Assembly (NCBI GenBank): GCA_944386155.1
Contig: CALWZY010000002.1
Location: 1-44,639 of the forward strand
Direction of reading: 5' to 3'
Length of the DNA stretch: 44,639 nt
DNA from: an uncultured Clostridia bacterium
Lineage (GTDB): Bacteria; Bacillota; Clostridia; TANB77; CAG-508
In this document: one piece after another, positions 1 to 44,639 of the stretch
Layout of the letters: every line of letters starts with the position of its first letter
Position numbering within the stretch: position 1 is the first letter of the stretch
Translations under genes and position numbers: made by a program
The notes under the pieces: generated by a model
The model's input: only the letters and a program-made list of their open reading frames with translations
Told to the model about the DNA's origin: nothing
Databases searched by the model: none

Positions 1-2726
1 TCATGGTCTTTTCCTACAGTTTCAGAATACATCCAGCATCTTTCGCATTTTTCTCCTTCTGCCATTTCTACTTTTATTCCGATTTCAGTATCTTCTTCTC
101 TTAAACTATTTTCAACTTCAAGTCCAGAAACTATAAACACTTGTTGTAATAATTCTTTATTATCATTTAATTCTTTATATTTATCCTCAGGAGCATATAA
201 AGTAATTTTTGCATTTAATGAATGTCCTATTATTTTTTCCATTCTTGCTTCTTCTAATTTCTTAGAAACTTCTTCTTTTAAGTCTATTATTTTACTCCAT
301 TTTTCAGCTATTTCGTTATTATCCCATTTTTCATTAACTTCTGGATATTTTGTAAGCATTACACTTTCAAATTCTTCATTTTTTCTATGATTCATTGATT
401 TCCATATTTCTTCTGCTGTATAACATGTCATTGGAGCTAATATTTTAACTAAAGCTAAAAGTATTTCATACATTACAGTTTGAGCAGCTCTTCTTTCTAT
501 AGAATCTGCTTTTGAAGTATATAATCTATCTTTTATTATATCTAGATATAAATTACTCATATCAGTAACGCAGAATTGATTTATTGCTTGATATGCAGCA
601 TGGAAATCATATTCATCATAAGCTTTTGTACACTCTCTTATAAGCTTATTTAATCTTGTTAATGCCCATTTATCTATTTCTTGTAAATCTTCATATTCAA
701 CAGGTAAGTTTACTTGAAAATCATAAGTATTTCCTAATATATATCTTGCTGTATTTCTTATTTTTCTGTAAACTTCTGTAACTTGTTTTAATATTGTTTT
801 AGATACACTTATATCTGATTTATAATCTGATGATAATACCCATAATCTTAAAACATCAGCACCATATTCTTTTATTATGTCTTGTGGAGATATTACATTT
901 CCTATAGACTTAGACATTTTTCTTCCTTGCTCATCTACAGTATATCCATGTGTTAAAACTTCTTTATAAGGAGCTTTTCCTCTAGTAGCTACTGAAGTAA
1001 GTAATGAAGATTGGAACCAACCTCTATATTGATCACTACCTTCTAGATATAAATTAGCTTCAGGAAGTCCTCTTTCTTCTAATACTGATTGATGAGTAGA
1101 TCCAGAATCAAACCAAACGTCCATTATATCTGTTTCTTTCTTAAATTCTGTACATCCACAAGAACATACTGCTCCTTCTGGCATTAATTCTTTCTCAGAC
1201 ATATCGAACCAAGCATTTGATCCTTTTTCTCTAAATATATTTTCAATTTTCTTTAGACTTTCTTCTGTTACATATTCTTTTTCACATTCTTTACAGTAGA
1301 ATATTGGTATTGGAACACCCCATGTACGTTGTCTTGAGATACACCAATCATTTCTTTCTTCTACCATCTTAGTAATTCTCTCTTCACCCCAAGAAGGTAT
1401 CCATTTTACTGTTTTTATAGCATCTAAAGTTTCTTTTCTAAATCCATCTACTGATGCAAACCATTGACTTGTAGCTCTGAATATTACTGGGTGTTTACAT
1501 CTCCAGCAATGTGGATATGAGTGATTTACTACTTCTTTTGCTAGTAATAAATTATGTTCATCTAACCATTTTATTATTTCTTTATCAGATTTTGCATAAT
1601 ACATTCCATCAAAAGGACCTGCTCCTTCTCCTCTTTGAACACCTTTGCTATCTACTAAAACTAATATATCACTATGTTCTTTAAGTCCTAATAAATAGTC
1701 TTCTTTACCATAACTTGGTGCACAGTGTACACAACCTGTACCTGTTCCAAGTTCTACATCTACAGTATCTTCACTTCCTGTTACAACTTTTGATTCTCTA
1801 TCTAAGAATGGATGCCTGCATACAACTCCTCTTAAATCTTCACCTTTTATTGTATCTATTATTTCATAATCTGTTATTTCTGCTTTTTCCATTACTGTAG
1901 AAACTAAGTCTTTCGCAAATACTAATTTTTCATTTCCAGTTTTAACTACTGCATAATCAAAATCAGCTCCAACTGCTATCATAGTGTTTCCAGGCAATGT
2001 CCAAGGTGTTGTTGTCCATATTACAACATATGCATTTTCTATATCAAATAATCCTTTTGAATCTAAAACTGGGAACTTAACATATGCTGTATTTGAATTT
2101 ACATCTTTATATTCTATTTCTGCTTCTGCTAATGCAGTTTCGCAATCAGTACACCAATATACTGGTTTTAATCCTTTATAAATATAACCTTTTTTATACA
2201 TAGTTCCAAATACATTTATTTGTCTTGCTTCCATTTCAGGTTGATATGTTATATATGGATGTTTCCAATCTCCAAGAACTCCAAGTCTTTTAAATCCTTC
2301 TGTTTGTTTATCTTTATATTCCATAGTAAATTTTTTACATGTATCTCTAAATTCATTTACTGGGATTTCATCTCTATTTAATCCTAAAGCTTGTATTGCC
2401 TTTTTCTCTGTTGGCATACCATGTGTATCATATCCTGGGATATATGGTGTATAAAATCCTTTTAGATTTTTATATCTTACTATCGTATCTTTTAATACTT
2501 TATTTAACGCATGTCCTATGTGTATTTCACCATTTGCATATGGTGGTCCATCATGTAATACAAATGGAGTATTTCCTTCATTTTTCTTTAACATTTTTTC
2601 ATACAAATCATTTTCAAATACTTCATTTAATATTTTTGGCTCTTTTTCTGGTAAGCTTGCTCTCATTTGAAAATCTGTTTTTGGTAAATTCAATGTTTTA
2701 CCATAGTCTACTTTTTCTTCTGACAT
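1..2726 (-). CDS. ileS: Isoleucyl-tRNA synthetase, 3' end cut by window edge
   Basis: Class I aminoacyl-tRNA synthetase that charges tRNA-Ile in the cytoplasm. About 908 residues are present. The HIGH signature (HIGHALNK) lies near residue 65 and the KMSKS loop (GRKMSKSIGN) near position 910 of the window. The last visible residues are the first half of the C-terminal zinc finger (KCERCW), so only about 20 residues should be missing against the usual 920-930. The start ATG at 2726 follows a clear GGAGGG ribosome site. It lies about 20 bases downstream of the ProX/YbaK gene and is co-transcribed with it behind an Ile T-box. No in-frame CGG codon was found in it. Confidence 0.97.
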   Translation of the reverse strand, partial: MSEEKVDYGKTLNLPKTDFQMRASLPEKEPKILNEVFENDLYEKMLKKNEGNTPFVLHDGPPYANGEIHIGHALNKVLKDTIVRYKNLKGFYTPYIPGYDTHGMPTEKKAIQALGLNRDEIPVNEFRDTCKKFTMEYKDKQTEGFKRLGVLGDWKHPYITYQPEMEARQINVFGTMYKKGYIYKGLKPVYWCTDCETALAEAEIEYKDVNSNTAYVKFPVLDSKGLFDIENAYVVIWTTTPWTLPGNTMIAVGADFDYAVVKTGNEKLVFAKDLVSTVMEKAEITDYEIIDTIKGEDLRGVVCRHPFLDRESKVVTGSEDTVDVELGTGTGCVHCAPSYGKEDYLLGLKEHSDILVLVDSKGVQRGEGAGPFDGMYYAKSDKEIIKWLDEHNLLLAKEVVNHSYPHCWRCKHPVIFRATSQWFASVDGFRKETLDAIKTVKWIPSWGEERITKMVEERNDWCISRQRTWGVPIPIFYCKECEKEYVTEESLKKIENIFREKGSNAWFDMSEKELMPEGAVCSCGCTEFKKETDIMDVWFDSGSTHQSVLEERGLPEANLYLEGSDQYRGWFQSSLLTSVATRGKAPYKEVLTHGYTVDEQGRKMSKSIGNVISPQDIIKEYGADVLRLWVLSSDYKSDISVSKTILKQVTEVYRKIRNTARYILGNTYDFQVNLPVEYEDLQEIDKWALTRLNKLIRECTKAYDEYDFHAAYQAINQFCVTDMSNLYLDIIKDRLYTSKADSIERRAAQTVMYEILLALVKILAPMTCYTAEEIWKSMNHRKNEEFESVMLTKYPEVNEKWDNNEIAEKWSKIIDLKEEVSKKLEEARMEKIIGHSLNAKITLYAPEDKYKELNDNKELLQQVFIVSGLEVENSLREEDTEIGIKVEMAEGEKCERCWMYSETVGKDH

Positions 2727-2747
2727 ATTTTTCCCTCCTAAATTTTA

Positions 2748-3227
2748 TTATATGTATATTATTTTATTTTTGTTTGCTTCAATATATTTAATTAAATCTT
2801 GAGACTTAATTAATACTGTTTTTGTATTTACTCCAGGATGTACTCCTAAAACATCTTCTTTTAATAAATCTTTATCAAAAATAACTTCTACATCAGCATC
2901 TTTGTCAAATAATATGGCAAGTGGTGTTACTGCACCTTTTTCAACATTTAAATACTTTTTTAATCTTTCTTCTGATGCAAAACTTAATCTTGTTGATTCA
3001 ATTTTATCAGGAAGTTCTGATAAATTTGCTGTTTTATCTTCTCTTAAAACATATAAGAAATGTCTTTTTCCTTTTTGATCTCTTAAAAATAAATTCTTAC
3101 AAATACATGCTCCGTTAAAAAAATCTTTTCCAAGTCTGTCCATTTCTTCAATTGTATATACCGGAATATGATTTTTAATCTCATATTTAATATTTAATTC
3201 TTTTAGTTTAGCTAGTATCTCTTCCAT
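2748..3227 (-). CDS. ProX/YbaK-family aminoacyl-tRNA deacylase
   Basis: A 159-residue single-domain YbaK/EbsC (ProXp/PrdX) protein. The family hydrolyses mischarged tRNA, classically Ala-tRNA-Pro, in trans. Family hallmarks visible are the N-terminal HIPVYTIEEM stretch, the conserved Lys in CKNLFLRD, and a C-terminal GVHPGVNTKTVL loop. A TTG 18 bases upstream is in frame, but ATG 3227 has AGGAAG at 7 bases spacing and is preferred. It sits between the Ile T-box and ileS, so it should be induced by uncharged tRNA-Ile. That is unusual for a proline editing factor, and substrate specificity should be left open. Confidence 0.9.
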   Translation of the reverse strand: MEEILAKLKELNIKYEIKNHIPVYTIEEMDRLGKDFFNGACICKNLFLRDQKGKRHFLYVLREDKTANLSELPDKIESTRLSFASEERLKKYLNVEKGAVTPLAILFDKDADVEVIFDKDLLKEDVLGVHPGVNTKTVLIKSQDLIKYIEANKNKIIYI

Positions 3228-3280
3228 TTTCTCACTTCCTAACAAAAAAATTTATATTTTAAAAATCATATAGATAGATA

Positions 3281-3320
3281 AAAAACAAAAAGAGCTATTC
3301 ATCTATAGGACGAATAGCTC
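3281..3320 (-). terminator. T-box-controlled intrinsic terminator
   Basis: On the minus strand GAGCTATTC and GAATAGCTC form a 9-bp stem followed by a run of T. It competes with the T-box antiterminator. Confidence 0.9.
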
Positions 3321-3620
3321 GTGGTACCACCTAAATTAATAATATTAATCTTATGCTATAAATAAATACATATAATATAATATATTTTGAAATAAATTCA
3401 TTATATTAAGATCAAATATTATTCACTCTAAATCCTGTAACATAGAATCACTCGTCTTTAATTACTAAAAAATATTCTATATTTTCTTTTCACTAAAGCA
3501 ATTCAAAGGTGATAATAAATACTATACTTATTCTACTGGATTTTCAGCTACCTCCAGCTCTCTTATTAGACTTTTTAGTATTTATCTTGTCCTTATCAAA
3601 ATCTTTTACAAATATATTTG
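3281..3620 (-). promoter_or_regulatory. T-box leader, Ile (AUC) specifier, for the proX-like/ileS operon
   Basis: On the minus strand a Stem I is followed by the conserved T-box AGGTGGTACCACG (3320-3332), which can pair in an antiterminator. It overlaps the 5' arm of a terminator hairpin. The lower Stem I strands AAGG/CCTT and ATAAATACTA/TAGTATTTAT bracket an internal loop whose 3' side carries ATC followed by A (3511-3513 on the plus strand reads GAT). This matches specifier codon AUC for Ile and agrees with ileS downstream. Confidence 0.93.
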
Positions 3621-3622
3621 GT

Positions 3623-3651
3623 ATTTTATCATGTTTTTATTTTATATTCAA
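3623..3651 (-). promoter_or_regulatory. Promoter of the Ile T-box operon
   Basis: On the minus strand TTGAAT, 17 bases, TAAAAT. It is divergent from the cassette promoter that starts at 3670. Confidence 0.65.
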
Positions 3652-3669
3652 GTAATAAGGCTTATTTTT

Positions 3670-3698
3670 TTGATTTTTTTGCAAAAAAATGTTATAAT
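3670..3698 (+). promoter_or_regulatory. Promoter of small cassette gene A
   Basis: TTGATT (3670-3675), 17 bases, TATAAT (3693-3698). The bases just after the -10 (CTATAGTTCCA) resemble those after the -10 of cassette C (CTGTATTCCA at 27276), which suggests related transcription starts. Confidence 0.75.
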
Positions 3699-3751
3699 TA
3701 CTATAGTTCCAGCAATACCGCTGAACAATAAACGCAGAAAGGACGATCGAA

Positions 3752-4018
3752 ATGGCTAAGAAAAAAGTTTTTCGGGTAATAGGAGTGTTTAAGGCAGAGG
3801 AAACGATGCCTGTGATGCTTAAGGTGGCAGATCATGCCCCGAGCAAAGACACGATTCGTCTCATGATGGGGCTTCGCATTCAGGATCGGAAGAAGAAGAT
3901 TCCGTACGAAGAGTGCGCGCTCCGCAGGATTCAGATCGACTTCCGGAACGAGGAGGCGGCTCGCGAGTGCCGAGAGGCACTGAAACCCTTCCTCGTCAAG
4001 GACAGTAGCGATTTCTAA
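3752..4018 (+). CDS. Small protein of unknown function in a foreign G+C-rich cassette (A)
   Basis: An 88-residue basic, soluble protein with no signal peptide or membrane segment. I do not recognise the family. AGAAAGGACG provides the ribosome site. Base and codon use are strongly unlike the neighbours: G+C is about half by eye, and Arg uses CGG, CGC, CGT, CGA and AGG, while native genes use mostly AGA. It contains three in-frame CGG codons (3773-3775, 3887-3889, 3944-3946), a codon otherwise absent as sense in this window. It has its own promoter and a strong terminator and lies alone between divergent or unrelated host genes, as expected of an independently acquired unit. If CGG shifted frame here, the first site would lead at once to GGG TAA, truncating the protein. 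Confidence 0.85.
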   Translation: MAKKKVFRVIGVFKAEETMPVMLKVADHAPSKDTIRLMMGLRIQDRKKKIPYEECALRRIQIDFRNEEAARECREALKPFLVKDSSDF

Positions 4019-4044
4019 GGGCTAACCCCCGAAAGACATCGTCC

Positions 4045-4084
4045 CCTCGCACTGGCTCATGCCGGTGCGAGGCTTCTTTTTTTT
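4045..4084 (+). terminator. Terminator of cassette A
   Basis: CCTCGCAC/GTGCGAGG stem extended by GGC/GCC, then a long T run. Its G+C content matches the cassette gene, not the host. Confidence 0.92.
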
Positions 4085-4158
4085 ACTTAATTTACTTATT
4101 TTATTTACATTATTTAAATATATAATTAATTATTTTGTTCTGTTATAAGTACATTTAA

Positions 4159-4236
4159 AATAAGATAAATAAAATAAAAAAATAAAATAAATAAAATAGA
4201 TAAATAAAATAGATAAATAAATTAATTAATTAATAA
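4159..4236. repeat. AT-only imperfect tandem repeat
   Basis: Degenerate AAATAAAATAGATAAAT-type units in the 4085-4240 gap. I see no gene here. Probably low-complexity sequence, possibly insulation between cassette A and hup. Confidence 0.5.
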
Positions 4237-4240
4237 AAGA

Positions 4241-4268
4241 AAAAAGACATAGCTTGCTATGTCTTTTT
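4241..4268 (-). terminator. Terminator after hup (bidirectional)
   Basis: AAAAGACATAG/CTATGTCTTTT with a 4-base loop. It has A and T runs on both sides, so it can stop both hup and readthrough from cassette A. An AT palindrome TATATGAATTCATATA follows at 4267-4282. Confidence 0.85.
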
Positions 4269-4301
4269 ATATGAATTCATATAATTTTTATATAATTCTT
4301 C

Positions 4302-4580
4302 TTATTTTTTATTTACTAAATCTTTTAATGCTTTACCAGCTTTGAATACTGGAGCTTTTGATGCAGGTATTTTAATTTCTTCTTTAGTTTGTGGATTTCT
4401 TCCTTTTCTAGCTGCTCTTTTTCTAACTTCAAAAGAACCAAATCCAACTAATTGAACTTTGTCTCCTTTTGCTAATGCTTCTGTAACAACATCTACGAAA
4501 GAATTGATTGTTGCTTCAGCATTTTTCTTTGTTTCTCCTGTTTGTGCAGCTACTGCTGCGATTAATTCAGCTTTGTTCAT
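4302..4580 (-). CDS. hup: HU-type nucleoid DNA-binding protein
   Basis: A 92-residue histone-like protein that bends and compacts DNA as a dimer. The N-terminal helices ([11 protein letters not shown]) and the beta-arm region [20 protein letters not shown] are typical, and the length is exactly that of the family. AGGAGG lies just upstream of ATG 4580. A 6-bp inverted repeat (TGTAGA/TCTACA, 4617-4635) lies in the leader and could be structural or regulatory. Confidence 0.98.
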
Positions 4581-4750
4581 CTTCTTACCTCCTAATAGAT
4601 TCTAGTTATATTTTTATGTAGAATTCACATCTACAATAAGATTATTCGCCAAAGTTAGCTAAAATCCTTCTTTTTTTTTATTTTTTTCAAGTTTTTCAGT
4701 ATTTCTACATATTTTACTTCTTAAACTCCTTTAAACTCAAGGCTTTCAGC

Positions 4751-6385
4751 TTATGCATAAATTTTTAATTTTACTAATAAATTATATATTTTTTCTCCTT
4801 TTGGAAGCATTAATATATCTGTTTTTGAAAAGATTTTTAATAAAATAACTGAAATTGCATAAACAATTATCGCAACTATTATAGCAATTATTGTTGCAAG
4901 TCTTATGCTAGATGCTATATTTATAACTAATAAATAAGATATATATGAGAATATCATCATTATTATAGTAGCTAAAACTGGTCTTATCATTAATCTATGC
5001 AATTTAAACTGTAATTTTACTGTTTTTCTTAATGTATAATAAACTATTGAAAAAGATACTATGTGACATAGTACAGATCCGATTGCTGCACCATTTGCGT
5101 ATATTCCATCTATTGGTATTAATATTAAATTAGCAATAAGTTTTACTATTACACCACATCCTAATGCAATAGCTGGAACTTTAACTTTTCCAAGTCCTTG
5201 TAATGCTCCATTAATAGTTTGAGCTAAAGCTGTAAAAAATATTGTTAATGCAGAAATTGCAAGAAGCATAGCACCAGCACTTTCTGCCGGGAATAATAAA
5301 TTAAGTATCCCATCTGCATACACAAGCATACCTATTGTACAAGGAAGTCCTATTAATAGTGTAACTAATAAAGAAAAAGATATTCTATTATTTATAGTTT
5401 CTTTATCATTTTTTACTCTTGCTGCAGATATAGCTGGAACTAAAGCTGTAGCAAAAGCAATATTAAATGCAAGTGGCATTGATGTTAATATATCCACTTT
5501 TCCACTTAATATACCATATAATTCATTTGCTTTTTCACCAATTTTTGGCTTAAGTAATCTTACTACTGTAAAAGAATCAATATTTTTATTAATTGAAGAC
5601 AAAATTGAACTTATAGAAATTGGTATTGAAACACCTAATATTTTCTTTACTATCGTTTTAACAGATCCTTTTTCTGTCAACACTCCGACTTCATTTTCAA
5701 CATTAATTTCCTTTCTTGCGATTTTATAAAATCTAAATAAATATATAAAACTTAATATTGTTGCTAAACTTGTAGCAATAGTTGCAAATGTTGCCATAAC
5801 GACTGTATTTTGATTAGTCATAAATACTGCTAGTTCTACTAAAACAACTGTTAAAATCGTTTTAAATACTTGTTCGAAAGTTTGTGATTTTGAAGTAGCT
5901 TCCATTTCTTGTCTTCCATTAAAATATCCCCTCATAACAGAAGAAATTGATACAAAAAATATTGCTGGTGATAATGTTTTAATTGTAAATTCTGCTTCTG
6001 GAACATATAAAAAATTATTTGCAATAATATTAGCTCCAAAAAATAAAAATAATGTACCAATAAATCCTATTACAGCAAATGTTGCAAAAGCTATTCTAAA
6101 TATTCTTTGAGCTCCTTTATTATCTCCAAGTGCAAGTCTTTCTGAAATAAGTTTTGCTATTGCATTTGGAACTCCTATTGAAGATATTGCAAGAAGAAGT
6201 GCATATATATGATAACCATTCATATATATTGAATTTCCTTTATCTCCAAATCCTTCTCTATTTGTTAAATATAATGTTTGTATAAGTCCAAATATCTTTA
6301 TTAATACTTGTGAAAACATAAGAGCAAGTATACCTTGAATAAAGGTTTCTTTCTTCACTTTTTTCTTTTCTTTGGTCAAAGTCAT
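4751..6385 (-). CDS. MurJ/SpoVB-like lipid-linked oligosaccharide flippase
   Basis: A 544-residue polytopic protein with about 14 hydrophobic segments of the MOP/MVF superfamily. Such proteins flip lipid-linked cell-wall or spore-cortex precursors across the membrane. The conserved region MRGYFNGRQEMEATSKSQTFEQ supports the SpoVB/YtgP branch. An upstream in-frame ATG at 6406 exists, but AGAGGA sits directly before ATG 6385, which I prefer. It is monocistronic between hup and a 330-base intergenic gap. Whether it is the essential MurJ-equivalent or a sporulation paralogue cannot be decided here. Confidence 0.88.
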   Translation of the reverse strand: MTLTKEKKKVKKETFIQGILALMFSQVLIKIFGLIQTLYLTNREGFGDKGNSIYMNGYHIYALLLAISSIGVPNAIAKLISERLALGDNKGAQRIFRIAFATFAVIGFIGTLFLFFGANIIANNFLYVPEAEFTIKTLSPAIFFVSISSVMRGYFNGRQEMEATSKSQTFEQVFKTILTVVLVELAVFMTNQNTVVMATFATIATSLATILSFIYLFRFYKIARKEINVENEVGVLTEKGSVKTIVKKILGVSIPISISSILSSINKNIDSFTVVRLLKPKIGEKANELYGILSGKVDILTSMPLAFNIAFATALVPAISAARVKNDKETINNRISFSLLVTLLIGLPCTIGMLVYADGILNLLFPAESAGAMLLAISALTIFFTALAQTINGALQGLGKVKVPAIALGCGVIVKLIANLILIPIDGIYANGAAIGSVLCHIVSFSIVYYTLRKTVKLQFKLHRLMIRPVLATIIMMIFSYISYLLVINIASSIRLATIIAIIVAIIVYAISVILLKIFSKTDILMLPKGEKIYNLLVKLKIYA

Positions 6386-6406
6386 ATTATTCCTCTTTCC
6401 TATCAT

Positions 6407-6737
6407 TTTTCTTTTAATTTAAATATTTTAAAATAATTTAACCTTTTATTTTTATTTCTCAATACTAATATAGTTTAATATATTTTTTTCTAAATTACAA
6501 TCTTTATTGCCCTATTTATGATTTTAATGTTATTTTCTTTTAAATTTTAATTAATTTTATTTCTTTAAGATCTAATATATTCCTTAATTAATACATTTTG
6601 TCCTAAATAATAAAATATCTTTTTATATGCCACTTAAATACTTCTTATTTAATATATTATTTTACAAAAAAGTATTGTATTTTTGCCTTTTTTGTAGGAT
6701 AATATATATGTATATTTTTATATAAAGGTGGAGAAAA
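6407..6737. other. Divergent intergenic region, AT-rich
   Basis: 331 bases between the divergent flippase and VirD4-like genes. It contains the plus-strand promoter noted at 6675. I found no convincing ORF or structured RNA in the rest. Confidence 0.6.
6675..6703 (+). promoter_or_regulatory. Possible promoter of the VirD4-like gene
   Basis: TTGTAT, 17 bases, GATAAT, about 34 bases upstream of the ATG. AAAGGTGGAG is the ribosome site. Confidence 0.5.
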
Positions 6738-9137
6738 ATGATTACTTGGATAACTAGTTTCTTTTGGAAATATGTTGATAAATTTTTAAAAATAATAAAA
6801 ACTGATAGAAATACTTTTTTTACATATGTACTGACGCTCATTTCTTTTTATTTATGTATAGATAGAATTGTTGAAGTATTATTTATGTGCTTTACAGGTA
6901 TTTCAGTAGACTATTGGGGTCCTTTTACTTATACATTTGCATTAGCTTGTCCTGTATTTGCATTTCTATTTTCAGGAGGCTCTAAATTTGCATCTGATGA
7001 TGGTAAAAAATTCTCATTGTTTTCAATGTATTGTATAGCACTTTATATAATTGGTATTTCAATGTTAGTTCAGTGGCTTAACAAATTATGTTGGATATTA
7101 TTATTCTCTGTTCCAAATTACAACGGAATAGTAATGAATTTTATGGATTTGATAAGACCAGCATTTACAGCTCTTGCATGTTATGTTCCACTTATGACAT
7201 TTTATCCATTCTTCAAAAAGATGTATACAAGCTTTGCTGATACAAAAGATATCAGAGATTCTATTGCAGATTATAATGGTATAGATTTATCTGACACAAA
7301 AGAAGGATGGGGACCATATACATGCGAAATGTTCATATGTAAAGATGGTGAGACTGGTAAAACTATAAAAATACCTGAATGTAGAAGGTTTGAGTCAACA
7401 CTTATTGTTGGTACTTCAGGTTCCGGAAAAACTACAATGGCATTTGAACCAATGATTGCAAGAGATATTGAAAGAAAATATTTCTTAAGAGAAAGTTCAA
7501 AAGAACTTGGATTTACAGCATTAAGGACAGGGCTTGCAACTGTTGCAAAACCATATACTAATGATTATATGAACACAAATTTTTCATTAAATATGCTTAC
7601 TGTTTCTCCTGGAAAAGAAAAACTTTTTAATGCATATTTGAAAAATCTTGTATACTTTTCTTCTGGAACAAAAACTATATACAAAAATTTAGGTATAACA
7701 TATGTTGCACCAGATTTTGAATCTGTTTCACACATTATGGAAGTATTAGATAATTATGGTATGAGATACAATTTAGTAGATCCAGCAGATGAAAATTCAG
7801 TTGGTCTTAACCCATTTGTATTCACTGATCCTGTAAAAACTGCTTTAGCAATTTCAGCTGTATTAAAAAGAATGTATGAAACAAATAATGTAACACCAGA
7901 AGAAGCATTTATGCAAAATATAACTGCTCAAGCTATTGAGAACTTATCATTATTATTAAAAGAAATATATCCTGCATTAAATGAAGGAGCTCTTCCAAAT
8001 TTAGAAGATTTACTTAGAATGTTAAATAACTTTGATTTAGTTGAAGGTTTCTGTGAAGAATTAAAGAAAACTCCAGAACTAGCAGAAAAATATGCTATAC
8101 TTTTAACATACTTTAAAAATAACTTTTATAAAGATTCTCGTGGTAGACAAGATACTGAAAAAGCTCTTCAAGCAGCAAGTTCACAACTTGAAAATTTATT
8201 AAGATTTCCTGGTGTAAGAAATATCTTATGTAATAGAACAAATAATATAAATTTTGATAAAGCTTTAGAAAATGGTGAAATTACTCTTATATGTACAAGA
8301 CGTGGTGACTTAGGATCTGCTGTAAATAAAGCATTTGGTTTATTTACATTATTACTAATGCAACATTCAGTAATATCAAGACCTGGTAATGAAAAAACTA
8401 GAATTCCACATTTCTTATATATAGATGAATTTCCTCCATTTGTATGTAAAGCAACTGAAGATTTCTTTACTCTATTTAGAAAATATAGAGTTGGATTAAT
8501 TATATCTGCTCAGAACTTATCACAATTTGGTACAGAAAATGGTGAAAATTATAGACAAACTATTTTAGCTAACTGTACTACAAAAATTGTTTTCGGTAAT
8601 AATACACCTGAAGATAATAAATGGTGGGAAGAAGAATTTGGAGATAAAAGAGAGTGGCAATTTAGTAATACTTATAATACAGATACAATGGAATATGATG
8701 CAAAATATGGTAGCATCAAATGGGCTTGGACAAAAAACTTCAAAGCTGGAAAAGTTCAGTCACAAAAGTTTAAAGCTATTATTTATAAAACAAGAGATAT
8801 TAAAGGAAAAATGCTTGTTGGTAAAGGAAAATTAGATTTTCTAGAATCAAAATATAAAGAAAAACATCCAACAAAAGTTTATAACTTTATAAAATATACA
8901 TCTAACGCTATTCAAGGAGACCAAATAGAAGAACAAAAAGATTCAGTTACATTTAGCGGAAAATTAAAATCTTTCTTAAATCCAAAATTTATCCCTGGTG
9001 AATTTGATGAAAATGATCCTATTCAATATAATACAACAGATATGAAATACTTCTTTGAAAATGATGATGCAATAAGCTTTAATTTATCAAATGATAATAA
9101 TCAAAATAGCGAAGATGAAAATAACAATAATGTTTAG
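6738..9137 (+). CDS. VirD4/TraG-like type IV coupling ATPase
   Basis: A 799-residue membrane-anchored AAA/FtsK-type ATPase. Hydrophobic segments lie at about residues 28-50, 62-80, 95-112 and 135-158. Walker A GTSGSGKTT is at 225-233, Walker B LYIDEF is near 559-564, and a sensor-like ISAQNLSQF follows near 589. These are the marks of T4SS coupling proteins (T4CP, TraG/VirD4/TcpA-like), which recruit relaxase-DNA or protein substrates to a secretion channel. The acidic, Asn-rich C-tail is typical of substrate-contacting tails. No relaxase, VirB4 or pilus gene is next to it, so it is either a remnant of an integrative element or an orphan coupling ATPase. A replication-relaxation-like protein is encoded convergently nearby. 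No in-frame CGG was found. Confidence 0.85.
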   Translation: MITWITSFFWKYVDKFLKIIKTDRNTFFTYVLTLISFYLCIDRIVEVLFMCFTGISVDYWGPFTYTFALACPVFAFLFSGGSKFASDDGKKFSLFSMYCIALYIIGISMLVQWLNKLCWILLFSVPNYNGIVMNFMDLIRPAFTALACYVPLMTFYPFFKKMYTSFADTKDIRDSIADYNGIDLSDTKEGWGPYTCEMFICKDGETGKTIKIPECRRFESTLIVGTSGSGKTTMAFEPMIARDIERKYFLRESSKELGFTALRTGLATVAKPYTNDYMNTNFSLNMLTVSPGKEKLFNAYLKNLVYFSSGTKTIYKNLGITYVAPDFESVSHIMEVLDNYGMRYNLVDPADENSVGLNPFVFTDPVKTALAISAVLKRMYETNNVTPEEAFMQNITAQAIENLSLLLKEIYPALNEGALPNLEDLLRMLNNFDLVEGFCEELKKTPELAEKYAILLTYFKNNFYKDSRGRQDTEKALQAASSQLENLLRFPGVRNILCNRTNNINFDKALENGEITLICTRRGDLGSAVNKAFGLFTLLLMQHSVISRPGNEKTRIPHFLYIDEFPPFVCKATEDFFTLFRKYRVGLIISAQNLSQFGTENGENYRQTILANCTTKIVFGNNTPEDNKWWEEEFGDKREWQFSNTYNTDTMEYDAKYGSIKWAWTKNFKAGKVQSQKFKAIIYKTRDIKGKMLVGKGKLDFLESKYKEKHPTKVYNFIKYTSNAIQGDQIEEQKDSVTFSGKLKSFLNPKFIPGEFDENDPIQYNTTDMKYFFENDDAISFNLSNDNNQNSEDENNNNV

Positions 9138-9149
9138 TTAAAAATAATA

Positions 9150-9189
9150 AAAAGAAACTTTCATTTAAATTATGAAAGTTTCTTTTTTT
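9150..9189 (+). terminator. Bidirectional terminator
   Basis: AAAGAAACTTTCAT/ATGAAAGTTTCTTT hairpin with flanking A and T runs between convergent genes. Confidence 0.9.
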
Positions 9190-9218
9190 GTTATAAATAA
9201 AACTTTTATCTATATAAT

Positions 9219-9518
9219 TTAATCTACATTTACTACTACATTTTCTTCTTTACTCTCTACTTCATTATTGTTAGAGATATTTTCTTCTGTTTCATCAGTT
9301 TCATCTACTACGTTAGTTTCTTTTGTTTCTTCTTTCTCTTCTTCAACTAATTCATTATTTTTCGTAATAATGTTTTGAGTCATTTGATCAATTTTTTCAT
9401 CATTTCTTTTATTAGTTATAATTATCATAATATCTGCAATTAATATCAAAATTAACACAACTGATATTACAATAATACCTAAATTTATACTAATCTTTTT
9501 AGTATTCTTATCTTCCAT
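9219..9518 (-). CDS. Small single-pass membrane protein with acidic tail
   Basis: 99 residues: a short Lys-rich N-terminus, one hydrophobic helix at about 12-33, then a Glu/Asn/Thr-rich, low-complexity tail presumably outside the cell. AGAGGAG precedes the ATG. It follows the replication-relaxation-like gene by about 30 bases and is likely in the same transcript. No family recognised. Confidence 0.8.
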   Translation of the reverse strand: MEDKNTKKISINLGIIVISVVLILILIADIMIIITNKRNDEKIDQMTQNIITKNNELVEEEKEETKETNVVDETDETEENISNNNEVESKEENVVVNVD

Positions 9519-9547
9519 ATTATCTCCTCTACATATATAAAAATATT

Positions 9548-10483
9548 TTATCCAAGTATTTTAACATCTATATTATTCATTTTGTATTTTCCTGTTTTAT
9601 CATCTGTTCCGAACTCTACAAGTGATTTATTAAGTTTAGTACTATTTTGACTTAAATCTGTTGTAAAATATATTTTAATATTCTTTAATTCTATATTATG
9701 TGTTACTATTTCTTTAAATATTTCTATCATATGTTTTTCATCTTCTGCAACTAATATTAGTTGAGGTGGTCTTTCATATCCAGAATCAAATTGAACGAAA
9801 TTTCCATAGAAATCTTCATATAGTTTCATTCTATCTACGAATCTACTTTCCCAATCTTCTTCTCTTCTTACTACATCAAATACAAAATCCATACTTGCAT
9901 TATTTTTTGAAATCTTTACTCCACCATTAGCCTTAAAAGTTTTTCCAGCTTGTTTAGCAGTAATTGCTGGTTTTACAGTATAACTGTCAAAAGCTTCAAC
10001 TTTTCTCATATAAGCTATAATTACTTGATTTCCAGCTAATCTCTTTTTAATCATAACTACTGGTTTTGTATTATCTGTTGGTTGCCATTTACATTCAATA
10101 TTTCTCGAATTTAATAAATATTTTCCCATCTTTTCTAAACAATAAACTCTATATATACATTTTCCATCTTCTGTTGAGAAATAATATCTTGTTAATATCT
10201 TTGTTTTAATTAATTGCTCTAATTTATTATTTAATTTATCCTGAGACTTAATATCAACATTTCTGTGAACTAATATTTGATATATCTGTCTTGAAGTCAT
10301 AAATTCAAATTCATTAACAAGCTCTAATATCTTAAAATGAATTTCAGAAATATGTCCTAAGTTAATCCTATGGATAATTTGATTAATTGAAACATATCCG
10401 TCTTTTCCGTCAAAAGTTTTAATTTCTCCTTCCTTCATTGCAAATGGTGACACTTGCGTTTTGATTTTCTCATCTTCTACCAT
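9548..10483 (-). CDS. Replication-relaxation-like winged-helix protein
   Basis: 311 residues. Residues about 45-105 form a winged-helix-like segment (LELVNEFEFMTSRQIYQIL, then a second helix with LEQLIKTKILTRYYF and a YRVYCLE wing). A conserved alpha/beta C-terminal half follows, with FVFDVVRREEDWESRF. This layout resembles the replication-relaxation family (Replic_Relax) of plasmids and ICEs, often found beside TraG/VirD4 genes. The assignment is by pattern, not search. It follows the S1 protein gene on the same strand by 34 bases, with AGGAGG before the ATG. Confidence 0.6.
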   Translation of the reverse strand: MVEDEKIKTQVSPFAMKEGEIKTFDGKDGYVSINQIIHRINLGHISEIHFKILELVNEFEFMTSRQIYQILVHRNVDIKSQDKLNNKLEQLIKTKILTRYYFSTEDGKCIYRVYCLEKMGKYLLNSRNIECKWQPTDNTKPVVMIKKRLAGNQVIIAYMRKVEAFDSYTVKPAITAKQAGKTFKANGGVKISKNNASMDFVFDVVRREEDWESRFVDRMKLYEDFYGNFVQFDSGYERPPQLILVAEDEKHMIEIFKEIVTHNIELKNIKIYFTTDLSQNSTKLNKSLVEFGTDDKTGKYKMNNIDVKILG

Positions 10484-10517
10484 TTTAATTCCCTCCTATT
10501 TAAATTATTATTTAGGT

Positions 10518-11030
10518 TTAAATAATTAACAATTTGATTTTCTTTTTGTCTTTAACAATTTTCTTGATAAAAACATCTACAGTTTGACCATACTCATAAC
10601 CATCTTTATATTCTGCAAGTCCTACTAAGTTAGGTCTTAACTCTATAAAGATACCATTTCCTTTCTTTTCTGTTTCTCTGACAATACCTTTTACTTTAGA
10701 ACCTTCTTCATAGTTTTCCACATTTTCTTCCCAAGTTCCTAGTAATTCTTTATGTGTAAGTTCAATCCTGTTCAAATCTTTGTCTACTGATTTTATCATA
10801 ACATTAATCTTTTGTCCAACTGAAAATCTTTCTGCAGGACTTTTTATTCTTGATACTGAAATATCTTCTATATGAAGAAGTCCTATAACTCCTTTATCTA
10901 CCTCAACAAAAGCTCCAAATGGTTTTATACTTTTAACAGTCCCTGTTAAAACTTCTCCTTGTTTTGCGCCATGCTGAATCCAATCTATTCCTTCTTCAGA
11001 AATATATTTTTTTGGAAACTTATTATTCAT
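10518..11030 (-). CDS. Protein with two S1 RNA-binding domains
   Basis: 170 residues. Two OB-fold S1 units occupy about 21-95 (GEVLTGTVKSIKPFGAFVEV, with GLLHIEDIS) and 103-170 (GSKVKGIVRETEKKGNGIFIEL). It should bind single-stranded RNA and may act on translation or RNA turnover. It is shorter than ribosomal protein S1. It lies 60 bases downstream of rluB on the same strand, with AAGGAGAG before the ATG. The exact role is unknown. Confidence 0.85.
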   Translation of the reverse strand: MNNKFPKKYISEEGIDWIQHGAKQGEVLTGTVKSIKPFGAFVEVDKGVIGLLHIEDISVSRIKSPAERFSVGQKINVMIKSVDKDLNRIELTHKELLGTWEENVENYEEGSKVKGIVRETEKKGNGIFIELRPNLVGLAEYKDGYEYGQTVDVFIKKIVKDKKKIKLLII

Positions 11031-11090
11031 TTTTTTCTCTCCTTATCTTTTGTAAATCTTTTGTATTTTCATACCTAATTTATTTTATCA

Positions 11091-11809
11091 CTATTTAATT
11101 AAAGATTCTACCTCTTTTTCAGTTAAATATCTCCAATTTCCTATTTTTAAATTTTTCAAATCTATATTACCTATTTTAGATCTATGAAGTGCTAAAACGT
11201 GTTTTCCTATTTTTTCACACATTTTTCTAACTTGCCTATTTCTTCCCTCATGTATTATAATTTCAAGTCTTGTTTTATTATTTTCTATATCTTCTTTTAT
11301 TCTTTTTACTTTAGCAGGACTAGTTATAAACTCATCTTCGATTTTTACACCATTTCGCAATATCTCTATTTCTTCATCTGTAACTTTTCCTTTAACTGTT
11401 ACAGTATATGTTTTTGTAACTTCATGTTTTGGATGAGTTAATTTATATACAAAATCGCCATCATTAGTAAGTATCAAAGCACCAGATGTATACATATCAA
11501 GTCTTCCAACTGGAACTAATCTTTTATCTAATTTTACTAAGTCTAATACTTTATCTCTTCCAAATTGTTCTTTTGCAGTAGTAACATATCCGTATAGGTT
11601 TATTTAATAATATATATACCTTCTCTTCTTGTTTTTTTACTACATTTCCATTATACGTAATAATATCTCTATCTGGATTTACTTTGATTCCTAGAGTTTT
11701 TATAACTTTTCCATTTACTGAAACTTTTCCATCTAATATTAACTTTTCAGCATTTCTTCTAGATGTAATCCCGAGCCTCTGCTAAAAATTTTTGTAATCT
11801 TTCTTCCAC
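11091..11809 (-). CDS. rluB: 23S rRNA pseudouridine synthase RluB-like, interrupted by two +1 CGG sites
   Basis: RsuA/RluB-family pseudouridine synthase with an N-terminal S4 domain (MEERLQKFLAEAG, SRRNAEKLI) and a catalytic domain with GRLDMYTSGALILTNDG; the Asp of GRLD is the catalytic residue. GTG 11809 overlaps the rluD stop (TAGTG) and has AGAGGA at 7 bases. The frame is broken twice: 12 codons, then CGG at 11773; 60 codons, then CGG at 11592; then 166 codons to the stop. Dropping the C before each GGR restores a 238-residue protein of normal length and the invariant glycines of AEAG and NKPIGYV. Without shifting, translation stops after about 16 codons. Either functional through recoding or a pseudogene. 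The intact remainder and absence of other lesions favour function. Confidence 0.85.
11590..11592 (-). other. +1 recoding site 2 in rluB (ATA CGG A)
   Basis: Zero-frame CGG after ATA. Omitting the C gives ATA GGA TAT, which encodes the IGY of the conserved NKPIGYVTT motif. Confidence 0.75.
11771..11773 (-). other. +1 recoding site 1 in rluB (GCT CGG G)
   Basis: Zero-frame CGG after GCT. Omitting the C gives GCT GGG ATT, which encodes the conserved AGI of the S4 domain. In the zero frame a TAG follows three codons later. An AGAGG lies two bases upstream of the CGG. Confidence 0.75.
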
Positions 11810-12736
11810 TATACTAATTCCTCTTCTTTATCTAATTTTTCTAAAACATCTTTAAAATATTCAGGAAGTTTAGCTTCAAAACTTATTCTTTTTTTTGTAA
11901 TAGGATGATTAAATTCAATTTTTTTTGCATGAAGCATTTGTCCTTCTACATTAAAAGGATTTTTTCCATTTGAATAAACTGCATCCCCTACTACTGGATG
12001 GCCAATTTCAGCCATGTGCACTCTTATCTGATGAGTCCTTCCTGTTTCAATTATAAGTTCAATATATGTATAATTTTTATATCTTTTAAGTACTGTAAAA
12101 TGAGTTATTGCATTTTTTCCTTTTCTTGTAACAGCCATCTTTTTTCTATCTTTATCACTTCTACCTATAGGCATGTCTATTGTTGCATTATTTTCTTTTA
12201 TTACTCCTCTTACTAAAGCAACATACGTTTTCTTTACAGTATGATTTTTTATTTGATTACTCAAATCTAAATGTGATTTATCATTTTTTGCAACTATAAT
12301 AACTCCTGATGTATCTTTATCTAATCTATGAACTATACCAGGTCTTATAACTCCTCCTATCCCTGATAAAGAATCTTTACAATAATTTAGCACAGCATTT
12401 GCTAAAGTCCCATTTGGATTTCCATTTCCGTGGATGAACTACCATTCCTTTTTCTTTATTTACAATTAAAATATCTTTATCTTCATAAATAATATCTAAT
12501 GGTATATTCTCAGCTTCCATAATAGATTCTTTTGCTTCTTCTTTTCTTATTGTAATTTTATCATTTAGCTTTACTTTATAAGAAGCTTTTTCTTTTTTTC
12601 CATTTACTAAGACATTATTCTCATCTATCATTCTTTGCACTGAATTTCTCGTTAAATCTTCATCTAATGCCACAGTAACTTTATCTAATCTTTGGTTATT
12701 TAATTCTTCTGTTATAGTGTATATTTTTTCTTCCAA
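11809..12736 (-). CDS. rluD: 23S rRNA pseudouridine synthase RluD-like, interrupted by one +1 CGG site
   Basis: RluA/RluD-family enzyme. The S4 domain (LNNQRLDKVTVALDEDLTRN) occupies about residues 10-70. The catalytic motif is HRLDKDTSGVIIVAKN, with Asp in RLD, followed by GRTHQIRVHMAEIGHPVVGD. I prefer TTG 12736, right after the upstream gene's stop and 8 bases from AGGA; an ATG at 12745 is the alternative. After 102 codons the zero frame meets CGG at 12430. Dropping its C restores VHPGNGNPNGTLANAV and a 308-residue protein of normal size. The family converts uridines in helix 69 of 23S rRNA, though exact sites here are unproven. Confidence 0.87.
12428..12430 (-). other. +1 recoding site in rluD (CCA CGG A)
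   Basis: Zero-frame CGG after CCA. Skipping the C gives CCA GGA AAT, restoring the invariant HPG of the RluD family. Confidence 0.75.
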
Positions 12737-12737
12737 A

Positions 12738-14438
12738 TTAAACATTCCTTTCATAAACTGTAAAATTATTGTCTCTGTATAAAACTTTATAATTATCATC
12801 GTTTCTTAAAAGCATTGATAATTTTGAATTAGTATAAGATATTACATGTGTTATATCATATTTATTAAATACAGTTTCATATTGTACTGAAATTGTACAT
12901 ACTTTTTGAACATCCATAAATATATCAGTTCCATCTTTAGGATCTTTTGTTTTTGTATTATATTCTGGTGTATATAAATCACACCTAGAATCTATCATAA
13001 CAGGAATTCCTCTATATAACAGATAACTTCCATAATTATATTCATTAAATAATCTTATATTTTCTAAATCTAAATTGTTTAAAATCCAATTTGAAGCTGC
13101 AACAGGATAAGAATTTGTAATATATTCATTACCTGCTTTTTCTTTATAAAATTTAGATCCTATTAAAAATACAACACATATAATAAATGCTGCCCCTACA
13201 ATGCTTGAAAAAGTATATAATAACTTTTTCTTAGATGTAGGAATATGATTATCAAGTAAATTAGAAAATAACTCTACAACTATTGGTATTCCTATCAAAG
13301 CAAGCATTGAAAACTGTCTTCTTGTTATAAATGTTAATGCTATTAAACCGATTAAAAAGAATATGTTTTTAGCTCTTATTTTAGTATCTGTAAAAATTAA
13401 TAAAAATAGTGTAACTACTAAAAATATTATACATTCTTCATTATCTACTAATGTAAGTGGCAAATGCTCATTTATAACACTTGTTGTATTTCCAATCATT
13501 GTTTTATATAAATATGTATATGGAGTAGATAGGCCAAGTGGTGTTAATAATCCTGTAAAAATACATATAATAAAAATTAAAAATAACCACTTATAATTTT
13601 TATTTTTTTCAATTTTAACCTTATAAGGATTTTCAAAATAATATTCTCTTTTTGATTTATTATCTTTTAACTTTTCATCTAATGTGTTTATTTTTTCTTC
13701 TATCTTTTCGCTCTTTTTTATTTTGTTTATTATTCTCCAAAATACTTTTTTAAATTTTAATATGAAATCAAAATTTAATATCTGTAAAGATAATATATAT
13801 TCTGCAATATAAGGAAGATAAAGTACAAAGTAAAAAGGCCATACTGCTACATGCAGATTAGCAATAGCAATAGGAATTATAATTAAAGGCAAAGCATATC
13901 TTTTTTTAGAAGTTTCTAAAAACTTCTCAATAAAATATACTGTTAGTACAAAAAGTATAAATGTTACAAGTTGAGCTCTTGCAGTAATATATGGTTTTAA
14001 ACAATACATAGCAAGCATAGCACCTAAAAAAGATACTACACTGTTTTTTGAAAGTTTGTTACTTAGCATATATATAGAAAGTCCTAAGATAGCAGCAAAT
14101 ATGATTGTTGATGCATAAATTCCATCCCATTCAAAAAAGCTGTATATTTTATACATAAAAAAATCATAAAGCCAATGAGGAAATGTATATGGAAGATCTA
14201 TCCATGAAAAAGGATCTTCTGTCAGATTAGAAATTCCATTTTGAGAGATATATTCTCCTATCTTAACTGTATAAAATGTATCATTTTGAAGTGTTTTTGG
14301 AGATATTGCAATAGCAAATAAAATAATACAAATAATAGCAACAATATGAAATTTAATCTTACTTACTTTTTCTTTTGATGATTTTTCCATATTCTCTAAA
14401 ATTTCTATACTTTCTACATTCTTTATATTTTCTTCCAT
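12738..14438 (-). CDS. Polytopic membrane protein, GT-C-like, function unknown
   Basis: 566 residues with about 11-12 hydrophobic helices and a periplasm-facing segment near residues 25-70 (DPFSWIDLPYTFPHWLYD). A soluble C-terminal part of roughly 110 residues carries the conserved-looking PVMIDSRCDLYTPEYN stretch. The layout recalls GT-C-fold glycosyltransferases, but I cannot assign a donor. Its stop codon lies one base before the proposed TTG start of rluD, so the two are probably coupled. AGGAG precedes the ATG by 10 bases. Confidence 0.75.
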   Translation of the reverse strand: MEENIKNVESIEILENMEKSSKEKVSKIKFHIVAIICIILFAIAISPKTLQNDTFYTVKIGEYISQNGISNLTEDPFSWIDLPYTFPHWLYDFFMYKIYSFFEWDGIYASTIIFAAILGLSIYMLSNKLSKNSVVSFLGAMLAMYCLKPYITARAQLVTFILFVLTVYFIEKFLETSKKRYALPLIIIPIAIANLHVAVWPFYFVLYLPYIAEYILSLQILNFDFILKFKKVFWRIINKIKKSEKIEEKINTLDEKLKDNKSKREYYFENPYKVKIEKNKNYKWLFLIFIICIFTGLLTPLGLSTPYTYLYKTMIGNTTSVINEHLPLTLVDNEECIIFLVVTLFLLIFTDTKIRAKNIFFLIGLIALTFITRRQFSMLALIGIPIVVELFSNLLDNHIPTSKKKLLYTFSSIVGAAFIICVVFLIGSKFYKEKAGNEYITNSYPVAASNWILNNLDLENIRLFNEYNYGSYLLYRGIPVMIDSRCDLYTPEYNTKTKDPKDGTDIFMDVQKVCTISVQYETVFNKYDITHVISYTNSKLSMLLRNDDNYKVLYRDNNFTVYERNV

Positions 14439-14538
14439 AACTTGTTTTCTCCTAAATCAAAATAATCAAATATTCTAAACATAAGTATTATATCAAATAT
14501 GGACAAATCATGCAATTACTTAAACACACCAAAACTAT

Positions 14539-14564
14539 AAAAAGACTATAATTATAGTCTTTTT
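14539..14564 (-). terminator. Terminator of the Bat-type operon (bidirectional)
   Basis: Perfect palindrome AAAAAGACTATA/TATAGTCTTTTT just after the TPR gene. Confidence 0.85.
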
Positions 14565-14566
14565 AC

Positions 14567-15247
14567 TTACCATGTTTTACCGTTATAATACTCATATTCA
14601 TTCAAAAGGCTATTTGTTAACTCTAACCCTTCAATTCTATTTTCATATGCTCCATCTTTATCTTCTTTTATCTTTTCCCTTCCTTTTGAATCGTCTTCAT
14701 CTTTTTTATTATTTTCATCTTTATCGCTATCGCCTTTTTTAGTTTCTTCTTGTTTTCTTCTTAAGCTATCTTCAAAATCATCAATATCATTTTTTAAATC
14801 TTGAGCATCATCATCATGTCCATCATTATCATTTGTTGCACAATCATTTTCTAAAAGTATATCTCGTGCATCATCTAATATATCAAGAGTCTCTTCAATT
14901 TTACTATCTGATAAGTCATAATCATCTTCTATCTCTTGAAGTTTAGCAAGTGCTAAATTTACTCTTATATCACATTCTTTTTCTTCAGATGGTTTTAGTT
15001 CAAGAGCTTTTTCATATTCTTCTATTGCCTTATTATATTCTCCATTTTTATAATATAAATTTCCTAAATTGTAATGATAAATATACGATTCATTTATATT
15101 TAAAAAAGATAAAAATAAAATATCTTTTTCATCATATTTTCCATCTTCATATAAAGATATAAATCTTTCGTTTACTATATATCTAAATAAAAAGAACAAT
15201 AATAATACAATTAAAATTACATATATGTATATAATAGTTTTTTTCAT
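14567..15247 (-). CDS. Membrane-anchored TPR protein, BatC-like
   Basis: 226 residues: an N-terminal membrane helix at about 5-23, then a TPR unit (YHYNLGNLYYKNGEYNKAIEEYEKALELKP), an acidic helical region, and a highly charged Asp/Glu/Lys tail. It is the last gene of a MoxR-DUF58-vWA-vWA operon, which is the place of BatC/TPR proteins in Bat systems. The ribosome site AAAGGA is 13 bases from the ATG, so initiation may be weak. Partner binding through the TPR is inferred. Confidence 0.8.
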   Translation of the reverse strand: MKKTIIYIYVILIVLLLFFLFRYIVNERFISLYEDGKYDEKDILFLSFLNINESYIYHYNLGNLYYKNGEYNKAIEEYEKALELKPSEEKECDIRVNLALAKLQEIEDDYDLSDSKIEETLDILDDARDILLENDCATNDNDGHDDDAQDLKNDIDDFEDSLRRKQEETKKGDSDKDENNKKDEDDSKGREKIKEDKDGAYENRIEGLELTNSLLNEYEYYNGKTW

Positions 15248-15335
15248 TATTTATAATTAATCCTTTCAGCTTATAAGTATTCATATAAAGTAAATATATT
15301 TTTATTTATCGTTTTATTTTTCATTTTCTATTTTT

Positions 15336-16277
15336 TTATAAATTCTTTTTATACCATAAAAATTCAAAAATAAGTAATATTATTAGTGGAATCGAAAAAA
15401 CATAATAAATATCAATATTGTTACTGTCTGCTTTATCAACAGAAGATGACGCTTCTTTTTTTATATTATATAAAATATCATCAATATCTGATTTATCTTC
15501 CATATGGACATATTCAATTCCTATATCACTTGCTATTTTATTTAAATTATCTTCATCAATTTTTGAAATAGCATCTCCTATAAATTCTCCTGTATTATCT
15601 TGAACGTAATAACTACTATTTGTAGTAGAATCATATTTCATTTTTCCACCTTTTTCAGTTCCATACCCTAAAACAGCTCCACCATCTACCAAATCATTAA
15701 GCCCTGAAAAGGATTCTAACTTACTATTTTCTGCTGTAATTTCCCCATCCGAAATGAAAAATAATATTCTTTTTCTTGTTTCATCTTTTTCTTTAGATTT
15801 TTTTAATTGTTCCTCTATCATGTCATAAGAAACATTTAAAGTCGTTCCTCTCCCATTTAAGTTATCCATAGTCTTTAATGTTTTAACCGCACTTTCTACC
15901 ATTGAAACATCTTTGGTATACGGAAATACTAATTGTGCTGTATTATTAAAGGTTATTAATGAAAAATTAGCTCCTGATAACTCTTCTAATATATAATCAC
16001 AATCTTCTTTTACACCATCTAATCTTCTTTCATACCCATCATAATCTTCTGCTACCATACTAAGAGTATTATCTATAACAAATAATACATCTATATTTGT
16101 AGTAACAATTTGTGATGTTCCTGATTTTAACTGAATTCTTAAATTTATAATAAATAATAAAATTATTATTAGAACTTGTCTTAGTGCTCTTTTTTTATTA
16201 TTTCTAGTAATTAAAAATAATAAAACTATACATATAAGAGCCATAGCCCATATTGGCAATATTGGATTCACTATCAT
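15336..16277 (-). CDS. Membrane-anchored von Willebrand factor A protein, BatB-like
   Basis: 313 residues. Two N-terminal membrane helices (about 5-22 and 32-48), a vWA domain from about 62 with the MIDAS motif DNTLS and the downstream ISDGE, and a C-terminal helix (about 290-308). BatA/BatB proteins bind a metal and act as envelope-facing complexes with MoxR ATPases. The start ATG overlaps the stop of the preceding vWA gene (ATGA), so translation is coupled. Confidence 0.88.
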   Translation of the reverse strand: MIVNPILPIWAMALICIVLLFLITRNNKKRALRQVLIIILLFIINLRIQLKSGTSQIVTTNIDVLFVIDNTLSMVAEDYDGYERRLDGVKEDCDYILEELSGANFSLITFNNTAQLVFPYTKDVSMVESAVKTLKTMDNLNGRGTTLNVSYDMIEEQLKKSKEKDETRKRILFFISDGEITAENSKLESFSGLNDLVDGGAVLGYGTEKGGKMKYDSTTNSSYYVQDNTGEFIGDAISKIDEDNLNKIASDIGIEYVHMEDKSDIDDILYNIKKEASSSVDKADSNNIDIYYVFSIPLIILLIFEFLWYKKNL

Positions 16278-17302
16278 AATTTCACCTTTTTACTTAATAT
16301 AAACAATATTGATATACTAATAATCGTAATAATTAATATTATTTCTGGATAATCTATTTGCCTTGTCTGATTTTTAACTTCTATTAAACTTTTACCCTTT
16401 TCTTCTATATTACTTACTATATTTTCTACAGTTCCAGACGAACCTTCTTCAAAATATTCTCCACCTGTAAGTTCCATAGCATCTTTCATTTCTTCTCTAT
16501 CATCATCAACCATTTTAGTTGGTGATATTCCAAATACAATTATGTTTTTTTCTTTGCAAAACTCTGCCGCTTCTTTCAAAGTTAATTGTGGCTCCCCTGC
16601 TAATTGATTATCTGTTGAAAATATAATAATTCTGGTTCTTTCTTGTTCTTCATCAACATCTGGAAAATCATACACACAAGAAGCAAGTCCGTCTCCTATA
16701 AGAGAACTCCCATTTGTACTTAAAGTTCCTTCTCTTAAATAGCTTTCATAATATCTACTCTCATCTGATTGATTATATATCATCGTATAATCAGAACCAT
16801 ATATTTTAATTGAATTTTCTATGGCTTTTCCTAATGTATCTAATGTATTTAAGACATATTCATAATCATCTGTAAGTGGCACAAGTAGAACTGAAGAACC
16901 ATTAAATATACTTATGCCAAAACGTTCTCCTTCCATATTTTGTACAATATCTTTATAACTTTCAATTAATTGTAAATTCACATTATCAACAGATGTAGAT
17001 ACATCTAAACAAAGCATTATATCTCTAGAATATATTTTTGAATTTTCATTTTCAGTCTTAGATACCCTTGAAAGTAATACAGTAGAAGATAAAATACAAA
17101 TTATGCAAATAGCTAAAATCATAAATCTTATAATCTTATATTTTTTCATAAGTATATTATAATAAGGCAAACTTTTTGCATATTTAGTATTTGCGATCTT
17201 AGTACCATTTTTATATCCAGTTTTCTTTTTTATTTTTACAAAACTTAAAATTAAAATAATTACAATTCCTACAAATACTACAAAAGGATATCTTAATTCC
17301 AT
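16274..17302 (-). CDS. Membrane-anchored von Willebrand factor A protein, BatA-like
   Basis: 342 residues: N-terminal helices at about 8-22 and 58-80, a vWA domain with DVSTS MIDAS and a later FSTDNQ, and a C-terminal helix near 320-338. Same topology as its downstream neighbour, which suggests a paired complex. It overlaps the stop of the upstream gene by 10 bases. Confidence 0.88.
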   Translation of the reverse strand: MELRYPFVVFVGIVIILILSFVKIKKKTGYKNGTKIANTKYAKSLPYYNILMKKYKIIRFMILAICIICILSSTVLLSRVSKTENENSKIYSRDIMLCLDVSTSVDNVNLQLIESYKDIVQNMEGERFGISIFNGSSVLLVPLTDDYEYVLNTLDTLGKAIENSIKIYGSDYTMIYNQSDESRYYESYLREGTLSTNGSSLIGDGLASCVYDFPDVDEEQERTRIIIFSTDNQLAGEPQLTLKEAAEFCKEKNIIVFGISPTKMVDDDREEMKDAMELTGGEYFEEGSSGTVENIVSNIEEKGKSLIEVKNQTRQIDYPEIILIITIISISILFILSKKVKL

Positions 17303-17769
17303 TTTTCTATTACCTTTCTGGTTTTTTCAAGAGAAGTTTTTATATTTCCAACTGAATACTCTGCAAATTCTGGAGCATAATATTCTTCTATAAGTTCAGA
17401 TAAAATTGGCATCTTTAATTTCTCTATTTCTCTTAAAGTATAATTTTGAACTTTTATATTTGTAACCTCAAAAACAAAATATCTAATATTAGCACTCAGC
17501 ATTTGGTATGCATGTCTTACTGAAATTTTATTTGAATTTAGCTTTTCTTCTATATTGTCTAATCTTTTTAAATATTTTTCTTTTATTCTATTAATATCTT
17601 TCTCATCTAATTTCTTAATTTCTTCATTTTCAATTTCTATTTTAGGTCTGTTTTTTAGCTTTCTATAAATTATAATTGAAATTGTAAGAAGAACTAATAA
17701 AATTAATATTATTAGTTCTGGATAAATAGAATATGAAAATGGATCTTGTAAATTAACGCTTGTTTGCAT
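17293..17769 (-). CDS. Small membrane protein of the Bat-type operon (DUF4381-like)
   Basis: 158 residues with one N-terminal membrane helix at about 17-35, followed by a helical, charged cytoplasmic domain. Position between DUF58 and vWA genes matches the DUF4381-type component of MoxR operons. The family name is inferred from context. It overlaps the DUF58 stop by 17 bases. Confidence 0.7.
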   Translation of the reverse strand: MQTSVNLQDPFSYSIYPELIILILLVLLTISIIIYRKLKNRPKIEIENEEIKKLDEKDINRIKEKYLKRLDNIEEKLNSNKISVRHAYQMLSANIRYFVFEVTNIKVQNYTLREIEKLKMPILSELIEEYYAPEFAEYSVGNIKTSLEKTRKVIEKWN

Positions 17770-18628
17770 CTCTATGCCTTTCTAACAATTCAATTGTTTT
17801 ATTAGTTATTTCTTTAGTATTACTTATTGTAGATATTGAAATCTTATATTTACTACACTTTTTTACACATTTTTTAAACAAATCTTCTTTTGCTTTTTTT
17901 TCTAGTTCAAATAATTTCCTATCATTTAAAAAAATATGTGGTATATAAGATTCTCCATCTATATCATATACTTTTTTTCCTGTCATATATGCATCAGATA
18001 TATTCATAATTAATACATCATGTCTTAATGAAAGCTTTTTCAATATATTTTCATCTATATCTTCCATTCCTTGCAAATCTGTAATTATAAATATAATCAT
18101 TCTTTTATTAATAAATCTATTTATATAATTTAGTACTTTTACTAAAGAAGATTCATTTACTTTTTCTGAATCACTATCATAATTAGATAATATTCTTTCA
18201 ACATTTATTAAACCTTCTTTAAAAGGAAAGTATGATATTAATCCATCTCTATCATAAGTAGCTCCCACATAATCTCCGTTTTTTGATGCTAAATATGCCA
18301 TAGTTCCAGCACTCATAATTGCAATTTCTTTTTTTAAAACACCGTCACTTGTATCTGCTCTCATTTTTTTTCCTATATCTAACACAAGCATAATATTATG
18401 CTTTTTCTCAGCAATATATTGTCTCACTAAAATATTTCCGCTTCTTGCTGAAGCTTTCCAATCTATATCTTTTATATTATCTCCTATAACATATTCTCTT
18501 AAATCTTCAAAATTTAAGCTTCTACCTTTATAAATGGATTTATATGAACCATCTAATATATTAGAAGTTTTTTTGCTTGCATATATACTTATATTAGCTT
18601 TAATTTTATTAATATAACTTTTTATCAT
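17753..18628 (-). CDS. DUF58 protein of the MoxR operon
   Basis: 291 residues. Carries the DUF58 signature GRSLNFEDLREYVIGD then DIDWKASARSG, and a vWA-like stretch (NIMLVLDIGKKM, then FIITDLQG). These proteins accompany MoxR ATPases and are thought to be clients or adaptors. The ATG overlaps the moxR stop (ATGA). Confidence 0.92.
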   Translation of the reverse strand: MIKSYINKIKANISIYASKKTSNILDGSYKSIYKGRSLNFEDLREYVIGDNIKDIDWKASARSGNILVRQYIAEKKHNIMLVLDIGKKMRADTSDGVLKKEIAIMSAGTMAYLASKNGDYVGATYDRDGLISYFPFKEGLINVERILSNYDSDSEKVNESSLVKVLNYINRFINKRMIIFIITDLQGMEDIDENILKKLSLRHDVLIMNISDAYMTGKKVYDIDGESYIPHIFLNDRKLFELEKKAKEDLFKKCVKKCSKYKISISTISNTKEITNKTIELLERHRDANKR

Positions 18629-19620
18629 GGCGTTTTTATTGCTCCTATTATTGCATCTATTATTTTTTCTACTTCAATCTCATCTGCAACAGCTGCATAA
18701 TTTAATGTTATTCTATGACGTAAAATATTATATCTTAATGATTTTATATCATCTGGTATTACGTAACTTCTTCCCCTGATTAATGCAACAGCTTTACTAG
18801 CTTCCATAAAAGCAATTGTTCCTCTAGTACTAGAACCCATTGTAATATATTTTGAAAGATCTTTTGGTATAAATTTATCTGGATGTCTTGTTGCATTTAT
18901 AATCTCTACGATATACTTTTTAATAGATTCATCTATATACACTCTTTTTGATAATTCTTGTAAATACTTAACATCTTTTAATAAAAGTATTTGCTCTGAG
19001 CTACTAATTACGCCATTTTCCATTCTCTTTAATATTTCAAGTTCTTCTTCTCCAGTAGGATAATCTAATTTTTCTTTTATAAGAAATCTATCAAGTTGTG
19101 CTTCTGATAAAAGATATGTTCCTTCTTGTTCTATTGGATTTTGTGTTGCAATTACAATAAATATATCTGGCATTTTATACAAATAACCACCTATACTTAT
19201 CTGATGTTCTTGCATAGCTTCTAGCATAGCACTTTGTGTTTTAGCACTAGATCTATTAATTTCATCTAGCAAAACAAAATTAGCATATACTGGCCCTAAC
19301 TTAATTTCAAAACTATTTGTAGCATAATTAAACATTTGAGTTCCTATAATATCACTTGGAAGTAAATCTGGTGTACATTGGATTCTTGAAAACTTACCTG
19401 ATACTGCATCAGTAATAATTTTAGCTGCAGTTGTTTTGGCAAGTCCTGGTACTGATTCGATTAAAACATGACTATTTGAAATAAGTGCAATTAATAAAGA
19501 CATGCCTAAATTTCTTTGTCCTACTATTCTATCAGAATAATATGTCCAAATTTTATTTATTATTTCTTTGGCCTTTTCTAATTCTTCTACTGAAATATTT
19601 GAATTTTCATTTGTGTCCAT
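18625..19620 (-). CDS. MoxR-family AAA+ ATPase
   Basis: 331 residues. Walker A VPGLAKTT at 57-64, Walker B VLLDEI at 116-121, sensor ATQNP at 158-162, and the conserved LLSEAQLDRF. MoxR ATPases act as chaperones for assembly of vWA-containing complexes. It leads a tightly overlapping six-gene operon. AGAGGA precedes the ATG, and a good promoter lies about 70 bases upstream. Confidence 0.95.
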   Translation of the reverse strand: MDTNENSNISVEELEKAKEIINKIWTYYSDRIVGQRNLGMSLLIALISNSHVLIESVPGLAKTTAAKIITDAVSGKFSRIQCTPDLLPSDIIGTQMFNYATNSFEIKLGPVYANFVLLDEINRSSAKTQSAMLEAMQEHQISIGGYLYKMPDIFIVIATQNPIEQEGTYLLSEAQLDRFLIKEKLDYPTGEEELEILKRMENGVISSSEQILLLKDVKYLQELSKRVYIDESIKKYIVEIINATRHPDKFIPKDLSKYITMGSSTRGTIAFMEASKAVALIRGRSYVIPDDIKSLRYNILRHRITLNYAAVADEIEVEKIIDAIIGAIKTP

Positions 19621-19690
19621 GTTTTTTCCTCTCTTTTGTATAAATTAAATTTTTAAAATAAAAAATTAGTAAAAATATCTTCTTTATAAA

Positions 19691-19719
19691 ATTATATCCT
19701 TACTAATTATTAATTTCAA
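19691..19719 (-). promoter_or_regulatory. Promoter of the moxR operon
   Basis: On the minus strand TTGAAA, 17 bases, TATAAT. The -10 lies inside a long AT-rich inverted repeat (AATTAGTAA/TTACTAATT, about 19665-19710), which could modulate early transcription. Confidence 0.75.
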
Positions 19720-19746
19720 TTACATATTTAATTTTTATTTTGATTT

Positions 19747-19791
19747 AAAAAAAATCGTTCACATACCAAAGCTATCTTTAGCACATGAACG
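19747..19791 (-). terminator. Terminator after the SSB gene
   Basis: A 16-bp hairpin with G-U pairs (CGTTCATGTGCTAAAG / CTTTGGTATGTGAACG) followed by TTTTTTTT on the minus strand. Confidence 0.92.
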
Positions 19792-19827
19792 ATAAATAAT
19801 AACTAACAATTTAATTAAATTTATGTA

Positions 19828-20514
19828 TTACACAACTGCTTCTGTTTCTGTTTCTTTTTCATCATCTTTTTTATCTATAATTTCCATGCTTGAAACTGAT
19901 ACTTCATAAGCAACTCTTGTTTCAGAAGTTCCATCTTCAAATTTCTTTTCGTACTTTCTACTTTGTACTCTACCTAAAATTTTTACTTCAGTTCCAACTT
20001 CTATATTTTGACAGAATCTAGCATTTCTTCCCCAAGCTATACATGGTATGTAATCACTTTTATTATATGCTCTATTTACTGCAAGAAGTATATCTGCAAT
20101 TTCTCTATCAAATGGTGTTTGTCTATAAATAGGTTTTTTACATACATATCCTATTAAAGTAACTTCATTTGACACTTTCTTTTTCTCTTCTTCTTCAGAA
20201 GTTTCCTCTTCAACTACTTCTGAGATATCTTTTGCAAATACTGTTAGTATTAATCTATTTTTTTCATTTTCATAGCTATTATAAGATCTAAACTGACCTT
20301 CGATTGCAAGTTCTTTTCCAACTTCAATATCTATATTTGTAATTAATCTTTCTGATACAGTAATTGGAATAACATCAACTGCTTTACTTAATCTTGGGAC
20401 TTCTAAATCAAATATATAGAATTTTTCTCCATAAATTTCATGACTAAAAGTCTTTTCACTACATACTTTTCCGATTAATACTAGATGGTTATTTTCTAAA
20501 AAATTTGTAACCAT
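19828..20514 (-). CDS. Single-stranded-DNA-binding protein with two OB folds
   Basis: 228 residues with tandem OB folds: about 8-105 (HLVLIGKVCSEKTFS, LAIEGQFRSYNSYE) and 118-212 (VTLIGYVCKKPIYRQTPFDREIADILLAVNR, PCIAWGRNAR, LGRVQSRKYEKK). They are joined by a Glu-rich linker, with an acidic tail. This two-domain SSB type is known in Clostridia. AAGGAGG precedes the ATG. It is a single-gene unit with its own promoter and terminator. It may act in replication or recombination beside the RuvA/RarA genes. Confidence 0.88.
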   Translation of the reverse strand: MVTNFLENNHLVLIGKVCSEKTFSHEIYGEKFYIFDLEVPRLSKAVDVIPITVSERLITNIDIEVGKELAIEGQFRSYNSYENEKNRLILTVFAKDISEVVEEETSEEEEKKKVSNEVTLIGYVCKKPIYRQTPFDREIADILLAVNRAYNKSDYIPCIAWGRNARFCQNIEVGTEVKILGRVQSRKYEKKFEDGTSETRVAYEVSVSSMEIIDKKDDEKETETEAVV

Positions 20515-20597
20515 TTTTTCTCCTCCTTAAATATTTATCTAACGTACTTTATATATATGTCCGTATTTATTGTTTTCTTTAGACTGTAAACAACTAT

Positions 20598-20626
20598 ATT
20601 ATACCACTAATTTTTTCCTTTGTCTA
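20598..20626 (-). promoter_or_regulatory. Promoter of the SSB gene
   Basis: On the minus strand TAGACA, 17 bases, TATAAT, about 80 bases upstream of the ATG. Confidence 0.65.
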
Positions 20627-20644
20627 CATAAAATGTTAATTTTA

Positions 20645-21130
20645 TTAAATAATAATCTTTAAAATACAAACACTCGCAAAAAAATGCACTCCATTTTTCC
20701 CGGTTTCATAAGCATTTTTTATTTCCATATTTTTAAGTCTCATATTATTTAAACTAATTATTTCTCTTTGCAATTCAAGAATTATGTTATTCTCCTCGCA
20801 ACTTGTTATTGTAACAGTTGATTTCTTATTAAATCCATAAGTAATTACTTGTGCTTTTACATTCTCAACAATTTTAATATTTTCTTTATAGTCTATATTT
20901 AAAATTATTATTTTTGCAGAGTTTAATATAATATTTAAATAATCATCACATTTTTCTAAATCAATTTTATAATTGATTATTAATACATCAAATTTTACAT
21001 TTTTAAAATTTAATAAATTATTCTGATTCATTTTGGTTATAGTACATTTTTTAAAAATATCTTTTTCTTCTAATACTCTACTTGTATCAATTGTATTACA
21101 AGTTTTTTCAATTATTCCTACTAAATACAT
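20645..21130 (-). CDS. Hypothetical protein resembling part of a Mur-ligase central domain
   Basis: 161 residues, no signal or membrane segment. The order of strands and the phrases IIILNIDYKENIKIVENVKAQ, VITYGFNKKSTVTITS and ILELQREI recall the central and late parts of Mur ligases (UDP-MurNAc-peptide synthetases). There is no ATP-binding GTxGKT motif, so it cannot be a complete ligase. It may be a degenerate or regulatory homologue. It is monocistronic and divergent from the next gene. Confidence 0.6.
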   Translation of the reverse strand: MYLVGIIEKTCNTIDTSRVLEEKDIFKKCTITKMNQNNLLNFKNVKFDVLIINYKIDLEKCDDYLNIILNSAKIIILNIDYKENIKIVENVKAQVITYGFNKKSTVTITSCEENNIILELQREIISLNNMRLKNMEIKNAYETGKNGVHFFASVCILKIII

Positions 21131-21297
21131 ATTATTATTAAATCCTTTCGTTTTATAAAGAAAAATATATATTGCTAGTATTAGTAAGTTTTATATATTT
21201 ATTCAAAAATTGCTTTTTCATGTCCTCACATAAAAAAATAATAATCATATTATATATTAAGCGAAAGCAAATATATAAAAAAGGATGGACTAAAATT

Positions 21298-21738
21298 ATG
21301 GAATTTAATAAATATGACAAATGTGATTTAAAACAATTAGTGTCTGTAGATGGTTTTATCCAAAAAGGTAGACAATTTGATGTAGAAATTACAGTTCCTG
21401 AAGATAATAGAAATGTTATTTATGGAATTTTAAAAAATCAATATAATGAACCTCTTAAAGATGCTGTTGTAAAATTAATTGAAGTATTAGATGATTGTGG
21501 CACAAAAGAAAGAAGACCTGTTTCTCATACTTTTACAGATAAGAATGGTGAATTTGTATTTGGACCACTTTGTCCAGATAGAAAATATGAAATTCAAATA
21601 TGGTATAACGCCGTAAATCAAGTAAAAATATGTGAAGATTGTAGTAGAGTTCAAGAATGTCTAAAAGGCGCAGAACTTGGTGACTGTCCAAAAAAACCAA
21701 TACTTCCAAAACCTGATTGTGATTTCAAATGTAACTAA
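21298..21738 (+). CDS. Carboxypeptidase-regulatory-like (prealbumin-fold) protein
   Basis: 146 residues. Residues about 30-100 match a CarboxypepD_reg/Cna-B-like beta-sandwich (YGILKNQYNEPLKDAVVKL ... FTDKNGEFVFGPL). The C-terminal tail is Cys- and Pro-rich, with seven Cys in the last 40 residues. AAGGATGG lies 9 bases before ATG 21298, so I reject an upstream in-frame ATG at 21172. Upstream is CATATTATA with AC 16 bases before it, which resembles a sigma-K/E spore promoter. A spore-coat role is possible but unproven. Confidence 0.8.
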   Translation: MEFNKYDKCDLKQLVSVDGFIQKGRQFDVEITVPEDNRNVIYGILKNQYNEPLKDAVVKLIEVLDDCGTKERRPVSHTFTDKNGEFVFGPLCPDRKYEIQIWYNAVNQVKICEDCSRVQECLKGAELGDCPKKPILPKPDCDFKCN

Positions 21739-21748
21739 TAAAAAATAA

Positions 21749-21784
21749 ATAAAGGTCTAGCTTTATATAAGTTAGACCTTTATT
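21749..21784 (+). terminator. Bidirectional terminator
   Basis: AAAGGTCTAGCTT/AAGTTAGACCTTT between the convergent 146-residue and 48-residue protein genes. Confidence 0.88.
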
Positions 21785-21786
21785 AC

Positions 21787-21933
21787 TTATAGAGCAGTTA
21801 CACCCATTTTCTTCATTAATCTTTTTCCTGTTTTCATCATCTTTTTCTTATTTGCTTTTATAGAATCTCCGTAAGTCATTAGCACTCCAGCAGTAATAGC
21901 TGAACCAATTATTGCACCTTTTATAAAATTCAT
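21787..21933 (-). CDS. 48-residue small membrane-associated protein
   Basis: Begins MNFIKGAIIGSAITAGVLMTYGD (a Gly-rich hydrophobic helix), then a very basic Lys/Met-rich tail ending KKMGVTAL. GGAGG sits 7 bases before the ATG. The pattern is like YtxH-type small clostridial membrane proteins. Function unknown. Confidence 0.8.
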   Translation of the reverse strand: MNFIKGAIIGSAITAGVLMTYGDSIKANKKKMMKTGKRLMKKMGVTAL

Positions 21934-21970
21934 ATCACTACCTCCAATATTTATATTTTATACAATATTA

Positions 21971-22349
21971 TTATCTGCTAGTTTTATTTAATATATACTT
22001 TTTGAAATATGCATATATTTCATAAAATGTTATTATTAATAAGAAAAAAATAAAAGCTTTTCTTAAAAAATTATCTGGTACCTTAAAAGCAATCTGGCTT
22101 CCAATGATAGCTCCAATAATTCCTAAAAATATTATAATTACCGATAATTTCAAATCAATATTTTTTCTTTTTAAATTTATAAAAATTGCAATTAACGCAG
22201 TAGGAACAAAAAATATTAAATTAATTCCTTGAATCATTTTTTGAGAATTCTCTGTAAAAACTGATAAAAGAAGTATTAAAATACTCCCTCCTCCCATTCC
22301 GAAGCGAAGCTATAGTCCCAGCAATAATTCCAAATAGAATCTCAATCAT
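21971..22349 (-). CDS. TauE/SafE half-protein B, interrupted by one +1 CGG site
   Basis: Four-helix half of a TauE/SafE transporter, 125 residues after recoding. ATG 22349 has GGTGG just upstream. After 16 codons (MIEILFGIIAGTIASL) the zero frame meets CGG at 22301. Dropping the C gives GMGGGSILILLLSVF, the conserved Gly-rich loop at the first helix hairpin, and an intact frame to the stop. In the zero frame the product would become basic and non-hydrophobic. It lies 12 bases after the partner half, so the two probably form a heterodimeric anion or sulfur-compound exporter. Confidence 0.82.
22299..22301 (-). other. +1 recoding site in the TauE-half gene (CTT CGG A)
   Basis: Zero-frame CGG after CTT. 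Omitting the C gives CTT GGA ATG GGA and restores the LGMGGGS motif. The stretch right after is unusually G-rich (GGAATGGGAGGAGGGAG). Confidence 0.75.
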
Positions 22350-22361
22350 TTTCCACCCTTT

Positions 22362-22745
22362 TTATTTAAAACTCATTCTAATAATACTATATACTAAAAA
22401 TATAATAAAACTTAAATTTAAATACTTTTCGCTTAATCTATGAAGTAAATGACTTCCTATTATACTACCAATTACTCCTCCTAAAGCACATCTAATTGCC
22501 ACTTCAAAGTTTATGTCCATATTAAGATTATATAAGATTCCTGTAACAAATACGATTGGAAGCATACAAAAGATTGTAGTAGCTCTTGCTCTTTTTTCAT
22601 CTAAATCTAATAAACTAGAAAAAGCTAGAACAAATATCAGTCCTCCTCCTGAAGAAAAAAGACCACTAATTATTCCAGCTACAATTCCTATAATTATTAT
22701 TTTTATAATTTGTTTTTTATTATATTTTTTTAATATGTTTTCCAT
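22362..22745 (-). CDS. TauE/SafE half-protein A
   Basis: 127 residues, four hydrophobic helices, with the family motifs GIVAGIISGLFSSGGG near residues 20-35 and RARATT near 53, and GGVIGSIIGSHLL near 90-102. Full-length TauE proteins have about 250 residues in two repeats. Here each repeat is a separate gene. No strong ribosome site is seen 28 bases after the rarA stop. It uses the glycine-rich motif without any frameshift, unlike half B. Confidence 0.85.
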   Translation of the reverse strand: MENILKKYNKKQIIKIIIIGIVAGIISGLFSSGGGLIFVLAFSSLLDLDEKRARATTIFCMLPIVFVTGILYNLNMDINFEVAIRCALGGVIGSIIGSHLLHRLSEKYLNLSFIIFLVYSIIRMSFK

Positions 22746-22773
22746 ATTAATATTTTTTTATTTTTTAAAAAAA

Positions 22774-24024
22774 TTATTCAATATCTTTTACATTTTCATC
22801 TTTTATAAAATATTTTGTTCCAAGCATCTTATCAGGAAGATACTGTTGCTCAACATAATGACCTGGATAATCATGAGGATACTTATATCCTTCTCCATAC
22901 CCAAACTCTTCCATACCACTTGCTGGTGCATTCCTAATATGCATTGGTATTGTTCCTGTATCTTTTGTAGATACATCTTCTAATGCTTTATTTATTGCAT
23001 TATAACTTGCATTTGATTTTTTTGAATTTGCTACATAAAGTGCCGCTTCTGCCAATATTATCCTAGCCTCTGGCATTCCTACCATTGTGACTGCCTGCAT
23101 AGCAGCTGTTGCAACAACTAATGCATTAGGATTTGCAAGTCCCACATCTTCTGAAGCTTGTATTACTATTCTTCTTGCAATAAATACTGGATCTTCTCCA
23201 CCATTTAAAGCTCTTGCTAAATAAAATATAGTAGCATCTGGATCGCTACCTCTCATAGATTTTATAAATGCACTAATATTATCATAATGGCTATCACCAT
23301 TTTTATCAAAAATAGCTTTTCTTTTATTTAAAGATTCTTTTGCTATTTCATTTGTAATTTCTATTACACCGTCTTTGTTCATATTAGTAGTAAGTACAGC
23401 AATTTCTAATCCATTTAAAGCAGTCCTTACATCTCCACCAGATACTTCTGCAATCTTTTCTATAGTTTCATCAGAAATTTTTATATTATACATTCCTAGC
23501 CCTTCTGGACTTTTTAGGGCATTTTTTAAAATCTGTATAATATTTTCTTTTTTTAGTGGTTCTAATTTTATTACCATAGATCTTGAAATCAAAGCTTTAT
23601 TAACCTCAAAATATGGATTTTCAGTAGTTGCTCCAATTAAGATTACAGTACCATTTTCTACATATGGTAAAAGTGCATCTTGTTGAAGTTTATTAAATCT
23701 ATGTATCTCATCTATAAATAATATACATTTTCCACTTGGATTCAATAATGGATTTTCTGCATCTGCTATAGCATTTTTTATATCTCCAACTCCTGCAGTT
23801 ACCGCATTAATCTTTGTAAACTTATATTTTGTAGTTTCACTAATTACTTTTGCAAGAGATGTTTTACCACATCCTGGTGGTCCCCATAATATAATACTTG
23901 ATAATCTATCTGCTTTTATAGTTCTATATAAAAGTTTATCTTTTCCAAGTATATGTTCTTGTCCTACAAATTCATCTAATGTTTTAGGTCTCATTCTAAA
24001 AGCAAGTGGTTGATCTAAATTCAT
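22774..24024 (-). CDS. rarA: Replication-associated recombination ATPase RarA (MgsA)
   Basis: 416 residues, AAA+ clamp-loader-like ATPase that acts at stalled replication forks. Walker A WGPPGCGKTS near 50, Walker B ILFIDEIHRF near 102, sensor GATTENPYFE near 130, then the RarA C-terminal region with RGSDPDATIFYLARAL and the YKYPHDYPGHYVEQQYLP ending. AGGAAGGGA precedes the ATG, 14 bases after ruvA. Confidence 0.97.
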   Translation of the reverse strand: MNLDQPLAFRMRPKTLDEFVGQEHILGKDKLLYRTIKADRLSSIILWGPPGCGKTSLAKVISETTKYKFTKINAVTAGVGDIKNAIADAENPLLNPSGKCILFIDEIHRFNKLQQDALLPYVENGTVILIGATTENPYFEVNKALISRSMVIKLEPLKKENIIQILKNALKSPEGLGMYNIKISDETIEKIAEVSGGDVRTALNGLEIAVLTTNMNKDGVIEITNEIAKESLNKRKAIFDKNGDSHYDNISAFIKSMRGSDPDATIFYLARALNGGEDPVFIARRIVIQASEDVGLANPNALVVATAAMQAVTMVGMPEARIILAEAALYVANSKKSNASYNAINKALEDVSTKDTGTIPMHIRNAPASGMEEFGYGEGYKYPHDYPGHYVEQQYLPDKMLGTKYFIKDENVKDIE

Positions 24025-24037
24025 AATACATCCCTTC

Positions 24038-24640
24038 CTATTTATTATTAGATAATAATACTAATCCTTTTTTAATAATATCTTCTGTTGATAGTCCAGA
24101 TAAATCGGCTTTTTCAAAAGCTAAATCTATCTCTCTTCTTGAGTATCCTAAAACTTGAAGTGCAGAAATTGCTTCATTCAATCCTTCAACTTCTTTTATT
24201 TCTTTTTCTATCTCTTCTTTATTTCTTTCAATTTCTTCAGATTTTAGTTTATCTTTTAATTCTAATATTATTCTTTGCGCTGTTTTCTTTCCTATTCCAG
24301 GAATTTTTGTCATTCTATCTACATCATCTGATATTACAGCAAAAGCAAACTCTGATGGTTCAATATTAGAAAGCATCGTTATTGCAGATCTTGCTCCAAT
24401 ACCACTTACAGATAGTAAAAGTTCAAACATTCTTAATTCTTCATCTGTCTTAAATCCATAAAGACTTATCTCATCTTCTCTTACATGATAATGAGTATAT
24501 ACTTTTACTTTATCTCCTATATTTCCAACTTCATTTAATGATTTATCAGACATAAAAATTTTATATCCAATCCCATTACATTCTACTACTATATACCCTT
24601 TTGTTTTTACTTCTAAGCTACCTTTTATATATAAATACAT
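24038..24640 (-). CDS. ruvA: Holliday-junction DNA helicase subunit RuvA
   Basis: 200 residues. OB-fold domain I (MYLYIKGSLEVKTKGYIVVE), helix-hairpin-helix region with SGIGARSAITML and IPGIGKKTAQRIILELKDKL, and C-terminal domain III (NEAISALQVLGYSRREIDLA). RuvA binds Holliday junctions and loads RuvB. RuvB is not adjacent here: rarA follows instead. AGGAGG precedes the ATG. Confidence 0.98.
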   Translation of the reverse strand: MYLYIKGSLEVKTKGYIVVECNGIGYKIFMSDKSLNEVGNIGDKVKVYTHYHVREDEISLYGFKTDEELRMFELLLSVSGIGARSAITMLSNIEPSEFAFAVISDDVDRMTKIPGIGKKTAQRIILELKDKLKSEEIERNKEEIEKEIKEVEGLNEAISALQVLGYSRREIDLAFEKADLSGLSTEDIIKKGLVLLSNNK

Positions 24641-24734
24641 ATTTCCTCCTATGTGCTATATTTTTAATTTGTGCAAACAAATTTTCTGTTTTCTTGTACA
24701 TTTTATCACAAAAAAAGTTTTTTTCAAGCATATT

Positions 24735-25250
24735 TTAACTTTTTAAAATAAATATACTTATATATTTATAAATAAGATAAACTATAATTATAACTAAAAA
24801 TATTTTTGCATTATGATAAAACCTCTCTAAATGAGTAAATTTTTTATAGCAATTATACAATATAAGTGCTCCTAAAATTATCAAGCCTACTAATGTTAAA
24901 CCGGAAACTATGAGTGCAAATATTATATATAATATAGGCGCTAACAAAACAATTGTTGCAACAAGATATCTTATTTTATTTTCGTCCTTTAAATTTTTAT
25001 CTTCATCTACCTGCTTTGTTTCACTTTCTTCACTATTTTCATCATTCTTACTTCTTAACTTTGGAAATATGTAAATTGCATACACTATCATTAAAATGGC
25101 TATAAAAAGGAAAAAACAAATAATCATTACATTTACTATATTATAATTTTGAATTTCTTCTTCGGACGTCATCATATAAGCATACAAATTGTTTTTTAAA
25201 CTAAGTAATATACTTAAAAACATCAATCCTACTCTAGCTATTTTCTTCAT
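24735..25250 (-). CDS. Multi-pass membrane protein of unknown function
   Basis: 171 residues. An N-terminal signal/anchor helix (about 5-23), a second near 42-62, a charged acidic linker (DENSEESETKQVDEDKN), and three helices in the last 80 residues. GGGAGGAGA lies just upstream of ATG 25250; a TTG 15 bases further up is less likely. It precedes ruvA by 94 bases on the same strand. No family recognised. Confidence 0.75.
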   Translation of the reverse strand: MKKIARVGLMFLSILLSLKNNLYAYMMTSEEEIQNYNIVNVMIICFFLFIAILMIVYAIYIFPKLRSKNDENSEESETKQVDEDKNLKDENKIRYLVATIVLLAPILYIIFALIVSGLTLVGLIILGALILYNCYKKFTHLERFYHNAKIFLVIIIVYLIYKYISIFILKS

Positions 25251-25365
25251 TTTCTCTCCTCCCAAAAGAAATTTTACATTTCCATTTTATATTTAATAGA
25301 AATTCTTTTCAACTAAAAGTAAAAACATTCTAGAAATATTCAATAATATAACTTTATTATTTCTA

Positions 25366-25394
25366 TTGAAAATTAAGTAAAATGCTTATATAAT
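25366..25394 (+). promoter_or_regulatory. Promoter of asnS
   Basis: TTGAAA, 17 bases, TATAAT, about 36 bases before the ATG. Confidence 0.85.
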
Positions 25395-25430
25395 GTAGAT
25401 GTTAATTTTATTTTACGTTCGGAGGTTTTT

Positions 25431-26822
25431 ATGGAAAATACTTTAATAAAAGATTTATTTAGAAATAAAGAAAAATATGATGGAAAAGAAATTACAGTTT
25501 CAGGATGGATAAGAACTTTAAGAGATTCTAAAACTTTTGGATTTATTGAATTAAATGATGGAAGTTTTTTTAAGAATCTTCAAATAGTTTTTAATGATAC
25601 TTTAGATAACTTTAAAGAAATTTCTAAACTTACTATTAGTTCTTCAATAATAGTAACAGGAAAATTAATAATCACTGAAAATGCAAAACAACCTTTTGAA
25701 GTACAAGCTAATAAAATAGAGATATTTAATGTATCAGATCAAGATTATCCTCTTCAAAAGAAAAGACATTCTGTTGAGTATTTAAGAACTGTAGCTCATC
25801 TTCGTCCAAGAACAAATACATTTAATGCCGTATTTAGAGTACGTTCACTTTTATCTTATGCAATACATAAATTTTTCCAAGAAAGAAATTTCGTATATGT
25901 GCATTCTCCAATATTAACATCAAGTGATGCTGAAGGTGCAGGAGAAATGTTTAGAGTAACTACACTAGACTTAGAAAATGTTCCAAAAACAGATGCAGGA
26001 GAAGTAGATAATTCTAAAGACTTTTTCGGAAGACCTGCTCACCTTACTGTAAGTGGACAATTAGATGTTGAAACATATGCATTTGCATTTAGGAATGTAT
26101 ATACATTCGGCCCAACATTTAGAGCTGAAAATTCAAATACTGTAAAACACGCATCAGAATTTTGGATGATAGAACCAGAAATATGTTTTGCTGATTTAAA
26201 AGATGATATGAATTTAGCAGAAGATATGGTTAAATATATTATTTCTTATGTTTTAGAGAATGCTCCAGAAGAAATGGAATTTTTCGATAAATTTATTTCT
26301 AATGGTTTGCTTGAAAGATTAAATCATGTAGTAAATTCAGACTTTGGAAGAATTACTTATACAGATGCAATAAAAGAACTTGAAAAAGTAAATGATAAAT
26401 TTGAATTTCCTGTAGAATGGGGATCAGATATTCAAACTGAACATGAAAGATATTTAAGTGAAGTTGTATTCGGAAAACCTGTATTTGTTACTGATTATCC
26501 AAAAGAAATTAAAGCATTTTATATGAAACAAAATGATGATGGAAAAACTGTTGCTGCAACAGACCTTTTAGTTCCTGGTATTGGAGAATTAATTGGTGGT
26601 AGTCAAAGAGAAGATGATATAGAAAAATTAAAAACTAGAATGAAAGAACTAGGACTTAAAGAAGAAGATTATTGGTGGTACTTAGATTTACGTAGATATG
26701 GAAGTGCTCCTCATGCTGGATTTGGTTTAGGATTTGAAAGAATGATGATGTACTTAACAGGAATGGCAAATATTAGAGATGTTATACCTTTCCCAAGAAC
26801 ACCAAAAAATTGTGAATTTTAA
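25431..26822 (+). CDS. asnS: Asparaginyl-tRNA synthetase
   Basis: 463 residues, class IIb synthetase. N-terminal OB anticodon-binding domain ([23 protein letters not shown]), motif 2 FRAENSNT...EFWMIEPE near 243-258, motif 3 [15 protein letters not shown] near the C-terminus. The [11 protein letters not shown] and final [10 protein letters not shown] phrases separate it from AspRS. Monocistronic: GGAGG ribosome site, no T-box visible, leader about 30 bases. Arg is read from AGA and CGT, never CGG. Confidence 0.98.
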
Positions 26823-26861
26823 AATATCATCATTATCTAAAAAGATATAAAAAAATAAAAT

Positions 26862-26910
26862 ATAAAAAGGGAAACCCCCACAGGTTACAGATAACCTGCG
26901 GGGGTTCCTT
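26862..26910 (-). terminator. Terminator of cassette B (also stops asnS)
   Basis: A long G+C-rich hairpin (CCCCC/GGGGG plus CAGGTTA/TAACCTG, 3-base loop) with T runs on both sides. Its G+C content is foreign to the host. Confidence 0.93.
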
Positions 26911-26916
26911 TTGGAG

Positions 26917-27138
26917 TTAATAGTCCAAAAACCAATCAGGACGCTTGAATTTATCCGGCTTTACGATAAAATCCAGGAGCGTCATGAGACATGCAAGCTC
27001 GAACATTCCGGGCTCATCAGCGTCTGACTCAAAGTCGAGCAATCTCTGCTCTTCAATCTTCATCCGCTTCGCAAGTGCCTCTGTGCTCACTCCCTTTTTC
27101 ACTCTTGCCGTTTTGATCTGCTGTCCTAATGTTGCCAT
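26917..27138 (-). CDS. Small XRE/Cro-like helix-turn-helix protein in foreign cassette B
   Basis: 73 residues. Residues 5-60 follow the Cro/CI HTH plan (LGQQIKTARVKKGVSTEALAKRM, then EEQRLLDFESD), followed by an alpha-helical end and a DWFLDY tail. A small DNA-binding repressor is the best reading. Codon use is foreign and includes CGG (27064-27066) read as Arg within the HTH. +1 shifting there would hit TGA at once. AGGAGG precedes the ATG. It has its own perfect promoter, two inverted repeats in the leader and its own terminator, so autoregulation is likely. It is divergent from cassette C. Confidence 0.85.
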   Translation of the reverse strand: MATLGQQIKTARVKKGVSTEALAKRMKIEEQRLLDFESDADEPGMFELACLMTLLDFIVKPDKFKRPDWFLDY

Positions 27139-27155
27139 AACACATTCCTCCTAGA

Positions 27156-27174
27156 ATAGTCCATAGTGGACTAT
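27156..27174. promoter_or_regulatory. Candidate operator palindrome in the cassette B leader
   Basis: ATAGTCCA TAG TGGACTAT, 8-bp arms, 17 bases upstream of the start codon, next to the ribosome site. Candidate site for the HTH protein itself, or an RNA hairpin. Confidence 0.5.
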
Positions 27175-27185
27175 GTTTTTTATAT

Positions 27186-27202
27186 AGACAAACAATATGT
27201 CT
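27186..27202. promoter_or_regulatory. Inverted repeat at the cassette B transcription start
   Basis: AGACA, 7 bases, TGTCT, covering the expected +1 of the cassette B promoter. Second operator candidate. Confidence 0.4.
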
Positions 27203-27209
27203 AAAATTA

Positions 27210-27238
27210 ATTATACTACTTTTTTTAAAAAGTTTCAA
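27210..27238 (-). promoter_or_regulatory. Promoter of cassette B
   Basis: On the minus strand TTGAAA, 17 bases, TATAAT. Confidence 0.85.
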
Positions 27239-27264
27239 ATCATTAATCTATACAATAATTTTTA

Positions 27265-27273
27265 TGATATAAT
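27265..27273 (+). promoter_or_regulatory. Extended -10 promoter of cassette C
   Basis: TGATATAAT: TATAAT with an upstream TG. No good -35 was seen. It is back-to-back with the cassette B promoter. Confidence 0.65.
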
Positions 27274-27361
27274 AGCTGTATTCCACTTTCGAATAATCTC
27301 TTTTTAGGCACTACATCAAAGAGCTTATTCATCGAGTAAAAAAGAGAAAGGAGGTGTCATC

Positions 27362-27601
27362 ATGTGTAGCGATATGCCTGATGGGGTATTTACCGATACT
27401 ATCAAAAGCATAAAGAAAATTGGTAGTCTTGGTGAACTTGAAAGCTCAGAGATCATTCTTGATCTTGCTAGATTCGGCACATATAGTTTCGACTATTTTT
27501 GCCACTGGCAATACGAAGATTTCTGGCTAAATGCCCATCTTGGGTCAAGAGTTAAGGTAAGCATATCTAGCGGTCACATCAGCCAGATTCAGCTTATCTA
27601 G
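27362..27601 (+). CDS. Small protein of unknown function in foreign cassette C
   Basis: 79 residues, soluble, aromatic-rich middle (FGTYSFDYFCHWQYEDFWLNAH). Family not recognised. AGAAAGGAGGTG is the ribosome site, similar to AGAAAGGACG of cassette A. G+C is above the neighbours. No in-frame CGG. It carries its own promoter and terminator. Back-to-back with the HTH gene, so it could be its target or a two-gene module, but nothing shows this directly. Confidence 0.8.
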   Translation: MCSDMPDGVFTDTIKSIKKIGSLGELESSEIILDLARFGTYSFDYFCHWQYEDFWLNAHLGSRVKVSISSGHISQIQLI

Positions 27602-27633
27602 GTAAATTCGGTCCAGCACAGCGATGAAAAAAG

Positions 27634-27667
27634 CAGGTCACCTATGCTAGCGGTGACCTGTTTTTTT
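27634..27667 (+). terminator. Terminator of cassette C (also faces pheT)
   Basis: CAGGTCACC/GGTGACCTG perfect 9-bp stem and TTTTTTT. A run of A upstream lets it work in the other direction too. Confidence 0.93.
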
Positions 27668-30035
27668 ATCTTAATTCTGCTTTTAATTCTTTTTCAAGTC
27701 TTTCTATAATTTTTTCTACAGCTTTATTTATTTCATCATCAGTCAATGTTCTATTCTGTGATGCAAATGTAAGTGAATATGCTAAAGACTTCTTGCCCTC
27801 AGGGATTCCTTTTCCAGTATAAATGTCAAACACTTCACTTGATGAAAGAAGTGATCCTCCTGCTTTTTTAATATTTACTTCAATATCTTTTGAAGTAACT
27901 TTATCATCAACTACTATTGCGATATCTTTTTTAACTTCTGGATATTTTGAAATTTCTTTATATTTCATTTTACTTACTTTTTTAGAAAGAAGTTTATCTA
28001 AATCAATCTCTAATATATAAACATCTTCACTTTCTACAGAAGGATGAATCTTTCCAATTAATCCTACTATATCATTATTTACAGAAATTAAAGCAGATTG
28101 ACCTGGATGCATATCTTCTGGCAAGTTTTCTTTATCTTTTACAAAGCTATATCTTGAGTTATATCCTAGATAATCTAGAATTTCTTCTGCAACACCTTTT
28201 ATTACATAAAAATCTACTTTTTGTTTATTTATTCCTAAGTAATAATCTCCTGACATTAATGCAGCAAGTTTATTTGTTTCTGAATACTCATCAGCTTTCT
28301 TTTGAAAAGCTTTTCCCATTTCAAAGATACAAACATCTTTATTATCTCTTGCCTTATTATATTGATATATTTTATATAAAGCCACTGATAAACTATGTCT
28401 TAAAGTGTTTTTATCTTCTGATAAAGGATCTAATAATTTTACTTTTTCATAATCATCTTTTGTAAACATCTTACTTTCATTTTCAGGAACTAGTATATAA
28501 GATAAAGTTTCACTTAATCCTAAATCTATCATTTTATTTCTAATCTGTCTTGATACTTTATCATAACTTCCCATCTTAGGAGCAATGTCTGGTAACTTTC
28601 CTTTAATATTATTTACGCCATATATACGTCCAACTTCTTCTATTAAATCTTCTTTTATAGAAATATCAATTCTTCTTTTAGGGACAGAAACTGTAATTAC
28701 ATCATTATTTACTTTTGTCTTAAATCCTAATCTTCTAAATACATCTAATATATCTTCTTCTTTAATATTCATTCCTAAAATTGAATTAATATTTTTAGTA
28801 GTAATGTCAATTACTTTATCAGATCTATCTGTTGTATCATATTTTGCCATACCACCTACTACTTCAGCATCAGCATATTTTTCTAGTAAATTACAAGATC
28901 TTTCTATTGCCATATATGTTCTATTTGAATCTAATCCTTTTTCAAATCTATTACTTGCTTCACTTCTTAAAATAGAATTAGATGTTCTTCTTACTTTTAC
29001 TCCATCAAATATAGCAGCTTCGATAATTATATTTTTAGTCTTATCTGTAATCTCAGTATCCAAACCTCCCATTACTCCGGCAAGTCCTATTGATCTTTCT
29101 CCATCTGAGATTACTATATCTTCAGTCTTTAATGTTCTTTCTATTCCATCTAATGTTGTTAATTTCTCTCCTTCTTCTGCCATTCTAACTTCTAAGACAC
29201 CTTTTAAAGTATCTGCATCATAGAAATGAAGTGGCTGTCCTGTTTCAAGCATTACATAATTACTAATATCCACAACATTATTAATAGGTCTTATTCCAGA
29301 TGCTATTAATCTATTTTTAATAAAATCTGGGCTTTCTTTAATTTGTACATTTTTAACTTTTTTAGCTAGGAATATAGAACAATTTTCTGTATTTATTTTT
29401 AATTTAAATGAATCGTTTAAATCTTCTTTATTTTCTTTATGTGATAAATCAATATCTTTTACTTTTTTATCATATATAGCACCAACTTCATATGCCATAC
29501 CTAAAATACTTAGTAAATCCCCTCTATTTGCTGTTAGATCAAAGTCAATTACTTCATCATCTAATTTCATATATTTTATAGGATCTTCTCCAACTTTAGC
29601 ATCTAATGGTAATTCATGAATTCCTGCTTTATCAGCTTCTGTTAAGAACTTATTTTCAAGTCCAAGTTCAGCAATAGAACATAACATTCCATTTGATTCT
29701 TCTCCTCTTATTACACTTTTCTTAATAACTCCACCTGGAAGAATTGCTCCTGGAAGTGCTACTATAACTTTTAAACCTTTTCTTGCATTTGGAGCTCCAC
29801 ATACTATATCTAATACTTTGTCTCCAATATCTACTTTGCAACAATGAAGATGATCTGAATCTGGATGCATTGTGCATTCTTTTATCTCTCCAATTACTAG
29901 GTTTGTAGCATTTATTAATTTTCCAGCATCGTCATATTCATTTCCTGCACTTGTCATATCTTCTGCTAATTTTTTTACATCTAAATCTTTATCTAAATCT
30001 AAATAATCTCTTAAAAAATTAATACTTAATTTCAT
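27666..30035 (-). CDS. pheT: Phenylalanyl-tRNA synthetase beta subunit
   Basis: 789 residues. N-terminal EMAP-like tRNA-binding domain ([26 protein letters not shown]), B3/B4 editing domain, B5 domain, catalytic-like core and C-terminal FDX-ACB anticodon-binding domain ([16 protein letters not shown] to [24 protein letters not shown]). I choose ATG 30035 over 30044 because AAGGA is then 8 bases away; it overlaps the pheS stop. Forms the alpha2-beta2 PheRS. Confidence 0.97.
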
Positions 30036-31074
30036 ATTCTTCATCCTTTCTATCGAATTGTTTTAAAAATCTTACATCATTTTGATATAAAAGTCTTATA
30101 TCAGTAATTCCGTATTTAAACATCGCAAGTCTATCTAATCCTACACCAAATGCAAATCCAGAGTATTTGTCTGGATCATATCCATTCATTTTTAAAACAT
30201 TTGGATGAACTATACCAGAACCTAGAAGCTCAATCCATCCTGTTTGTTTACACAAATTACATCCTTTTCCACCACATTTAAAACATGAAACATCAACCTC
30301 ATATGATGGTTCTGTAAATGGAAAATAACTAGGTCTAAATCTAAGTTCTGTATTTTGTCCAAGCATCTTTTTCATAAATACTTCTAAAGTACCTTTTAAA
30401 TCTGCTAAAGATATATTTTTATCTACGACTAACCCTTCAACTTGATTAAATTGATGTGAATGTGTAGCATCATCTTCTCTTCTAAAAGTCTTTCCTGGAA
30501 CTATTACTCTTATAGGTGTTTTTTCAGTATTTGCCATCATAGTTCTTGCTTGAACTGCAGAAGTTTGAGTTCTAAGTAAATATTCAGTAGTAATATAAAA
30601 ACTATCTTGCATATCACGAGCTGGATGTCCTTTTGGAAGATTTAATCTTTCAAAACAATATTCATCTGTTTCAAGCTCTGGTCCTGAAACTACATCATAT
30701 CCCATAGAAACAAATAAATCTTCAACCTCTTCAATTATTCTGTTTAATGGATGCTTACTTCCTCTTCTTGTTTTTTTACTTGGAAGTGTAATATCAATAT
30801 CTTCTTCCTCTAATTTCTTATTTAGTTCTATTTTCTTTAGTTCTTCTTCTCTTTTCGTAATTTCAGAATTTAATTCTTCTTTAGCTTCATTTACTAAAGC
30901 TCCCATAATAGGTCTTTCTTCTTTTGATAAATTTCCCATTCCTCTTAAAAGTTCTGTAAGTTTTCCCTTTTTTCCTAGATACATTACTCTCAAATCATTT
31001 AGCTGTTGTAAACTTTCAGAATTTTTAATTTCTTTAATCGCATTTTCTTTAATTGAAATAATTTCGTCTTTCAT
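30019..31074 (-). CDS. pheS: Phenylalanyl-tRNA synthetase alpha subunit
   Basis: 351 residues. Coiled-coil N-terminus, class II motif 2 ([18 protein letters not shown]), the zinc-like [19 protein letters not shown] insert usual in this group, and motif 3 [22 protein letters not shown] precedes the ATG. Controlled by the Phe T-box directly upstream. Confidence 0.98.
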
Positions 31075-31108
31075 TGTTTCCTCCTTATATATTAATTATT
31101 TATATCAT

Positions 31109-31145
31109 ACAAAAAAGCCTTTCATCCTTATAGGACGAAAGGCTT
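31109..31145 (-). terminator. Phe T-box terminator
   Basis: AAGCCTTTC/GAAAGGCTT stem followed by T run on the minus strand. Confidence 0.88.
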
Positions 31146-31395
31146 ATATATTTCGTGGTACCACCTAATTTTATTAAATAATTGAATACATATATTTACA
31201 TTAATATATAAATATATAAAATAATTATCTAACCTCTTAAGTTATAACGTTACTAACGTCTACATCTACTTTTATTTCAATATAGAATCTCCAAAGTGAA
31301 ATTTCAATAAGTAATATATAAATAAGCTCCCAGCAAATTACTTATTCTCTCTTAATATATTTTCTACTTATCTACTTTGCTTTTTCTTAGATTTT
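31109..31395 (-). promoter_or_regulatory. T-box leader, Phe (UUC) specifier, for pheST
   Basis: On the minus strand the T-box AGGTGGTACCACG (31154-31166), Stem I with lower pairs CAAAGT/ACTTTG, and TTC followed by A in the specifier loop (31298-31300 plus strand GAA). UUC matches Phe. Confidence 0.93.
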
Positions 31396-31470
31396 ATTTC
31401 TTATTCGTTTTATTATAAATTATATCTCCTTTAAAAAGATATTCTGCTTACAATTAAGTATTTTAGCACA

Positions 31471-32286
31471 TTATTCGTCATTTGACAATATATTTTTGCT
31501 TTTTTCTTCTATTATCATTTCTACTGATTCTATTAAATTATTTTCATTATATTTTTTACTTCTTTTTAATTCTTTTAATTTTTCTTCATTAAATTTATTT
31601 ATTCTTTCTCTTATATCAGAAAAAACATTATTTTCAATCATTTTTCTAGGATTTATTCTTCCAAAAAAGAATTTTTTTGCACCTTTAAAAATCTGAGGTC
31701 CTTTAATTTTTGTTTGTATTTCTTTTTCTTCTGTTTCCATTGCTTCATTAAGCTCTTTTTGTTTTTCTTTTATTTTAGCATTAATAGTCGTTTTTAACCT
31801 TCTAGCTTTTGCTTCACTTTTTGATATTTCATCTTCTTTTTCATATATTATTTCTGCAATTTCATCATCACTATTATCAAGTTTTGCTCTTGCTTTAATT
31901 TCTTTTCCTTTTAATTTATAAATCTCATTATATTTTTCTAATTGAACTAAATCCTCTTCTAATAATTTTACATACCCCATTGTAATAATATTATCAAAAT
32001 TAGTACCAATATCATTAAGAGCATCTTTATACTTATTTAGTAAATCATTTTTATTTTCTTCTATATCTTCAAATTTCTTTTTATTTTCTAAAACTTTAGA
32101 ATTTATATCATTAATGCCATATATAATTACATTTTCAACATTAGAAGTCTTATTGCTTACTATATTTTCTGTATTTTTATATTGATAAGCTGAAGAAACA
32201 ATTGCATTTAATTTAGATAATAAAAGTGCTTCTTTCATTAAATTGTTAAAATCGTTATCTTTATTTTTTTTCACTTTACTAACCAT
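31471..32286 (-). CDS. Long helical/coiled-coil protein, unknown
   Basis: 271 residues, highly charged, no signal or membrane segment. Mostly heptad-like Lys/Glu-rich helices from about 60 to 200 (KARRLKTTINAKIKEKQKELNEAMETEEKEIQ), then GRINPRKMIENNVFSD. Preceded by a 46-residue protein gene with an 11-base gap and AGAGGTGA. A structural or scaffold role is possible. Not recognised. Confidence 0.75.
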   Translation of the reverse strand: MVSKVKKNKDNDFNNLMKEALLLSKLNAIVSSAYQYKNTENIVSNKTSNVENVIIYGINDINSKVLENKKKFEDIEENKNDLLNKYKDALNDIGTNFDNIITMGYVKLLEEDLVQLEKYNEIYKLKGKEIKARAKLDNSDDEIAEIIYEKEDEISKSEAKARRLKTTINAKIKEKQKELNEAMETEEKEIQTKIKGPQIFKGAKKFFFGRINPRKMIENNVFSDIRERINKFNEEKLKELKRSKKYNENNLIESVEMIIEEKSKNILSNDE

Positions 32287-32296
32287 TTATTCACCT

Positions 32297-32437
32297 CTAA
32301 TTAACTGCTTTTTTTATTTCTCTTTTTATTTTTGCTTTATCATTTTCTATAATTTTTAAGAGATTTTCTAATTCTTCTTCTGTCATGTAGTCTAAATTAT
32401 ATATTTCATTATTGTATGACACTGTTCCTAAACTCAT
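32297..32437 (-). CDS. 46-residue small acidic/basic helical protein
   Basis: Starts MSLGTVSYNNEIYNLDYMTEE and continues as a single charged helix ending KKAVN. AGAGG lies 9 bases before the ATG. It is directly upstream of the coiled-coil protein gene and probably co-translated. No family recognised. Confidence 0.7.
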   Translation of the reverse strand: MSLGTVSYNNEIYNLDYMTEEELENLLKIIENDKAKIKREIKKAVN

Positions 32438-32484
32438 AATAAAAAACCTCTTTTCTTAATTTTCTTATACTTATAGATAAAGCG

Positions 32485-32507
32485 GACTTATCTCGTCCGC
32501 TTCATAT
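32485..32507 (-). terminator. Stem-loop after the DUF5050-like gene
   Basis: AAGCGGAC/GTCCGCTT stem but only a weak T run (TTTATCTAT). A partial terminator at best. Confidence 0.4.
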
Positions 32508-32519
32508 TTTATTTATAAT

Positions 32520-33779
32520 TTACTTTGATTCTTCATTTTTTTCTACATCAAATTCTTTAACTTCTGCAGATGAGATTTTTCCAGATAAATCTTCTTTTTC
32601 TGTTCCATCTGTTTTTACTCTATATAGTGTGTTGTAATAGTAGTTATCTTGAATTCTATCTTCAAAATAAATGTAATCTCCAACTACATTTATGTTACTA
32701 TATGCTACTTCTGTCTCAACAATTTTATTTGTTTCGTTCTTTTTAGTATTTAATCTATAAATAGCATATTTGTTAGCTACTCCTGCTTCTCCTTCTTCAG
32801 AAGTTCCTTCATAATCTGAGAAATAATAAATATCATTTTTAACAACATTAAATGTTTTTACATTTTTATCTACTATTACTGTTTCTTCTTCTCCAGATAG
32901 ATTTGTTCTTACTAATTTATCTGCTTTATCTATATAATAAATATAATCTTTATCAACTTGAAAATCATTAGCATTTACATTCTCTAAATCTTGTTTATTT
33001 TCAAAATCTTTTAAATCAATTTTAACCATTTCATCATCAGTATTTTTTATATAAATATATCCTTCATATATTTGGAAATCACTAACTTCTATATCATCTC
33101 TTATAATTTCAGTATTTTTTCCATTAGTTTTTGTTCTAGATAAATTTAGGTTATCATTTATATAATACACATAATTATCAACAACTGACATTAATTCATA
33201 ATTTTCAAATAAGTGTTCTGTATTTTCTTGATACTCTGCATTGTTTCTATAACAAGATATATCATTTACTAAAACTTCTCTTTTATTTCCATTAGTTTTA
33301 ACAATATCTCTTGTTCCATTTTGTGCATCTACTTTCATATAGTATATCCAATTTCCGCTTTTATTTACTGAATAAGCAACTATATCATCTGTAAATGTTT
33401 CATAAGTTTTTACTTTTCCGCTTGAAGATATACTATATACTCCTGATCTATGATTATTTTCTGTTTCTTCTTCATTATTATTAATATAAGATATTACTAC
33501 TTTGCTTCCATCTTTTAGAGCAAATCCTTTGTTATTTGTATTTCCTGAAGTATTACCATATCTAGTTCCTATTATAGCAATTACTATTACTACAATTAAA
33601 ACTATTAAAATAACAGCTGATACAATTCCTAAGATAATTTTATTCTTTTTCTCCATATTTTTAATACTTTCTTTAAATCTTGTAAAATTATCTGGAATAT
33701 TTTTAAAAAACTCTTTTACTCTTCCAAAAGCTGTTTTAAAAACATTTTTCTTTTCATTATTTTCTTTTTTCTCACTCAT
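32520..33779 (-). CDS. Membrane-anchored beta-propeller-like protein (DUF5050-like)
   Basis: 419 residues: cytoplasmic basic N-terminus, one membrane helix at about 46-70, then an extracytoplasmic domain of repeated YxYYI blades (IYYMKVDA, VYYINDNLNLSRTKTNG, YIYIKNTDDEMVKID, YIYYIDKADKLVRTN, DIYYFSDYEG). This pattern is that of DUF5050-type propellers found in clostridial envelopes. The ligand is unknown. GAGGTG precedes the ATG. Confidence 0.82.
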   Translation of the reverse strand: MSEKKENNEKKNVFKTAFGRVKEFFKNIPDNFTRFKESIKNMEKKNKIILGIVSAVILIVLIVVIVIAIIGTRYGNTSGNTNNKGFALKDGSKVVISYINNNEEETENNHRSGVYSISSSGKVKTYETFTDDIVAYSVNKSGNWIYYMKVDAQNGTRDIVKTNGNKREVLVNDISCYRNNAEYQENTEHLFENYELMSVVDNYVYYINDNLNLSRTKTNGKNTEIIRDDIEVSDFQIYEGYIYIKNTDDEMVKIDLKDFENKQDLENVNANDFQVDKDYIYYIDKADKLVRTNLSGEEETVIVDKNVKTFNVVKNDIYYFSDYEGTSEEGEAGVANKYAIYRLNTKKNETNKIVETEVAYSNINVVGDYIYFEDRIQDNYYYNTLYRVKTDGTEKEDLSGKISSAEVKEFDVEKNEESK

Positions 33780-33817
33780 AGAAACACCTCATTTTTTCTT
33801 TTGCATTTTATATTAAT

Positions 33818-33847
33818 ATTATATATATAATCACTTTTTATTGTCAA
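33818..33847 (-). promoter_or_regulatory. Promoter of the DUF5050-like gene
   Basis: On the minus strand TTGACA, 18 bases, TATAAT. Confidence 0.7.
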
Positions 33848-33870
33848 TTAAATAATCTTTATTTTATAAA

Positions 33871-34899
33871 TTATTTTAAATATAATACAAGTCTAAATCC
33901 AATATATGTGTATGCACCGTCATATTCAGCAACTCTGCAAGAAATTGGGTAATTTATACCATCATTGTGGAATCCTCCACCTCTACCTGAATGGTTCTTT
34001 TCGTATATATCTCCCCATTCTTCTGTAGATATTTCCCAAACATTACCTGCCAAATCATATATATTATTTGTTACCCATTTTGAATTACGTCCAGTAACTG
34101 CTTTTGATTTTGTACCTTCTATATTATTTGCATAATTTCCATATGATGTAGAATTATAAATATCATACCCTGAATTTTCAAGCCATTTGCATAATGTATC
34201 CCAAACAAAACTACTTGTAATATCTGATTTAACTGATGAACTGTCTGCATAAGTATTTTGTGCGATTTCTCTCATTCTATCATAAACTATTTCAGTTAAA
34301 GGTACTGCACCAGATACTGTACTTGCTTTATTTTCATCTTCTGCATCTTGACTTGCTTCATATCTACCAATATAAAATCCTCTATATTTATTTACACTAT
34401 CCATATATTCAGCATTTGATTCTGCAGATTCTGAGAAATTTGCTTCAGCTACTTCTACTTCATTAGTACTTCCTATATTTGTAGTATTTTCTTCATCTGA
34501 TGTATTTGTGTTTGGATTTTCAAAAGTTCTTCTAGCAAACACTATATTATCAGTTGGTACCCACACAAATTCATTTCCTTTTTCATCTTTAATAACAGCT
34601 CCTGTAGATACTGTACCTTCTACATATGTAAATCCTTTTGGTAGTGGAATTTTTGAACCGTCAGAAGTTTCTACATACTCAACTTCTTGAGTATCTTCAT
34701 TTTCTTGATCTACAGTATTTTCATCTTGTGCAACATTTTCATCTACTGTATTTGTTTCTTCTGATACTTGATTATTATTATTTTGATTATCACTGTTTTT
34801 TGGGATTAAAACTATTGCAAGAACTGCAATAATTGATATAACTAAAACAATTGCTACAGAAATTATAATTATTTTCATCGTTTTATTATTTTTCATCAT
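33871..34899 (-). CDS. Membrane-anchored formylglycine-generating-enzyme-like (SUMF1-fold) protein
   Basis: 343 residues: membrane helix at about 8-30, an Asn/Glu/Thr-rich linker, then an FGE/SUMF1-like domain from about 90. Key phrases are FVWVPTDN, FYIGRYEASQD, NIYDLAGNVWEIS, RGGGFHND and YIGFRLVLYLK. The active-site Cys pair of true FGE is not evident, so it is more likely a binding or structural homologue. I use ATG 34899 with AAAGGAG 9 bases upstream; an in-frame start at 35022 would lie inside tmRNA. It follows ssrA by 21 bases with no terminator between. Confidence 0.8.
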   Translation of the reverse strand: MMKNNKTMKIIIISVAIVLVISIIAVLAIVLIPKNSDNQNNNNQVSEETNTVDENVAQDENTVDQENEDTQEVEYVETSDGSKIPLPKGFTYVEGTVSTGAVIKDEKGNEFVWVPTDNIVFARRTFENPNTNTSDEENTTNIGSTNEVEVAEANFSESAESNAEYMDSVNKYRGFYIGRYEASQDAEDENKASTVSGAVPLTEIVYDRMREIAQNTYADSSSVKSDITSSFVWDTLCKWLENSGYDIYNSTSYGNYANNIEGTKSKAVTGRNSKWVTNNIYDLAGNVWEISTEEWGDIYEKNHSGRGGGFHNDGINYPISCRVAEYDGAYTYIGFRLVLYLK

Positions 34900-34920
34900 A
34901 AGTGTTTCTCCTTTATAATA

Positions 34921-35273
34921 TGGTGGAGACGAGGAGAGTCGAACTCCTGTCCAGAATTTCATCCATATAAACTTCTCCGAGTGCAGTTTGTTATTAATTT
35001 TCCAAATATTATTCATTAACAAACAAACGAATAATATTTGTATCTTCTAAAATCCCTCTATTATCGAAGAATATAATAGATTCGTTTCCTACTAATTCGG
35101 CGCCTTAATCTTTAGTCGTAGGTTACTAAAGTAAGACGTTGCTGCAAACTAGGCAGCAATAGCTAATTCTTTATTATCAGCGTTTATTTTTAAATTGCAT
35201 CTTTTATGGTGGCCAGATGCTCCACCACTCGCTATTTATATTTCAAAAAAGCTGTCGAAACCATTACGTCCCC
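34921..35273 (-). ncRNA. ssrA: tmRNA
   Basis: 5' GGGGACG pairs with 3' CGTCTCC followed by ACCA (encoded CCA). The 3' arm TTCGACTCTCC and the 5' GGTTTCGACAG are the tRNA-like domain. The tag reading frame (35181 to 35149) starts at GCT preceded by TAAAC and encodes ADNKELAIAA then TAG. The RNA rescues stalled ribosomes with SmpB and tags products for proteolysis. Confidence 0.97.
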
Positions 35274-35283
35274 ATATAAAAGT

Positions 35284-35312
35284 ATTATACATTATTTAAA
35301 AAGTTTATACAA
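35284..35312 (-). promoter_or_regulatory. Promoter of ssrA
   Basis: On the minus strand TTGTAT, 17 bases, TATAAT, ending 11 bases before the mature 5' end. Confidence 0.8.
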
Positions 35313-35325
35313 TAATTTTAAATTA

Positions 35326-35371
35326 AAAAAAATCTCTAAAATATTTATTTTTAATATTTTAAAGATTTTAT
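35326..35371 (-). terminator. Terminator after the CmpB-like gene
   Basis: AAATCTTTAAAATATT/AATATTTTAGAGATTT hairpin with TTTTTTTT on the minus strand. Confidence 0.75.
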
Positions 35372-35372
35372 T

Positions 35373-36002
35373 TTAGAACACTTTTTTTACTTCTTCTATC
35401 ACATATTCTGAAACTAAAGTTGTACAATCATAATCAATATTTTCTATTTTTCCTCTTATTCCAAATACTAGAGATGAAGTTATAACAATATCTAAAATAT
35501 ATATTGAAAATAACACACTTGCACATGTATTTAAAACTTCTTTTGGAATCTTTTTTATTTGCTTTAACAAAAAGGGCTCTACATAACTTATTAATATGGT
35601 TGCAAGTACACCAAATAAAACTGTCGTTACAAGCCATACTCTACCATTTATATTAAATGGATTTACATCATCTGTATATTGCCACCATCTTCCACCAAAT
35701 AAAACTTCCATAACATAGCCTACTACATATTCAAAAACTGTACAAGCTAAAAAAGATAAGAAAAATAACTTAAGTGGTTTATCTTTATATTTTCCGAATA
35801 AAACAGTAATTAAAATACAACCAAATCCATATATTGAACAATAAGGTCCAATTAAAAATCCTCTGTTTACAAAGCTCCCTGTTTTAAAATAAAAAATAAT
35901 TACTTCCATTATCCAGCCCATAACAGCATATGTAGTAAATAATAAAAAATATTCAATTATAATATTCAGATTTTCTTTTATTTTATCTGTTAAAATCTTC
36001 AT
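35373..36002 (-). CDS. Putative ABC-transporter type IV (CmpB-family) membrane protein
   Basis: 209 residues, five or six membrane helices. The conserved block YAVMGWIMEVIIFYFKTGSFVNRGFLIGPYCSIYGFG near 25-60 and WWQYTD near 125 match the CmpB/ABC_trans_CmpB family of clostridial membrane proteins, whose transport role is not proven. AAGGAAG precedes the ATG. Single-gene unit. Confidence 0.85.
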   Translation of the reverse strand: MKILTDKIKENLNIIIEYFLLFTTYAVMGWIMEVIIFYFKTGSFVNRGFLIGPYCSIYGFGCILITVLFGKYKDKPLKLFFLSFLACTVFEYVVGYVMEVLFGGRWWQYTDDVNPFNINGRVWLVTTVLFGVLATILISYVEPFLLKQIKKIPKEVLNTCASVLFSIYILDIVITSSLVFGIRGKIENIDYDCTTLVSEYVIEEVKKVF

Positions 36003-36107
36003 ATATTATTAATCTTCCTTAAAAATTTGACAATTAATATTATACTATATTATTTTAACATTTTCAAGTATTATGTAAAGTTGTTATATTCTGGGAAAAA
36101 ATATATT

Positions 36108-36776
36108 TTACATATATAACAAATAATTAAATATAAACCAGAACTGACAGAAACTTCCTAACATTACAAATATATGAAAGATTTCATGAAATCCCCAATA
36201 TTTTGATTTTAATTTTGGCCATTTTTTAGCATATAGTACTCCTCCAATAGTATAAAAAATTCCTCCTGCTAAAAGCCAAAGCATACCTTCAATTCCTCTT
36301 GGAATCTGTGAAAAAATAGTAATCATTGGATATAGTGCAATTACCACAGTCCAACCCATTATAATATATATTGCTGTAGTTAGTTTTCTTGGTGCATCAA
36401 TCCATACTGCTGTTAAAATTGTTCCAATTATAGCCATTGCCCATACAATTCCAAAAATTGTCCATCCCCAAGGTCCTCTAAGTGGGCCAAGGCACACTGG
36501 AGTATATGTTGCTGCAATTAAAATATATATCATAATATGATCAAATTTTCTAAATACTCTTGTTCCTTTTTCTTTTAAATTTAGCATATGATATAATGTG
36601 CTAAACAAATAAAGCAAAAGAAGAGCTACTCCGAAAATAGTAAAACTAACAATATCCCATGCTTTTTCATTACTATACAAAGCTGCAAAAACTATTAACA
36701 AAACTAAACCCGCTAATGATAATGCAGCCCCTATCAAATGAGTAATTCCACTTACTGGATCTTTAATTCTAGCCAT
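36108..36776 (-). CDS. Hemolysin III / PAQR-family membrane protein
   Basis: 222 residues, seven membrane helices. PAQR hallmarks: THLIGAALSLAG near residue 12, STLYHML near 62, YTPVCLGPLRG near 94, and the zinc-site His pair in HEIFHIFVMLGS near the C-terminus. Bacterial members affect membrane homeostasis; the haemolysin name is historical. I choose ATG 36776, which gives AGGAGG a normal 6-base spacing. A perfect palindrome covers its promoter. Confidence 0.93.
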   Translation of the reverse strand: MARIKDPVSGITHLIGAALSLAGLVLLIVFAALYSNEKAWDIVSFTIFGVALLLLYLFSTLYHMLNLKEKGTRVFRKFDHIMIYILIAATYTPVCLGPLRGPWGWTIFGIVWAMAIIGTILTAVWIDAPRKLTTAIYIIMGWTVVIALYPMITIFSQIPRGIEGMLWLLAGGIFYTIGGVLYAKKWPKLKSKYWGFHEIFHIFVMLGSFCQFWFIFNYLLYM

Positions 36777-36790
36777 ATTCATCCTCCTTA

Positions 36791-36809
36791 TCTAGTATTC
36801 AATACTAGA
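36791..36809. promoter_or_regulatory. Operator-like palindrome at the HlyIII promoter
   Basis: TCTAGTATT C AATACTAGA, perfect 9-bp arms, overlapping the -10 and probable transcription start. A dimeric repressor site is likely. The regulator is unknown. Confidence 0.65.
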
Positions 36810-36835
36810 TTATCACGTATTAATTATTCTGTCAA
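36807..36835 (-). promoter_or_regulatory. Promoter of the HlyIII-family gene
   Basis: On the minus strand TTGACA, 17 bases, TAATCT. Confidence 0.75.
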
Positions 36836-36844
36836 TATATTTAA

Positions 36845-37351
36845 TTATAATCTGTCATCAAAATATTTACTAATAGATTCTAACTCATTAAAATCAATTT
36901 GTCTTAACACATCATATGCAACTATTGCAACTGAATTAGACAAATTAAGTGATCTTAAAGTTTCTCTCATAGGAATTCTAATTGTTTTATCTATATATTT
37001 TAAAAGTAAATCTTCTGGTAAACCTTTTGTTTCCTTACCAAATAATAAAAATACTTCTTTAGATTTTTTAACATCTATATCTGAATATACATGTTTTCCT
37101 TTTGTTGTTACAAAAAACATATCGTTTTCTTCTGGTTTATATTTATTTAAGAAATCATTTAAAGATTCATGAACTTCTATTTCTACTTTATCCCAATAAT
37201 CAAGTCCTGCTCTTTTTACACTTTTTTCAGATATATCAAAACCCAAAGGCTTTACTAAATGCAATTTGGCACCAATCGCAGCACAAGTTCTTGCAATATT
37301 TCCTGTATTTTGTGGTATTTCTGGTTCAACTAATACTATATCTAATTTCAT
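36845..37351 (-). CDS. trmL: tRNA (cytidine/uridine-34 2'-O)-methyltransferase TrmL
   Basis: 168 residues, SPOUT fold with a C-terminal knot. Motifs LVEPEIPQNTGNIARTC, LLFGKETKGLPEDLL and IPMRETLRSLNLSNSVAIVAYD are diagnostic. It methylates the wobble ribose of tRNA-Leu. AAAGGAGG precedes the ATG. Confidence 0.95.
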   Translation of the reverse strand: MKLDIVLVEPEIPQNTGNIARTCAAIGAKLHLVKPLGFDISEKSVKRAGLDYWDKVEIEVHESLNDFLNKYKPEENDMFFVTTKGKHVYSDIDVKKSKEVFLLFGKETKGLPEDLLLKYIDKTIRIPMRETLRSLNLSNSVAIVAYDVLRQIDFNELESISKYFDDRL

Positions 37352-37418
37352 TTTTGTCCTCCTTTAAAATTTGTAACTACACATAAATATACATCCATGA
37401 ATAAAAAAATTCAAGACA

Positions 37419-37464
37419 AAAAAATAATCAATACACTTATTTAATTAGTATATTGATTATTACA
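37419..37464 (-). terminator. Terminator after the GNAT gene
   Basis: AATAATCAATATACT/AGTGTATTGATTATT hairpin and T run on the minus strand. Confidence 0.85.
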
Positions 37465-37477
37465 TCTTTTATTATAT

Positions 37478-37936
37478 TTATGCTAAACATTTTCTAAAAT
37501 ATCTCTCCTCTACATCCTCTGTTTCATTTTCTAAAACAAATAGATTTTTTTGATAAAATCCTATAGCTCTTCCCATTCTTTCATATGTTCCAAGTACTAA
37601 ATATTTAAATCCATTATCTTCTGCAAATCTTTCTAAAGTGTTTAATAACTCTTGAGCTATACCACAACCTCTATATTCTTTTTTTACATACATTCTTTTA
37701 ACTTCTAAAGTTTCATCATTAACAATTCTTCCACCGATTGTTCCTAATAAATTACCATCTTCGTCTATTGCTATTAAAAAACTTCCACCTTCTTTGATGT
37801 ATTTATATAAATCTTCATTTAGAATTTCATCTTCTCCTATTGTAATTTCAAATTCATCTTTATATATGCTACTTATTAAATTTCTAATATCATATTTGTA
37901 TTCGTTTTTATATTCTATAATTTTATAATTCATCAT
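37478..37936 (-). CDS. GNAT-family N-acetyltransferase
   Basis: 152 residues. Acetyl-CoA loop RGCGIAQELL near 93-103 after MYVKKEYRG, followed by FAEDNGFKYLVLGT and RAIGFYQKNLF. Substrate unknown. GGGAGG precedes the ATG (two adjacent ATGs, first used). It lies at the end of the possible M-box transcript, about 50 bases after the micro-ORF. Confidence 0.92.
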   Translation of the reverse strand: MMNYKIIEYKNEYKYDIRNLISSIYKDEFEITIGEDEILNEDLYKYIKEGGSFLIAIDEDGNLLGTIGGRIVNDETLEVKRMYVKKEYRGCGIAQELLNTLERFAEDNGFKYLVLGTYERMGRAIGFYQKNLFVLENETEDVEERYFRKCLA

Positions 37937-37983
37937 TTTTACCTCCCTATATATTTTTTAGGTGGCAAAAAGACAGTATTATC

Positions 37984-38103
37984 CTAGCAAAAATAATGGA
38001 CAGCACAAATATTGCTTTTCCACAAGCCAAACAATACATATTCTATTTTGCCAAAGTTTGTCGAGTTTGCGTCTACGCACTTACTACCATCCGTACTATC
38101 CAT
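37984..38103 (-). CDS. 39-residue micro-ORF downstream of the M-box
   Basis: Starts MDSTDGSKCVDANSTNFGKI with AGGTGAG 7 bases upstream of the ATG, and ends near residue 39 with Cys. Codon use (GAC, AAC, TCG, GGC, TGC) is unlike native genes. Shifting frame by +1 near residue 22 would join it to a hydrophobic peptide starting CLACGKAIFVLSIIFARII, which ends just before the GNAT start. Either a short regulatory or membrane peptide or a decayed gene. Confidence 0.4.
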   Translation of the reverse strand: MDSTDGSKCVDANSTNFGKIEYVLFGLWKSNICAVHYFC

Positions 38104-38137
38104 TATTTCTCACCTCTTTTCTAAAATTATTTTAAAT

Positions 38138-38168
38138 ACAAAAAGTGCACAGTCAAACGCTGTGCACT
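38138..38168 (-). terminator. Riboswitch-controlled terminator
   Basis: AGTGCACAG/CTGTGCACT perfect 9-bp stem followed by TTTTTG on the minus strand, just after the M-box. Confidence 0.9.
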
Positions 38169-38189
38169 ATTAAAACACTCATGTATAAA

Positions 38190-38345
38190 TAACAACCAAC
38201 GTTTGAGCTTTAGCATTATAGGGCGTGTTCATTGTATTAATCAATACCTTAGAGTCGATATTGACTGCTATCCAGCTTATAATGTCTCCATTACTTCGCG
38301 GCAACAACCCATATCCCTATAGTAGCCTTACCTACCGATTTTTAT
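38190..38345 (-). ncRNA. M-box (Mg2+) riboswitch
   Basis: On the minus strand the order GGTAGGTAAGGCTACTATAG, GATATGGGTTGTTGCC, GACATTATAAGCTGGATAGC, then AATGCTAAAGCTCAAACG follows the conserved M-box (ykoK) core, including the near-invariant TGCTAAAGCTC. It is followed by an intrinsic terminator, so high Mg2+ should stop transcription. Downstream is only a micro-ORF and a GNAT, not mgtE, mgtA or corA. Confidence 0.85.
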
Positions 38346-38366
38346 TATTTTATTCATTGCTAATAA

Positions 38367-38395
38367 ATATTAGCACAATATTTTTGATATGTCAA
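38367..38395 (-). promoter_or_regulatory. Promoter of the M-box transcript
   Basis: On the minus strand TTGACA, 17 bases, TAATAT. The inverted repeat TGCTAATA/TATTAGCA (38358-38375) overlaps the -10. Confidence 0.8.
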
Positions 38396-38535
38396 TATAT
38401 TTTACTGATTTTTTTAATATTTTAAGTAATATTTTATTAAAGATATGTATATCTCATTTTTTCTCTCTTAATCTCTTGTTTTTTCGTTTATTCTATTATA
38501 TTAAAATAATATTTTAATATATCAAAATAATATTA

Positions 38536-38562
38536 AAAGGCAAGTAATAAATACTTGCCTTT
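38536..38562 (-). terminator. Terminator after the 111-residue protein gene
   Basis: AAGGCAAGTA/TACTTGCCTT hairpin then TTAATATT on the minus strand. Confidence 0.75.
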
Positions 38563-38586
38563 AGTATTTAAATATCTATCAATTAT

Positions 38587-38922
38587 TTATGCTAATTTAG
38601 ATTTTATAGATATAATTCTATTTTTATATTTTTGTATTGATTTTTTAGTTTTCTCAATTTGACTTTCATATAAATTACTTAATAAATTATAATCTTCTTC
38701 TGATAAATCTTCTTCTTTAATCAATCCAGCTTTAAAATCTTTCTGCAGTTTTAAGCTTCTTTTTTCTTCTTCATTAGCTACAACTATTTCATCTTCAAAA
38801 TAGATATTTCTTTGTGTTTTTATATTATTTATAGGTTCTACATATTCTTTTGGAGCTTCAATGTACTGCTTTCTATTTATTCCGAATACATTTCTAAAAA
38901 AACTCTTTATATTCTCTATCAT
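38587..38922 (-). CDS. 111-residue charged helical protein, unknown
   Basis: Basic amphipathic N-terminus (MIENIKSFFRNVFGINRK), an acidic middle, and a coiled-coil end (ESQIEKTKKSIQKYKNRIISIKSKL). No signal or membrane segment. It begins 8 bases after the stop of the large 803-residue gene with AGGAGG, so the two are one operon and likely work together. Confidence 0.75.
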   Translation of the reverse strand: MIENIKSFFRNVFGINRKQYIEAPKEYVEPINNIKTQRNIYFEDEIVVANEEEKRSLKLQKDFKAGLIKEEDLSEEDYNLLSNLYESQIEKTKKSIQKYKNRIISIKSKLA

Positions 38923-38930
38923 TTTTCCTC

Positions 38931-41342
38931 CTACAATTCCTGGTCGTTTTTATTTGGTAATTGCTTTTCATACTGTTCACACAACTCTCTAGCTTGTCGT
39001 TCTTTATCCTGTAAGTCTGTTAATTCATCATCTAGTTCTCTAATACTTTTTTTACCCATTCTAGTTGTTCTTTCTTCACATAAATTTCCTTTAGCTGGAT
39101 TATTATCAATCATTTTATCTATTTCTTCTTTTTGTTCTTGAATTCTTTCTTCTCTTTGTGCTCTTAATTGTTTGACTTCTTCCTCTGTAAATCTATATTT
39201 AGCAGGAACTTTATTTCTATCAAAATAAGCTCCTCCAATAACCGCCTTTTCGCCACCTACTAAAGCTAATTCTTCGTTGATAAACTCTACCATTTTTGCA
39301 TCTCTATTTTTTACAGCCTCTGCAAATTTTCTACCATCTTCATCATATAAATATCTATATGCTTCCCAAATCTGATCCCCTCTAATATTCATATCATCTA
39401 AGCTTAGTAAAAGCAAAACACCTTCCTCGTCAGACTTCATAAGTTCAGTTAAACCAATCATTGCTCCTGGCACATCTTCTGACATTTTATAAATAATATC
39501 ATCTATAGAATCATTTACATCTATTTTCTTTCTAGCAGTTGGATCATCTGGTAGAGTTTCTTCAGCATACATTTCAAAAGAAAACGCTTCTCTTACTGCT
39601 TTTCCTTCATCTTCTATACTCTTAACTGATGGTATAGTCAGATCAATATTATTTTCCTCCGCATATTTTACTAATCCCTCTCTAATACTTTTATCATCAT
39701 AATTAAAGTCGTTACTTGCAATTCTACTATCTAAAACATCTAAGTTTCTTCGTAATGCTTCTGGAGTTGAGTATATTACAACAGAAGTATATCCTGAAAA
39801 ATCTCCTAAATATATAAAATCATCTTTAACATATAATTGCTCATCTGCAAAAGGATGTCCCATCTCTTTTAATTCTTCTTTGAACAATTTACTCATATTC
39901 ATTACTTGTGCTTCAGTTACAATTTCAGCCCAATTATCTTCAAGTTTTGTTAAAATTCTTCTTTTCATTTCTTCTGGATCTTCACAAATCTCTCCATATT
40001 GTTTCATTATTGCATCTGCTATCATTTCGGTTTTCTCATGGTCTATCTCTACTTTTGGAATTGAAATATCTTCTCCAGTAATTCCATTTTCTTGCATATA
40101 TCTTCTATATGCTTGCTTTTTAGCTGTAATTTTTTCTATTTCAAAACATTTTTCTTTAAAAGCATTAGTATTATGTAATCTTCTTACTTCTTGCATTATT
40201 CTTTGATATTCTGCTCTAACAAATTCTGGTGTTCCATAAGCTATATCTGGTCTAAATTCATCTGGACGAGTTATACTGTCCTCATCTATTTTCAAACGTA
40301 AACTATCAATAATTTTACTTTCTCCTATAATTTTTTTAACAGAGTCCAAATCTCCAAAATTATACCAGTTTAAATTCATTATTTTAGAATAATTTTTTAT
40401 TATATCGTCTTGAAATACTTGTGTATAATCACCTTGTTTTGCATTATTATTTACAACTCTATTTATATATCTAGCTAAACTTTGTACTTTTGCCATATCA
40501 ATTTCTATTGGTTCTAATACATCTGAATTTGTAATCTCAATACCATTTTCTTCTGCATAAGATATATAAGTGCTTTTTAATTTTCTAACTCTATCTAAAT
40601 AGATATCTCTATTATCTTCACTCTGCTTCTTATATAATGCCCTACTATATAAATCAAATATTCTTTTATTTATTCCATCTGGTGTGGCATAGAATATATT
40701 AATTTTTCCCCTCATTAAATCTTCTTCTGCTACTAAACCATCTTGTACTGTAATTGTATATCCAAAACCATTAAATTTTTCATAGTCTAATCCATGTAGC
40801 ATTGCCATTCTAGCTAAATCACCATAGTGGTCATGAAAAAGTTCGTCATCATCTGGTATTTCTACTATTTCTGAAAGAAAGCTATTAGGTACTGCAGAAA
40901 ACAAATCAGAATAATGTTCTGTAAAATATTGTCTTAATTCTTTTTCAAATGCTGTTGTATCTATTTTTTCTAATGTTTCATTTTCGCCTAAAGTTATAGA
41001 TCGTAATACACCTTTATTTCTATCTCTTGTATTTGGTGTTTTTGCCCTTTTAACATATATTGAAACTAAAGCATTAATTATATTTTCATCTACTTCTGGA
41101 TTCACTATATCTTTTATTCCTAAACTTTCTCTGTCATCACTTGATATTTCTGATAAGCTTCTAATACTTCTTAATATTTGTTCTATTTTCTTTATATTTT
41201 CAGTTAATTCACTTATTCTAATTTGTTTTTCACTCTCTGATAAATCTGATTTTTGTATATCAGCATATTGTAGTGCAAAGTCTCTATAAAGTTGTTGTAT
41301 AGCATCTTCTACTTCCTTTTTTTCTACATTATAACTACTCAT
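38931..41342 (-). CDS. 803-residue hypothetical protein with three internal repeats
   Basis: Large, acidic, soluble, no signal peptide. I see three degenerate repeats at about residues 215-283, 366-435 and 522-580. Each has a Y-x-TPE/TPD motif, then a long helix, then YAEENGI or MQENGI followed by a beta-like IEID/VEID piece. The N-terminus is a coiled coil and the C-terminus is Glu/Arg-rich helical. Family not recognised. It lies in an operon with the 111-residue protein and downstream of DUF3137-like and transglutaminase-like genes, suggesting a conserved but undescribed set. Confidence 0.8.
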   Translation of the reverse strand: MSSYNVEKKEVEDAIQQLYRDFALQYADIQKSDLSESEKQIRISELTENIKKIEQILRSIRSLSEISSDDRESLGIKDIVNPEVDENIINALVSIYVKRAKTPNTRDRNKGVLRSITLGENETLEKIDTTAFEKELRQYFTEHYSDLFSAVPNSFLSEIVEIPDDDELFHDHYGDLARMAMLHGLDYEKFNGFGYTITVQDGLVAEEDLMRGKINIFYATPDGINKRIFDLYSRALYKKQSEDNRDIYLDRVRKLKSTYISYAEENGIEITNSDVLEPIEIDMAKVQSLARYINRVVNNNAKQGDYTQVFQDDIIKNYSKIMNLNWYNFGDLDSVKKIIGESKIIDSLRLKIDEDSITRPDEFRPDIAYGTPEFVRAEYQRIMQEVRRLHNTNAFKEKCFEIEKITAKKQAYRRYMQENGITGEDISIPKVEIDHEKTEMIADAIMKQYGEICEDPEEMKRRILTKLEDNWAEIVTEAQVMNMSKLFKEELKEMGHPFADEQLYVKDDFIYLGDFSGYTSVVIYSTPEALRRNLDVLDSRIASNDFNYDDKSIREGLVKYAEENNIDLTIPSVKSIEDEGKAVREAFSFEMYAEETLPDDPTARKKIDVNDSIDDIIYKMSEDVPGAMIGLTELMKSDEEGVLLLLSLDDMNIRGDQIWEAYRYLYDEDGRKFAEAVKNRDAKMVEFINEELALVGGEKAVIGGAYFDRNKVPAKYRFTEEEVKQLRAQREERIQEQKEEIDKMIDNNPAKGNLCEERTTRMGKKSIRELDDELTDLQDKERQARELCEQYEKQLPNKNDQEL

Positions 41343-41366
41343 TACATAAACTCTCCTTTTTATTTT

Positions 41367-41395
41367 TTTATATCATATAATTTTCCTTTTCACAA
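41367..41395 (-). promoter_or_regulatory. Promoter of the 803-residue protein operon
   Basis: On the minus strand TTGTGA, 17 bases, TATAAA. Confidence 0.6.
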
Positions 41396-41535
41396 CAATT
41401 ATAACAAGTAAGCAATTTTTGTTATAAAAAAATAATGTTTTCGTAATATTTTTGTAATGCTTGTTTTTTCAAAATTCTTCTTTATATACTTGTTACTTTT
41501 GGAATATCTTTTAAAGTATAAAAATAAAAATTCAA

Positions 41536-42663
41536 TTATAGATTTACATCATTAATTACTTTATTTATTTTTTCTGTAATTTCCACAACAAAATCTAAAA
41601 TTATATAATATGTATATATAAGTTCTTTATCCATAGAATTTCCAAATATTTGTGGTTCAAACATGTTAGATACAAAAAATCTTAGATAAATTTTATTATT
41701 CATTAGTACAATTTCAAAATCTATATCATATTTATTTTTAAAACTTATTAAACTTTCCATTACATCTGCAGTTAATATTTGCATAGCTAAAATCTTATTT
41801 TCTGAAAGAACATCAAAACTTTTTTCAAACTCCTCACTATCCATATTTATACTTAACTTTTTATTCTTTATAAAATTGTTTCTTGATATTTTTACATATC
41901 CATTTATATTTTTATTCCCCTTAGCAACTGCAAATATTCCCTCGAATATTTGCTCTACATTTCTACTTCTCCCGCTTCCAGTAACATTCTTTACATCAAT
42001 ATCTACCATTTTTATAAATACATTATCTGTTAATTTTCCTTCTATATAATCTGTACAATTATATCTATTAAAACAATGTGTTTCTATTTTTGACTTTATA
42101 AACTCTCTTTGAAGAAAATCGCCTTCTTCTTCCAAAAGTTTATACTTCAAATTATTATTTACTAATTTAACAAAACTAGATATGATTTCTTTTTTATATT
42201 TTTCCTTATACTTTCTTTTACTTCTTAAACAGATAAAACTATATATAGAGATTAATAACAAAATAAAACCAATAAGCACTATTCCCAGACTTTTATAGCC
42301 TTCTCCCACAAGACAACATATAAATCCAGATAACAATAATACTATTTTTATAATCTCTTCCCTTTTAGCTTTCTTTCTTAGTTCTTCTAAACTTTTAATA
42401 TGACTTTCATATAATTTGTCATATATCTTATTAAATTTATCAGTATTTTCATTTTTTATTAATATTTTTTCTTTATTTATTTTTTTATTGTTTCCTTTAG
42501 AAATACTAATTATAGTTAATATAAGTAATGTAGGAGTTAAAATAAATGCAATCAAAGATATAATAATTGCTAAAGTATTTAAAGAAATATATGAACTAAA
42601 AATTGCCAATAAAATTACCAAAAGTATAATTATTATACATATAACATAAATTAAATTTTTCAT
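41536..42663 (-). CDS. DUF3137-like membrane protein
   Basis: 375 residues. Two N-terminal helices (about 4-26 and 31-53), a charged segment, two more helices (about 105-122 and 125-145), then a cytoplasmic domain with the DUF3137 pattern EEFEKSFDVLSENKILAMQI... and IYLRFFVSNMFEP. The family often accompanies LemA proteins, absent here. AAGGAG precedes the ATG. Confidence 0.75.
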   Translation of the reverse strand: MKNLIYVICIIIILLVILLAIFSSYISLNTLAIIISLIAFILTPTLLILTIISISKGNNKKINKEKILIKNENTDKFNKIYDKLYESHIKSLEELRKKAKREEIIKIVLLLSGFICCLVGEGYKSLGIVLIGFILLLISIYSFICLRSKRKYKEKYKKEIISSFVKLVNNNLKYKLLEEEGDFLQREFIKSKIETHCFNRYNCTDYIEGKLTDNVFIKMVDIDVKNVTGSGRSRNVEQIFEGIFAVAKGNKNINGYVKISRNNFIKNKKLSINMDSEEFEKSFDVLSENKILAMQILTADVMESLISFKNKYDIDFEIVLMNNKIYLRFFVSNMFEPQIFGNSMDKELIYTYYIILDFVVEITEKINKVINDVNL

Positions 42664-42789
42664 CTGTTCTCCTTTTATTTTTTATATTTATATCTTATCT
42701 CTTTAATAATATTAAAATTATATATTAAATTTAACATATAAGAAAATTTTTAACAATATTAAAGCTTAATGTATAATAATTTATTATAA

Positions 42790-42822
42790 GCAAAAAGCAA
42801 GGAAAATAATTCCCTGCTTTTA
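42790..42822 (-). terminator. Terminator after the transglutaminase-like gene
   Basis: AAAAGCAGGGAA/TTCCTTGCTTTT hairpin with one G-U pair and a T run. Confidence 0.88.
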
Positions 42823-42842
42823 ACTTAAAAATATCTTAATTA

Positions 42843-44468
42843 TTAATCTAAAGATGGGCCATCTGCACTTTTTTTGCATGAAGGCCTAATTGTTCCTCCT
42901 CCATTTGGATTAAATGGACGTGCTTTTTTCTTCATTTCTTCTATTATATTTTTAGATTTATCATATAATCTTCTCTCTTTTCCATTGTCTGCCACATTTA
43001 AATCAGAAAAACTTACATTAAAGAAATCTTCAGGTTCATTTTCTGGATAAGAACCATCTTTACTATGTATCGCAGCAGAAATATCTATAAATTTTACTTC
43101 TCCATTATCTAAGATAGCATTCCATGCGTGACCAACTTCTACTCCATCAGATAATATGGATCCTGTTATAAATTCACATGGCAGATTAAATTCATCACAC
43201 ACGTCTTTAAAAGCTGCTGCAAAGTCTCTACAAACTCCATATTTCGTTGCAAATAAATCTCCTAATCTATAATCTTTTCTGCTTTTTATTTTCTCTGCAC
43301 TTTCATAACATTTTCTTGCATTTTCAATTAATGTTATTAATTCGTTATTAGGATTATTCTCTTTTTGTAACTCTTCTAAAAGTCTATTACATTTTTCTAA
43401 CTCACTAAGTTTAACATACCCATCTATTTGTGATGTAATTGGAATTAGATGCTTTCTATATTTAAGTGAAATTTCTTTAAAGTATCCATAACCTTTTGCT
43501 GAATCTAATGTTGAATAATCATAATTAAACCTTTCTACAAAGAAATCAAATATAGCTTTATATTTTTCTTTCTCTGACATATCTTCCGAAATACTCTTAC
43601 GCAAGTATGAAATAACATAGTCTTTAGCCATTTTTCTATTCATATCAATAATCTCTTGTTTTTCTTCAGCTGTAATTATAGCTTGTCCTGTCATAGGTTG
43701 GAATATCATTTTTTTATTTTGATTATAATATAACATTCTAATTAATTCATGAATTCTTGATTTATCTAATTCATTAAATTCAGAAGTATATCTTATTATA
43801 TCGTCTATAGAATATCTTTTCTTTTGGCCTTCTAGTCTTTCACAAATATTAGAAAAATATTCTGATACTTCTTCTACTTCTGTATTTTCATCTACTGGAT
43901 ATCTAAGTATTATACTTCTTCTAGTATATGGAGTAGTATACACAAAATTACTTCTTCTAAAAAACTCTTTATCCATTTTATCATCTGGACTTTTAGTTAA
44001 AGCTTCATATGTACTTATTCTATCAATACTCCAAGCACGTCCAGGCATTTCTATTTGATGAATTGCATAAATAACTCTTTTATCTCCTTTATAAGAATCA
44101 AAACTACTTATACCATATGTATATTCTGGCCTTTTATCATCCTCGTTTAATTCATCATATAAATCATTCATTATTGCTTTATTTTCATCAGAAAGAGAAT
44201 CATAATCTAACATTATATATGCATATCCATTTCCAAATGAAAAAATAACAGAATCAAAATCAGAATTTGTTAAATACATATCTTCACCATTTTCGTCTTG
44301 CCAGCTAACATTTATCTCATTAGCACTTGACATCACAGTAATTATATTTTTCCTATATAACTGTTTTACCGGCTTTCTTACAGGAGTTTCTATTAACTCT
44401 GAAATATCACTTTCCATATCAATTATTTTAAAATTAGATTTATCTCTTTTTACATCTTTAACTTTCAT
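42843..44468 (-). CDS. Transglutaminase-fold protein
   Basis: 541 residues from ATG 44468, which has AAAGG 9 bases upstream. An upstream in-frame ATG at 44534 has no ribosome site. The C-terminal third carries the papain-like triad of the transglutaminase core: Cys413 (KYGVCRDFA), His447 (GHAWNA), Asp462 (FIDIS). The N-terminal 250 residues are a separate, unrecognised domain. No signal peptide, so it acts in the cytoplasm or by unknown export. Such proteins are proteases, amidases or cross-linkers. The substrate is unknown. Monocistronic. Confidence 0.85.
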   Translation of the reverse strand: MKVKDVKRDKSNFKIIDMESDISELIETPVRKPVKQLYRKNIITVMSSANEINVSWQDENGEDMYLTNSDFDSVIFSFGNGYAYIMLDYDSLSDENKAIMNDLYDELNEDDKRPEYTYGISSFDSYKGDKRVIYAIHQIEMPGRAWSIDRISTYEALTKSPDDKMDKEFFRRSNFVYTTPYTRRSIILRYPVDENTEVEEVSEYFSNICERLEGQKKRYSIDDIIRYTSEFNELDKSRIHELIRMLYYNQNKKMIFQPMTGQAIITAEEKQEIIDMNRKMAKDYVISYLRKSISEDMSEKEKYKAIFDFFVERFNYDYSTLDSAKGYGYFKEISLKYRKHLIPITSQIDGYVKLSELEKCNRLLEELQKENNPNNELITLIENARKCYESAEKIKSRKDYRLGDLFATKYGVCRDFAAAFKDVCDEFNLPCEFITGSILSDGVEVGHAWNAILDNGEVKFIDISAAIHSKDGSYPENEPEDFFNVSFSDLNVADNGKERRLYDKSKNIIEEMKKKARPFNPNGGGTIRPSCKKSADGPSLD

Positions 44469-44561
44469 AATTATTAACCTTTCATTTATATTATTATTTA
44501 TTATCTTAATTTTTATATAAAAGTCATTATCCATAATAAATAATAAAAGCTAAACACTTTT

Positions 44562-44590
44562 ATTATACAATAGTTTACATAAATTATCAA
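44562..44590 (-). promoter_or_regulatory. Promoter of the transglutaminase-like gene
   Basis: On the minus strand TTGATA, 17 bases, TATAAT. The remaining upstream sequence to the window end is AT-rich and shows nothing else. Confidence 0.8.
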
Positions 44591-44639
44591 GAATTCATAA
44601 TTTATTCCTTTAATTATCTTATTTAAAAACAAAAAAAAT

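Follow-up and report, generated by a model that had tools for sequence, protein, structure and literature searches.

A G+C-rich single-gene unit long resident at one chromosomal site in a genus of A+T-rich uncultured Clostridia

Odd base composition in a gene is routinely taken as a sign of recent transfer. Does that reading hold for a small G+C-rich unit lying between housekeeping operons of an A+T-rich, uncultured Clostridia bacterium, which had been proposed from the sequence alone to be a recent foreign import? The window analyzed is the entire contig C2 (44,639 bases) of a metagenome-assembled genome (G000; 1.46 Mb in 110 contigs). Across a 445-kb sample of this genome, GC content is 26.6% and host ORFs have a GC3 of about 0.11 (median 0.11-0.13 in the sample). 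The unit and its immediate neighbors comprise the following features.

3670-4085, forward strand: whole unit, promoter to terminator
3670-3698, forward strand: sigma-70-type promoter with extended -10 (TTGATT, 17 bases, TATAAT, with TGT before the -10); 10 of 12 consensus matches
3706-3726, forward strand: 5' stem-loop of the transcript (GTTCCAGC AATACC GCTGAAC); z -3.4
3736-3743, forward strand: ribosome-binding site AGAAAGGA, read from the sequence
3752-4018, forward strand: ORF A, 88 amino acids (aa), a basic, genus-restricted protein with a predicted ferredoxin-like alpha/beta-plait
4045-4085, forward strand: strong G+C-rich intrinsic terminator with T-tract (stem 4045-4072, 12 pairs, 9 of them G-C)
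3303-3608, reverse strand: left neighbor, T-box leader of the divergent ybaK-ileS unit (RF00230, 54 bits, E 7.7e-11)
4302-4580, reverse strand: right neighbor, convergent gene for an HU-type DNA-binding protein, with its own terminator at 4241-4268

At the sequence level, the original prediction of a compact unit holding promoter, ribosome site, 88-codon gene and strong terminator was confirmed (3670-4085). Its composition is indeed far from that of its surroundings, ORF A having a GC of 0.52 and a GC3 of 0.64 against 23-29% GC in the flanking 400-base windows. On one side of the unit lies the promoter of the divergent ybaK-ileS unit, on the other the terminator belonging to the convergent HU gene. 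As had been claimed, the host genes of ybaK-ileS and HU-murJ are undisrupted. Neither direct repeats nor an integrase were noticed at its edges on reading the sequence. The score of the T-box leader is under the Rfam gathering score of 93. Adjoining murJ, a 799-aa ORF at 6738-9137 of the window resembles, by eye, a conjugation coupling protein of the VirD4/TraG type.

Promoter-like sites are frequent in the AT-rich DNA here (15 found versus 11.4 expected); the element at 3670-3698 counts as a promoter only because its position is kept in relatives. It is found at the matching place in the nearest relative, G012, and in G007, G011 and G004, is weaker in G010 and G008, and is lost in G009. The idea that the promoter signature represents a promoter cassette shared genome-wide was rejected, as it occurs in a single copy in the genome. 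Terminators as strong as that at 4045-4085 number three in the region, versus 0.9 expected. The stem-loop at 3706-3726, between the -10 and the ribosome site, had not been part of the original prediction. Seven of the eight ORF A units identified below have a hairpin in this position, with z values of -3.4 to -4.6 in six members and -1.0 in G007; the region is lost in G009. Stem sequences vary by lineage (TTCAGC, CAGACG, CTGAACA, GTTGAACGC). As a control, 28 host leaders average a z of -0.28, with 14% below -1.5.

The cassette site was readable in 12 genomes of the genus; G013, whose contig stops inside HU, and G006, where HU was not found, were excluded. ORF A homologues with 20-89% identity occupy the same ileS-ybaK / HU-murJ site in seven other genomes, that is, in eight of the 12 with G000 included. 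Identity to ORF A is 89% in G012, 38% in G007 and 36-38% in G009, with weaker matches (20-29%) in G010, G008, G011 and G004; only one flank is visible in G010 and G008, where the contig ends. Carriers belong to both deep clades of the genus in a tree of ileS, MurJ and HU, and a profile of eight rows finds all eight carrier genomes at E 6e-22 to 3e-34. The reading frame is open at similar length in all seven complete members and, in G008, to the contig end. Flanked by ybaK-ileS and the HU gene at a single fixed position, the unit has long resided in the genus, and matching units in independently assembled relatives exclude an assembly join.

Site comparison also bore out presence and absence among close relatives: the site contains no ORF in G002 and a short inverted-repeat element in G001. 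The unit is dispensable, being lost or replaced in some lineages. In the G001 element, which lies between ileS and HU, GTCAAATGGGACGGAGGATTTTGACA and its complement form long inverted repeats. In G003 and G005 the site is taken up by unrelated, similarly packaged ORFs of 119 and 133 aa; these were considered as diverged ORF A homologues and rejected, showing no profile similarity, nor BLAST similarity to each other. Their leaders, as well as that of unit B described below, contain hairpins too (z -1.9 to -4.0). At positions 680-1090 of the G009 locus, ybaK is decayed, TTTTTGATT-type repeats stand in place of the cassette promoter, and the ORF is open yet A+T-rich. In four of 13 genomes, contigs end inside the cassette site or no more than a few hundred bases away from it, versus 0.43 to 0.86 expected (G012, end of C19 and start of C2; G008, end of C15; G010, start of C42; G013, end of C69, inside HU), and the two G012 contigs have about 80 bases of ORF end and terminator in common. 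Strain polymorphism is a possible cause of this clustering.

Searches beyond the genus covered samples drawn from the order, the family and the phylum (about 390 genomes in each), as well as plasmids, phages and viral contigs. None of these yielded a homologue, and the distant copies of the cassette that recent import would have led one to look for were not found in them. With the eight-row profile, the phylum sample gave no match at E ≤0.01; in the family sample five other members matched at this threshold, and the two of them that were checked both overlap ordinary genes. Weak matches in other genera (G175, G705, G017 and others) were discarded; the two checked were those in G175 and G017, both over ordinary genes.

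The protein belongs to no recognizable family, as the original prediction had stated: Pfam and NCBIfam profile searches gave no match even at E 10, and a search of PDB sequences none better than E 0.3. PADLOC, which covers known anti-phage defense systems, had no match for any of the eight members at E 10. Against PHROG, ORF A gives a weak match only, to phrog_1474 (unknown function; E 0.0035), a profile matched by two of the eight members (best E 2.2e-4). A phage link through phrog_1474 was rejected, the match being weak and the profile also scoring pieces of HisRS and a transposase-like ORF. The AlphaFold model of ORF A, based on a three-sequence alignment, has the element order E7-14 H15-28 E34-40 H43-47 E57-64 H67-80 E81-84 (pLDDT 86.7). 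That of the G007 homologue (38% identical; pLDDT 81.2) has the same order minus the last strand and a low-confidence beta2-beta3 loop; since both alignments contain the same three sequences, the second model is not independent of the first. Structural matches are to dimeric ferredoxin-like plait proteins (E 9e-4), and the VIA matches, among those listed, include SbtB/PII, ACT and NikR C-terminal domains, where Z reaches 9.0 across 73 residues. Z values of 7.5-9.0 are obtained for many unrelated plait families and are near the level of models without true relatives; the predicted plait fold is very common and uninformative on function. All eight members are basic (pI 9.1-10.3), and the beta2-beta3 loop is rich in lysine and arginine in every one.

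Between G000 and G012, ORF A has a dN of 0.063 and a dS of 0.193 (dN/dS about 0.33), and is thus under purifying selection; neighboring dS values are 0.18-0.21 for ileS and 0.21 for ybaK. Identity at fourfold sites is 0.88 in ORF A and 0.84 in ileS (P = 0.80). As dS and fourfold identity of ORF A are like those of ileS, the gene was inherited with its neighbors in this pair, and vertical keeping of the unit holds at least over the G000/G012 split. ORF A is therefore coding, given the purifying selection between the two closest genomes, and it is fast-evolving. The same site and co-divergence with the flanks, expected of a vertically inherited genus-restricted gene, are found for G000/G012, while deeper pairs are ambiguous. 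Vertical conservation and host-like codon use had been named together as what would count against a foreign origin: the former is found in relatives, the latter is not.

In G007 and G009, ORF A is 35-38% identical and ileS 94%; fourfold sites are identical at 4 of 9 positions in ORF A versus 221 of 272 in ileS. Excess silent divergence over ileS appears in three deeper pairs (G007/G009, P = 0.018; G000/G007, P = 0.022; G011/G004, P = 0.005), in tests that use 9-12 sites each, on non-independent pairs, with counts lowered by protein divergence; it is a hint, not proof, of allele replacement. GC3 of ORF A is 0.60-0.76 in G000, G012, G010, G008, G011 and G004, 0.40 in G007 and 0.21 in G009, where the -10 is missing too. 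High GC3 in branches whose proteins are only 20-30% identical runs contrary to plain descent under A+T-biased mutation and is a real puzzle.

This A+T-rich genome contains other G+C-rich genes that form a set with ORF A, most of them orphans and typically organized as single-gene units. Of the 367 ORFs with 60 aa or more in the 445-kb sample, 14 have a GC3 of at least 0.38, clearly apart from the others, the count being approximate in that one listed ORF (17820, G000:C6) overlaps an opposite-strand ORF. Twelve of the G+C-rich genes were inspected: a stable hairpin of about -15 to -35 kcal/mol lies downstream of every one, and an apparent -10 is present in most. Pfam gave a clear match for only one of ten (NUDIX). 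All 11 checkable genes, meaning those whose flanks fall within sampled G012 DNA, have a homologue at the same place in G012, again G+C-rich; here, odd composition is a mark of genes that have kept their position. In nine of the genes, silent differences between G000 and G012 have no consistent direction (unpolarized, without an outgroup). Such genes number in the dozens, and a literature search for a gene class of this kind found none. Four or five G+C-rich, mostly orphan genes lie within about 11 kb at G000:C6 8769-19278, all at the same place in G012. Two further units are located in the window, between asnS and pheT.

26917-27138, reverse strand: unit B, HTH-like protein of 73 aa; two hairpins in the leader, terminator G+C-rich
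27362-27601, forward strand: unit C, orphan of 79 aa; promoter and terminator of its own

In the second leader hairpin of unit B, the stem sequence differs in G012 and the pairing is kept. Unit C is syntenic in G011 too and has homologues in G010 and G008. Between G000 and G012, dS of units B and C is near 2 versus 0.42-0.47 for their neighbors. Allele swapping of both units was considered and rejected, as their fourfold identities (0.62 and 0.53 versus 0.65 and 0.73) point mostly to a composition effect.

How such a unit came to be kept can be read in several ways. The recent arrival of a G+C-rich expression cassette by horizontal transfer would account for the alien composition and compactness, and for absence or replacement in some relatives. 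It is largely refuted by the same-site occurrence in both genus clades (eight of 12 readable genomes), a silent divergence equal to that of ileS, and searches that found no relatives outside the genus; we consider it very unlikely. That the product is a structured RNA, regulatory or antisense, with the ORF incidental, is scarcely credible: the leader hairpin and strong terminator would fit, as would the match of the 3' part to an Rfam plasmid antisense RNA, weak and below threshold (E 0.097), but the frame is conserved in length, dN/dS is about 0.33 and the predicted fold is coherent.

A more serious contender, if still an unlikely one, is exchange at a resident slot, in which the cassette is repeatedly swapped, through recombination in the conserved flanks, for other cassettes or diverged alleles out of a pool, and is kept G+C-rich by re-import. 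The unrelated, similarly packaged ORFs in G003 and G005, the excess of ORF A over host divergence in the three deeper pairs, the contig ends at the site and the high GC3 of deep branches all argue for it. Against it stand the G000/G012 pair, without excess silent divergence, the 11 comparable G+C-rich units all common to these two genomes, and the donor, not found in any search; moreover, the fourfold counts in its favor are tiny and non-independent. On balance, we lean towards the unit being a moron-like accessory gene, dispensable and passed on vertically, whose product would be a small basic binding protein with a putative biological role.

As such an accessory gene, the unit would rely on its own promoter for transcription, the 5' hairpin may protect the message or allow autoregulation by the basic protein, and the terminator would isolate the unit from its neighbors. 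The product would be a soluble protein, small and basic, that adopts a ferredoxin-like plait and whose lysine/arginine-rich beta2-beta3 loop may bind nucleic acid or a nucleotide in an accessory role. Conflicts with phages or other mobile DNA are the role we think most likely, because such a role is expected for a fast-evolving, dispensable gene, but we offer it as a tentative guess. The mode would be that of a chromosomal moron, an autonomous one-gene unit adding a function with its neighbors untouched. It is further conceivable, if rather doubtful, that several dozen single-gene units form a permanent set in the genus, each combining its own promoter and an orphan ORF with a G+C-rich terminator and often a 5' hairpin, and that their coding composition has stayed off equilibrium for the lifetime of the genus, by selection on their DNA or RNA or by continual slot exchange. 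Such a set would amount to a cassette system without a known recombinase. Were the fixed position of genes with odd composition a general pattern, the link between composition and recent import would be broken, and selection or slot-wise exchange would be indicated as what keeps their composition distinct.

Among known systems, integron gene cassettes are likewise compact, carry one gene and are variable in content, but the present unit has its own promoter and stands single at its site, and no integrase or attC came to notice on reading the sequence. PII-like (SbtB), ACT and other small ferredoxin-like regulators have the beta-alpha-beta-beta-alpha-beta plait predicted for ORF A; the likeness is one of predicted fold alone, with 4-16% identity to PII-like (SbtB) and ACT proteins and no family profile match. 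Like taxonomically restricted (orphan) genes, ORF A is small and fast-evolving, with homologues confined to one genus; unlike typical ones, it is G+C-rich in an A+T-rich genome and has its own strong terminator and kept synteny. Phage morons are defined by their own promoter and terminator, a GC content unlike the surroundings and a position between phage or prophage genes (PMC2920897, PMC6316719). In contrast, the unit lies among housekeeping operons (ybaK-ileS, HU-murJ) of a bacterial chromosome, is kept at one site across the genus and has no homologues in the phage collections searched. It nevertheless has in common with phage morons a single gene with its own promoter and terminator (here read from sequence), a composition unlike its surroundings, harmlessness to neighbors, presence or absence in relatives, and varied occupants at one site.
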